Assembly (NCBI GenBank): GCA_000310025.1
Contig: FN649744.1
Span: 2,248,422 to 2,312,421, forward strand
DNA from: Ectocarpus siliculosus
Taxonomy: Eukaryota > Sar > Phaeophyceae > Ectocarpales > Ectocarpaceae
Reading direction: 5' to 3'
DNA length: 64,000 nt
Below are positions 1-64,000 of the stretch, piece by piece. Position 1 is the first letter of the stretch. Each line of letters begins with the position of its first letter. Position numbers and translations under genes: made by a program. The notes beneath the pieces were generated by a model. The model saw only the letters and a list, made by a program, of their open reading frames with translations. It ran no database searches and was not told the origin of the DNA.

Positions 1-1
1 G

Positions 2-825
2 CATGGGAGGGTGTCTGATGCCACCCCCTCCGCGGGCGGCCCTCCGCCCCCACCGTCGATGCTAGTTGGGCCGCCGCCGCCACCACCGCCCCCGCCACCG
101 GCGGCGGCGCCGGCGGCGCCGGCTCCGGCTCCACCGGTGTACTCGTCAGCAGCAGCGGCAGCTCCGCAGCCGCAGCAGCACCCGCTCGCGATGCCCATTG
201 CCGAACGCATCGCATCCATGGGCCCCCAAGAGGTTAGGGAAAGTACTAATAATTAGAGCTTGCCACCTTTGTCTTTTTACGTGTCTTGTTGCTTCGATGT
301 TGCTGATGGCGGGTGAGGGTTTTGTGGTTGGTTGCGCGTGTTTGTGTAGTTTGGAGGTAAGTTGCAAGCATGTTGAGAGAGGCCGATGGGGAAAGGGGTT
401 GAAAGAGTTGCGTAACTCCGTATCATGCGTGCGAGCCGGCAGTTGATCGCACGGCGATGATGCTTCTTGTTCTGCGATTCCAAACCGGTGTCCTCTTGGT
501 GTTGTTTCCTTGGAGGGCTCTTGTAGGCTTTCTGCGATATCTTCCGTCGTTGTTAACGTTTTCCACACCACAGTATATTCCGACCCCGCAGAATCTGTTC
601 TTCGGCCAGTTTCGCCGTACACTCACCCCCACACCATGAACGACCCCCGCCGCCCCCGCCCCTCTCGATTTGCAGCTGGGGGCGATGCGTCAACTACCGA
701 ACGCGCAGACGCTCTACCCCTTCATCTTCGAAGGAAACCCTGGCTTCGGGCCATTCAGAGACACCCTGGCAGGGTTGGTCATGCCTCGACTGGCGAGCGG
801 CGGCGGCAGTGGCGCAGGGACCTGA
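2..825 (+). CDS. C-terminal part of a proline-rich protein (5' truncated by window edge)
   Basis: Two exons are seen, 2-232 and 676-825. The first is open from the left edge and encodes a low-complexity Pro/Ala run (PPPPP tracts, then APAP and QPQQ segments) ending in RIASMGPQE. It stops at a GT donor (gag|gttagg). The second starts after a pyrimidine-rich acceptor (tttgcag) in the same phase and encodes 49 residues with ordered-looking sequence (LGAMRQLPNAQTLYPFIF, then GNPGFGPFRDTLAGLV) before a TGA at 823-825. The joined reading MGPQE-LGAMRQL is smooth, so this is probably the true C-terminus. Pro-rich linkers of this kind are common in RNA-processing and actin-regulatory proteins, but I do not recognise the family and give no function. 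The start lies outside the window. Confidence 0.6.
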
Positions 826-3800
826 GCCCCAACAGGAGAATGCTCTTGGCACGGCATCAACCAACCACAGCAGCAGGAGAACAACGTTCTTGGGGAACGT
901 TCCGAGAATTTTCCGCCGCCACCGGTCGAGAAGGCCCATTTTTTTTCTCCACCACGTATCTCGCGCTGTGTATTTACGACGAGTACAGCTGTTCCTGTGG
1001 CGGTGCCTATTGTCATTGCCAAGTTTTTTTCATTCGTCGTTTTTACGTGTGTGTGCATCTTGTTGCGGAGGAGAATGGCAGCGTTGAAAGGCGTAACGCA
1101 TCGTACTCTGGCCAGCTTTTAGCCAATTAGAGTTCTAGTGTTTTTATTAATGTGACACCCGCACCGCCGCTGCTGGCTGAGAGAGCCAACATGTTCGGGG
1201 CGGTAAGGCGTACGGGAGTCGGAAAATGGCATAACGCCGACCTGTATTTTCGTCGTAATAAGAACGATGCGCATTGTTTGGAAGTGTTTCTAGCACGTGT
1301 GCATGTGTGAGGTATTTTTCGTGTGTGTGTGTGAGGATTCGTTGTCAAAGCGGCGCTCGTAAAGGGAGGGTTCCGGTAGGGACTGACGACCAGAGGAGCG
1401 CTTGTTTCGTGATTCCCTGGCGTCGGTGGAAGTCTTCTCGACGCAAAAGCAGGCGCGTACGATCCGTTTCTGTATCGTGGAAGTCGCTATTTACTGCAAG
1501 GATGTTCGGCTTTCGCTAATTGCCAACAGAGAGTTTTTTTTATCGAAAGGGGGAAAGAGTAGTAACCAATGCAAAGGAAACAGTGAAAAGCGGCAACTGA
1601 GACAGAACCAGAGATTCATTGCACGCGTCCACGAGATGGCCAGATCTGGCCGCCGGAGCTGGTGGTTTTGTCACCGAAAAGGTTGGGCTAGACCAGCCGA
1701 CGAATATCGTACTTATTCTTCTACATTGTTTTGTTTCTTTTTCTCTCCAAAACGGCTGCGGTTCACACAACCGGAATAGTGGCCTTTTCCTTGAGAAACC
1801 GGGCACTCGATGGAGAAAGACATCCAACCACATTACACAGCGATGGCGTGCTGTGTGCCATGTGGCCGACCACAGGAGGGAAGATGGAACACGCGAGAAA
1901 AATCCACACAGTGAAATCCTGCGGCAGCGTAACGAACACATGTGTCAGTGTGAAACGGGGGTCGATCGCGCACATATCCCGCCGTGAACGACCAAGGCTA
2001 CAGCAGGGGCTGTAGCACCCATACGAGCTAAAGTGCCACCTGTTTCGTGGTGTCTTCGCGGTTACTGTGCGTGTTTCTCTAGTCGAAATGTGTGGTGTGG
2101 GCCCTAACGGAAATATATGCATGTGGTGGAACGACCCTTACTTTAGGTCACAGGTGGTGGAGTGATGTGCAATCATGACGCATCGTAAATCTCTTCCACA
2201 TGAAGGCTTCCATAGTTCGGATATTCTCGGGGCAGGCATTGTTTTGTTCGTCTCCATCTGTTGGTGGGATCCCACTGAAGTAAAACCATGTGTTTCGCCC
2301 CGCGCTGCCGTGACGGAGAGGGTTGGTTCTTGTGCCGTATCGGAAGTCGGTTAGATTGAGTTGGACAGAAACGGACACAAATTGTTCCCGTTCGACCCGA
2401 ATCGCTCCCCCTCCGATAAGAAAGTGCGCCTCACCGGCTCGCAGACTCTTCATCTGCAACTCTCCAAACAGCCTGTGTCGTCCCTTGTACGTGCCTGTCG
2501 TGCGAGGGGGTGCAGGAACATCACTCGATTTTGAAACCACCAATCACTCTCTCGAAGGGACGAAACAGGTGCGGTGCACGTGTGCTTTGCCGACTGCAGT
2601 ATCTGGAACATTCAAACTTAAAAAAATACAGCTTTGGCCACCATCGACACCCGAAATGGGACTCTTCTCTCCGCCATGATATTGGACCTGCTATATGCAT
2701 AATCTATGGGATACCAAGGGGTTGCTTTAGAGGCCACAGAGAGTGACACGAAACCGATAGGATGCACCGTAGCGTCGGGCTGGGAGAATTTCCGAAGTCG
2801 AGTAAGTGCTGCGTGCTTGCAGACTAGAGTCCTGCACCGGGGGGGGTGGAGTCGATGTCACCCCCCTTGAGAGTTTGGCAGCGGGCGTCGAGGTTAGATG
2901 TTCTTTGCGTGTTGATGACCGAAACAAGCACCCACCACAGAGCGGCGCACTACCGGGCAGACCAAAATCGTCTTGTGTTTTTTGTACTTCCTTCGAATGC
3001 TCGCATCGATCGATGCAGTCATCTTCGGGCTGCCATCTCATGGCTCCTCGGTGATCTCTGTAGCTCAAACCAGACGCACGGGCGAGCGCACGGGGCCACC
3101 AGTCTCACCTCAATCGCTCACATCGAGCTTCACGTTTGGCACAGGGCCGGCAATACATGAAACACGAGACCCTTGAAACAAGTTATTTGCTCGAAAAATC
3201 GAACCCGATTGCTTGTTACGTTTCGCCTTGCGGCATGCAGGACCTGTGAGAATACCTTGCGATACGTTTCATGGATTCTATTGGGTACGGTTGTCTGGCA
3301 GCTCCGTGTTCTACGCAGAACTGTGTCTTGGTGGTGCGGTATTAGACCTCATGGCATTGCGAGATGGCTTCCTTTCCGGCAGCGACAGCTGCCCGACAAG
3401 ACACAACTTCCATGACCGGGCCCCGCGCTTGGCACACTCCTCTCTCGTTCGCACTCTCTAGCAATAACCACATCTGAACATACGAGCCAAGAGCTTCCGA
3501 AACATACGTGTGGTGCACTCAAGTTCGGTTTGCGATACCGTTTTTTGCACTTACTTCGCTCTGCGAAACAGCTGCCAGGCATCAAGAAGGACGAGAAACA
3601 GCTATTCGGTTTCGGCGTCAAAGCATCGCTTCCCCCGCAGAAGAGAAAGGCGATACTGGTCGGTGCAATCACCACCGCTCTGTTCGGGAGAAGAGGCGGC
3701 TGTAGCATGGATTCACTCCCGGTGTCATCAGCTGGTGGACAAGGTGCTGGACGTATACTAATTACATGACCGATGGTGTGAATCGCAACCACTCGGTTTA

Positions 3801-4118
3801 TTCGTTCTTGACCATTTCAAATAGACAAGAACCAAAATTTCACCAATCGAACGGAAGTGGCGTCCGAACTCAGGCGGTTGGCCTTCATGCACCAACCCCT
3901 CCAAAACCCATGCGCGTACCCAATTCTGTCGGATGAACACAGATCTATAATACATTTTTTATGTCATGCTTCATCATCCTGCGGCACATTAATGTGTCGA
4001 CGCCTTGAGTGACATTCACCCCGCCGCCCTTCTGACAATCGACCTCATTCCAGCCGCTGCCATTGACGACGAATTGAGAGGACTCACCCTGACAGTCTCT
4101 AGCAACACCGGTACTACC
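826..4118. other. Gene-free interval, 3' flank and MYB upstream region
   Basis: I see no exon chain here. Open frames of 60-200 codons occur on both strands but none shows splice-site-bounded coding or a recognisable motif. The right end (from about 3993) is open in the MYB frame after a TAA at 3990-3992, so an upstream non-coding exon or the MYB leader may lie here. The interval should also hold the 3' UTR of the preceding gene. Confidence 0.4.
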
Positions 4119-7100
4119 ATGGCTATCCAAGAGGAAGAGTGCGGCCAGCGTGGTGCCCTTCAAGGTTTACAGCCGGATCGTAGGGTCGCAAGTCTCCCTC
4201 CTGGTTGCAGAACTGGAGACAACGACTTCATGTTCCGAGAGCAACAGCCCATGTTTCCCTTCGACACCGTGAACATCCTCGGTGCAAACACCGGCGGCGG
4301 CGTTTGCAGCGGCGGTGGTAACCGGGCGGCCGATGACAGGAGTGAGAGCGGGACTCGCGCTTATAGCAGCACCGGAGTGCGTGGAGGCAAGGGCCCCGTC
4401 TTTGCCGTAGGTAGCAGTGGAGGCGCTAGGGTTGCTGCCGGAGGTGCGGCAGGCGGGGGAGGAGACGTGCGAAGCAAGAAGAGGTCGGCTAGCAGAGGCA
4501 GTGGCCGCGACGGACTTGGAGTAATGTCTGGCACCGCTAAGCTCAAGCCAAGACCTCGCATCACTTCCACCGCCACGAAGCCGCGTGACGTCGCCACCGC
4601 CAAGGCATCGTTGAGGACCGAGGCAGACATCCAGGGAGTGGTGGACGAGATAAAAAAACGTAATCCGAACAACGGTGGGGGTCGGCAGGCAAAAGGAGGT
4701 CGCTGGACGGGTGAGAACCCCCCCCCCCGCATCGTACAAGACTGAAAGTGCCGCTAAGTTGTGTCGACACTTTTGCATGCACTACTATGTAAGAAACGTG
4801 GGGTTTCGTCGAAAAAACCGTGATCCAAGAAATTTACATGCATCGTATCATGTTGTAATGTTGGTGTGAAGCAGTTGATGACACCCTCCCGCCTTCCGGA
4901 CTGAACTGTTGTCTTGAATTTGGCAGTCGTACCGCTTTAGTTTCTTCTTGAGAGCTGTCCACCTCAATAATGCACGCCCCAACAAGCCTGACTTGAGCGT
5001 GTGAGACCCTTGCGCGGCATCTCGTGGGTCTGCAGCCTGGCGACTTTCATTCTCACGCACGGCATCATCGTACCACAGTTCACACATCCCTTCTCCGAAA
5101 CCTACCTAACGGCCTACCTCAATCCAAACCTGAACCCCAGCCAACCTGACCCCGGGCCAAATTACACTGCTATGAATCGACGCAGCTGAAGAGGACGACA
5201 CTTTACGCAGCATCGTGAGCCGCGACGGAGAGGGGAAGTGGAAGGAAAAGTCGGAGGAGCTCAACTACGTGATGGCCAGCCACTACGAGGCCATGGCCGC
5301 AGTCGCCACCGCCAAGGGCGATCATGCCGTACAGGAGTACGGAAGAGTCGCCGCGCAATGCTTGCACAGGTAATACAATATGTGGTGAATGGGCGTTGTT
5401 TTGTGTGTGTGACCGCTCTCTAGATGTGGCTTGTCGATTCATTGATTTTGGTGGTGTAGCTGTCGTTCCTTTGCCGAATTTCTTCCCAATATATATTCTA
5501 AATTGAACAGGCAGAAGCTGATGTACCACTCCCCCATCCCAAGCTAACACAACATCGCCTCCACCAGCCCCCCTGCCCATCACCATCACCAACACCCCTA
5601 AAACCCCTATAGGTGGAAGAAAGTTTTGCAACCGGGGTTAAACAAGCGACACTGGACCCCAGAAGAGGACGAAATAGTTCGAGGGGCGGTATTGAGCGCG
5701 CAGGCGATCGGGGCGGTGAGAGAAAGAGTGAGAGCTGTTGGTACTTTGTTATTGCTCCTGCTTGTCGGAAGCTCGGTGTTACTTCCTTCACACTGATGCC
5801 ACCATTGCTGCCATGGTTGACGGTGGAGTTACTCTGTTGTGGTAAATGAGTGTACCAATTGAATCAGCAGGGTGACCTAGTTGGTCAGGCTGAGTTCTGT
5901 ACACATGAGACCAACAAGAAGATGGGGGCTTTCTAGCAACAACCAAGCGCGGGTGCTCTTGCGTGCATGAACATACGACGAACGCAATGCTGTACCCTGG
6001 GGACGGTCTTTGCGATCGGCGTCTAACCAGTCAAAGTGCGTGATTCTTTAGATTCTTGAGGGCCCTCGGCTGTACTTTGTAATTTTTCGTTCGTGCCACC
6101 CCTTGGTAAAATCCGTTAACCCCCCCCCCCCCGCCCGGACTATTATTAGTTTCCGTTCGAGGCACACGGTGCACTGTTACCGGTGGATACGCAGAATCCT
6201 CCGTTCGAAGGACGGCGACCACGGACAAATAGTAAAAACCACCTTTAGGACTCGCTGACACCAGGAACCTCAATGGCCTCGAGCCCCCAACGAGATCAAA
6301 CACGGCCGGCCGAAAAGCATGCCACCCAAAGGGTCACGAATGTTTCGAACTAAGACCTTGTGTGCAACCACGGCACACTCCTGTCCCTGCATGTTTTTTT
6401 TTCTTGATCCCTCCTAGAAGGTGAAGTGGAGCCTTGTGGCCGTGCTTCTTCCGGGAAGACTGGGCAAGCAGTGCCGCGAGCGCTGGTTTAATCACCTCGA
6501 CCCGACGGTAAAGAAGACGGAGTGGACACCTCATGAAGACGAGGTGCTGTTCAATGCGCAGGTGCGACGAGCGAGTATGTATGTATGCGTGTGTGTATTC
6601 TACATTTACGCAGTATCGTCGGCCCTAATTGGCTGAAAAGAGTCATTGCTGAGTGCAGTCAAAACGGAAAACGCTTCAAAGGCCATGACCTGGGGGCGCG
6701 TAAGGGAAGGCCGTGGCGAAGGCAAGGCTATTCTCAGAGGAAAACAATCGCGGCTTTGTTCTGTGCTTCTAGATTTCGTACCGACGGCGGTACTATGCTG
6801 ACCAACGAACAGTCTATTCGCCAGGTGTGAGCTGGTGGAAAATGACAGTCCCCCAAAAGAGGTCATTCATGGGTTGTATGGACTCATTTTCTTTATGAGG
6901 ATGAAAGGATCGAGAAATTACAGTAGTGCTCGCCAATTGGTGCTTCTTACGTTCTACGTGCCATTTATCACCACAAGCACAAACCCTCGGCTACGTACGA
7001 TAGGTCATTCGTACTTGACCGCGTACGACGTAACGTCGTTTCGCTTTAGGCTCTAGTACGGTCCATTCCAGCGCACCCTCTCTGCAGATGCCTTCCATCT

Positions 7101-10100
7101 ATCGTTCGATTTGTTGTTGAAAGTGCCATAGCGAAGGGCGTTCTTCAGACCCCATGGGTATCAACGTCGTCGGTCATCACCGAGGGGTCCCCCTGCGCTA
7201 CGAAAAACGCCTCCAGTCACGCGAGGCCATCCCCAAAACAGAAGAAAAAACGCGCCTCCCGCTTTGTCATGTTTTATTTACGGTGTTTTTCACTGGGATG
7301 CTTCCTCGCTGCTACCACAGGCGTTTTTCGGCACCCGCTGGTGCGAGATCTCAAAGTTCCTTCCCGGTCGCACGGAAAATGCCGTCAAGAACCGGTACAA
7401 CTCCTCCGCGAGGCAGAAGTGGTTCAGCAGCCAACCCCAGGCAAACGGCCGCCCGGCCAACAAGAAGGCGGCTTCCAAGGCTTTCCTCGATAGACTCATG
7501 GACACGCTCGGAAAAGACGGCGGAGGAGGTGGCGATGGCAACGGTGGCGAGGGTTTCTGCTCCGGTAGCAAGGTGGCTTCGACTCCGTGATTGGTGGCTA
7601 GGTTTTCAACGAGTTTTCGTGCTGTCCGTGGGTTTTGGGTGATTGTCGTTGAGCGCACAAAAAAGGTGGTAGACTCACAACAAAACGTTCTCGAGCCGCA
7701 ATACCATATCGTGTTGATGGGTTCCCCCCCCCACCACCACCACCGCAGCCACAGTACCCCCCCCACCTTCTTGCCCGTGCCAAACCCGGCCCCACGCTCT
7801 CTCGCCTCTTTCATTCCTCTCTCATTCGTTGCCTCACCTCCCACGCCCTTTTCTGCTGCTTCCGTGTCTCTACAGCGCACCCTGGAGCGGAACGCCAAGC
7901 CAACAAAGCCTAACCCGTTTTCCGGGCAGCTTCCTCGTTCCGCACTCCACTCGTTCTCCTCGCCAGGTAGCAAGCCGGCAAAGAGGCAAAGGGTTCAGCT
8001 GCCGGGCCTCCTCAACCAGCAGAACACCGGTTTCCTCGGCTCTTCTTCCCTGGCGGGAACACTCACCGGCCTCCCGTACACGACCAACGATACCACTGCT
8101 GCCGCTGCTTCTGTCGCTGCTGGTACGCGCTACGCCGGCCTCGGCGGCGGGGCCAGCACTGGTGCCGGCGCCGCCGTCGGCACGATTTCCACCGGCGACG
8201 AGCTGTCTGCGGCGATCGTGACCGGCGACAAACAACGCGAGAAGAAGAAGCACCAGGTACAGAAACAGTCAAAGCGCAGCCACAAGCGCCGCAGCGAGAG
8301 GGCCGGCTCCATGGTCACGGCGGCCCCAAGGGTCCGCAATTCCCACGGGGGCAAGGTGTCTCGCCACGTATTGAAAAAGACAGCACCGCACGGACCGCGG
8401 CTTGGCGTTCCGGCAGCTCTCGCCGTCCCTTCGTCCCAGCACGAAAACGTGATCGGCAGTTACGGAAATCGGGAACTGGAGGCGGCAGGAGCGGCGGGGA
8501 TACCGGGCGCGCACGAGCAACACCCCACGGTCGGTGCGATGTCCTGTCTGGAGGAGGAAGGAGGGCTCAAGAACACGGCGCCGGGAAGGAACAACGGTAA
8601 CAGCGCGGGGCTCGCGGGAGGCAGCTCGGCCGCAAGCTCGCCGAGCGATTCGCCGGCGACGGAAGAACACGACCGCCAGTCATGCGCAACCTGGCGTCCG
8701 GGGAGCGGCGGAATACCTCAGTGGGGCAGCGTACGTGATGGCGACGGCTTCAGCGACCAGAGGTACGGGAGCGCGGAGGAAACAACCTTTGCAGCGGAAG
8801 CGATCGCGAACCCGATCAATGCAAATATTGGGAGGGAGGACGGAACCTTGACCCCGGCCGCCGCCGCCGCTGCTGCTGTTGCTGCCGTCAAGACTGAAGC
8901 GGCGCAAAGGTACTTGAGGGGGGAGTGGACTCTAACTTCGCAGCGACCGCTGCCATTGTCTTGCGGGACCCCCATCCCGCAATTCCACCCGTACTTCGAG
9001 CTCGCCACGAAGAAGCACAGCAATGACAGCAACAGCATCAGCAACAGCTCCTTTTTGTGGGGCGCTGGCACTTCCGATTCGTCGCCATCATCACCATCAG
9101 TATTCGCGTCTGTACTAGGCGGAAGCAACAGCAACAGCAGCAGGTCAAGCTCCACCAGCAAACTCAGCCGCAGGGGCGCCTTCCACGATTACACGAGTCA
9201 GACGGCCAATACCGTGCCTCCTAGCAACAAGACCGTAGAAGGAGAAACAGCTATCAGCGTCAACACGAACGGCTCGCCGCCGCCTTTGAGCATCTCGGAA
9301 CTTGCGACCGACAACAACAACAAGAACAGCAGCAGCAGCAGCCACATCCGTGCAGAGTCCTTCCTGGAAGACTTCCTCCTAGACGACGCCAATCCCCCCG
9401 AGCTCTCGTTCGCGCCGTCCGAGGTTTGGGGGTTGGGTAGAAGGGTGGGCTTGGGGAACGACTCGCGCAGCTCCTCCGCCACGTCAATGATGATGATGAT
9501 GATGTTCGGCGTCGGCGTTGGCGCTTCCGGGCTGTTCAGCGGTGTAGGGGTTCCCCCCGCCGTCGCGGACAAAACAGGGCACAATGGTAACAATGGCGAT
9601 ATCCATCCCGCCCCATTGATGCCGAACAATCAGCGTGCGAGCAGCGGCAGCGGCGACGGTGGCAGTAGCACTGGCATCTCCAGCAGTGCGACCGGTAGCG
9701 GCGGTAGCGTCGGTGTCAGCAGCTTGCCTTCTTCGCCCTCTACCGTCGCTTCCGCCCGCACGACGCCCATCAGCGTACCACTCGTCCCACGCGTCCAAGG
9801 CCAGGAAGGTACCCCGCCGACGGTCTGGCAGGCTACCAACAAAGGACGCCAGGCACAAAAGGATCCGACACCGGTACGTGTTCTTGATATTTTTTTGCGT
9901 TTCCTCTCCGTCTGTCCCATCTTTACCCCAGGGCGATGATGGGGCGAACTTTCAACCTGCCTTCTAATACTTATTCTACCTTCCGGTCCTCGGGTCGTCG
10001 CCCGGCGTCTAACGCACGCGTTGTCCCTGACCACCACTTTGCTAGAGATCACCGAGGAAGGCTGCTTTGGCCGAGGGAAACGTATTGCCCTTTAGATAAA

Positions 10101-11136
10101 TATTCTTGTGTCCTCCTTTTACGCGCAAGCGGGGTTCAGTTCTTTCTGACCTCAAGTCACTCACGAGAGAGCAATTGTTTCATTCGTGGTGGAGAAAAAA
10201 TATGGCCTGTCAAAGACATCAGCTCTTAGGACTGGAACCAACTTCCGCTGGGCCACCACTTCCTCGGTCCTGTTTCTTTCGTGTTCTGGCCCGCTACCCC
10301 GCTCCACCTCCCACCTCCCTAACCTGACCTTCTCCGCCAACTCACCTCCAGCGCAATAATCAACCACCGATTATTCTCTCCCTGTATGCACCACACGACC
10401 GCCCCAGGAACCCTTCATCGGATCTTCGGCCAACGGCCACTATCCGCAGGGGATGGCACCGTTGCCGCTGCCGTTCACGACACCCGTTCCCGCCACCGGC
10501 GCTCGTTCATCGCCCCCCGTGGGAGAAGCGATGATGGCATTGTCGGCAACCTCGCCCGCGATCTGGACCGCGTTTTCGTCCTACCCCGCGGTCCCACCGC
10601 CTTTCTCGTGGCAAGGGGAGCGCGGTCCGATCCCTCCGAGCGTCACCGCAGGCACCGTAGTGGGCGGCGGTGGTGGCGCGGACCATGGCACGGGGAAGCA
10701 GCATCAGCACACGTCGCCCGGCCAGCAGGCAGTGACTGACGATACGGTGGTATGCCCGAGTGATGCTAGCGGTGCTAGCTGTGCTAGCCTCATCGACGGA
10801 CAGCAACAGCAACAGAGCCACCTGCCCCTCAAAGGCCAAGTGTCTAGTGGCCCCGCTACACCTCATTGCGGCAAGGGAGGCAACGGCGGCGGCATCGACC
10901 GCGGTTGTGACTTAAGAAACCGGTCGACCGCATCACTAGCTAAGCCACGTTTGCCGACGGGTGCGGCGGTCGATGCCCTCACCCCTGGTGGTGGCGCTTG
11001 CTGTGGCGGCAGCGGCGGCGGTGGCGGTGGCGGTACGGCCGACGGTGACCAGGTGACCGCCACAAGCTTGGACGAAGACCCGGACACCAACGGTCGTGGT
11101 GAGAGCAGCGTCGCCGAAGGTTTCACTCCGTCGTAA
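4119..11136 (+). CDS. Three-repeat (R1R2R3) MYB transcription factor
   Basis: The exon model is 4119-4710, 5186-5369, 5613-5715, 6421-6561, 7321-7572, 7876-9873 and 10408-11136, giving 1332 residues. All junctions keep phase. R1 (about residues 195-262) starts GGRWTAEEDDTLR and ends QCLHRWKKV. R2 (about 268-320) has HWTPEEDE, KWSLVAVLLPGR and GKQCRERWFNHLDP. R3 (about 326-375) has EWTPHEDE, TRWCEISKFLPGR and KNRYNSSARQKW. This is the c-MYB/3R-MYB layout of DNA-binding proteins that in plants and animals regulate cell-cycle genes; that role is inferred here. R1 carries an insertion of about 28 residues before its third helix. The long C-terminal half is low complexity: Ser/Gly/Asn runs, a Met run from an (ATG)n tract at 9487-9504, and poly-Gly near the end. 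The start ATG at 4119 is the first in frame after an upstream stop; a further 5' exon cannot be excluded. The exon 5/6 junction was chosen for the strong pyrimidine tract before 7876; an alternative phase-compatible pair is 7564/7967. Confidence 0.88.
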
Positions 11137-14100
11137 CGGATGAGCAGCAGGCTTAGAGAGAGATGTGGCGCTGGTGTCTCGAGGCAACCGCAAAGGCAAT
11201 TGTACGAACTGCTTGGCTCGACACGAGGGGTTTCCGAGAAGTGTTGGCTGCCCAGTTCAGCCACATCGCGATCGCTGGTTGGTTGGCGACACGGCACCAT
11301 CGGTACATGCTTTCAAGGGGGGTCGTAAGACGCCCAGCTATGAATAGCAGATGACTTCATACACTCTTCGGAAAGTCGTAACAGTAGAATATTAGAGGGA
11401 GAAAACAATGGTGTTGTTTTTGGGGATGGGGGGGGATCAGGGAGGGGGGGGGATCAGTTAGCGCTGTGGTTGACCCGATCCCCAACAACAATACCCAACA
11501 AGGGATAGGAGTTGGCGGGGTGGTGTGAGGTTTTCAGGGGACGTTGGGGTGACGGATAGACTGCGACAAAGCAAGGGGCTTTCTCACCGCATCGGCTTCA
11601 AGTCAAGCATGAAGTACGGGCAGTAAACTGGAGACAGACCTGAAGGCCCTTGAAAAAGGAGGCGTTTAAACGTTTAGACGGTCCGTGAACGAAAACAACT
11701 CGAACTCAACGAAAAACAACGAGAAAAAGACGGGCGCCGCGTGCGGTTGGGCGCTACAGTTACGAATTACCGGGCTCGCTCACCGCCACCATTGCGTTTC
11801 CTAGAACCCCGTTTAACACTTGGCAAGGCGCTGGACCCGTGGCAATACACAACAATCAGCTCCGGATCGGATTGGGCAGGGAGGGTGCAGCAGAAAACAG
11901 CTACGCGAGATCGTTAGAATGAGCTGCTGTGAGGGGATCGGAGAGATTACCGGATTGGAGGGTTAGGGCGAGGGTGGGCGCCAAAAAAATGCCTGAAGAG
12001 AGGAAAAGAAGCGAATCCCTGGTTGCTCAACTTGTTGGTGATTCGGTAGAACACGTGCATGATGAAAACTTTCCCATCCAACCATTCAATTATACACAGA
12101 ACGGGCGACCACAGGAAACTCTCTTATTTTTCGCAACCCGATCTCCTTTATTTTTCAGTGGGGAACCAACAGGGACTATAAGTGGTTGGTGTGTGGGTAT
12201 ATGTCGAACTCAAGTCCTTCGTGCACAATTAATCCTATTTTTTCAACTACCCCAACCACCTGGGTTGTTGGCGTTCGGTAGTATGGCACAAGAGATCGGA
12301 ATATTTTCCAGCATTACGGGGCCACGAAATCGCTTCGGCCCGAACAAACTGTAGTCTACGGTTGACAGGGGGATCCTTTCGAACAACGACAGCTCATTTG
12401 GTATCACCAGGCGAACGCCTGGAATATGTGCGGCGGTGCCGATAATCTATCCTTGGGATGAGGGAAAATGTCACTCACGGTTTTCCTGGAGAAAGGTCTT
12501 CGGACACAGCGGGTGTCATGATATTATGTTTAGTACATAGACTAATCCACGATGACGCCCAACTGCACCAAAATACCCTACGATTCGACCGGTAGAATCA
12601 TGACAACGGTCACATCATCAGCATCTTTGAAGGTGCTTCGAAATCTCTCCGTTCGGCCTGTTGTCTTCGTAACCTCTTACGCCCATCGATGCTGCTACTT
12701 CTAAGCGTAGGGACCACGTGCTACTCAGCAAGGCGTGTAAGAGAAAGCCGCCTCGTCTTCATCTCGGCCGTTGATCAACCTTTAGTCAAACAGGCGATAT
12801 CGACGAAATGGGTTGAGCACGAGAGTGCGACATCATGCAGACGTGAAGCTGAGCACCCTCTGACATGATAGCTATGCTTTGCGGCTTGTAGATCATGACA
12901 TGCTTCTAGTCGTTGGCGAACGTAGTTGCCGAGTTCGTGTGCGAAACAAATATTGGAGGAGGCACCGTGGTTGAAATTCTCTCTCCGCCTACCCCCCCCC
13001 CCCCCCCCCCCGCGTGCGCCCGCGTGTCGGAAAATAGGCTCTTGCTTCACCTGCCATTCTGCTGCTCTCTCCGTTCTCTCTGCACACAGTCAGTCTGCAT
13101 CGGAAAGCTCAGCACCAACCACCCGCGTACGTACGCTCCAGGAGGTGAGAGCAAGGGAGAGAGAGAGAGAGAGGTGTTGCGCGAGCATCTTGGTTTCTGG
13201 CGCCGAGTGTGCACAGCATGTCTTGGGTGTGTGCGCTGCCGAACAAGCATCAAAATAGCGGCTGAAACGGCGGGTCGGATATGCACATGTAGAACAGGAG
13301 GATCTGAGTGGCAGAGAACAGCAGCCAGGCAGCAGTAGTATACATTTGCTTCAGGACAGCAGGGAATTGCTCTATCGCTCTTGGTACAACTCGCATTGGG
13401 ACCAGCTCGCCGCTCTTTACTATCTAGGCAGTAGCGGGTTAATTGGGTGCTGGCAAATCTATGGTCTGCGGTCAGTGAGGTGTCAGGTGGATGAGCCACA
13501 TCACAGCGCAACATGACGATGGATCCATGTACAGAGATGGGATGGTACATGTAGTGAGAGGAGGTAAACGCCAGTATCCAAGCAACTGCTCGGGGCGAGC
13601 GACCTTGGGTACTGCACGTCGGACTCGACCAGTACTTCAGCGATGTCCATACGGGCATCGGTCTTTCTTTGTCTGCTGGGGCCAACTTGGTTGGACACAA
13701 AGAGCAAGTCATTTTCCCACCGGCATCGGACAAATCGTGCCCCAATATTTTTCAGCAACTCCACCTACGAAAGGTCGAAACAACCACCGAACACGCTGCA
13801 GGGTAGAATGTATACGCACAGCCGCCCTTCCTGACACGACTCTCACTCCATATCGCCTGCTGTAATCCCCACTCCTCTATTCCCGCACTCGCCAGAGACC
13901 TCTTTGTCCCTCCATCATTTGCCGTTCGGTATTGACTGCCCAATCCTGGGATCCTGTGATGGGTTCGACCTCTCCCCTGTGGAGAGCTCTGCGAAAGTCC
14001 GTTGGAAAAAGCGGAAAAAACGAAAAACATCCAAATTCAACATCTTTATCCTTCCACCGTGCCCAGGATTAGGGCCGGCAGAGAGTAGTGTGTCATCCGC

Positions 14101-14552
14101 AATACTGCCCTTGATTGAGCATTGCGCGCGTGCCTTCGAAATTCTATTCTGCCAATAGAGTCTAACAGCTCAAGCACACAGATGGACACAAGTAGAGCGT
14201 GATCTTACAATCTCCGCCCGGTAGTCTATAAAAAAATAAACGTGGTACCCACGTATCGGGAGCACCCCTGCTTTAACTGCTGTAGGATGGGCCGGGGGAC
14301 GGTCCTCTTGACTACTGTAGACTATACCCAAAGGTGTCCCGAGTTCTTGCGCTGCTCTTGGTGCGGTATTCTGTATCTATGTGCCGATGATGCCCGATAT
14401 CTACAGTACACCATAGACTATGTGTGCATAGTGCCACCTGCCGTTGACAGGGTCTTGATACCATGGCGTCTACGTAGTCTGCAGGTCAGTAACGGTAAAT
14501 GATTTCCCCCCGACAATGTCGGCTCGTGCTCGTGTCTCCGGTGTACTCAAGC
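11137..14552. other. Gene-free interval between MYB and WSC genes
   Basis: No exon chain is supported. The interval contains homopolymer C (about 12992-13010) and a GA dinucleotide run (about 13155-13172). Open frames such as 11929-12354 (+) and 13047-13745 (-) lack splice context and recognisable motifs. The first few hundred bases are presumably the MYB 3' UTR. Confidence 0.4.
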
Positions 14553-17500
14553 ATGAAGATGACGAAGATCATGGCGCTCTTGCTGCTGCTTGTCGGAGTC
14601 CTAATGCTGGGCTACGCGCACGGCAGCGACAACGACAACAACAACAACGACAACATCAACAACAACAACGACGACGACAAGACCTCCTCCCACGACCAGG
14701 TGAGGTAGATGTCGGATGAACTCTCTCTCAAGCCCCCGACGTTCAAAATACCGCTCGCTGCCAATCATGTCATGGGCCTGGTCAAGCAGTAGACTGCGGC
14801 AGTACATATGTAGTCTACCATGTACCTTCACCGACCACGTTCCATCTGGTGCGCTCACAACCACCACCATCTGCTGCCCTATACACACTGCTGTTGGATT
14901 GTCGGTGTGGTGTTATTGGCTGCGAATATCGTCTACAGTAGGCGTTATAGTCCCAGTGCAACGGCATTGCTGCTGTACTCCACAGCAGTAGTTCTGTAGG
15001 CTGTGGGCAGAGGCGCTGCCAATTTGTGCTGGGTTGGCGTCGTCAGTAGGACTGCGTTGTCGTACAGTACGGTAGTTCCCCCGCATTTTCGTAGATTGCT
15101 GTCGACTTCGTAGATCGCTGTGGGCGCGATGGTATGTATGTAGCGCAGAGTTGCGGAGGAACCCGCTCTGCCACACTTTTCTGCTGGCGCTGAGCTACAG
15201 AGAGCAGGGCCCGCCCCAATCAAAGTGAGTGAGATCAATTGTTCCTCTAGAATAGTCGGGGTCGCCCCACATCGCAATCACATTACATCTGGAGTCGTGA
15301 TGGCAGGCAGCATAGCTTCCGCAACAAACGTGTGTGTCGTGTTGATCAGTCATCGGTTTGGTCGTTAGCTGTTGTTCGCCCTTTGTGTCAGGGGGGCGAG
15401 GCGGAGCGGACGAGACGACTCTGGTTTGACTTCGCCATTGCCAACCGCTGGCGCCGCTCCTGGCCTTGAGACTAGAGAGAGTTATCAGGCCAACTAACCT
15501 TGACTGTTCGTGCTGCGGCCGTGGCAGCCGGGTTGACGATGAAACACCGATTTGTCTTGCCCACCGCATGACCCGATTTAGCCAACTGCTTCGTGCCCGT
15601 GATGTGATGTGGTATGCATACATATCGTCACCTGCTTCACGGAAATCCTGAATGTCATCGATGACGATGCTATCGGCACATCATCCGTGCCTGATTCCCG
15701 TCCCGGAGCCGCTGCTCTTAAGAGCTCCTCGGTCACTCACACCCACGGTCCGCATGTTCTCATCTCCTCTCATATCTCACCATCCACCAAGAACAACAAC
15801 ACACGAGCGATGCGGCCGATTACAGCAGAAGAAAGTAATATCCGCCGTTGAGATTACCGCATGACAACACAAGTCTACTTCTGTATGAATGCGACATTAC
15901 CAGATCGGCACCGCGACTCTTGCTGCTGTAGAGAAATCGAGCTTTGAAAATCCGTCCACGGGGTGTGATACCTTGTGTTTGTGTCACTCATCTGCTGTAG
16001 TTGAGAGTTGAGAGAGTACTCTTGGGAACAAACCGTAACCGCACCTTACGAACTCCGCTCTGCTGTCGTAAGGGTGTCTACAATGAAGCCCGTGGCATTA
16101 ATACTGCCATTTACCATGTATGTCTTATGTCGTGTGCATGCACCTGAAACGCGCAGTATCGACCAAGCACGGCTGCTGTCCTAGGAAGATTGGCTGCCAT
16201 ACTGACGTAGAGTACATCCGTCCGTATTATGTCCTGCCGCTGTTGACTGCAACCCCGGAAAATTTGAAATTCCCAGTTTCCGCCTAGTGTCAGCTCCCGA
16301 GTCTGCACCTTCAGCAGTACCTGCTTTGCCGGTACTTGTACGAGAACGGCGAGAAAAACACAAAGCACACAAGAAAAGCAGTAAGCCTTCCCCCCACTGC
16401 TGCCAATTACTGCTGTATTTACTGCATATTCGTGGCGTCTCGAGCCATGTATTCCTATTGTACATGCATTCTGTGTACATTGCATGAAAAACTCGTAAAG
16501 TTTTTTTTGTGATGTGCAGAGCTGAGAAGCTGCTGTGTACGGAGAAGTAACTTCCAAAGCCTTTATGCATTCGTTGCTTTGTAACGTGTACCGAACTCTT
16601 TGCGTGAAGAATTCTCCCGCCCCAGAATAAAGTAGAATCCAAGCCAGCAAACCAGCAATCCAAAGACAAACAAATTGAGAGTGCGTGCACTACTGCACAA
16701 CATGTCAACGATGCACATCCTCCTCGTTGGTCCTCTTTTCGTCCGTCCGTCACGGTGTAATCCACACACGAGCAGGAGCCCGTGGTCGTTATCGAGCCTT
16801 CCGTCCTGCCCGGAAGCAACTATGGCGACAGCAGCTCCCGGCCGTTCCAGCCGCTGTTGAGCGTCGACGAAGACGCCACCACTACCACCGCCGCCTCCAC
16901 CCACGACCGTTTTGAGCACGTTGGCTGCCTGAAGTTGACGGAGGAAGAGATGATCTCCCTCGGGAGGATCGAGACCAAGGCCGAAGCTGACATCATCCCG
17001 GGGGTGTTCGGCAGGGATGACATGACCCCGCAGGTACGTTGGTGGGCCGATTGACATAACATCGCGGCTACTGGTGGCCAAACTGCAATAAATCCCGTCT
17101 GGACATCATGCCATAATTATGTACGTCGCGAATATTCAAGTTGAGTTGCGGCCATCCTTCAGTTGTCGGTTATGGTGTGGCTTTTGGCGCAATCAGGACG
17201 TTTGCGGTCACTCGGCTCTGCCGTCTTTTCACGCACCACATCTCTGTTGCTCGTTGACTTCTGCTGTTCCTCTTTCCCCTCTCTCGCTCTCAGCAATGTG
17301 CTGTAATTTGCGAGGGCGGGGGGCAAGATGGCTTCGCGGTCACCCGAGGCGACCTGTGCACCTGCTTTGCGGAAGCAGACGCCGGGATCTTCGAGGACAG
17401 GAAGGGTGGTGTATGCGATGCCCCCTGCACCGGCGACAGCTCGCAGCCATGCGGCGGAGTTGGCTCGTTCGACGTGTACCGGCTGAGCCTCACAGGAGGC

Positions 17501-18318
17501 CGCGACCGGAACCAGCTCCCTCGCCACGCCACCGTCACGGTCGAAAGCACCGGATTGCCCGTGAACGATGAAACCACCACCACTGCCGGTAAGACGAGGG
17601 ATTCCCAGGATTTTACTCTCACTGTACCGTAGCTGATTCTCCTTGTGTGAATGCGTGGCCAAAGGTGGTCGAAACGGTCTGTACAATGCTGCCACATATT
17701 GTTGTGCGTGTCAAGGGTGTGGCCCACGGCGTGGTGCATCGTGTCCCGTGCGTGCTATTTCTTGGGCTCCGTTGGCAACCGCACGCATGCATTCATCACT
17801 CTACGGTAAATCTCGTCGCATGGATTGTACCAGTCTTGGTATTGGTATATATGATGTCGATCTCGAGGACAAGACAAGCCGCGCCGATATGAGTAAAAAA
17901 GCACTCGCTCCTTCACGACACGTTTGCTTGTCGATCTCACCCCGACACACTACACTGAGGCCGAGTCTTGCACGTGGGCGTGATGTGTCCCTCTTGTCCC
18001 TGATGAACCTTTGCTTTGGACTTGCTTGTCGGACACCAAACTAAGTATTGGAGAAATCCTGCGCCTAGGACGTGGGGTCTAAGACTCTGCTGCATCGTTT
18101 TCTTCTCTTAAGGGTCACTTTTTCGTGATCACAAACTATCACATTGAAGGTTGAAGTACCTCACGCCGCCGTTTCCACAGGAGTCGCTTCATCCGGCACC
18201 AGCACCGCCGACACCAGCACCGCCGACCTCAGCGGCACCACCACCACCACCACGACCAGCAACGGCAACAGCATCAACATCAACAACGATGGCTACGACA
18301 ACAACGGCGACAACGGCT

Positions 18319-18360
<42 letters not shown>

Positions 18361-20959
18361 TCATCAACACCAGCGACGACGACCACGACGACAACACCAA
18401 CGGCGGCACCAGCAACAACAACGACAGCAACAACAACGGCAACAGCAACAACGGAGACCACGACGACGATGCCCCTGGCCCGGAAGACTTCACCGACGGC
18501 GACGCAAAGACCAACGACAATGTGAGGAAAACCAACCACAGAACTCATCTACTTCTCGGAATATGGCAATCATTCTCTACAGTTTCATACCGAAACGGTA
18601 TTGCGGCCATCAGTGGGTCAGTAGCGGACTTGGTGAACTTGAACATAAGGTATATTTCAACCGTGTAGTAGTAAGGGTTAACAAGCGATCTGGCGGTGCC
18701 GATCTGTGTCAACATGATGGACGAACTGTGCTACAGAAGTTCGAGACGCGGCGGTGACAGATAAGGTAGCCTCAAAGTCAGGATACCAACATCCACTCAC
18801 TCACCCACCCACCACACACACGCGCGCTGTGGGGGCGTTCCACCGCTCCGTGCAGGGTAGATAGGTTGCCGCACCTCCACAGACCCGCCGAAACGCTTTT
18901 TTATGATCCTCCTCCAAACGCTCGTTGTACAGATTCGCCAGGGGACAGTGAAAGTCAAGACCTTCGTCAGCTGGTGGAGGCCACGCCAGCTCACCCTGGT
19001 CGACGCTTCAACCCTGAAGCTGTGCAAGATGGCCCGCGGAGGAGGGGTCAAGTCCTGCCAGGTTTGTACCCTGCTACCACCGCCCTCGGTTTGCTTCCCC
19101 CCGTGTTTTGCATCTAACAACCTCAATCGAGGTTGAAACCAAACGGATATTTGTTTTGCCCGCATGTGCTTTGCACAGGCCGGTTGGGTCCATGGCAATC
19201 TATTCGAACATGGGTTGCTAGCTGTTTGGTGCCGCTAGGCCGCTATTACCGCAGTGGTGTGCAGTAGTCAGTACGGCACGTAACCTCTCGGTTTGCTCCC
19301 AGAGCCAGAATCTTATCTGGGCAATCAAGAGCACACGAATCGTCTGTACGGTGTGGAATGCTGAGCGATGATCACCCCATGACTTGCACCGTAAATGGTG
19401 TCGCTGCTCTCTTGTCCTGTTTTTACCTGCGGTCGTTTCATAACACTCTCTGCGTATTATTCTCGTTTGACGTGCCATCTGTCAACTCTTAGGACATGCC
19501 CTTGGATAGTTCGACCGAGGTGGTACGGGTCGAGGGTAAGCACGGGAGGCCCAGGAAGGACGGACGCTTCGTGTTCCGTGTTTCGACAGGAGTTCCTAGA
19601 GGTCTGACGAACAAACGGGTGAGCAAACGGCGTTTTCCATGCAACATACCCCTCATTTATGGCTTGCATCAAGCTTGTTATCTATCGGTATGCTCACAAT
19701 GTTCCTGACATAGCGACAAAGGGTGCTGCGCTATCGCGTACTCTCGAGCCAGCTAGCCGGAGATGGCCGTACAACCATTCACGCAATAGTAGCAGTACCT
19801 CACGCTGCACCAACCACCACGCCAACTTCTCATGCGTACCTAACCAACCATCTTTTTGTCGATTGCTCTCCGTCACCGCCCGTGTTCGTCCTGGCGTTGA
19901 TGGTCCGCTTTCCGTCATTCATTTGCTAACGATGCCTTCCTTCACAGTGGGAGCTCGATGCGGGAAGCTCCGCAGATTTGGACAAGAGGATGTCGGTCCT
20001 AGAGGGTGTCACAACGCGCGATTTCGAGAAGGAGGCAGATTTTTTCTGGGTAAGTACTCGTTGTTGTTTTTCATTGTACTGGACGTGTTTGGCGAGGGGC
20101 GGGGGCGTGTTGTCGATGCCGTAGCTGTCGTTGTTGGTGTTGGCGTTGCAGTCGCTGCTCTTCAACACGCTGTCGCTTCTGTGTCTGTATTGTAGCCGGT
20201 AGCCAACGGTACGGTAGAGTTCCTCCTGCCACGGCACGGAAGCGTACGGTAACCGTAGTAGCCTTCATTCCACGAGGCACCTACAGCAGCAACAGACAAA
20301 CCCGAGTCCATGTCTTCCGTTCCATGCACCTAATCAAATTCTGCAACATGCACTCGTGCGACGCGCCACTATTGCAGGACACTCCGCGGGCGGGTGACTT
20401 GGGGGACTCGTTCAAGTTCTCCACGGAGCTCGGGCCATTCACGTTCGCCCCCACGCCCGCCTTCCGTGGCGACAGCATTTCTGTCGATGACTACCCGCTC
20501 ATCCCCGGCCAGTTCCTCTCGACGGCACCGGTCGTAAACTCCGCCAACCTGGAGGTGACGGAGGTCGGGGACCTCATTCTGCGGCAGGGCGACATCCCGG
20601 CGTACCCGACTAACGACACACCGCTGTGGGCCCACCGTGTTACGGGGTCGGTCGGGTACACCGCCAGCGGGGGGCTAGGGTGCGCTCTGGAGGCGTGGTG
20701 GGAGAGGGCCACCAACGGCGGAGAAGACATGGGTATCCCCGTCCACTTGGCCGTGAAGAACGGCAGGTGGAGGGTCGGCAGGGGTTGGATGTGCACCCTG
20801 GGACGAAGCCCCAGGGTGGCGGGAGGGTGGAGGGTCCACCTCCCGTGGGACTCCCACGGGAAGGCCCTGAAGGCAGCGTCGCTTCAGGTCCGCGACGGCA
20901 GTGCCGTGATGGCCACGGAAGACGGCCACATCCTGTGGAGCTCTTCGCCCTCGCCATGA
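14553..20959 (+). CDS. Secreted WSC-domain protein with Ser-rich linker and lectin-like C-terminus
   Basis: The exon model is 14553-14699, 16773-17033, 17294-17588, 18181-18521, 18933-19061, 19493-19618, 19948-20049 and 20378-20959, giving 660 residues with all phases consistent. Residues 1-26 form a signal peptide (MKMTKIMALLLLLVGVLML), followed by an Asp/Asn run. The WSC domain spans about 98-200. Eight cysteines fit the family: C101, C138, C142, C158, C160, C177, C181 and C189, in the contexts HVGC, MTPQQCAVIC, LCTC, CDAPC and QPCGG. Residues 236-349 are a Thr/Ser/Asn/Asp linker with a run of Ser encoded by AGC repeats, typical of an extended, probably glycosylated stalk. The C-terminal 190 residues contain two similar segments (NLEVTEVGDLIL...PLW and LQVRDGSAVM...HILW) that resemble beta-prism (bulb-lectin-like) repeats; this is a weak guess. 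WSC domains are thought to bind carbohydrate, so a wall or matrix role is likely. No C-terminal membrane anchor is seen. Intron 1 is 2.1 kb and could hide another exon. Confidence 0.85.
15936..15976 (+). repeat. Single end of a TIR element (same family as 62561-62779)
   Basis: The sequence aatcgagctttgaaaatc and the following gtcc..ggggtgtgata match the right terminus of the TIR element in the CBS gene with few differences. No inverted partner was found nearby, so this is a solo or decayed end. It lies in intron 1 of the WSC gene. Confidence 0.55.
18318..18361 (+). repeat. (AGC)n microsatellite encoding poly-Ser
   Basis: About 14 uninterrupted AGC triplets lie within exon 4 of the WSC gene and encode part of the Ser-rich linker. 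Copy number is likely to vary between individuals. Confidence 0.9.
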
Positions 20960-22459
20960 AGGGGGGTGTGGGGTGCCGTCAGTGGTTGCTTCCTGAGTCA
21001 TTCGATACGTGCCCGTTCTTGTGACGGAGTGCCGAGGAAGGGAAGGATGGACGCACGGATGGAGAACGGTTTATTTGTGAACGCAGGACAACAGCCCTTC
21101 TGTTGCTCCGTCGTGTACATGTGGTCTGTTTCAGCATCTGTGAGCGGGCGTGGTGAATCATCTCATGTCTTGTCGGTTTCGTTTTTTGTCTTGAGAGCTC
21201 GTTCTACGATTGATTGTATCCTGCATGGTTCTGGGCTCAAGGTTGGGTTTCTCGGCTTGCTCATCCGTTTGGCGGTTGCCCTAGTGCAGTCTTGCATTCG
21301 CCCCCCACATGGAGTAGTTTTCTTTTGTTTCATTGTGCATTTTTCTTTGTTGTTCCCTGCAAGCTCGTTAATCATCTCTTAATCGCAGTTTTTTTTCGTT
21401 TTTTGTCGAAAGTGCTGGTGGTGTCAATTGTTAGTGCACGGGACGAAAGGCCTTCCGCCCCGCGTTTGTGCTTGTTATGAATGTCAGGCTGTTTGATCGT
21501 TCGATTCCACCGTTATGGTCGGGGGAGCATCATTCATTTCCGCTGAATATGCTGCGGTGGAGGTTTTGTCTGCCACGGCATCACACCAATAAGAAGGGGG
21601 GTGTTGTCTTGAGTGGTACACCTATGTTTGACTACAATGTCGGATTCGATTTTTCGGCACCCTGGTGTGGATGATGCTCGGCGACTGGGAAGCCGCCACA
21701 GATGTACGCTGAATCTAGACTTTGGGACAAGCACGACCGGGCGGGGAACATGTGTTGTGAAGCTATTTGACATTTATCTGGACGTGACGAAAGTGTTGCA
21801 CCTTCAGAAAGTACCGCCGAGGGTATTCGTTATTTTCCGGCCCACTGCTCGTAGTCGTCGTTGTTGTCTACCCACTGCATAGTCCGTCCTGACCTGAGTT
21901 CAAAACCTCTTTTTCCTTTTCCTGCATCCATTTAGACTATGTACACTTTCACCAAGAAGGAAAACGTTCGAAATCATGTAGAGCAACACCAGCACCGCCT
22001 TTGCCAGCGCTCACTCACGCACGTACAAATTGCGGCACCAACCCAGCGAACCAAGAGTCCAAAGACGGAGTCTCAGAACTCGCTGCGAAGAGTCGTTCTT
22101 ATGAAATCACACAGAAAGACAGACACGGCGACGAGAGGCCCCAAAATTGAAACGAACCGCGTGAGGGCCAGAGTAGAGCCCACCGACCGTATCATTTGGA
22201 ACCTGAAATGCTATCATGCACGATGAAAGGATTCCTGTCCTCCGCCCAAGTCGCTCAGATTGCTTCCGTGGCCCAGCCACCCTAACTGCAGTAGTTCAAC
22301 TGGATCGCGGGCAGGGGTACAAGCACGCAAAAAGGCTGCTTGCCGTAAACCAACACCAAAATCTTGTGCTATGTAGTAGGGGGTGGCGTCCCCCTGCCAC
22401 TTCGTCTCGGTGAGTGCAAACAAATAAGACTACTAGACTGTTGGATGTGTGCATACCGG
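20960..22459. other. 3' flank of WSC gene, no gene seen
   Basis: Nothing coding is recognised. The first part is probably 3' UTR. It contains one copy of a dispersed repeat (about 21480-21720). Confidence 0.4.
21480..21720. repeat. Dispersed repeat, copy A
   Basis: Shares an ordered series of blocks with 27662-27882 in the same orientation: an ATGTC..G start, GATCG.TC.ATTC, GGGGAG.ATCATT, CTGAATA, GTTGTCT, and GGATGATG.T.GGCGACTGG near the end. The flanking DNA does not match, so this is a dispersed repeat and not a large duplication. No terminal repeats or poly(A) were found. Confidence 0.6.
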
Positions 22460-22779
22460 TCGCCCCGATGGTCTAGTTGGTATCCTCGAAACCTTCCAGA
22501 GGTCAGGGCAGGGGTTCGAATCCCGGCGTAAGCGAGCTTTTCTTGCAAAGTGAGTTTTTCTCTCGCTTCCGCTCCTGGCCTAGACCTAGTGGATAGCGCT
22601 AGTTCGTGTGTTCACAGAGGGATGAGAGTGCTGAACTCTTGTTGCATTAAAAATCGAAGGCAAGGTACCGCAGGAGGGGAGGGTAGAGAGGGGCTCTTCT
22701 GTGTGACCACGCGTTGGAGTAAACGGCACTAGTGCTGTGGGCGCTGATTTGAAGCGAAGACAAAAAAAAAAAAAAAAAA
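22460..22779 (+). mobile_element. tRNA-derived SINE, copy 1
   Basis: The 5' end is tRNA-like. An A box (TGGTCTAGTTGG, 22469-22480) and a perfect B box (GGTTCGAATCC, 22513-22523) are spaced as in an RNA polymerase III internal promoter. A tRNA-unrelated body of about 200 bp follows and ends in a run of 18 A. The whole unit recurs at 26346-26647, which excludes a simple tRNA gene. Copy 1 has an extra block of about 18 bp near 22560-22580 that copy 2 lacks. No convincing target-site duplication was found. Confidence 0.85.
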
Positions 22780-22923
22780 CGTAAAGACAACTGCTGTGGA
22801 TGCACGCTGTGTGCATCCCCCCGACTCCGATTTACAATATACAACGGACATGCTTGCTGAGAACTGTAGTTCACAGCATGTACCGGCAGTAGTAGCTACC
22901 CTGCTGTGGATGTGGTTGCTGTG

Positions 22924-22971
<48 letters not shown>

Positions 22972-25900
22972 CGGTGGGCACGATCATCAGTGGGACGCTG
23001 AAGGTCGTGAGCTGTGAAATATGAAAATGTCTTCTCATTGTCCCGAATGTCGAAACCGATTGAACGATCATTCAACACACCCAGCACTCTACCCCATCAC
23101 ATGAACCACGACTTCACAAGTATTCTGCGGAAAGATCCCAACCAAGTCGGACGTGCGATGAAACTATCTGGCTTTGCGTGATGTCATTCATCACGGTCGT
23201 ATGCATATGTCATGCGTGTACCTATGGTTAAACACAGCAGGTGGTACATGCTTTTGCCGAGATCTTCAATGTCCCGCCCCAAACAGCCTACTTTTAGTGA
23301 GCTGTGAGCCTGGCCAATAGTATACATGATACTACTGCCGTAGTTGGTGCAGCCGGTTCATCACCCCGTAGGCCGTACCCGTGGCTAGCGCATGCAGCCG
23401 AAGTCAGAAGTTTCATTATCTCGTAGGGCAGGTAGGTGATGTCCGTCCGTCCGTTCGTTCCACCACAAGCCACAACACAACACCGTTGACGATGGATTGG
23501 CGAATCATTTCCGCTGGCAGGACCAAACGACTTTCTTTTGTTACTCCGCATTATCATCATCGTCATCATCACCATCGGAAAAATTAAACGTGAGTGACCT
23601 CACACCCCTCCCCGCCCAAGGGCACACACCCGCCCGCACCACTCCACCCAACACCGACGCCAGGGGCAATGACGAGGGCGAATCCTTCATGCGGAAGGCC
23701 AAGACGCGGGAAACGCCGAGGAGGATGGCCTGGTTAGCTCGACCAAGTCTTCTCACAATGCTTTGACTCACTCCTCTCTGGCTTTTGTCGCCAACCCGAC
23801 AGGTGAGTGAGCCATTTCTCGAACTCTTTGAGCACTGTACGAGACTCAACTTTAGTGTCCTGCGTACTCTTGAGATAGATGTTGAGGAGAAGGAATGTTA
23901 CTGCCTCACGTAGCAATGTGTCTGTCTCTTGTAGGTTCCCCGAGCTGGACGAGATAGGCAATCTCAGCGGGAATGGCGTAGAGCAAGATTTTGCCGGAGG
24001 AAGGCGTTTTGACCTGTTCATTCATCGACGTGAAAACCGCCATCATGACGACAGACAGCAGAAGGCGGTGCCGGACGAATCTCATGCCACATGACCTACT
24101 GCTGCCATCTGGGTTCTCGCCCCTTCTCGTCCGCGTTCGGCCGTTCAATGCTTCTTCATCGTTTACAGATGGCGCGCAATAGATCAATTTTCGTGCACCT
24201 GAAGGCCCATTACATGTACATGCAGACTATGCCCCCAGTGCTGCGGTGGCGCACGCAGGCGGTGACTTATCACGACGAGCAAGCCAAACAGGGAAGAGGG
24301 TGGTTTTCGCAGACATGCAATAACTTCAACTACGGGTGGATCCTATTCTTATTATGCCGGCGGCAGCGGGTTGAAGACGATATTGAATACATACAATGCC
24401 CCTGGAGCAATCAACACAAACACAACAACAATCAAGCATGCAGAGAAAGCACTAGGGAACACTCCAAAGAGTGGAGAGGCACGACATGATGGTGCTCGTG
24501 CAATGTAGGCATGCTTTAGTTAGTCAATCGAGAAGCGGGAGATGCGATTGGAATGTGAATGAACAAACACTGCCGACTTTCACTTGGAAAATCATCCTGT
24601 TGCCGATTACCCGATGTATACAGTGAATCCTGAGGCTGATTTCACCGGCGTGTCATTTTAGTGTTCAAGCAAAGACACACCCAGCCCTTTCGCGTATTGC
24701 GTGCCGCGGTCGGAACCGACCTACCGTTTCCAAGCCTCTTGGAGATGAACTACATCGATTGCCAGTGGGAAACGTTTTTCTCATCCTCTACACTCTACAG
24801 TAAACTATGGACATGCGTCCACATTGATTGCTTCTTCAACCTCTTCCCACAGACGGATATGCGTCCAAACCTTGACACACACGACGATTTATCGACAAAA
24901 GCCACAACGGCTGACTGTGGCGACCGAAGTCCGGTATGAACCAGCGCCGCCCAATGAGACTTCGTTATTTTTTTGTTGAAGGAAGTATATCCTTATCCGC
25001 GTCAAGGTAGCTGATGTACAAAATTATTGCCATCGTTGTCTTGTCCACGTAAGCAGGCGAGAACGCATACGTACGGGTTTAGATTTGTATGCAGTCTAGA
25101 AAATAAAACGGCCACGGATTCACTATTGTTGTGAGGCACGTTTCGGTTGCAATTTGTTGGTGATGGGCCGGGCATGTACCCTTTCTTCGCAGTTCCCAAT
25201 CGAACTTGCTCGTCATCGTCGTCGTCGTCTACCGTCCCAAACCTTCGTCCACGTTCTGTAAGGTCGATGTCTCCAGTCCTAACTTTGATCTTCACCTTTG
25301 TCCCTGCATCTGTTGGTCCATGTACTCGTTAAACCCCGTCCATATTCACTCCGGCCCGCAAAAAGTTATCCCGTAAGGGTGCCCATATTCACACACCCGA
25401 CGAACCAACTGCCCAACCTCTTCCCTCTACACCTTCCCAGCATCCTATACAGATAGATTCACAAGACGCCTACCAAACTGTCTTTTTGACCCTGTTACCC
25501 ACTGGGGAGATATTACGGTGTGCTGCTCGTAAATCGTGGAAAAATCATAATTTTCGCTGACGCTATGGATTCATTACTAATCAATCTTAGACTATTTTCT
25601 TCGATAGAGATGGATTCGTTGGGTCAAATTGGTGGAAAAAATTAAAAACGTTACCGCCCTCGGGTACCCGCCCACGCTTCTCCCGTCGACATTCTATTTA
25701 TTCTTGCCATGTAGTGACCGCATGCATAGTAGAATAGTGCACTACGATAGTGTGCACGTCAATCAGGTTTTATCTGTAGAACAGATTCAGATGAAACAAT
25801 GACAACAAATATCACGTTGAGTGCCCGCGCCCAGGACTGGTTGTTGTTGGTGGTGGAGAAACCACACGACAATCATCTACACCCACACCACATCCTCGAC

Positions 25901-26345
25901 TCAATTTCCAGTGGGACAATAGACCCGGAGAAGCATCCCGCCCCTGCGCGCGTGAACGAATAACCCCTACTATACAAGCGCTCGACGGACACAAACCAAT
26001 CTGGACGTACGTAGGCGCTCGCAGTAGTGCCGAGTGTTCCGTTTGCTTATCGCCAATATATTTGCGGGCCTATCATTCATTCTCTACGCGAAAGTACACA
26101 CCAATCCCGAAATTCACCATTTCGGGGGGATGCACTTACTACACGGTTGAAATTCCCTTGCCGGCCCTGGCTAAACCGATAATACTATGGCTTCATGCAG
26201 AGAGTGAAACCCAAAATGAGGTACAAATCCCTCTCCGGCCTTCTTCAATACTGTAGCTCGGGAAGGTAGACAATACAAACCGGGTTTGTTTGAGTTCCTG
26301 GGGTACAATATCCGACAATACCCAATGTTTATGCCCCCCCCACCA
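22780..26345. other. Gene-free interval between the two SINE copies
   Basis: Contains a (CTG)n microsatellite at about 22926-22966 and a possible LRR-like coding scrap on the minus strand near 23932-24027. No exon chain is supported on either strand. Confidence 0.4.
22926..22966. repeat. (CTG)n microsatellite
   Basis: An interrupted run of CTG triplets in intergenic DNA just after SINE copy 1. Confidence 0.85.
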
Positions 26346-26647
26346 TCGCCCCGGTGGTCTAGTTGGTACCCTCGAAACCTTCTAGAGGTCAGGTCAGGGG
26401 TTCGAATCCCGGCGCAAGCGAGCATTTCTTACAAAGTGAGTTTTTCTCTCGCTTCATAGTGGATAGCGCTAGTAAGTGTGTACACAGAGGGAAGAGAGTG
26501 CTGAACTCTTCTCGCATGAAAAATCGTAGGCAAAGTACCGCAGGAGGGTAGGGTAGAGAGGAGCTCTTCTGCGTGACCACGGGTTGGAGTAAACGGCACG
26601 AGTGCTGTGAGCGTTGATTTGAAGTGAAGACAAAAAAAAAAAAAAAA
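26346..26647 (+). mobile_element. tRNA-derived SINE, copy 2
   Basis: Second copy of the element at 22460-22779, same orientation, about 90% identical by eye. The A box is at 26355-26366 and the B box at 26399-26409. It has the same body and ends in a run of about 16 A. It is shorter by one block of about 18 bp in the body. Confidence 0.85.
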
Positions 26648-29600
26648 GGGAAAAGGACAGAAAGTGCTTTTACTCAAAGTGTAGAACGATTGTAACAAGC
26701 CTTCGTTCGCCCGGCTCCTCTTGCTTCTCCTTCGATTCCCGCTCGCCATCCTTCCTACTCCTCTTCATCCCCATCCTCCTCGTCCCCCCGCCCCCCCTCT
26801 CCTTCTCACTCCCTCTTTTTCGCTGGCCTCTACTTCTATTTCCCGCCGAGAACTTTTTTCTTTCAGCTGGTCTTGCGTCGCCAACAATCTCGGCAGGCCC
26901 ACACCCCCTTGAGCTGACCATCGTGCTCTTCGTGTCGTCGTCTAGGTGATAAGCCGTACAGCGCGCAGGCTCGGCGAGCGTGCACGAGCCCGCATGGCTA
27001 GGGCGCACCCAAGTGACATCAACCCCCGTATAGTCACGGTACCTCTTGTAGAAGCATAGAAGTATGGTGCATAGGCGGGAAGGATACTTGCGCCTTTTCT
27101 AATCTTAAATCAGTTGGGGTCACTTTCACCCTCCCCCCCCAAAGCAATCGTCAAAATTTGAAATGGGTACTTACAGACGTTCCGCTGCCAACGTACCATA
27201 TCGTTATTTTCGAACCCGTTCAACAATTCTTTACGACCTGAGCCCACTCTGTTCTGCGGGTTGTCCACCCCTTGGCGTTGTTTGTCCCACCTCCCAAGTC
27301 ATTTTCGGCAATCTCTCTTCTCCCATATCTGCATCCGGTACTGCCATTGGTGCCTTGTGGGGCGAGATACAGCTGGTGGACTAATCCCCCACCGGGGGTT
27401 GTTGCGGGGGGTATTTAAAACACGCCGGTTTACAGTAGTTTCCTGTCTTCATCTGCACCCCCTCCATCTCGTTTTCTATCTTCATTTTTCCTTCCAGTAC
27501 TTCTTCGGCGTACACTCTAGCGGCGGGATGATATCGCTATCTTAGATGAGCTTGGCGATGAGCCCCGTTCAAGACAAGTGCCTTTACGACGAAGGAACCG
27601 TGTGCATGACGGTGCTGTACTCCTGAGGTTCGAGCTTCTGTTCTATGTTTTGTTTTCTCCATGATGTCGGGACGTTGGATCGCTCCATTCTATGGTTGTT
27701 TCGGGGAGTATCATTTGTTTGCCCTGAATACTCTATACCAATATCTGTCTTTGACACGTGGTGGTGAAACCAACAAAGTGGAGCGTTGTCTGGGGTGGCA
27801 CACTTACGCTGATGATATTTGATGATTTTCTGACACCCGACATGGGGATGATGTTAGGCGACTGGAAAGCCGTCACACATAGTATGTGGGGTCAGAAACG
27901 TACAGCCGAGTACTGTAGTTTTCTTCCGCAACACAACATGACACGCAAAGAAATACGAAATTCAGGCAATACAGTATGTAGCTCCAATAGCTCACGCCCC
28001 CCCCCGGTTCAGAAGCAGAAGTATGGCTCAACCATGGCGACGAAGCTACGTACCCAATTACCAGAACGCGTACACACGCACGGATTATTTTGGGCTTGTG
28101 TTGCCCTCCCGATATGGGGCGGGAAACACATACACTCCGGCACGCCTTCAAACACCGCATGTCTCGCCGCAAACCCGTTCTTCCTTATTGGAGCAGCGTG
28201 TTCTCCCTCTCTCTCCCTCTTCCTCTTTCTCTCGTGCCCTTCTTTGCATGGTGCTCTCCGCATTTGTTTTCATACACCCTGTTTTCTCAAGGCGAGAACT
28301 CCTTTGTTCCCACCATGGAGGACGGCACCCCGAACATTCCTTGACCTTCCTCCGTGTACCTCTCTCGCGATGTCCTCGCTCGACGGAGGAAATGAGGAGC
28401 AAAGGCGCCCGTTTGTTGACGAAACTGAGCAACAGAACATTTTTTAAGTTTTTGTTGCGCTCGCAACCCTTCAAGCGGTAACTGCCAGCTCGGCCTGCCT
28501 CGTCCTCCTCATTCTTCACAGCCGAACTTGTACTGTAACTCATTCCACTGCGGGGTCTATGCGCCCTTGCCGAGCTCTCACCGAACCTTTACATAGTACA
28601 GAGGCCAGGAACACCTGCATCCCCGGAAAACGCTTACCTTGGGATGAAACGCTCGCAACACAGGGTGACGGAGAAGTTTCTGATCGATAAGGAGGGAGTG
28701 GGAGAGAGTTATGGGAGAGCCGTGGCGATATGATTGACCCTACCTGGAGAAGGTGGACGTGTAGGTCGTACACAGCACGGTAGCATACAAATTTGCACTC
28801 TACTACTGTACAATGTACTGCCAAGTACAGTACACCACGGCGCTGTAGTACACATACGTTGTTTGGTTGCCTCCCCCCAAAAATACGGGTGTAACGGATT
28901 CTTAAGCTGCGAATCCGTTTGGGTGGATGCCTTCTACTCGCGAACCACAATGGTGTACTCATCATCTTCCGAATTCGGACGTTCATATTGCGGTCGCGAC
29001 AATTGTTTCGACCGGAAAATATTGGGAGCGCCGTAAAATGGACAAGACCTTATGTCAGAGCATCTACCTGCGAGAATGCTGAAGAGAATGATTCCGCGCG
29101 TGTGGAGGACCACTATGCGCTCTCAATTACGCTCACAACACTTGCCGATTCATTTCATTGAACACCTGAGAATCAAGTCCGAGCATTCCCGTATACTCGC
29201 GACGGACAAGGTGGAAAATTCATTTTCATTCGACGCGGAGACAGCGAGCGGTCAGTGATTACGCATTACGCTCTTGTTTGCACCTATGTTGACAACTCTA
29301 GATAGACAAAGGGTGGCAATAGGACACAATCAACGGACGAGAAGACAACCGCGCCAACTCGGAAACTGTCAGACGAGACCGGAAACAACGTTCAGTGCAG
29401 CATCTCGTTCATATTGCAGAAGACTGCCCTCACACTGACATGGAGGGAACCGGGAGAGTGAATGTCGTCGGACTTTGCCGCGCACCAAATCAACCTAAAA
29501 CCATGCCCTAGCAGGAGTACGGAATCGGTGTTGCCGCATATTTCAGAATTCAGAAAGGGGAGAGTGGAACATAACGACGGCACAATGTTATCCTGGGTCC

Positions 29601-30073
29601 ACAACTATCGTAGTCAAATTCATTGAAAAAGGCAAGGGAGAGAAGCGATAAACCTCCCTCGTTGCCATTCGGCCACACATATATATCCGATGCAGAGATA
29701 AATTACACACACAGCTACGCGATTGTCTCATTTCCTCCGCAACCTCCGCACTCATTGTCCAGTCGCGCGGTTCACTCCGTCGACGCAAGTTTACCGTTGG
29801 TAAGACTAAGGTCGAAACATTTGTTCTGGAGATATTCTGGCTTGACCTTTCACTCTCTGCTGTTGGACGTCCAAATGGAAGAACCACGGCATTTACACGA
29901 CATCGGTAGGCACAAGCACGATCACGACGTTTCTTCGCAGTTGAAACCGAGATCACCTCTCGATAGCCAATTTGTTCTCATGGTCTTGCGAACGGTGTCA
30001 GGAAGTCCAGAGTGGGAGTTTCTTCTCGTGAAGCAGCAGTATACAACAGTGATTGTACATGCATATTCAGTCA
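26648..30073. other. Gene-free interval
   Basis: No supported exon chain. It holds copy B of the dispersed repeat (27662-27882). The longest open frame (27758-28447, +) overlaps that repeat and has no recognisable domain. Confidence 0.4.
27662..27882. repeat. Dispersed repeat, copy B
   Basis: Diverged direct copy of 21480-21720. See that entry for the shared blocks. Confidence 0.6.
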
Positions 30074-33000
30074 TCATCGAAGAAGACCTTGCACAATGAT
30101 CTCTTTGGGCTTGGTCATGGTGATCATCCCACGGCCCTTCTTCCCCCTCATTGGCCGGCCAGGGACCCCGCCCCCCTTACCAAGCGATCCACCGCCTCCG
30201 CCCTCGCCCCACCCGGTCAAGGACATAGGAAGGGAAGGGAAAGAAGATTTGGTGGACCCTCCGTCGTCGCCTGTGTACTGAGGGTCGGCGTTACAGCCGA
30301 CTCTGCTGCTTGTGCTGTTTTTCGGGGAGACGTGAGCATTTGGTCGTGCAGGAACGTTGCGGGGGTCCCGCGGGTTGCGCGTGTACGGCCGCTCGTGGGT
30401 CAGTGGCCTCTCCCTCGACACCTGTTTAACCTATGCTCGATTGTTTTCGGAAACAGGTTTGTACGCGCGTGGATAAGCAGAGAGGGTGCGTTGAGGGGAG
30501 GGGTGACTAAGAGCTGCGCTTATCGCGTGCTTGACTCTCGTATTGCAGTGATTGTCTTTTCATGGGCTCGGCGGAAGCCGGGAACGAGCGAGGAGTCATG
30601 GTTGGAGCTACCGTAGTCCTGACTCAAAAACCCATCGATACTGCATGAATGGGTAGATACCGCATGAATGGGTAGTTGCCACCAAGACGGTTGTCGCTGA
30701 TTAGAACAAAAATGCGGTTTGGACTAACCTATGTAACGTACCCGAGAGCTGAAGCGACGCATTTTGCACACGCCGGGCCAACCCAGCGCCCACAAAGACA
30801 TGCTGCGAATCGAGCTATGATATTTGGCCTCCCATCAGAATTCGTCAATGCGGAGGTTAGGTATATCACCTGTTTCGAATGAGACTGACAGCTTTTACTA
30901 TGTCTCAACTACTGCGCCAAGACTATCGCCAAGCTACCAGATAGGATCTACACTGTAGCTTGGTTCAGTGGCTGAGCCCGTTTCTTTCGTCATTTACCCA
31001 ATATTTCCTACATAACTCTCGACCTCGATTTCTGGTGAACTTGTGTACGACCCGGCCGGCGCTTTTTATTGCAGGTGTCTGGCGAGGTTGTTCAAGAAGA
31101 ATTATGCTTACCTTGGGCAGATATCCGGCTTCTTTTGGGGAGCCTCTCACATTCCGCCCCCAGTCGGGATCCTGTGTTCACAGTGGTTGGGAAGACGGGC
31201 GGGAAGACCGGCGTGCAACAAGTAAGCCTATGGTGCAGGCACCTGGGAAATGAAACGACTATCACGCGCGGTTGTGTCAAGATATCGCGCCACCGTCTTT
31301 CCAAAGAGAGAGCGCTTCGCCGCGCCCACAGCAGACGTGGCCTTCGATCGTTCTTTGCGCTCTGAATGCCTCCACTAGAGGCCATCTCCAAGCTGGCAGA
31401 GGGTAACACCTACCTTCACAAGCGCAAGGTGCGGATCGTCCGACGTTTCTCCCACAGACGACGACTCCGGGCCCGCCCCGGGGAAAAAACTGCCGCTCTG
31501 GCCTCCCACAGACGCGGTCAACGGAGACAAGTCTCCTCTCGTCCCACTCGCTCCCGCCGCCCCCCTTCCGTCACCACCGGCCGGGGGCGATGTGTCAACC
31601 CGTATCCCCCCCGCGAAAGGATTGACGTCTTCGAAAGCCGTGATGCTCGTCCCACGTCCAACACCACGACCACCACTACCCCTGCCACCAGACACGGCCC
31701 GCCTACCCCCACCGTCCCTGCCGCCACCGGCGGCGGCGTTGCCGTTCAGACCGAGGCCTAGCCCCCGTAGGGCGGGGGCGGATTGTACGGAGCCGAGGGA
31801 GAAGCCGAGACTGGAAGCGTCTTCACCGCCGTCCAGCATGCTGGAACCGGTGAGATCTTGACGTCTCTGACGCTCCCGGTACTCGCTACGGCTCATGTGT
31901 TCTGGGTCCTGCGGGTGGTAGGAGATTGCATTGGGTCACGACATTGTGTGGAACAACGGTTTGAGAAACAAATGGACTGTCCGATTGCTGATCTTCTAAT
32001 AGCAGGCTTAGCGGGGGGGAGGACTGGGGTTGTTGCGGGCCGACGTGCTACTTCACATGGTGTCGGCCATCACCCCTTTTTCTGGTTCACATGTCAAGCC
32101 CTCTCGAGAGTAGAAACAGCAGCGTCGGTTCTCAGCGGAGCTTACACATGCTGAAATACGGCACCGCCTGGCGTTCTCAATTGGCGGCCGAATTAACAAT
32201 AATTTGGAGTTTTGGGAACAACTGACTCCGAAGAAAGTTGGCTCGAGTTGGTTCCACATTCTTAACAAAAAATAGAAATCTGAAAGTTGCAAGTTGAAAA
32301 AGTGTGAAGCTTGAAAACGTGAAGCAACAACATGGCTGATGTGTAAAACGCCTAATGTGTACCTGAGGCCAACTTGGACCCTCCTTGAGGGAGCCTCCGT
32401 CGCTCACGGACACGCCAGGGCCCGGGCGGTCCAACGAGTTGGCCAGGTTTGGCTGCAGCGTCGGCTCCAGCTCGAAGAACGCCCCGCTCCCCCGCCTCCT
32501 ACTTCCCGAAAGTCGCCGTGAACTCCGCCTCCGGGATGCTCTTTTTGGCACATAGATCAGGATTCGGGTCGTCGATGGGAAAGGGCGGCGTTACGGTGAG
32601 AGGGAGAGGGCAGGTGAGGTGAGGGGCGGGGGTGCCGTATCGAACAGGGAGAGAACCATTCCCCACAACAGGGACCCTGTTGTTTACATTCGTGCCTAGT
32701 TTGCTGCTGTAGAAACACAATGCTCCAGGCTGAGGCCGCAGCTGATCATGATTATGTCGACGAAGCACATGTTGCGAGACCGACGAGCGTTTCCAAAGTG
32801 CTTGGGGGGTGAACAGACCTGGTCTCTCATCGAAGCCCAGCATTTCTCGCTCCTGATCGGCTCCAACCCTCCGCTTCCACACCCAAAATTCGCAGCAGGA
32901 ATCAGAAACTCGACTCACCTTCTCAAGGACAAACTCGAGCGTTTCCTTTCCTTCGAAAATGACGCGGAGCCGCTGATGCTGCCCCTTGTTTTCCCAACGC

Positions 33001-33217
33001 CACTGCCGTCGCGGTGCCTCTTTCCCCCGTCCAATCCCCCGCCGTCGTCACCGCCAACGCCGCCGCCACCGTTCTCGCCTCCCGCCAGTTTGTCCCGAAC
33101 ATCGCGGAAGTTGTAGAGCGCGCTGACGACGGTTTTAGGCATGGCGTCGCCCTGGACCCTGTCCACTATGAGGAGCTCGCCGGCCCCGTCTATCGTCCAC
33201 TCGCGCCCTCCGAGATC
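30074..33217 (-). CDS. Uncharacterised Gly/Arg/Ser-rich protein (5' end uncertain)
   Basis: Exons on the minus strand, 5' to 3', are 33217-32919, 32540-32363, 31908-31414, 31171-31112 and 30277-30074. They give 411 residues with every junction in phase and good GT-AG sites (for example lpk|gtaagc and wpq|gtacac). The first exon contains the most ordered segment (GREWTIDGAGELLIVDRVQ, then GDAMPKTVVSALYNFRDVRD). Next come a Gly/Asp linker and a strongly basic Arg/Ser block spanning the exon 1/2 junction. A segment DPEHMSRSEYRERQRRQDL begins exon 3, followed by long Gly-rich and Ser-rich regions. The short exon 4 reads DPDWGRNVRGSPKEAGYLPK. The C-terminus is again Gly/Lys-rich, ending KEIIVQGLLR. 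I do not recognise a family; the Arg/Ser block suggests nuclear or nucleic-acid contact, but this is inference. Translation must begin upstream. A phase-compatible candidate exon lies at about 33707-34065 (ending DDLDSRLK), but its donor is weak. Confidence 0.6.
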
Positions 33218-35279
33218 CTGCGTCGATTCATCCGACGGAAAAAATGAACGATGGTGGAAACGAGAGAGACTTGTCGGACGAGCTCTCTGCCGACGATTCT
33301 CATGAAGCTTTCACGATGTTTTCATAGTGCTGCTGAACTTCAGGTTCGGGTTATTAAATAGCACCCACGAAAGAGAGGGGGATGAAGAAGTACAGAGATG
33401 TTGAGATGGGTGGCGGTGCAGGTCAAGGACAGAAAACAAGTGTCAAGGAGTTGAGAGCCTGCTGGTATTCGGTGCTGTGCCGTGTTACGGTGGTGGGGTG
33501 GTAAGAAACAACAATATGTACACCAACAATACCCCCTCGCCGTCATCCCGACTGGCGCCACGCTCGTCAACAGAGAGAACGCCAAGGGCTGGGGGGAGAA
33601 GTTTGGGGAGGGCCTGCGGGAGGGTCGGTGGGAGATGCCGCACGATGAGGCAACACACGTTCAGTGACTCTTCCCCCACACCAAAGAAGGTGCCTCAATA
33701 TGCTGACCTTAAGCCTGCTATCCAGGTCGTCTTCTTGCCGATCGCTGCCGTCCGTTCCCCCGTCCCAAAGACACCCGCTCTCGGACTCGCCGCCGCTGCC
33801 TTGACGTCTACCCCCCTCGCCGCGGTTTGCTCCAGTTCGTTTCGCGCAGTGACCACCGCGACCGCGCTTGGCCCTGGAGTCTCCCCCTTTTCTCGACATC
33901 CTCACGCTGTGACCGGGGATAGTCGGCGGGAGGCTTTGGTCCTCTCGGACTTCGGGCGCGAGAGGGAACGGCACCCCCGACGAATCTTCCTTGCAGCTGC
34001 TGCTGTGTGGCCGGTGTCTCGCATGGCCGCCGCCGCCGCCGCCATGGCGATGAGCGCTAAGTAGGTCAGTCGTTTTCAATCCGGTTGTTATTGGTGTCGA
34101 AAACCCCGTCGTCGGCACCGTCAGCGTCGCCATCGAGATGGACAATGAACGGAGGCGGATAGGAAGGTGGAACGGCAAACGACAAGGAAGGAGAGGACCG
34201 CGGTAGTACGGGAATGCTCTTAGGTTTGACACCACGATGGCTTCTAGCGGATGGGCGTGCGTAAAGCTCCCTGCTTCGTTCTGGCGGCTCGAAAGTACTG
34301 GAAATATGATTTCTGCCCTGTCGGGTGTTCCGCGCGTACCACGTCTGACTTTCACATGTCGAGGGCGTATCACGCTCAATCCGAAACTCTATCCTCCCAA
34401 TCTTGCGATTTTGTCTATAGACTGTAGAAAGGTCGTGTGCGTTTACCTGGTCATTCCAGTAGCCGTCGACCTGACGGAGCGTAGGGATCGCCCTCCTTCG
34501 CTACCGTCATCGCTAGATGATCCCCGGGGAAATCGATCCTGAGTCAGTCGGGTGGTGTGTTTTCATAGTGTGCACACGAGGAGCAAAGATTTGGTGCGCC
34601 AGCTACGTAGCGCTCTTGTTCTCACCCGGTCAGTGACTGCAGTCGTCGCTACTTGGGAGGGTGCATGTTGGATATGCCTGCATGGAGACCGCTTGCCGGC
34701 TCTCGCCCAGACAACAACTTGGGGAACAGCAGCATGTTCGTTCGCCGATCTGTCATTTTCTCCTATTCGTCTACGTTCAAGCCCTTGCGCGTGGCGTTTC
34801 GTCGCCAATCATCCCCTCCCTTCCTTCCAAAGAAGTTTACGCCAAGCGGCAGACACGGCGAGCAGGTTTCACTGTTCGCTTACGGAGAGTATTCGGGGGC
34901 AAACCAGATGGTAGCAGTGTGGCGTTGGGAATCACGCCAGAATGCAGGAGGCACACCTCTTCTAGCCACAACACGGATCGGACTTCCTAGTTGCACCCAC
35001 TCTTAGATTTGTTGGATATAACATGTTGAAAGGTTCAGTCATAGATGACTGACCATTGGAAACCCATTTGGAGGTGCTCGGAATAGGTTAAATGGTTCGT
35101 CAAAATGAAGACAACAACCGCTGGAAACAGCAGGAACAACAACGACAACATCGCCATCCACTGATGCAGCAGGAGCAGCAGCGGTAGCAGCAGCGGCTGC
35201 GGCTGCGGCGGCTGCGGCGGCTGCGGCGGCGGCAGTAGCACCACCACCACAACCACTACCACCAATGCTACGAGAGGGA
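33218..35279. other. Interval upstream of the Gly-rich gene
   Basis: May hold one or more 5' exons of the minus-strand Gly-rich gene (candidate about 33707-34065, Gly/Arg/Asp-rich). The right end has a low-complexity GCAGCGGCTGCGG-type run at about 35162-35245. Nothing else is supported. Confidence 0.35.
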
Positions 35280-36938
35280 TCAAACACCGGAATGTGCTAG
35301 TGATTCGGCGACTAAATGTAACGCCACATACCCAGTCGCGAACGGTCGTTCTCCTAGAGGCCACCCAGCCTCGCGCCCAACGGTCGATCGGGGGCGTTTC
35401 AGGTTCAGGGCTCGGAAACAAAGTCCCCGCCATCTGATCTTGAGGCGAGCAATGGTCGATGTTTGATGGGACGAGCGCATCGTCATGACCGTTGTCGTAT
35501 CTGCAATGTTTAAGGGGGGAAATCGTGAGCGCTCACACATTGTGGAAAATACATGCATGCCACAGTAGTATTTCTCGTACCGCTCGGTCGACAAGTAAAT
35601 GCTAGAGTCGTATTCGTACACTCAAGCCATTATACCGGTGGTTCGTCGAAGTGCACAGATGCAGTCTCTTTGAAAGCTGAGGAGAAACGACGGCACGTTG
35701 TCTTGAGTCGAAACCATGGGGGACACAAGAAGATCAGCAAGCCAGGTGGCCCAGAACCCTCCCAGATGCTGTCGGAGACAACACCAACCCCACCTCATCG
35801 AGGCTACGGCAGCAATTCTCACTGCAAATTCTGCGCTCATGCAACGCGCACCTTATGTCGACGCTTGCGTATATTTGAGTGATGTCGTTTGTGACTAAAA
35901 CCGCCGTTTGGTCGTAGATAATCTCGTCTAGCTGACGGCCTCTGATGAACTCGAAAACTCCCGCTAGCGCGGCTCCGATTTGTTCAGAGACGGCCAATTC
36001 ATGCTCCCTCTTATCCTGTCACAGCAGGGACGACGGTGACGTTACTTCAGCCTGACTATCGTCAGAACTGCCTAGGAGTGTCGCTTAACAAACACGTTCG
36101 AGGAAACAATCGAACAACGTGGGAGAGTTGAATTTGAAGCGCCTGTACGTCGTGGTGTGTCCGACCGCTTGCCATCGGGCCACATTTCGATTACAGCCAT
36201 ACATCAGAAACCAAAATTGTAGTCAAGAGAGGATCCCGCGAGACATACTACATTAGAGGTGTCCCTGTTCAGTGCCAGTTGAATAGCGCCGATTCCCTCA
36301 ATATGTAGTGCCGGTGTTTTCGGCGGGCACACACTGAAGTTTCCAAGTCTTTCTCAATACATTCAATAGTGCCGGTCCGGTACTTGTAGAAGCATGGACA
36401 CCGGTAAATTTTCTGGGCACAACCGGCACTAAGTAGGGATCAGCAATATTGGTTCTCACATAATTGTTACTCGGGATGATGGCATCATCCAAACCGATGG
36501 CAGTGATCTAAGGCATCACGAGTCCCCCCGTCCTTGCACTTTTTCTGTGCATATAAACACAACACAAGAATCTTGAGTCGGAGTCTGGACCGCTACCAAA
36601 ATAATAACCAATGGGCTACAATACGATGTCCAAGCATCATGCGTGCCATGACAGCTTGAGCGCATCCGATATTGCCAGTACTCCTGTTTTTCTACCATAG
36701 AGAGGTCAATCGCAAAATTGTATCACGCCAGGAAATTATTCAACGAACACTGGAGCGCTGAAAGATATGCACGATTTGCGTAGAAGGCGCATGTGCGAGT
36801 AGACCAGTGTCAGTCATGTTCCGATGTATAGTCGTCCCAGCAACTTACCTGCAGAAACTGAAGTCCCTGGTCAACAAACTCTTCTTCTGGTGGCGGTGGA
36901 ATGGGGGCCGATTGCTTTCCCGCCGGAGATTTGCCCAT
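35280..36938 (-). CDS. Small uncharacterised protein, three exons
   Basis: Minus-strand exons are 36938-36849, 36015-35852 and 35433-35280, giving 135 residues with phases consistent. Exon 1 starts MGKSPAGKQSAPIPPPPEEE and ends in a consensus donor (cag|gtaagt). Exon 2 begins DKREHELAVSEQIGAALAG, continues VFEFIRGRQLDEIIYDQ and looks like a compact helical domain. It ends with a phase-2 donor (ag|gtgcgc). Exon 3 (WRGLCFRALNLKRPR and on to a stop at 35280) fits the phase but is the least certain; a donor-like GTATGT within it could lead to further exons in the low-complexity DNA below. I do not recognise the family. No signal peptide or membrane segment is seen. The start codon lies 266 bp from the divergent WW-domain gene. 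Confidence 0.55.
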
Positions 36939-37204
36939 GTTCCTCACACTGGGGCCAAGCGTGTACCTTAGCAGAGTCAGGACAGATCCACGCTCTCCTC
37001 TTGCTGCTCTCCGTCGATACGCGGCGAATCTCGTGAAACGGTCGGAGTTGGGCCGCATTTTTCATGATTTACTGTACATGCAGATGTGCATGTAGATTTC
37101 ACCTGTGGTGTACCGGTGACCTGCGGACTGTAACCCTGTCCTGTTGTACCCACGGCACGCCTCTCTCTCGCTATCTCTCTATATCTCTCGCCCTCGTTCT
37201 CTTC
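36939..37204. promoter_or_regulatory. Probable bidirectional promoter region
   Basis: Only 266 bp separate the minus-strand ATG at 36938 from the plus-strand ATG at 37205. The right end is a strong CT-rich tract (37160-37200). That tract could be a pyrimidine-rich promoter element or the polypyrimidine tract of a 3' splice site, if the WW gene has an earlier exon. No TATA box is evident. Confidence 0.4.
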
Positions 37205-40200
37205 ATGCAGTACGAGGATTCGAAGGGTGATTTGTGGGTCGAAGAGCAGGATGACGATGGCGACGTCTACTTCGTTAACGCGGATACGATGGTAAGTGTA
37301 CTGTTGTGGTCGTGTGTGCAAGGATCCGGGGCATGTTTCCAGACTATTACAGAGCCATAGCCTAGTGCCTACGTGCCTACCACAGAGTCTACACCAGCTG
37401 GTGTGTCAGAATCAAGGTCCATAGACACAGGCTTGTTCTCAAATCCGGGTGGCTCTGGTTGACGTCACAGGAAACGGCTTGGGAGCTACCACCTTCGGCC
37501 AGAGAGATCGAAGCACCATACGCAGCAGACGCATCAGCATCATCGGCGCTAGTACCGTTGCAAGACTCATCCGCGAGTTGGACGGAAGTTTTCGACGAGT
37601 CCACCAACAGTAAATACTACTTCAACACCTTGACCCAGGTGATACGCATGCCAAACGGCTTCGACGTGAGCCACACGATCAAAGGAGGTCCCTTCAGTCA
37701 GGCGCTACTTATGTTCCTCCGCACGGTCGTCTCACTTTTTTTGTCTACTGTACTTGTGCATGTATTAGGGTATTTTTCTAGGCAGTCTACTCTTTGTTGC
37801 GCACGACAGACCGAACAGTATTCATCACCATCTTTGCCATAATTCTTGTACTACTCCGTACGAACACGAACTTTCATAGATCGTAGGCCATGCGAGAAGC
37901 GGCAAAGAACAAATGGGCTACTGCCGCAACCATCAGCACGTCACCTTTTGAGCTGAAAGTCCTGAAGATATCGTCGAATTGACTGCACAGATTGGATGAC
38001 GGCTTGTTCCTTACTGCATAGGAAAGTTCGTGGGATCTCGGGACGGACGAGCGGCTGGCATCGGGAATCTACCATCCGTCAGGCGGAGACGACGATGCAT
38101 TGATCGGACCTTACAGCAGCAGCCAAACTCTGGAGGCGGAATCTTCAATTTCTTCTAGCTGGCGAGACGAGGTGAAGAACCCGGGTAGCGTTCTACTCTA
38201 ATAATCCATTTCAAGTTCTCATTATTTGAATTATTGCACCGGGTCGGTGCATGTGAGGGCAAAACTTCCCTAGCGTCTCCACCCGAAGAGTTGGGGTGCT
38301 GAAACGAACAGACTGGCACGGAGAATGGGCGCGTGTACCTCGATTGAAATTTGGGTATCGGTATGGGGAGGTTGTTTTCTGCGCGTGCAGCCTTTAGGTG
38401 CAGTTTTTAGGCAAACACGTGCTGCCCTCTGCACACACCCTTCCCATTCTCACTCTCTTCCTGACACTACGGCTTTCCCTCCCTACATATAGGTACTGGT
38501 GGGTTTTCAAGTGCCGCAGGAGGTGTCTGAGGCTGTCGGCAGAGCGGGGTCGGCCCACATTTGGCCTAGAACGGTTGACGGGCGGCCTTCACGCCTGGAG
38601 CGCTGGGACGTCCTGAAGGCAAGATCTGAATATAGTTTCAGTACGTAACCTATAGACAATTCTTTCACTTGTTTTGATTGCTTTGCCGGGGCAAAACTCC
38701 CTGGAACACCGCTTTGCGGCCGAGGAATCTGGCCAATGCCACGGGTACACGAGGGGGGGGACATGAAAAGTAACCACCCGATCAAAATTGCGACGCACTG
38801 ACGCCTCACGATACCGTTAAACCCAGCCCAACTCGTACACGGCCGAGTGACGCACCACCAGGTATTGCGCGCGCACGGTTCATTTCGACTTGACCCCTTT
38901 CGCCCAAGGAATATGTATGTAGTGCGCGCATCGGAATATAGCATGAACCAGCTGAGCCTAGTGACCTTGTGTGCGGCAATGTTTTGCAACCAACCTACTC
39001 TACTGAGCGGATACAAGCTGGGCCAGCCAAGAAGCTCACTTTCGTTGTTTCGCGTCTCACTCTGCCAATTCCACGAGTTTAAGCTTGAAATTTTGTGGCT
39101 ACACTAAGAAGACAATCGAGGATGCGCTGGTGCCAGAATTTTTCGAATCTGAGTTGATTTGGGTATTGAATGCTCAATTGGCGGTGTAGGCGGGGATGGT
39201 TCCGGTACTGAATTCAGTATAAAAAACGTTACAGATTAAGCCGAAAATTGGTGTGCACTTACCTGAGAGCATTGCGAGTACAATGATGGTAGTTACAAGG
39301 CTCAGGTAATCTTCCATCAAAAGTTATGGCCTCGTAAAAGATCCTATACAACACCCAACATACTGAGCGAAAGTGAGGGTATTGCGATTTCCGAGCCGGT
39401 TTTTACGAACTAGAACCTGAAATTTTGATATGTGATTGGAAACGGTCTTACAAATGCCCCCCGAAGGAGGTGCGGTTTTTTTTTGTTTTTGTTAAGCCAC
39501 AAAAAAGAACTATATTGGGATTCGTAGTTATTTAGTATACCAAAAAAAAACAAAAAAAAACGCACCTCCTTCGGGGGGCATTTGTAAGACCGGTTCCAAT
39601 CACATATCAAATTTTCAGGTTCTAGTTCGTAAAAACCGGCTCGGAAATCGCTTCTAACCATTGTATTGGCTTCTTGGCTGGCCCAGCTTGTAGCGCCATG
39701 TAATCTGCAACCCGCTAGAAAGCTAGAAGACAGTACAATAGAAATCTTTAAAAGCGTAGAGGTTGACCTGGTGTATTGAAAAGCTTGCTTCCATACTGTC
39801 GGCGAGATTTTGCACGAAAGAAACACGCACCAAATATCACTTTTTCAGCCAGGCGTCGGATCCTTACCGCGAACACTTCAGCACCGGAGAGGCGTGGCGC
39901 TTGGAACACCCCGAGTTCGAGCCCAAGCTCTGCTTCTACGCCTTCGACACCGCGGTGGAACACGTGGAGGTAAGGCAGTCACGGAGCCGGACGCTCTCAA
40001 CATACCCAACTTGTATTCCTGCCTCGCCCCCCACCGGAGCCAAATCGAATCATTTCTGGAACACCCCGGCAGTGCGTTGTTGACTGATGTACAGTACGTA
40101 CGGCTAAGTTGCGCGGCACTCTAGATCTGGCCTCATAACCGAAACGTTTTGGAACCGAAGAGAAGGCACACGAACCGCGTTCTTCAGGAATTCGCTACAG

Positions 40201-43200
40201 CAACACACACCCTTGTCGAGATTGCACTGACAAAGACATACTTCGGTGGCACGTCGCGCAGAGGTACTGGGTGGAAGAAGCCGAGGCCCCCTTCCGTTGC
40301 CGGCTGCAGAGGGATGGGCTCAAGTTCTCCCGTGACATCGCAACGTGGGAAGCTCGAGCCCCTGCAAAGAAAAATGACAACGACAAGGGCAACAGCGGAG
40401 TAGGTAGCCCGGGGGGAGACCTGGACGGGGACGAACACTGGGGCGGCGAAGGCGTTGGAGGCGACGGAAGAGGTGGCGGCGTGGGCGGCGACGGCGGGGG
40501 CGGCAACGGCGGGGGCGATGGCGCCGGCTTCTTTGCGTTCCCTCTTGTGGTGCACAACTCTCACGCTCATCACGTGGTACGGGAAAATGCAGAGTCTACC
40601 GTGACCTGGGGGTAACCTTCGGGTTTGGTCGTCGCACGTGGTATCCTTCTGTTGTGTCATCGGGAAACGACACGACATCTTGCGTCGCGCATGCCATCAA
40701 GCCCAACGCAGGGCAACAATGGGGGCGTCCGTGCGTGCTTGTTCAATACCGTGCTTGTTATTCTCCACAGAAGCATCAGGCACACGAAATACAGTGCGTG
40801 CATCGTGTGAGACGTGCCGACCGAATCGAAAAAAATCCGGGCACATTATGTCGTGGCAACGAACACGTACCACACCCTAGTCGGTTACACACCGACAAAG
40901 CGCACGCGACGCGTCCGATTGACAGACTTTCCCCCGAATGTTTTCGGCTGAACTGTGCGAATCTATGCATGGGGGGGGGCATTGGCGTTACTTCTCGGAG
41001 GTTATTCCGAGCTCGGCAAGGCTATGGGCCCCGAACATCGGCCGTGTGTGATTGAAACAGCCGTCGAATTGCACCATTTGTTCCTTGACTCTTTCGCGCC
41101 GATGGGCTGTGCGAAACGGCGATCACCGCAGGACTGGACGTCGGGCCCCGACCGCTACCAGATCACGCAAGACTCCGAGCCGGAATGGGGGTGGACCCGG
41201 CTGTTCACCTTCTTCGCCTACGCGGCCTCCAAGTACCACGTGCTGGAGACCACGCAGGCTCCGCTTGCGCAGAAGGCCAGTCTTTCGAAGACAAAATTAC
41301 TATGTGGTTGCTTTGGCCTCTGTAGTTTATTTCGGTGTTGGTGTTGTTGTTCGAAATGTGATAATGATTTGATTATGTAGATACTGTAGTCAGTTTGTTG
41401 CGTCTGCTATGCACACGCGAACCCATTGGGTCTCTGCCAAACCGTCTCACGCCCGCGGTCTCCCACCAAAGTGTTGGATGAGGGCCCGATGATTTTAAGC
41501 CAACATAGAGTAAAGCTCGCGCGTCCGTCTGGATTCCAACGCGACAGACCGCCGTAATGTGAAGAGAGCATCGAAAATCAGGAATTTCGCACATGATTGC
41601 TCCATGTCATTGATATCATGAGAGCACCCCAAGTTGGAGCGCCACCATCAGCGTATTGCTTCATGCATGACGGTAGACTATGCCTCTGGCTCGTAAACCC
41701 ATGGAGTGGCCGCTCCCTCCCACAAAAAAAGCCTTCTCCATTCCTTGTGCGGCAGATTGTGAAGGGAAACTTTCTGACTCCGGAACCGGGCTGGAAGTGC
41801 GTGCTGGCCTTCTTCGCATTCAATGACATGGTTCCCGGGAGCAACAGGTGAACCATTCGTAGGCGGTATTCGTAGGTTCTTCAAAGAACCTTGTGTGGTT
41901 ACTTCACCGAGTGCATTTGGCCCCTGTCCCCCACCCCTTGGGGACATTCCGTAGCCGATCGGTGCAGGTGAGATGATAGTCCAGACCTCACTTTCTCGGG
42001 TGACCGATTGCGTTTATCGCCCCGTTCCATCCCAGACTGCCTCTATCCTGTGTGAAGACACGGAAGTGACAACTTAAATCACCAGACTGGTCGTAAATTG
42101 GCATATCAACAAGACTGCCAACAATATCACGTCCTCTGCCCGACCCTACCCGCTTCTTTTTGCACGAGAAACAGCCAAATCAATGGCAAACGAATAGGTG
42201 GAATTGAACTACAATAGGGAATTCATTCTTTCGACCGGTGCTACATATCAGCAAAGGCTGACAACACAATACGTGGTCTAGGGACCCACTTCCCCTTATT
42301 GTTGTGCGGGAGGGGCAGCCAAAACAAGAGAATTCGAGATGATGAAAATGAAATCAAATCTCTTCCAATATCGCTCAATTCACTCTTCCAACAGGTACTA
42401 CATCGAGGAGAAGGACGAGCCTCACTTGCGGACTCGCATCGGCATGGAAGCATCCTGCCGGTGGGACGCCAGGCATAGCTTTGCCGCATTCGACGTGCCC
42501 GTGCCGGGCTCCTGCGCACTCGACGTCCACTACACCATCCGCAGCACGGACAGCCTCAACCCTTACCCCGAACAGTGCCGGATATCTCTGAAGGCAAGAT
42601 TGAAATGCTAGTGGGGGGGCCGGCGCACTGATGTTTTCACTCTTGAACCCGGTAGATGCAGCTTGATTCTTGGGGATGGACGCAAATTCGTCAACGGCCC
42701 CGTTTTTGTGTATGAAGGGAGAGGTAAGGACGGTTGATGTGCCTTAACGTTTGGCGAATGTGGCTTGACTCACATTGATTGTCCTTCCTACCCAAGAAAA
42801 GCGGGACGAGTGGGAATCGTCTGGGGTGAATAAAACGAGTTCTGCGTGCGGGGTGATATATTCGATGGGTAGGAAGTTGCAACGAATGTCTGTGCGCGTG
42901 GAGTTAGTTGGAGGTGAGCCTTGGTGTTTTCGGCGGTGTGTTCGCTCAGGTGGCTGCTGACCTTAAAACCGTCAGTGTACATGTCCCGGAGCCTAACAAG
43001 CTTGGAAAAAATATGCGGCGCACCGAAATGTTTATGGAACCGCCAAACCTTGTAGGCACGCACCTCACGGCCTTGTGTTCAGCCACCGCGAAACGTCGCT
43101 TAACTACCCCGACAACTTCGTCATGTGCCCCTAAACGCCGTTTTCACAACCCTGACACAGGACCCGTGGGGTTCGTGGGAGCAGAAGTTCAGGTTCTATG

Positions 43201-43313
43201 CCTTCCCCGCGGAGCAAGTCTTGCTCTCCCCCGAGCTAGACTCGGACACGCAAGACGTTCTCAGCGGATCGCAGTCAAGATCTGCGGGAGACGAATCGGG
43301 CCCTCACGGCTGA
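37205..43313 (+). CDS. Tandem WW-domain protein with repeated FxAF/RYxxEE module
   Basis: The exon model is 37205-37291, 37471-37638, 38022-38171, 38493-38618, 39853-39969, 40262-40600, 41132-41275, 41756-41847, 42395-42593 and 43161-43313, about 524 residues. WW1 (W11, YF, W33; DLWVEEQDDDGDVYFVN then ETAWELPP) and WW2 (W66, KYYFN, W89) are each split by an intron. WW domains bind Pro-rich ligands. From about residue 178 a module recurs: LCFYAF...RYWVEEAEAP; LFTFFAY...KYHVLETTQAP; VLAFFAF...RYYIEEKDEP; and a final KFRFYAF. Each is preceded by a Trp-containing segment such as DPWGSWE or PEPGWK. A Gly/Asp linker interrupts the first module. Exons 4 and 9 end in AAG|GCAAGA (GC-AG introns). The donors of exon 6 (40600, or 40576) and exon 7 (41275, GC-type, or a missed exon before 41756) are uncertain. 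ATG 37205 overlaps a good acceptor, so an upstream first exon is possible. No known family beyond WW was recognised for the module. Confidence 0.7.
39001..39692. mobile_element. Foldback / nested inverted-repeat element in WW gene intron 4
   Basis: An inner inverted repeat has arms 39384-39474 and 39561-39651. They are 91 bp each with about two mismatches, both carrying aaatgccccccgaagg or its complement, and enclose an 86-nt AT-rich loop. An outer perfect 24-bp inverted pair lies at 39012-39035 and 39669-39692 (core ctgggccagccaagaag). A 10-bp inverted pair (ctcactttcg / cgaaagtgag) lies at 39035-39044 and 39368-39377. No coding sequence or clear target duplication is visible. This fits a MITE or foldback transposon. 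Confidence 0.8.
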
Positions 43314-44054
43314 AGACACGGAGGCTGGCGCCATCTGCAGTATCTGTCGTCTGAAATCTCTGCAAATAGACACGTATCACCAAAGCGGCCAATCGGGTCC
43401 CACGTTTTTCTCGTAAAGGGGCGGGCTAACCCAAGAGAAGGCGATCAGCCTTTCATCCCCAATATTGGCAAGGCGCGCTTGCTGTCGGGACCAGTGTGTG
43501 GTTTTCGAGCAGCAGAGTTACCAGTCGCGTGTTCACATGACGATCGGACATTGGCAAAAGCCTGCTGCTGCAGGACAGGAAGAGGCAGCAGGAAACGGCG
43601 GTAAAAAGGTTGCCTTTTCGCTCGTAAGTCGTGCTCCAATTACGTACTGACTCATGCGTGTTCGTAGTCGAAACGACGTTTTTGCAATCGTCAAAACTAC
43701 TACCGTAAATGCTTCCAACTAGGTCGAGACAATATTTTTTTCTTTCAAAAACGTGAAGTACATCACAACCACCAAAACACCACCGAGCCAGGTTATGACA
43801 TTTACACCCCCCATGGCAATCACCCGCTCCACCACCAAAGTTACACAGCAAAAATATTCAACGCACCAGGCAATTCTGCGTCTGGAACGGAGACGACCCA
43901 GTCCAACACCCCTTGCCACAAGATCGTCGCCGCATGGGGGGGGCTACCTACCGCCATCTCCATTGTCCAGACAACGGGCCTCCCACAACCTCCCTCTCCC
44001 TCGCGCCCTCTCCTTCCCGGCCCACCCCGTCGAACACCACCATAACAAGCCAAC
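43314..44054. other. Convergent intergenic region
   Basis: About 740 bp between the stop codons of the WW gene (+) and UTP23 (-). It must hold both 3' UTRs and polyadenylation sites. No other feature was recognised. Confidence 0.4.
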
Positions 44055-47000
44055 CTATGCGTCGCCACTCCCGGATGCCGACGACGACGCTGACGGCTTT
44101 TTTCGCTTCCTGCGAACGCGATTTCCCGAGCCTCCCGACGCGGCCGTGCCGCCCGCCTCGCCCTTCCCGGCGCCGCCTTCAGCCCCGCCACCCTTAGCAC
44201 CGGAACCACCGCCACCTCTGCTGCTGCTGCTGCTGCTGCTACTGCTGTTGCTTTTGCCTTTGCTGCTCTTCTTGGCGGAGAGCGGGTTCGGGGCGGTGGC
44301 CCTCTTTTTCAAGCGTTTTCGCGGCTGCAATGCCCTGGTGGGTTGGATAACGAACAGCCAATACATTTGGCGGGAAAATTAGAGCGGCATGAAGAGAGGA
44401 AACGACGACGGGCAGCGTCTTACAAAAAAAATTACGAAAGAAGAAAGAAATCTGAGATTCAATCACCTCACCAAGTGCACGCTCGGAATAGGCCGAGACG
44501 ACCATTATCACTCTGCTTGCTTTGGTTCAGACCGTTGCTTCCGTCCCAAGACACGATTGAAGGGGTGCTTGTTGTTCGAGAAAGACTCGCACTTCGGAGG
44601 TCCAACGTATCGCCAAGACAACGCAGGACCCATTTCCCCTCCATTAACTTCCCTTCCGCGCCCCCCCCCCCCTTTGGGTTTGGCGTACCTCTCCCTCTCG
44701 CGCTCCTCCCGCTCCCTCTTCTTGAGGACGGCCAGCACCCTGTCCTCCTCCTCTGTTGTTCCCACGGCCTTCTTCCGCTGCTCGCGGCATCCGTCGGACA
44801 CCATGATCCCACGTCGCGCAATAATTGTTGGTGCGGTGTGCGATGATAAGTACGCAGCACCGTTCGTGGTGTATCGGTGGGGTCGGTGGTGGGGCGGGCG
44901 CGCATCGCCAACAAGAGGCATGCCCCAACCAAACGTACAGCGGAGAGGATTACATAAGGACGGTGACAGAGAGGGGTTGGCGGTGAGGGGATTGAGCGAG
45001 GCACACGCATCTTCCATTGAAAAGAGAGAATTGGGTGAGAGAGGGAGAGAGGGAGAGAGAGAGACACACACACAAGGGAGATCACACTTTCAGGCAAGCA
45101 TTGCCCCGAGGTTTGGTGTACTCTAGAACCAGCGCTGCTCTCCTTGGACAGCCTGTTCGACCTACAGCAGCTAGACCTCTCTTAGATTTCTTGGATTGCG
45201 TCATCGGCACTGGACAAAGATAACACCCAACAACACAAAAACGAAACCTCAGGCCGTGTTGGTGCGTGCTATTGTTCCGCTTTAGGAAAAATTGAAACCA
45301 CTACACCGCAAATCTCTAGCACAGCAGCAGCAGGCGCAGCAGGCGCAGCAGCACTAGCAGCACAAACAACAACAACAACGATGTGACGCATAGGCCTAGA
45401 CCGCCTGCACGACGGTCAGTAGGTCTCACCTCGGCTTTCTCGAACTCGGCCTTGCTCTTCCCCGACGGCTGCTCCATCACCAGAACCGTCCGTGACACAA
45501 ACACCAGCGGACAGCCCGGAATCCTCCGCAGGCGCACCCGCAGGTTCTCATCCTGCCGGGGGGGGGGTAGGGAGAGGAGGGGAAAGGCAAACCGGGGGTC
45601 AGCGAGGGAGTGGTATCACCAGCGGGGGGCGAGTGGGCAATGGCGGCGAGAACATGCAACGGAGACGATTGGAGGAAGTTTCAGTGACTGACATCAGGAC
45701 TAAATGTGTTGTTGAATTATCTAGTGATGCTAAATACCAGTTTTTGTTTTGTGCAGTGCATTGTACGCTTGATCCTTTCCGGCGGCGGACTATGTATGAT
45801 GCCCGACATCTCTCTGCGGCAAGGGACAGCACCAACGCCCAACGCTGCTCGCAAGGCGAAAGGATGTGCAGTGGTCTCGCGTGGCCACTACACAGTCGAT
45901 AGCAGCAACAACAACAACAACAACAACAACAACAGACACCACGACTGGCTATTTACCTGTGAGGCGACCAAGTACTTCCCCTCGTTGTCTGCCCCGATCG
46001 CCGCGACAATTTCTTTGGCTGGGTCTGGCCCTTTCTCTCCGCCCCCTCCCCCTCCTCCCTCCTCGTCCGATCCCGACCCCGACCCCCCCGCTTGATTTTC
46101 GTTCCGGGGTGGCGGGAGCCCTCTGCAGTGCCCAATTGCGAACTGCAGCGGAATTACCGCGAGAGAAGGGAGGGCGGGAGTTGTAGAGGGGAGGCGTACC
46201 GGGGGGGGGGGAGGGCTGAGTGATGGTGCGGACCTTCTCACTTTGGAATGCCTTCATCAACACCAACAAAGAGAAAGCATCTTCTGAGTGCGAACAACAA
46301 TAGATGAATCGCTCGACGGAGATTCTTGCACCACCGTCCAACCGACGCCGTTCCTCGCCTCTCCTCGTCACGTTAGCTCCTCTCAGCATCTTTCCCCGGG
46401 CTGCCAACCAGCCTAGCTACACTGCTACAAAAGCAAGGTTGCTACAAGTAAGGTGGGAGGACGAGACGCGCTCATCGTCGCTCTTCGATCTTCGTAACCT
46501 TCGTGCTTGTTCTAGACACGTGTCAGCGGCTTGGCGTCTAAACTACGGGAGCGTCGCAGTCAAGACACTTGCTTTTACCGACCACGTTCACATTTCTTGC
46601 CGAAAAACGTGACTAACATACTGCTCCCGAAACCGAGTAGTCCTTCCTTGGTCCGCCCCGGCCTCCTCGAAAAAAACACTCAAGAGAAAATGCGCGGCCA
46701 GAAGAGGAAAGGCTGTAATGCGTTCTGCAGAGCTACCAAGCTACCCTGTGGGTGGGTGGGGACGCACGTTCGGAGCCCCCCGTTCCCCTCCTTTTGTCTC
46801 TTACGTTGTACGCCTTCTGGAACTCCGGTCCTAGCGCCTTGAGCTCCTCTCTCGCGCTTCGCGGGACGAAGAGGTGCATCTTCGCCCCCTTGAATAATAG
46901 TGTTGTTTTGTGTCCCCGAGCAAAAAGGATGGCAAAGGGCAGGGGGATTACCGGCGGATCTCGGGGGGGGGGGGGGGGGGGGGGTCCCTTTTTTTTTGGC

Positions 47001-50000
47001 TGCCTTTACGGTTAAACCATTTACCCCCCCCCCCCCAAAGGACGGAGACTTTTTCCCCCGGGACCGATCCCCCGAGGGCCATCCTTCCTTTCTATTTTTC
47101 CAAAGGGGGTCCAAAAATGGCTTCCCCAAGTTTTTTTTCTTAACCCCCTCCCTTCCCCCCTTTTTAAACCCCTTTTTTTCCCCCGATACAGCTACCGCCC
47201 CTTCCCCCTTTTTTCATGCCCCAAAAATTCCCCTGGAGGTACCCCCCTTGCTTTTTTCCCCTTCATTCAAAAACTCTTTCCCCATGTTCTTTTTTGCTCC
47301 CGAGGACCCGGGAAGTTTTCGCTTTTATTTTTCCTGCCTTGGTTTTCCCCAAAAGGGGTTTCGGTACCCCCCTTTTTTTAAAAAAATTTTTCCCCAAAAA
47401 AAAATTTAAAACCCCCCCGAAAATCCCCCNNNNNNNNNNNNNNNNNNNNNNNNNNNNNNNNNNNNNNNNNNNNNNNNNNNNNNNNNNNNNNNNNNNNNNN
47501 NNNNNNNNNNNNNNNNNNNNNNNNNNNNNGGCAGTGGCAGAGGGCGCCGGCACCAAAGTTAGCGTCCATGGCGCGGGAAGCGCTCAAGGGAGAGAGGGTG
47601 TCGGTGAACGTTCGCACGCCCGGATGCTATCGGAGTCATGGGTTTGATGGGTCGGGGTTAGTCGTTTGGCGGTGTGGATCGTTCGCGAGGTCGAGCTCCC
47701 CGGGTCGCCGGGTCAGTGTTGTGGCAGCATCGGCATTGTGGATGTCGGGACAGTGGTAGTGAAGCTGGTGAGGTGGGTTTTATGGATAGAGGGAGAGTTT
47801 TTTAAGCGGATGATGTAATAGTGTGGTGATGATGTTGGGGGGAAAGAGTGTGGAGAAGGGAAGGGGAGTTGTGAGTGGTTGTAGGGGGGGGGGGGGGGGG
47901 GGCGTACTCTTATGTTTTGCATGCCTTAGCGGTTAGACCATTGACCACGCGTCCTCGAGAGGACGGAGCATTGTTCCCACAGGACCGATCACCGATGGCC
48001 AATCGTTCCTTCCTACTTTGCCAAAGGTGGCTCAAAAATGTCGTCCCTAGTCTATCTATCCTAACCGCATCCCTTCCCGCCTTTTCAAACCACTTCCTAC
48101 TCCCCAGTACAGCTACCGTCCTCTCCTCTCTATTCCATGCCTCAAACATCTCCCTGTACGTACCTCCCTTGCATTTTCCCCGTTCATCTAGAGACACGTT
48201 CCACATGTGCTTTTTGCGTGCCGTGGACAGCGGAAGTTTCGGCTATAACTTTACCTGCACTGCTCTACCCAAAACGTGCATCAGGTACGCCCCTGTTTTA
48301 AAAAGAAATATCACCAAGACAAAAATGTAAACACACGCAGAAAATCACACCACCAACGCGCTAACATTGATAGCCGAAGCTGACGACTCCATGAATTCGT
48401 AAGCCTGGTCGACACCAGTCAAGTAGCACGTGAACACACACCTGGAGGACGCTGGTCAATCTTTTTTCGATGTCGACCTTTGAGGAGATGCATCCATGGA
48501 TGAAGTTGCCGTCCAGAATTACCTTGGGTAGGTCCGTCGAGCAACAAAAGAGAGGGGGGGAAGCACGTAATTGGTGCACACATATGCATGCGCACCCGCA
48601 TACACACGGACTCGAGTGCAAGGTAGCGGCCTTCGTAAACGTGTGCAGCTTTCTTCGGTTGCTACCGTTTCTGTCTTTGATCCGGAAAATAGGGTAGTCT
48701 CCCCCATGCCGCCCCCTCACGGGGTCCCAGTTAATGGCATTTAGAAGTATTTTGTGTTTTCAGCCGCACTGAGACTGACGTCCTTTCATTGGTCAGCCGG
48801 TTGTAGCGCGGGCGGTCGATGCTAACAATAAAAAATACACACGACACGAAACGCAGAAGGCAGATCAACAGATGAGCAACCTGACACTGCAACACACGTG
48901 CCACGGGGCGATCAAAAACAGCCAACGGCAGGTGTAAGCAGACTTGTGGTGTGCAGCTTATGCCCAACTGTGTTCCGTTCAGCACTGCGCGAAGGAGAGT
49001 GCAAGACACGGCACGGTTGACATGGCAACAACAACAACACCTTGAGTGGACCTGACACGCTTTTCAGATAAAGCGTAGCCGGGTGGCACATGACAAATGC
49101 ACGGCCCCACACGCACCTGGCCAGGTTAAGGGGGGGGCGAGGGGACTTCCAGGATGGTAGCAGAGGACTCCTCGCACTCAGACTCATCCGCCACGAATGG
49201 CAGAATCATCTCTATGATTTCTTCGAAAAACAATCCAGAACGTTACCGCTAAGGCTTCGACGCGCACCCTTCGACTGCTTGCTGCGGTGTTATCTCGAAC
49301 GGTGTAGTCTTTTCTGTGATCATTGTTTGCTAAAAGTGTGATCGGGACACTCCCTCCACACACTCAGACTGGCCTTCGCGAATGGCAGACCTATCGCTAA
49401 AAGATATAGTGTGTGTTGTGTTGGTTCGGTGTCGTGGTTGACAAGTAGGCTCCCAACGACAGACGACACCGTTCTGCACACACGAAGAGAACGCGTACTG
49501 CTGCGTACATGCCAGTGGGCGCCTTGCCATCCCTTTTCCGCGGTTGTCGTTTGAATCATCCGCCCGGTACACGCGGTAGACGCTACCACATAGGACAGCG
49601 AAACATGCGTTTACATGTCTACAATATAATGGCGCGTACAATTCGGGGAGTTCAGGCTGACGGTATCGGAGAAGAAGACGGAGACGCTCCTGATGCGCGC
49701 AAAGGAGAAGCAGACAACAACACCACCGCCCCCCCCGCCACCACCGCTGATCATCGAGGTGGCAGGGCAGGGGTATGCCCAGACGACTGAATACCGGTAC
49801 CTAGGTGGCCTCGTCAACGAACATGGCAGCCTCACAGAGATCAAATACCCGAGCAGAGCAGCGTGGGCATGCGTCAGGAGATATGGCCAGGAGCTCTTCG
49901 ACAGGCCGAAAGCACCGTTCCGACTGAAGACTCGCCTGCTCCAGGCCGAGGCGATGGAGGCACTGCTGTACGGCAGCATGACGTGGGCCCCACGTCAAGA

Positions 50001-51122
50001 CCAATACCGGACGATGCGGACGATACACCACCGACTGCTCCAGCGAGTTATCGGTTACCAACGCAAGAAGGGCACCTACCGGCAGATTTCCTACGCCCAG
50101 ACCCTGAAGAGGGTAGGGTGCCAGAGCATGGAAACCACTATCCGGCAACGGCGCCTGCTGTTCGCGGGAGCACTGGCAAGGCAGCCAGACGGACGACTCC
50201 CGAAACGGGTGATGCTTGGCGAACCGGTGGGGGGGGAGGGCCCGGGCAGGGGGAAACCGGAGCAAAACTGGCAGATGTGCCTGAAGGACGACCTGAAGAT
50301 GTTCGAAGCAGTGCACGGATCTACGGACGCCGAACCATGCTTCTTCGGAGTCCCGGAAACAACTTGGATGGAAGCAGCGAAGGTGGACCGGGGGGTGTTG
50401 TGGCATACGGGGGTACTGCAGGGAGCTAAGAGGTTCATGGCCTCCTGGCACAAGAAGGAAGAGGAGGATAGCCGACAACGAGCGCTCAAACGAAACAAGA
50501 AGCCCGACAACAACACGGACACGGCAACAACCACGGGGGTGGGAGGGGTACAGCAGGCGGAAGAGACGGCGAGGAAAGGCAGGAAACGCGAAGAGGCGGA
50601 CCGAGTGGCGCGAAACACCGTGCCGAACTCCTTGCTAGACTCATCCCCCCCCCCCCCCGGCACTGCACCATTGCACCAACCCCCCGCGAGCGATGACGTG
50701 CGTGGGCTGTCGCAAGTGGCCCGCTTTGTCTTGTGTTGTTTTGTGTCGTTCTGTTTGTTTGTTTGTTGTCTGTCGCTACGGCGTGTGTCTTTCTCTGTCT
50801 GTGTCTTTCTCCGTCTCTTTCCCTTCTCTCCATCTGCTCTCTTCCTTTTCTTTTTCCTCGTCTTTTTCTTTCTCCTTGTCCTTTTTCTGTCTTTTTCCAA
50901 TCTAGGGTTACCTCGCATAGCGTGTAGAGGCGAGGGGAGTGGCCTAGACTATCTGTCGTTGACTTTTATTGGCTTGCGGACCCTTCGGATCCATTTTATT
51001 TTCGTATACCTTTTTTGGGTAAGTTAGCCTGTGACCATGGGAATTGATCCAGTCAAGTGTTGGACTAGTACGGACAGAAGAAGGTACTGGGCAGAGAGAA
51101 CGGAACGGTTTTGGTTGTGAAG

Positions 51123-51159
<37 letters not shown>

Positions 51160-51707
51160 GGGGTATCAGGGGTGCTCAGGAGCGTATGGTGAGAGTTCCC
51201 GTGTCGTGCTGAGGATCGCGCTACTTCCCCCCGTACATTTGCTGGCCTCAGATCAGCGTATTGTCAAGGGTCAACCGCAGCAGCAACTGCACATGGCGTC
51301 GTCTAGAAGGGTCGTCTGGAACGGGAGAAACAAACACTCTCGCTCCCTCCCTGCTACGAGCCATTTTCACTATTTCGCCGCATTGCGCGGCTCGCATTGG
51401 ACCACTCTCTCCCTTCCTCTGCGACGCGGAATACACCAAGTGACATCGTTCACCGGGCTCATCTTTTTGTCCAGGAACTTACGAACCAGAAGATGGTTCC
51501 CGACCTGCGCTGTGTCTCTCTTCCTAACTCCCAAGGGACATGGTTGGTGGACTGGTGCCCGCAGCAAAAACGGCCGCCCGGCGGGACTGTCAACTTTCGT
51601 CTCGACATCTTTCGTACCAAACATACCTTGTACGGAGCAGAGATCCCGTAGACGATTCTGAAGAAGCGGAGGTGCTTCCGGTACTGCTTCGCCCGCGTGA
51701 CCCTCAT
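44055..51707 (-). CDS. UTP23: rRNA-processing protein UTP23 homolog (PIN-like, SSU processome)
   Basis: Minus-strand exons are 51707-51627, 48522-48442, 46888-46805, 46142-45957, 45552-45430, 44777-44689 and 44334-44055, giving 307 residues with every junction in phase. Exon 1 encodes MRVTRAKQYRKHLRFFR, the basic N-terminus typical of UTP23/FCF1. Exon 2 (VILDGNFIHGCISSK) is the first strand of the PIN-like fold. Exon 3 has SAREELKALGPEF. Exon 4 ends DNEGKYLVASQ and exon 5 continues DENLRVRLRRIPGCPLVFV, the conserved core. Exon 7 carries PNPLSAKK, the motif that separates UTP23 from FCF1, then a Ser/Gly/Lys tail. UTP23 acts in the nucleolus in early 18S rRNA processing and binds snR30/U17-type RNA; its PIN site is usually degenerate. 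Exon 4 has a Gly/Glu-rich insertion before DPAKEI. Intron 1 (3.1 kb) holds an antisense LINE; intron 2 holds a poly-G-bordered repeat, a degraded duplicate and an N gap. The exon 6 acceptor is 44777 or, 3 bp further, 44780. Confidence 0.85.
45899..45934. repeat. (AAC)n microsatellite
   Basis: About 12 CAA/AAC triplets in a UTP23 intron, just outside exon 4. A CAG-rich run also occurs at about 45322-45365. Confidence 0.8.
46963..47429. other. Base-call-degraded second copy of 47884-48350
   Basis: After a poly-G run this stretch follows 47884-48350 nearly position by position (for example acggttaaaccattta against gcggttagaccattga). Almost every difference stretches a base into a homopolymer. 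This is the pattern of a Sanger read that has lost phase. It runs directly into the N gap. The sequence should not be trusted for gene models. Confidence 0.8.
47430..47529. other. Assembly gap, 100 N
   Basis: Exactly 100 N, the usual placeholder for a gap of unknown size. It lies in UTP23 intron 2. Confidence 0.98.
47884..48350. repeat. Poly-G-bordered repeat, clean copy
   Basis: A run of about 19 G is followed by about 450 bp that reappear in degraded form at 46963-47429. The DNA to the left of the two poly-G runs differs, so this may be a dispersed element with a G/C-homopolymer end. Alternatively the two copies are one locus misjoined. Long open frames exist on both strands but none has a recognisable domain. 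Confidence 0.5.
49645..51160 (+). mobile_element. 5'-truncated LINE (non-LTR retrotransposon) 3' end
   Basis: An open frame from about 49660 to a stop at 51027 encodes the C-terminal part of a LINE reverse transcriptase. It shows TVSEKKTETLLMRAK, EYRYLGGLVNEHGS, LLYGSMTWAPRQ, HHRLLQRVIGYQ and RQRRLLFAGALARQP, the thumb and post-RT region common in endonuclease-RT LINEs. The polymerase active site and endonuclease are missing, so it cannot transpose itself. A non-coding tail ends in about 12 AAC triplets (51124-51159), a simple-repeat tail typical of some LINE clades. It lies antisense within intron 1 of UTP23. The frame is intact apart from the truncation, so insertion is probably fairly recent. 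The 5' boundary is approximate. Confidence 0.8.
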
Positions 51708-51923
51708 GGCGTGTGGTGTATGGACGTGTGGACGTGTGGACCAAAGAGCCAGTGATGCAGCAGTTCCACAGAGGTGGAACGGCGAGTGATGCGCAGATTG
51801 TAGTGAACATTGTTTGTGTACCCCCCCCAGTCCATTTCACGGAGTGCCCTCGGCAGGCACCGGCGCCGTGCCCGTGCTGTGCACTCGTTTCGAGAGGAGC
51901 AGAAAGAGCTAACAGCAGACAAC
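51708..51923. promoter_or_regulatory. Probable bidirectional promoter, UTP23 / TVP18-like
   Basis: 216 bp between divergent start codons at 51707 (-) and 51924 (+). It includes a short direct repeat of gacgtgtg near 51722-51740. No TATA box is evident. Both genes would need their leaders and core promoters within or across this stretch. Confidence 0.45.
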
Positions 51924-54900
51924 ATGCCGGAATTCCACTTCATGGTGAGGGGGTGCCTGCCTTGCACGAACGTGTTCTGGTTCGGTCGTTTGGTTTTCTC
52001 GTGGCGGCAAAAAGTTGCTGCCACGATATGAGAAAAGAAGCGCGTCCTTGCAGATACATGCTTGTGTAGCGCAGCAGCAGTCTCGAGTCCGTTCCACATG
52101 CCAGTGCTGCAGGCACAAGTGGCCTGGCACGCAAGCAGGTCTCATACAATTTAAATATTCCCGTGTGGTTGGCTTCTTCTCGTCGTAAATAGTGGGAAGA
52201 GCACGACCTCATTGCTCGCGCGCGCAATCGGCGAGAAGTGAGTCTCTCCGCCACTGCCCGTTGGGCGTAGAGCCAACCAGCGACCTGCGGGCAGAGACAG
52301 CTGTAGCGGAGAGGGAAAGCGATCGGTGTGGTTTTGGTGGTGTGTTGTTGAACCTCTCCTGTTGAAGGAAGGAGACAAGGCGACCCTCTCTCGTCGACAG
52401 CTCTCGTCGGGCCCCGCAGAACATTATTCAATGTTTCCTACTATTTTTTCTTTGGAAAGGATTCTAGGTTTTACGGAGCACTCGTTTACCACCTACCGTG
52501 ACCGCGTGATGATGTCCAACCGTTGTGCTGCGTTTCTCGTTGCGTTGTTGTGCGACACTCAATTTCCGCACGATAAAGTCTCGCGTTTTGGCTGCTTCAT
52601 GCCCACACGTTGCTGTTTACGCTGCTGGCCCATTCTAACATTCCGTTCCGATTGTTGGTGCTTTTTTGCGAACCCTCAAAGACCGCGATTTCCAACCCCT
52701 TTGCAGTATGCGCAGTACTGCTGTTGCACAAAAGCATTTTGGATGGATCTGCATTAGTTTTTGCAGCAATGTTTCTGTACCCGATCGGACGCAAGTCCTT
52801 CCCCGCGCGTGGCTGGTGCGCCCAGGAGCCTCACTCGTTTTCTTTTTTCTTGTTTTTTTTTTGTTCCCTTTTCCAGGAATCCGACTGGGGGATCCACGCC
52901 AAGCGAGGCGGGAGCATCTGCACCGCCACATCGCTGGCGTGCACGGTGGTCGGGTTCATCTTCTGGCGCTGGTTCGGGGCCGTCCTCTCTCTCGCGATCG
53001 GCCTTCTCTTGGCCACGTTTGAAGTGCCCTTCGTCTACAAATGTTTCGAGGTGATTTTTTTGTTGTTGTTTTTTCCTCCCGGAGTCACGCACTGTTTTTG
53101 TACGAGCATCCTCGAAAGCAGTTGTGTGCATCTCCCTCGTGGAAGCTGCTGTGGCTGGATGGCACACCACGATCAGAGGGGAGGCCGACAACAACACGGC
53201 GATCAAGCCACTGAGGCAGCGGCATCCTCTGTACCACGGAGACCCTGTATGTTGTACCCCCTGTGGGGGGCGGGCCTCTTGCACAGCTTCGACTCCAGTT
53301 TCGCTTGTACGCACTCCTAAACAAATTGGCTGCACAGTAAACGCTTGAAGATGGCACTGCTTCAGAGCCAGCGTGACGAAATTATCCGTTCACGATGTTC
53401 CCGGTGCATCCATAACGGATGTATCGGTGTGGATCCTGCAATAATCGCCCTACTGGGGGGGGAGGGGGGTCATAGTCGTGCATGCCATATTGTAGTCGTT
53501 ATATCATTGGCGTCGCATCCCTCCAAAGTCGGGATGGAGCACGCCGGGTTTTCACGGGACCACGCTAGGACATCACCAAGCGCGAAGCGACGTGAGGTAC
53601 TCGGGGAGTCGCATGGGGGCGGTAATTCGCCTAGTGAACGGGAGCAAGGGGAATGTGGGAGCTATGCTTGACAGAGTACAGCGGCACCAAGCCTTGAGCA
53701 CCGGTCTGACATGTCAAGTCTGAGGGCCCTTGAGTGACTCCAGTAACACGAGGCCGAAGCGTCGTCTACGCGTTTTGGGCCCAATCGCACAAGGCACTGC
53801 AAAGTCTTGCTGACAGGAACGAGCCATGGGCGCTGGATCAGCGCAAGTAGCCGTATCTCGTCGCAGACCAGAGTGCAACATGCGGCAGCATCCGCTTTCT
53901 TGCCGAACGTGATGACTCCTTCTCTTGCCTTCCTCCCCACCTTTCTCTCTCTAGCGCCATGCTTTTCGGTACCCCAAGGCGTGTCCTACCTGTTCCTCTT
54001 TGTTTACACTCCTGCTGCACGCCGCCCTCGTTCCCGTCACCCCGTTTTGGACCCAAAGCGTCCGGCCCCACAGCCGTGCCGACGCTGGCGACTATCTTAA
54101 ACGAGACCGGAATGCTTAACTTGACTGGCCCTCTTTGTTTGCGCTCCTGCTGTACGCCGCCCTCCCCGTGCCCTACATCCAAAACGTGTGTCCCACAGCC
54201 GTGCCGACGTCTGGAGACGATCTTAAACGACACCCTGAAGTTCAGTATTCCGGCCGTTCGCGCGGTCCTGTACTTGTGCCTCGCCATCGTCGCCTTCACA
54301 TCAAATTTGCTGAACGTGAGTCCTCAACACACACGTATGTTTATGTTGTCGTAAGGTTTTGTCTCTTTCTTGTACCTGGTGTGTGTAGAGTTTTCCTGTT
54401 GCCGCGTTTTTAACAGCGAACTCCGGGAGAGATAGGGCGGGGGGGGGGGGGGCGGGGGCATCTTTGAGCCGCATCGTTTTCTTCTTCGTTGTTTTCCCTC
54501 AACCCGCGTCCGCCTGAATGTCAAAAACATGGCGCAAAGTCTTCGGTAGTTTTGTTTTTTGGGGTGCGTGTCGACTCTAGACAAAGGTAGGAAAATATTC
54601 ATGCAAACCGTTTTCACTTGTTTTTTCTCCGATGCCAGAGTCACACCCGGGGGAAGAAGGTTTCACGGAACCCCCTTGCCCCCCTCTGCCCTGACGTTGC
54701 CTTGATCGCTTCGTGATGGCCCTTTCCGCTCCTTTTTGTTGGGCTGTCTCTTTTCGTGCCGGGCGCCTTTGGGCCGCGGGTCCGTCTTTCTCTTGACGGT
54801 TTTTCCTTCCCAGATTGTACTTGGGGTCCTGCTACTTCTCACGGCGATACTCTACGCGTTTGCTCAGGTGACCACTTTGATCTCTTGCGCATGTGCCTCT

Positions 54901-55386
54901 ACGTCCACACCTGCTGTCCTGGTTGTCGCTTCGTCGGAACGGCCAACGGTAGCTAGGGTCTGGTGGTAGGGCGGCGGGTTTCGTGAGAGGCGATTGCGTA
55001 CCGTTGAGACTTGTGCGTGCTCGGTTGGGGTGGAGATTGCTCAGGTGCGTTTTTTCTTCTCTTCGTTTCTATCTCTCTCTCGATCTCTACCCCTCTCTCG
55101 ATCTCTACCCCTCTCTCTGTGTGTTACTCATCCCGTCTTTCTCTCTTTTGGGTGTGTCTCTCTCAATCCACTTGCGCAAACAAACCCGCCAGGCTTGTGT
55201 GTTGTGTACCGCACTTGCCCCCCAAACCTAGAGCCCCCCCCCCGCGTGCCGTTTCCCAACGCCCTGCCGTGCCTCGCTCGTGCACTGAAAAAAAAGATCG
55301 TGGGGTCGGCAATCACGGACACAACCACGGTGCCCTCAGACGCGGCGCCAGCCGACGGTCAGACTCCTTTCGGAACCTTCACATGA
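51924..55386 (+). CDS. TVP18/FLOWER-family (CG6151-P type) multipass membrane protein
   Basis: The exon model is 51924-51944, 52877-53050, 54199-54315, 54814-54867 and 55234-55386, giving 172 residues with all junctions in phase 0. The short first exon encodes MPEFHFM. Exon 2 holds two hydrophobic segments (about 22-38 and 41-60), ending LLLATFEVPFVYKCFE, the family's characteristic (I/F)E(V/A)PF motif. Exon 3 has PCRRLETILNDTLKF followed by a third segment (RAVLYLCLAIVAFTS). Exon 4 is a fourth (IVLGVLLLLTAILYAFAQ). The C-terminus is polar. Yeast Tvp18 is a Golgi/late-endosome vesicle protein and animal FLOWER a synaptic-vesicle and cell-competition protein; I cannot say which is closer. Localisation to Golgi or endosomal membrane is inferred. 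The exon 5 acceptor (cctagag) is the least certain. A decayed duplicate of the exon 3 start lies just upstream of exon 3. Confidence 0.82.
53992..54125 (+). pseudogene. Decayed tandem duplicate of TVP18-like exon 3 and its acceptor
   Basis: This segment and 54126-54255 share the pyrimidine tract, the acceptor (ccccacag or tcccacag), the start ccgtgccgacg and cttaaacga. In the upstream copy the reading frame after the acceptor reaches TAA within nine codons, so it is a dead exon copy now spliced out as intron. Confidence 0.65.
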
Positions 55387-57244
55387 GAGGAGATGATGGA
55401 TGATGGATGATGGATGGGCATTCCCAAGCCCGAACGGTTGTGTGGAGAGATTCAACCCCCGGGATTTACCTCCTTTGACGTTTTTTAAGGCAGGGGGGTT
55501 GTACACGTCATGCCGGAATTTTCCTCGTCTGTTTCAATGTATCGATTCACGGGTGCTTTTAAGGGTGCGCTCGTGCGGCGGGTGTTAAGCTGGGATGTGA
55601 TTGTAGGTCCGGAGCCTTCTTCTTGAAGGAGGGAATCGTCTTGATCTTGAGAGACGGGATGCGGTCGCGGGCACCGCGGAATAAAGTAAAGCGTTGCTTG
55701 TGCTTGGCTTAGCCCTCCCCCGATCAGGGGTTGTGCTGGGCGCTTTTCGCCCGCCCACCCCTCCCTGAGAGGACAATGGGGGAGGGGCAGCATGATATAA
55801 GGCTTGAAAAAAGGAGGCTTGGTAGATTAGGTTCCACCCTTCGGGTCCCAAGCGCTCCCTGTGCTGTCGGGGTATCCTGGTTGAGGTGCGGTGCTTCCGC
55901 AAGGTTGCTTGGATCTAGAGATCGTGTGTCCATAGCCCCCTCTCGGTGCTTTCTCCGGTAATAACATACTTAAAGTGCTTTTTCTGTTGGGTTGCACTCA
56001 CTGCTGCTGCTGCAGCTTCCACAGAATGTCGAGAGATCATGGCAGGTAAACCTGTATCGATGCATCTCCCAAGTCCGCACATCGCTATGTATCTTGCACG
56101 TCCGTCCTCTGATAGCACTCATTTATAGGGAATTCGGATGGGATGCTATCATCATCGCCCTTTCGACGGGCCACACGCCACTTGGAAGTGTTGAAAAGGG
56201 CGCGCGTAATGGCCATGTAGATTCACAGGTGGGGACGACTTCAATACCGCGCATCGTGTAGTCAGTGCTTGAGGATTCGGGCAACACGTGGGAAAACCTC
56301 GGGTGTTGTATGGCTTCAAAAACAAACGTGTGCAAGAAGTACCTTCGTGAAAACACGCGGTTTTCGACAACGGGAGCGCGGACCAGAACAACGGCGCACC
56401 ATGCACACGTTCACCAGCATGCACCCGATTCGACAACGGGAGAAAACAACACAGACGTTTTCCCGTTCCGTGTGTGTGTTCAATTTGAAGGTCGACATTG
56501 CAGGTTAGGCAAGAAGTCGCAGTATCCAACATTATCATTAGTTCATGCAAACAAAGGGGCATTGTACATAGTAAGGCCGCAGTCGTTGACATCGATCTCC
56601 CATTCGACACCCGTTTCCATGATGCCCCCCCCTCTGCGGGATTCTACGCATGGCAGGATGGCGGTCCCGGCCGCCCATCGCCGCAACACGGACGGAAGGC
56701 AAAACAAAACACGTTCCAATAAAACGAAACCACAATAGTACCACTTTATTCCAGGCCCTTGCAACACCACTGGCTGGCATCATGGTCACTACTTTCAGGG
56801 CCGTATCATGGCGGACACCGGGCAACGACAGATCCAGCCAAAGAAATGAACACTTGGTGCGAAACGCCCTTGCCACCCCCTGCGGTCGTGTGCCTCTCAC
56901 GTATGGCTGTTCGATGGTCTCTCGGCCACCTCCTCGGTCTCAGCGCTTTTTTTTCTTCGTCAAGGGGCGAGTTAACACGTCCACAAGCTTTGTGAGACTT
57001 TACCCAAGCTCCTGTGGCAAAAAAGCGGCACGGCTTGGGTAAAGCTCCCGGCGACTATTTAGTCATTCTTCATAAGGGACGAGAAAACGTCCACAAGCAT
57101 GTCGCCTCGCAATCATCAGCTCGTTCTTCCAGGTGATAACCCAGTCCGTGCCGATGACAGCCTCCGCATCCAACGCCCGCGACAGGCTAAAGATAAGCGG
57201 ACACACACCTACACCTACAGTACGTATGGTACGTATGCATTCCG

Positions 57245-57428
57245 CGAAACCCGGCTCAGATTCCATTCCGGCAAAAATAAGCGCCTCTAGTACAAGTAGA
57301 AACCCTCAACGTTGACCGGCAAAACGCATGCCACGTACTTCTCACAAAACCCGACTCAGTTCCACTCCCCAGGCAAAAAAATGTAAAGATAAACGCCTCT
57401 TGTACAAGTGACAAAACCTCAACGTGGC
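57245..57428. repeat. Tandem duplication, period about 100 bp
   Basis: 57245-57315 and 57345-57428 share the ordered blocks aaacccg.ctcag, ttcca, gcaaaaa, cgcctct and tacaagt, ending cctcaacgt. The two copies have diverged. Confidence 0.6.
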
Positions 57429-58109
57429 GACATGAATTTCGTCTGAAAAAGCCTTGGAAGCTGGTGAGGATTTGGCCGCAAGGGAGCTTAGGGCCTTGGT
57501 GTGGGAAAAAAAAAAAAAATGCAAAGAATACTCCGAGTGCTAGCACAATGCGGAGCCTCACGCGTCTGGTCGCTGCCTCCTGTGGCCGAAGAAAAATAAT
57601 TTACACCTAGAAACACGCAGGCCCATACTCGGGAACGGCGCATGCCGAACCCGAACTCTACAGGGGCAACCGCAGTGGATTCCCAAGGTAAGCATGTCGG
57701 TTGCAGCAGGTAGGAACCAAAAGCAAATGGGGTTGTGATGACGCTAATCCCTACTATTATCTGGTTGTTATTTACATCTCGATGCCGTTCACGCAGGCCC
57801 CTCCCAAAACAACACAAGGCCGTTCAAGCCACCAAAACCCCCTCCTAAGCGCGCATGCGAAATTCGTGAGGATGATGCTGCTGTGAAGCGCAAGGCATAC
57901 GCAATCAATCCATGAATATCAGCCCAGAACCGCAGGCCATCTAGACAGCACAAGTGGTACAAATATATGTAAAAGTTACATCTTCTCTCGGTGTCGAGGG
58001 CGGCAGACGACGGGTGTGGGAAGGGTTGCCGGTGCCGTTGGGTTACGCCGCCGCCTGTTGCGCAACGACGATGACCACACGCGGGTAAACAGCAGGATGG
58101 ACGGACGGA

Positions 58110-58212
58110 TAGTTAACTCTCTGGTCCAAAGCGTTGCGCATAAAATTCTACAGATAAAGCCTCGACGGGAGCCTATTTAGTTAACTCTCTGGTCCAAACC
58201 GTTGCGCGTAAA
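58110..58212. repeat. Tandem duplication, period 68 bp
   Basis: A 35-bp unit starting tagttaactctctggtccaa occurs at 58110-58144 and 58178-58212 with two differences. Confidence 0.8.
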
Positions 58213-58714
58213 GCTCGGCCTTGACGCAAGTTGAAAACAGATGGCGCATGTGACGTGGTGGGGCAGGAGCGAATACGAACGAGGGCGGTAGTTGCCATGT
58301 GAACGGCATGCCTCGCTCACCATACAGCAAGCACTACCAAGCAGGCGCTGAATGTGCGCCGGGTCTCCCTTTTCGGCCAGGCGCCCGCTGGATGTACACC
58401 GGGGTGCGATCGTTGGCCCGCATCACTCTTGTCTAGAGACGGGGCCCTCGCCCCGACACACGACACAGCAGGGAGAAAGCAAAAAAAAAAAGGAGCCAAG
58501 CCCAACTACGCAGCACCTCGTTCGTCGCCCCCTTCGACCACCCCGCTACAAATGTCTCAAATATTAACATACGGCGCGGCGTTCGTACGCGTCGAGGGTC
58601 AAGGGCAGCGCAAGAGCACCACCTCTGCACAAAGGTACAACGGCGGTTCGCGTTCAATCATTCCCATGTAATGTACTCCATAGGTTTGTTCTGATACGCA
58701 CTTTGTTCATGAGG

Positions 58715-61700
58715 TCAGTCCTCGACGCGCTCACGCTGGAGAGGGTCATACACCATACGCTTGTTCCTACCGAACGTTAACGAGCGGTCACACCCAGCAG
58801 TCTCTCGCAGCGCTCTTACGTTGGAAACGGGGCTCTCGCCGCCCCTGGTGGCGATGAAGCTCAGGAGGTCGACCCGGGTCACGACGCCGGTGATGACGGT
58901 GACGGTGCTGTACGTCCCGCCGGTGTACGACCGCTGCTCCGTGCACACGAGTGCGAAGTGGTCGCGGTCGAACCAATGGGCCAGCTCCTCCAAGGGCGTT
59001 TGCAGCCCCACCTGCCGTCGTCGGGGGTTAGCGAAGCAAGCCGACCCGCCGAGCGAACGCAGGAACTCAGACTTGGGAGCAGGTCGTGATGTGTCACAAA
59101 GAGAGAAATCTCCGCCAGCAATATGGAACACCATACCACAAAACGACAGGGGCGTGGGGTGTGTGGTTACGGTCAATTCTGAACGTGGATTCCGAATGCC
59201 GCGCTAAACGTCGCTGTCCGAACGTTGTTTTCTCAAACCCGCCCCCATCATTGTTTATTGCGACAGATTCGAGGCATGTGTGCCTTCGTCAGTGTTTCCA
59301 CAAGAGTGTCAGAGGTATGTCAGCAGGTAGGGTAGGGTTACGACGAGCTTGTCAATTCCATACACGATAAGGTGATGCACATTCACAGGTCGTACGAGAC
59401 CGAGATGGTCTTAATCTTGTTCATTCACATACTGTCGCCAGCCGTTTCGAACACTCCGCTTGAGATGAGCATCCTGAACATGAATTAGCCCGGTAGACAT
59501 GTTGGACACGGCTGAGGTACGACAGACACGGTGGACTGCATGCTTGCCTCTTCCCAACAGCCCTTGCATTGGGCGTGTGCGTGCCCTAACACGTGCCTTA
59601 CGTGACTACACAACGCTGCTCCCGGCAGGCTGGGGTGCGAGAGGGACCCTTTCGCTCGCCTTCTTGAACTGCTTGTACATGACGCTCTCGACGACATCCT
59701 CCGGCTGCACCCTCCCGTTCAGGAGGCAAGCCATCAGGTTGCCCTCCGTCACGACGCCCATGATCTTGTTGTCCTCGGACACAACCGGCACCATGTCGTA
59801 CCCCTGCTTCTTGAGGATGTCGATCGCCTCCTGAGTCAACACAATTCAGACGGGGGGTCGGGAGGACACAAAAAAAAACGGCGGCGCGTCAAAAAATAGT
59901 GCTACGTGTGGTGGGAGTAAAAGGTGCGGTAGTGCCGGCAGCCGCGCGCGTGGCGTGTGTGCAGAGGAGTGATTTCAAGACATGCACGGGAAAAGGGGGC
60001 TACGGTGCATGCCCTAAAAGGAAGCCACGGCGTGCTTCTTGGTGTCCAGACCAAAGTAAGAAAATTCTTCTGGAAGACGGAAACAACGTCAGAAAGGATG
60101 GCGAGCACGCCGAAGCTTTCCGATCGGTTTGCTCCACCCACGCCGTGGCAGCTAGAGTGAAGCGTGACGTTTGGCTCCGTTCCACAAGGAGAGGGGGTGC
60201 GCTCTTCAAAACAAAAAACGAGGACGAAAAGAGGACTTCACCCGCTGCAACAATAGCACAAGCACGCCTCCCCCCGTAGAACATCCTTCCACACTACCCG
60301 GATGCCCGGCGCAAGAAACTGGAGGAAGGCTTCCAACATATAAGTACCTGGATGGTTACGCATGGCGAGACGGTCAGTGGCGTCTGCAGCTCCAGCTCCG
60401 ACACCCTCTTGCTAGCCCACCACGACCTCGCCATGCGCTCGCTCCACTAATCCCACGAGGCGGTGGCGGCGGCGGCGGCGACGACAGGGACGCAGGACGC
60501 AAAACAGACGGACCAACAAGAAAAGCGGAAAACGGGGAAGGTGGGTGGGGTGGGTGGGTGGGTGGGGGTGAAAAAAAAAAAGAAGAGTTAGTCACGGCGG
60601 CGTGCCGCGCACAAGGGAGCGGTCTCCAGAACAAGCGACGAAAGCAGTCTCCAGAGCCAAAGCAGCCACAAGAACAATCCAATATCCACTTGCGTGCTCG
60701 GCTTGCGGTCTCCCACGTTTCGCTCTCACGTTCATCCACGGCGGCTCATGCGCAACGCGTCTGCCCTGCGCGTACAGCACCGTGGCATGGGGTTGTCCCC
60801 CCGGGGGGAAACACAGAATTGCTTGTCGACGTCTTCTTGTTCCGGCGGCCGGTTGCGTTGGAATTGCAGTCAACACAAAAGACACCCAAGATACACGCAC
60901 ACAAAACACACACACTACATAGCACAAAGACCTATTCGTGCGTTTTTTTGTTCCGCCGCATGTACGCAAGACCCACCCCTCTCCTGACCGGCCAGTCCGC
61001 AACACGCTTACAGTGGCAGTGGCCAATGCCATCAAACCACACAACACACAGGCACACCCAAACGCAGCGCAAAAAAAAAAACACAGGCTACAAAGAATAT
61101 CAATTGACGCGCCTCACCTGGGAGCACGTCGCGGCGAAGCCCTGTTCGTACATCCACTCGTCACTCAGGTACTTGGTCATGTAGTTCCGGACGCTGTCCG
61201 CAAGGATGACGACGCAACGCTTGCCCGGCCCGAGCCGCTGCCGCTTCGCCTCCTCCACCGCGGCGTAGACGGCCGCGCCCGACGATCCCCCGCACAGCAG
61301 CCCCTCCTCTCGGATAAGGCGGCGCGACATCATGAACGACTCCTGTGTTTCATTCATTCGCACGACGGACGCCAGATTGGTTATACAAACGACCCATGAG
61401 TCATTCACACGGACCGTGGGTTTTGGATAAACTTACGATCTATCTCCTGTGTCTCATTTACACAGACGTTGCTATGGCTACACTAACCGACACATATGTT
61501 TCAATCAAGCGGACGTTGGTTTAGATATACTTACGCCTCCTGTGCTTCATTCACACGGGCAGGCGTTCGGTATACGCCTCCTGTGTCCACACGAACATTC
61601 CTCTTGATGTTTCATTCGCACGGAAAATTGGTTTGGTTTCCTCCGTTGAATACAACTGCCGTGATCGTTTCACACGGACATCGCTTTGGTTTAATGAACG

Positions 61701-63159
61701 GGTTCTGTGTGTTCATTCACAAGGACATCGCTTTCGATACAAACAACGACCTCCGTGGTCACACGGACATCGGTTTGGTTATGCTCACGACTACTGTGTC
61801 CATTCAAATGGTACCGCGTTCGGAATTTCACGACTCCGTGCTCATTCACACGGATACGCTTTGGGCAGGTGTTAGCGGTGATTAATGGCTACGGATATTT
61901 TGGGGGGCATTCTTTGTGGGAGGAATGTACGGTAACGACAGCATAGATGGTACACAAACGACACGCATAGTAGAGGAAGATTGTGAGGTAGGTCTCACTC
62001 ATGCCGTCGATCCACAAGCACTGAGCACCAATCAACCCGTTCTCCTCTGGCGAACGAGCCTCTGTCAAGGAACAAGTGTACTCGTTCTGATATTTGCAAA
62101 TGTACTCTTTCTTCATCGCACCTCAAAATACCTGCCCTGGTCACAGCTTTTTGGGAGCATATTAGTATCTGTCATGAGTGATTTCGACGACGAAGTACTC
62201 GTGTTCGTTCATGCGATTCGATAATGCTCCACTATCCGTCGTCATGATGACGTCACCTTGTCGTTGCTCTTGACCCACAGGTCTGCCAGGTTTCTGTCCA
62301 GAACGGTCGGGATGAAATCGTAGCCGATGCCCTCGACCTTGTTCGTGTCGATCGTGGAGAAAGGGAGAGAGAGGAAGAGAGAGGGAGAGAGACGAAGAGA
62401 GAAGACCGAAAAACAAAAGAAACAAGGACGATCCAAAGGAACAGCGGTGAGTCAACAAAAAAAAATAACAGCGGCAAAAGGGAGAGTACCCAAGTTCGGC
62501 GTTCTGCAGCCCATCTTGACGTCGAACAACGAAAACTGAGGGAGGCTGTGCATTAGCTACCGTAGGTTGCAAGGATATCGCACACCCTGAACCGATTTTC
62601 GAAGCTCGATTTCTCGGCAGGAAAACCAGTAGTGACGGTGCCGAAAATGGCGGCGTTGGAACCGTCTGGTCAAGAGATAGCTCTCCTAAACATTCCTTTG
62701 ATTTCGGCATCCTCGTCGTCGTGGAGTAATCGAGCTTTGAAAATCGGTCCCGGGGGTGTGATATGTCACGCAACCTACGATATTTATCGTGCACCGTACA
62801 TCATCGTCGATCTCGTCGGAAACTCATGGACGCAACAAGAAACATGCAGGTGTTCCCCCCCAAAAAAACTCGAGTCACAAGACCTCCGTACAGCCCGAGA
62901 TCCCCTGCGCCGCCCAACCCTCGCACATGCGCGGTGCACACCTCGAACGAACGTCCACGTCCAGACGCTCTACACCTCGAAGCAGCATGTACACTCCCTC
63001 AGGCATGCAACGCCCTCGACAAACCGTCTAGCTAGGCAGTACCGCACCAGCACAAACCTTGTAGGAAGATAATCGCCCCTCGTCGTTGAGGTGCTCCGGC
63101 AGAGCCAGGATCGACCCCACCGGGTCCACTCCCACCAACACCACGTCGGGACACCTCTC
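58715..63159 (-). CDS. CBS: Cystathionine beta-synthase, C-terminal half (5' end not in legible exons)
   Basis: Minus-strand exons are 63159-63058, 62337-62257, 61342-61118, 60407-60348, 59830-59660 and 59011-58715, giving 311 residues in phase. They cover the end of the PLP fold-type II catalytic core ([61 protein letters not shown]) and two regulatory CBS domains ([16 protein letters not shown], then [17 protein letters not shown], then [12 protein letters not shown] and [12 protein letters not shown]). The enzyme condenses homocysteine with serine to cystathionine; in animals the CBS pair binds S-adenosylmethionine. The PLP lysine and any haem-binding N-terminus would lie upstream, beyond the window or in unread exons. 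The intron after KQFKK uses a GC donor (aag|gcgagc); alignment to the family shows no residues missing there. The last exon reads to TGA at 58715, but a strong GTAAGA donor after residue PVSN (exon end 58820) suggests it may stop there and continue in an unseen exon. Confidence 0.88.
61343..61865. repeat. Degenerate minisatellite in CBS intron
   Basis: About ten diverged units of 40-55 bp built on the theme cctgtgt-ttcattcacacgg-acatcggtttggt-ta-ac. The first unit directly abuts the 3' splice site of the exon at 61342, so the acceptor itself (acacag on the minus strand) is part of the repeat unit. Confidence 0.65.
62561..62779. mobile_element. Short TIR element (MITE-like) in CBS intron
   Basis: Imperfect terminal inverted repeats of about 55 bp start cgtaggttgc at 62561 and end gcaacctacg at 62779. 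They continue inward as atatc.cac.cc and accgattttc.aagctcga. About 35 of 41 inner positions match. The element is about 219 bp with no coding capacity. Related terminal sequence occurs at 15936-15976. No clear target-site duplication. Confidence 0.7.
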
Positions 63160-64000
63160 CTGCCGGGTACATCGACAACGCGCGCACGAGGTTCAGAACC
63201 AGCGTAACGGAGAAGGTGGGGTGGTATACAACGTACACAGAGATAGCTGGACTTCGCGGCCGGACCATCGACCACACATGCCTCCGGGCACGGAGGTGTC
63301 AGCCATTCTCGTGTGCGGAGACACCATAAGACTATCAAAGGGGCATTCCACTATGATTCCACGGAAATTGATGTCGTAGGGGGCGCAAAAAATGCGAGGA
63401 CGTAAGTATGGGGTCGAGCAGAGGCCGAACAGCGGGGGGGAGGGGGTAGATCGAAACGCGTTCTTTGTTGCAACGCTCGTATAGGTACGATCCACGCCTC
63501 CCCTTCACCGCTTTCCCCTCGCCCTTTGGATAGTGATACGTACAAAGCCGCACCGGGTTGCGGAGACCGACACCCAAGACCGACAACCCACCCCGATCAC
63601 AACCGCCGATCCTACCGACAAACAAGGGTCCGCGTTGGCGGGTTGGGGGCAAACCCAGTCAAGCTCGAGAGATGGGATCTAAGACCGAGAGAAGTCATCG
63701 GCCAACAATGCTAACTTCCCCCCCCGTCTCTCTTTCCTTCCACCTCGTCTTGTCACCTCTTCCACGCATTCCGCCCCGGCCCCTCCTCCCGCCGAAGTGC
63801 CAACAACTCCCGAAACAGTACGCCCCAACAAGCGCACGCTCCAGCATGAACCAGCCTTACGCCACCTTCGAAACTGGTCAAGCCGACGTGTACTCACAAA
63901 CCCACCCTGTCAAACTCCCGACTTCCAACGACCTTACACCCAAAGCCAGGTCAGACACCTCAACCGCTCTGTCGATCCCCGACAAGACTTTACCACACCT
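63160..64000. other. Right-edge interval, presumed CBS intron
   Basis: No exon encoding the expected upstream CBS segment (the GTGGT-type glycine loop) was found on the minus strand here. The interval is therefore probably the start of a long intron; the N-terminal exons would lie beyond the window. Confidence 0.4.

Follow-up and report, generated by a model that had tools for sequence, protein, structure and literature searches.

We analyzed a window of 64,000 nucleotides from the brown alga Ectocarpus siliculosus (assembly GCA_000310025.1, contig FN649744.1), in which positions 37205 to 43313 of the plus strand read as one ten-exon gene. With the predicted splicing, the frame runs through 516 codons without a stop or a frame-shift. 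The model uses nine AG acceptors, six GT donors and three GC donors with consistent phases; its splice choices are inferred, the three GC donors having been picked for keeping the frame open. The exons measure 87 to 315 nt, and eight of the nine introns lie in phase 0, the exception being intron 8. GC content over all ten exons was 0.61, 0.49 and 0.73 at codon positions 1, 2 and 3, respectively. At position 3 it reached 0.92 in exon 7, 0.85 in exon 5 and 0.82 in exon 9 and was lowest in exons 2 and 3 (0.57 to 0.58). Since the exonic position-3 value stands against 0.49 at position 2 and 0.45 to 0.55 across the nine introns, the frame looks coding. The start is uncertain. The ATG at 37205 is possible, and the sequence ATGCAG|TACGAG, which follows a pyrimidine tract, provides an alternative acceptor at 37211 that could turn exon 1 into an internal exon, with another exon upstream. 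On the minus strand, at about 36849 to 36938, the sequence MGKSPAGKQSAPIPPPPEEEFVDQGLQFLQ followed by GTAAGT may be the first exon of a gene that runs divergently; the two genes may therefore share a promoter region. Elsewhere in the window, ten other long open reading frames (ORFs) gave no Pfam match at an E value of 0.01, and a search against Rfam returned nothing within the window. The same Pfam threshold yielded no match for a 464-codon open stretch at 49630 to 51023, which by eye resembles the closing part of a reverse transcriptase from a retroelement.

The first three exons encode two WW domains. Exon 1 (37205 to 37291, phase 0) carries the possible start codon and the first part of WW1, ending in NADTM. 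Exon 2 (37471 to 37638, phase 0) carries the end of WW1 (ETAWELPP) and the first part of WW2, ending in NTLTQ. Exon 3 (38022 to 38171) completes WW2 (ESSWDLG) and continues into a Ser/Asp-rich linker that extends to SSSWRDE. As the original prediction had read from the letters, there are two WW domains upstream of the repeat: the Pfam profile PF00397 matched two stretches of the spliced protein with 57.8 bits, compared to a cut-off of 26.9 (E = 1.1e-15). Before splicing, the two regions reach 25.1 and 21.2 bits, under the cut-off. The Trp residues are spaced 22 and 23 apart. Both domains are split by a phase-0 intron at one site (TM|ETAW in intron 1 and TQ|ESSW in intron 2), a correspondence that the original prediction did not mention. 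Compared to the WW domain of PF00397, WW2 of this protein ends in WDLG and is missing the closing Pro, and the ligand-contact position of both domains lacks the His typical of PPxY binders. A glycosyl-hydrolase profile overlaps the second WW domain of the spliced protein with an E value of 0.07, below its own Pfam cut-off. The genome as a whole contains 110 WW matches at an E value of 0.1 or less. Some are clustered within a few kilobases (C15:1688048-1696493, C3:5116099-5119490 and C16:7176376-7183447), and these clusters may be tandem arrays of WW domains that are divided among exons. In the same 189-Mb genome we counted 880 candidates for EsV-1-7 cysteine repeats (PF19114), whose expansion marks brown algae; 150 of these were scored, and the listed ones were all over the cut-off.

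Downstream of the linker, an aromatic unit recurs through exons 5 to 10. We compared seven segments, numbered m1 to m7, the first of which, m1, is a doubtful module in exon 4 (38493 to 38618, reading VLVGFQVP..SRLERWDVLK, with a GC donor after the Lys codon). Exon 5 (39853 to 39969) holds the first strand of m2 (KLCFYAF). Exon 6 (40262 to 40576) continues m2 in its first part (40262 to 40339, RYWVEEAEAPFRCRLQRDGLKFSRDI), passes through a Gly/Asp-rich stretch that separates m2 from m3 (40340 to 40519) and ends with the m3 first strand (40520 to 40576, GAGFFAFPLVVHNSHAHHV). A 15-nt tandem repeat of 2.7 copies, at 40477 to 40517, encodes a portion of this Gly-rich stretch. Exon 7 (41132 to 41275) contributes the second strand of m3 (41132 to 41182, DRYQITQDSEP) and then m4 (41183 to 41275, EWGWTRLFTFFAYAASKYHVLETTQAPLAQK), with a GC donor after the Lys codon. 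Exon 8 (41756 to 41847), which ends in phase 2, carries the first strand of m5 (..GWKCVLAFFAFNDMVPGSN), and exon 9 (42395 to 42593) holds the remainder of m5 (42395 to 42455, (R)YYIEEKDEPHLRTRIGMEAS) followed by m6 (42456 to 42593, CRWDARHSFAAFDVPVPGS and then HYTIR and QCRISLK), again with a GC donor after the Lys codon. In exon 10 (43161 to 43313), the m7 first strand (DPWGSWEQKFRFYAFPAEQV) is followed by a Ser/Asp-rich tail and the stop codon TGA.

Aligned in this register, m2 to m7 present six first strands of the FxAF type (CFYAF, GFFAF, TFFAY, AFFAF, SFAAF and RFYAF) and five second strands of the Yx[VI] type (RYWVEE, RYQITQ, KYHVLE, RYYIEE and HYTIRS), m7 having the first strand only. 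A Trp lead is present in m4 to m7. The P..R.R[IL] tail can be read clearly in m2 and m5, and in part in m4 and m6. The module thus described is about 40 residues long and consists of an aromatic lead, an F-x-AF strand, a loop, a Y-x-[VI] strand and a Pro, with R-x-R-[IL] in the clearest copies. That a unit recurs agrees with the original prediction, which had counted three to four copies; the number and the register had to be revised to the six first and five second strands given here. What had been described as a second aromatic strand within a copy (GFFAF or SFAAF) is actually the first strand of the following module.

For each of the 21 pairs that the seven segments form, similarity was tested against 2,000 shuffled versions of one partner, and the six best pairs were rerun with 40,000 shuffles each. 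These six were far from the shuffles, with p of about 0.003 or less: shuffles that equaled or exceeded the observed score numbered 0 for m2-m5, 10 for m4-m7, 16 for m4-m5, 32 for m3-m5, 76 for m5-m6 and 129 for m2-m3, of 40,000 in each case. The other 15 of the 21 pairs gave p of 0.03 or more. The six supported pairs join m2 to m7 in one connected set, under a shuffling procedure that preserves composition. Splice-site choice enters the pair scores, because m2, m3 and m5 were joined across introns. All six pairs that involve m1 were at chance (p of 0.21 to 0.94, 2,000 shuffles), so that exon 4, as a copy of the module, is without sequence support.

Profiles built with one module left out were scanned over the six frames of the window. 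They brought back m5 with 10.8 and 8.9 bits, m7 with 9.3 bits, the exon-6 half of m3 with 9.8 bits and part of m2 with 5.4 bits; m4, m6 and m1 were not retrieved among the best 12 rows listed. The noise level in these scans was set by a non-gene ORF (window positions 860 to 973, minus strand) that scored 5.2 to 10.1 bits. Retrieval at 5 to 11 bits overlaps this noise and is barely above it. Ranked against 3,413 ORFs, the gene's own exons included, the best-related exons came 2nd to 18th and others as far down as 270th or beyond the first 300. Two loci that had been preselected for likeness scored 56 and 50 against m6, compared to 36 for the best other module. From these comparisons we concluded that the repeat is real for the connected set of m2 to m7, but old and diverged.

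Intron anatomy recurs along with the modules, as had been predicted. Introns 4, 7 and 9 each follow a Lys codon at the end of a module, in phase 0, and begin with a GC donor. Exons 4 and 9, whose LK ends and GC donors the original prediction had pointed out, share the context GAAG|GCAAGA; exon 7, which ends in QK and has the context GAAG|GCCAGT, is a third case beyond the two first noticed. The DP-type starts that were said to come next hold for exon 10 (DP) and, in the form ASDP, for exon 5; exon 8, which follows the GC donor of exon 7, begins with IVK. Introns 5, 6 and 8 interrupt the loop that connects the first strand to the second, at places that vary in detail (introns 5 and 6 in phase 0, intron 8 in phase 2), and intron 3 matches no recurring place in the gene. 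The shared site of the two WW domains belongs with these recurring intron positions. GC donors usually make up about 1% of introns, and their presence in three of the nine introns, at like places, therefore suggests copying along with the modules. Exons 7 and 8 also share 71% DNA identity over 38 nt, although, by the tool's own warning, families of two such short copies often arise by chance. Taken together, module likeness and repeated intron anatomy would fit exon-wise duplication. The tandem duplication proposed in the original prediction is supported by the six shuffle-tested pairs and the recurring introns, and weakly by the identity of exons 7 and 8; exon 4 drops out of it.

We searched for relatives of the module in several collections. 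Neither the spliced protein nor its repeat halves had a Pfam match for the repeat at an E value of 10, and natural module sequence had no match in PHROGs, NCBIfam or PADLOC. Against PDB sequences, the natural repeat reached E values of 0.7 and 0.75 at best. In these five libraries, the domain that the original prediction could not name remains without a name. Plasmids contained no match to the repeat, and phages a single one (E = 4), under a capsid gene. Scans seeded with short exact or near-exact peptides gave 2, 42 and 107 seed matches in IMG/VR and 10 and 79 in GTDB contigs, none of them confirmed; natural sequence was used in the scans with 107 and 10 matches and invented sequence in the other three. 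Searches with tblastn of contigs from phages, plasmids, viruses and prokaryotes produced nothing credible. The literature searched, including the available parts of PMC3563603, PMC12853789, PMC11378527, PMC10762896 and PMC13413365, held no description of the module.

Within its own 189-Mb genome, five protein queries returned this gene and six places elsewhere with E values of 0.46 to 3.6. These places were taken as chance matches. Four of them were inspected by ORF listing or alignment, and the match at one proved to be a repetitive ORF; the other two were judged by the module profile, which gave 3.4 bits for one and nothing for the other. The module profile also found nothing convincing in eight 8-kb stretches located downstream of calpain matches (a scan that left out the place C19:161806) or in 12 more of the same length, each of which begins at a different one of the 110 WW matches. 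The best match, LRFYAYP with 10.7 bits, lacks the module context. The genome therefore appears to hold no convincing second copy of the module, a statement that covers close copies only, because divergence at the level of m2 and m5 would not reach an E value of 10; the query of exons 5 to 7, for instance, did not retrieve exon 9. Novelty of the module is provisional, and so is the lineage specificity that the original prediction had raised as a possibility, because this genome is the sole eukaryotic one that the searches covered.

Exon 9 folded alone gave a model made entirely of strands at low confidence (mean pLDDT 63.6, pTM 0.38). A fold with a five-row alignment of window exons was worse (pLDDT 45.9). 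The original description of the domain as β-rich is thus weakly supported. Foldseek with the low-confidence model found nothing below an E value of 0.77 in PDB, and among viral models (BFVD) the best structural match had an E value of 0.073. VIA-align Z was at most 6.0, in a range that the tool calls common. No fold, propeller and solenoid included, can be named from models of this confidence.

Judged from its sequence, the gene most likely encodes a WW adaptor with a lineage-restricted β-repeat scaffold. On balance we think it probable, if only somewhat so, that this is one intron-rich gene with two WW domains, a Ser-rich linker and about six modules, that the array grew by exon duplication and that the protein forms an all-β adaptor scaffold. 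According to this model, exons inside the gene would have duplicated repeatedly, so that the module array grew with the introns copied alongside. Short proline-rich or phospho-Ser/Thr peptides of one partner would be the ligands of the WW domains. The modules, packed next to each other, would make up a single all-β scaffold, perhaps a propeller or a β-solenoid, which would hold or present a second partner. A bolder version, which we put forward tentatively and regard as less likely than not, is that an unnamed β-repeat domain originated in brown algae (or stramenopiles) through successive exon duplications within the gene of a WW adaptor, that GC-donor introns were copied at the module ends and that the domain folds into a novel repeat scaffold, closed or open. 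Should the module prove truly undescribed, there would be a new domain family to define, together with a small and clear example of how a repeat protein is made by copying exons together with introns, in a multicellular lineage whose evolution was separate from that of plants and animals; brown-alga biologists would also gain a candidate signaling adaptor. If orthologues show a known fold, the gene would be an ordinary diverged WW adaptor.

The alternative that survives best is that the module is a diverged form of a described eukaryotic β-repeat or β-sandwich family, lying outside the libraries searched or below their sensitivity. The profile libraries consisted of Pfam, PHROGs, NCBIfam, PADLOC and PDB sequences only, and invented module sequences did match a Pfam family, DUF7023 (PF22894), with E values of 2.9e-6 when tripled, 8.2e-5 when doubled and 0.022 and 0.22 when single; of six tripled shuffles, none did as well as the tripled invented sequence, the best reaching 8.5e-5. 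However, shuffles reached unrelated families at E values of up to 8.5e-5, and invented sequences also gave stray matches in PHROGs (0.0032) and NCBIfam (2.4e-4). The lack of any Pfam match for the natural repeat at an E value of 10 likewise speaks against a known family. DUF7023 is absent from the results for profile consensuses of the real modules and for tripled real m5, and in the genome it has three matches with E values of 1.3 to 2.6, none in the window. Only the invented tripled sequence scored above 27 bits (27.6 bits), and no natural sequence did. DUF7023 was provisionally set aside, as neither natural sequence nor a real profile consensus lists it. We regard a diverged known family in general as a minority prospect that deserves to be kept in mind. 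DUF5648 (PF18885), whose short Trp- and aromatic-containing units we assume to be like the module, was grazed by one of three invented sequences (E = 0.019). It was also set aside: no match exceeded 25 bits, and none appeared at an E value of 10 in the genome or the spliced protein. The part of PMC12853789 available describes DUF5648 as a three-bladed β-alpha propeller and a proposed glycan binder.

We consider it unlikely that the array is genuine only in part, with a short core of duplicated modules (m2, m5 and possibly m3, m4 and m7) inside an otherwise non-repetitive domain and the rest being aromatic strands alike in composition. The 15 module pairs with p of 0.03 or more would be expected from such a protein, as would the failure of leave-one-out profiles, which run near the noise, to recover m4 and m6. 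Yet the six supported pairs tie all of m2, m3, m4, m5, m6 and m7 together against shuffles that keep composition, and recurring intron places do not depend on composition at all.

A wrong gene model, or a decaying pseudogene in which the likeness stems from one old duplication in non-functional DNA, seems very unlikely to us. The exon model was predicted from sequence and includes three GC donors, and a repetitive element at 39012 to 39692 (no strand assigned) occupies 681 of the 1,234 bases of intron 4. Against this stand the 516 codons without a stop or frame-shift and the high position-3 GC in most module exons. The intron 4 element itself lies outside the protein; it is bounded by perfect terminal inverted repeats of 24 bp and contains, further in, another inverted repeat of 110 nt (95%), and its first 142 nt occur at 40 places in the genome, its own included, with 72 to 100% identity.

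That the gene is tied to the membrane-anchored calpain architecture, a calpain core with WW, is hardly credible: an architecture ending in WW is reported for E. siliculosus and oomycetes in the accessible part of PMC10762896, and a C-terminal WW in Albugo and Phytophthora in that of PMC3563603, but none of the 17 listed genome matches to the calpain core PF00648 lies in the window, the nearest listed one (C19:2506961) is about 195 kb past the window end on the other strand, and the eight stretches downstream of calpain matches held no module.

Among the published systems considered, two come closest to the proposed WW adaptor. Like the membrane-anchored calpains of types 3 and 4, as presented in the accessible part of PMC10762896, the window gene encodes a stramenopile WW protein; it differs from them in that none of the 17 genome matches listed for the CysPc core (PF00648) falls in the window. 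The modules downstream of the WW pair are themselves not WW. No LRR, ROC or COR domain was found in the window protein, for which Pfam lists WW and one sub-threshold match. As far as the available text of PMC11378527 goes, the exon-shuffled LRR-ROCO genes of brown algae have repeat units that were copied with their introns inside the gene, and the window gene resembles them in what appears to be intron-accompanied repeat copying within one brown-algal gene. According to the same part of that source, each LRR-ROCO repeat is one 72-bp phase-2 exon, whereas the modules described here span exon borders in exons of 87 to 315 nt, and the introns of the gene are in phase 0 in eight of nine cases rather than in the phase 2 of the LRR-ROCO repeats.
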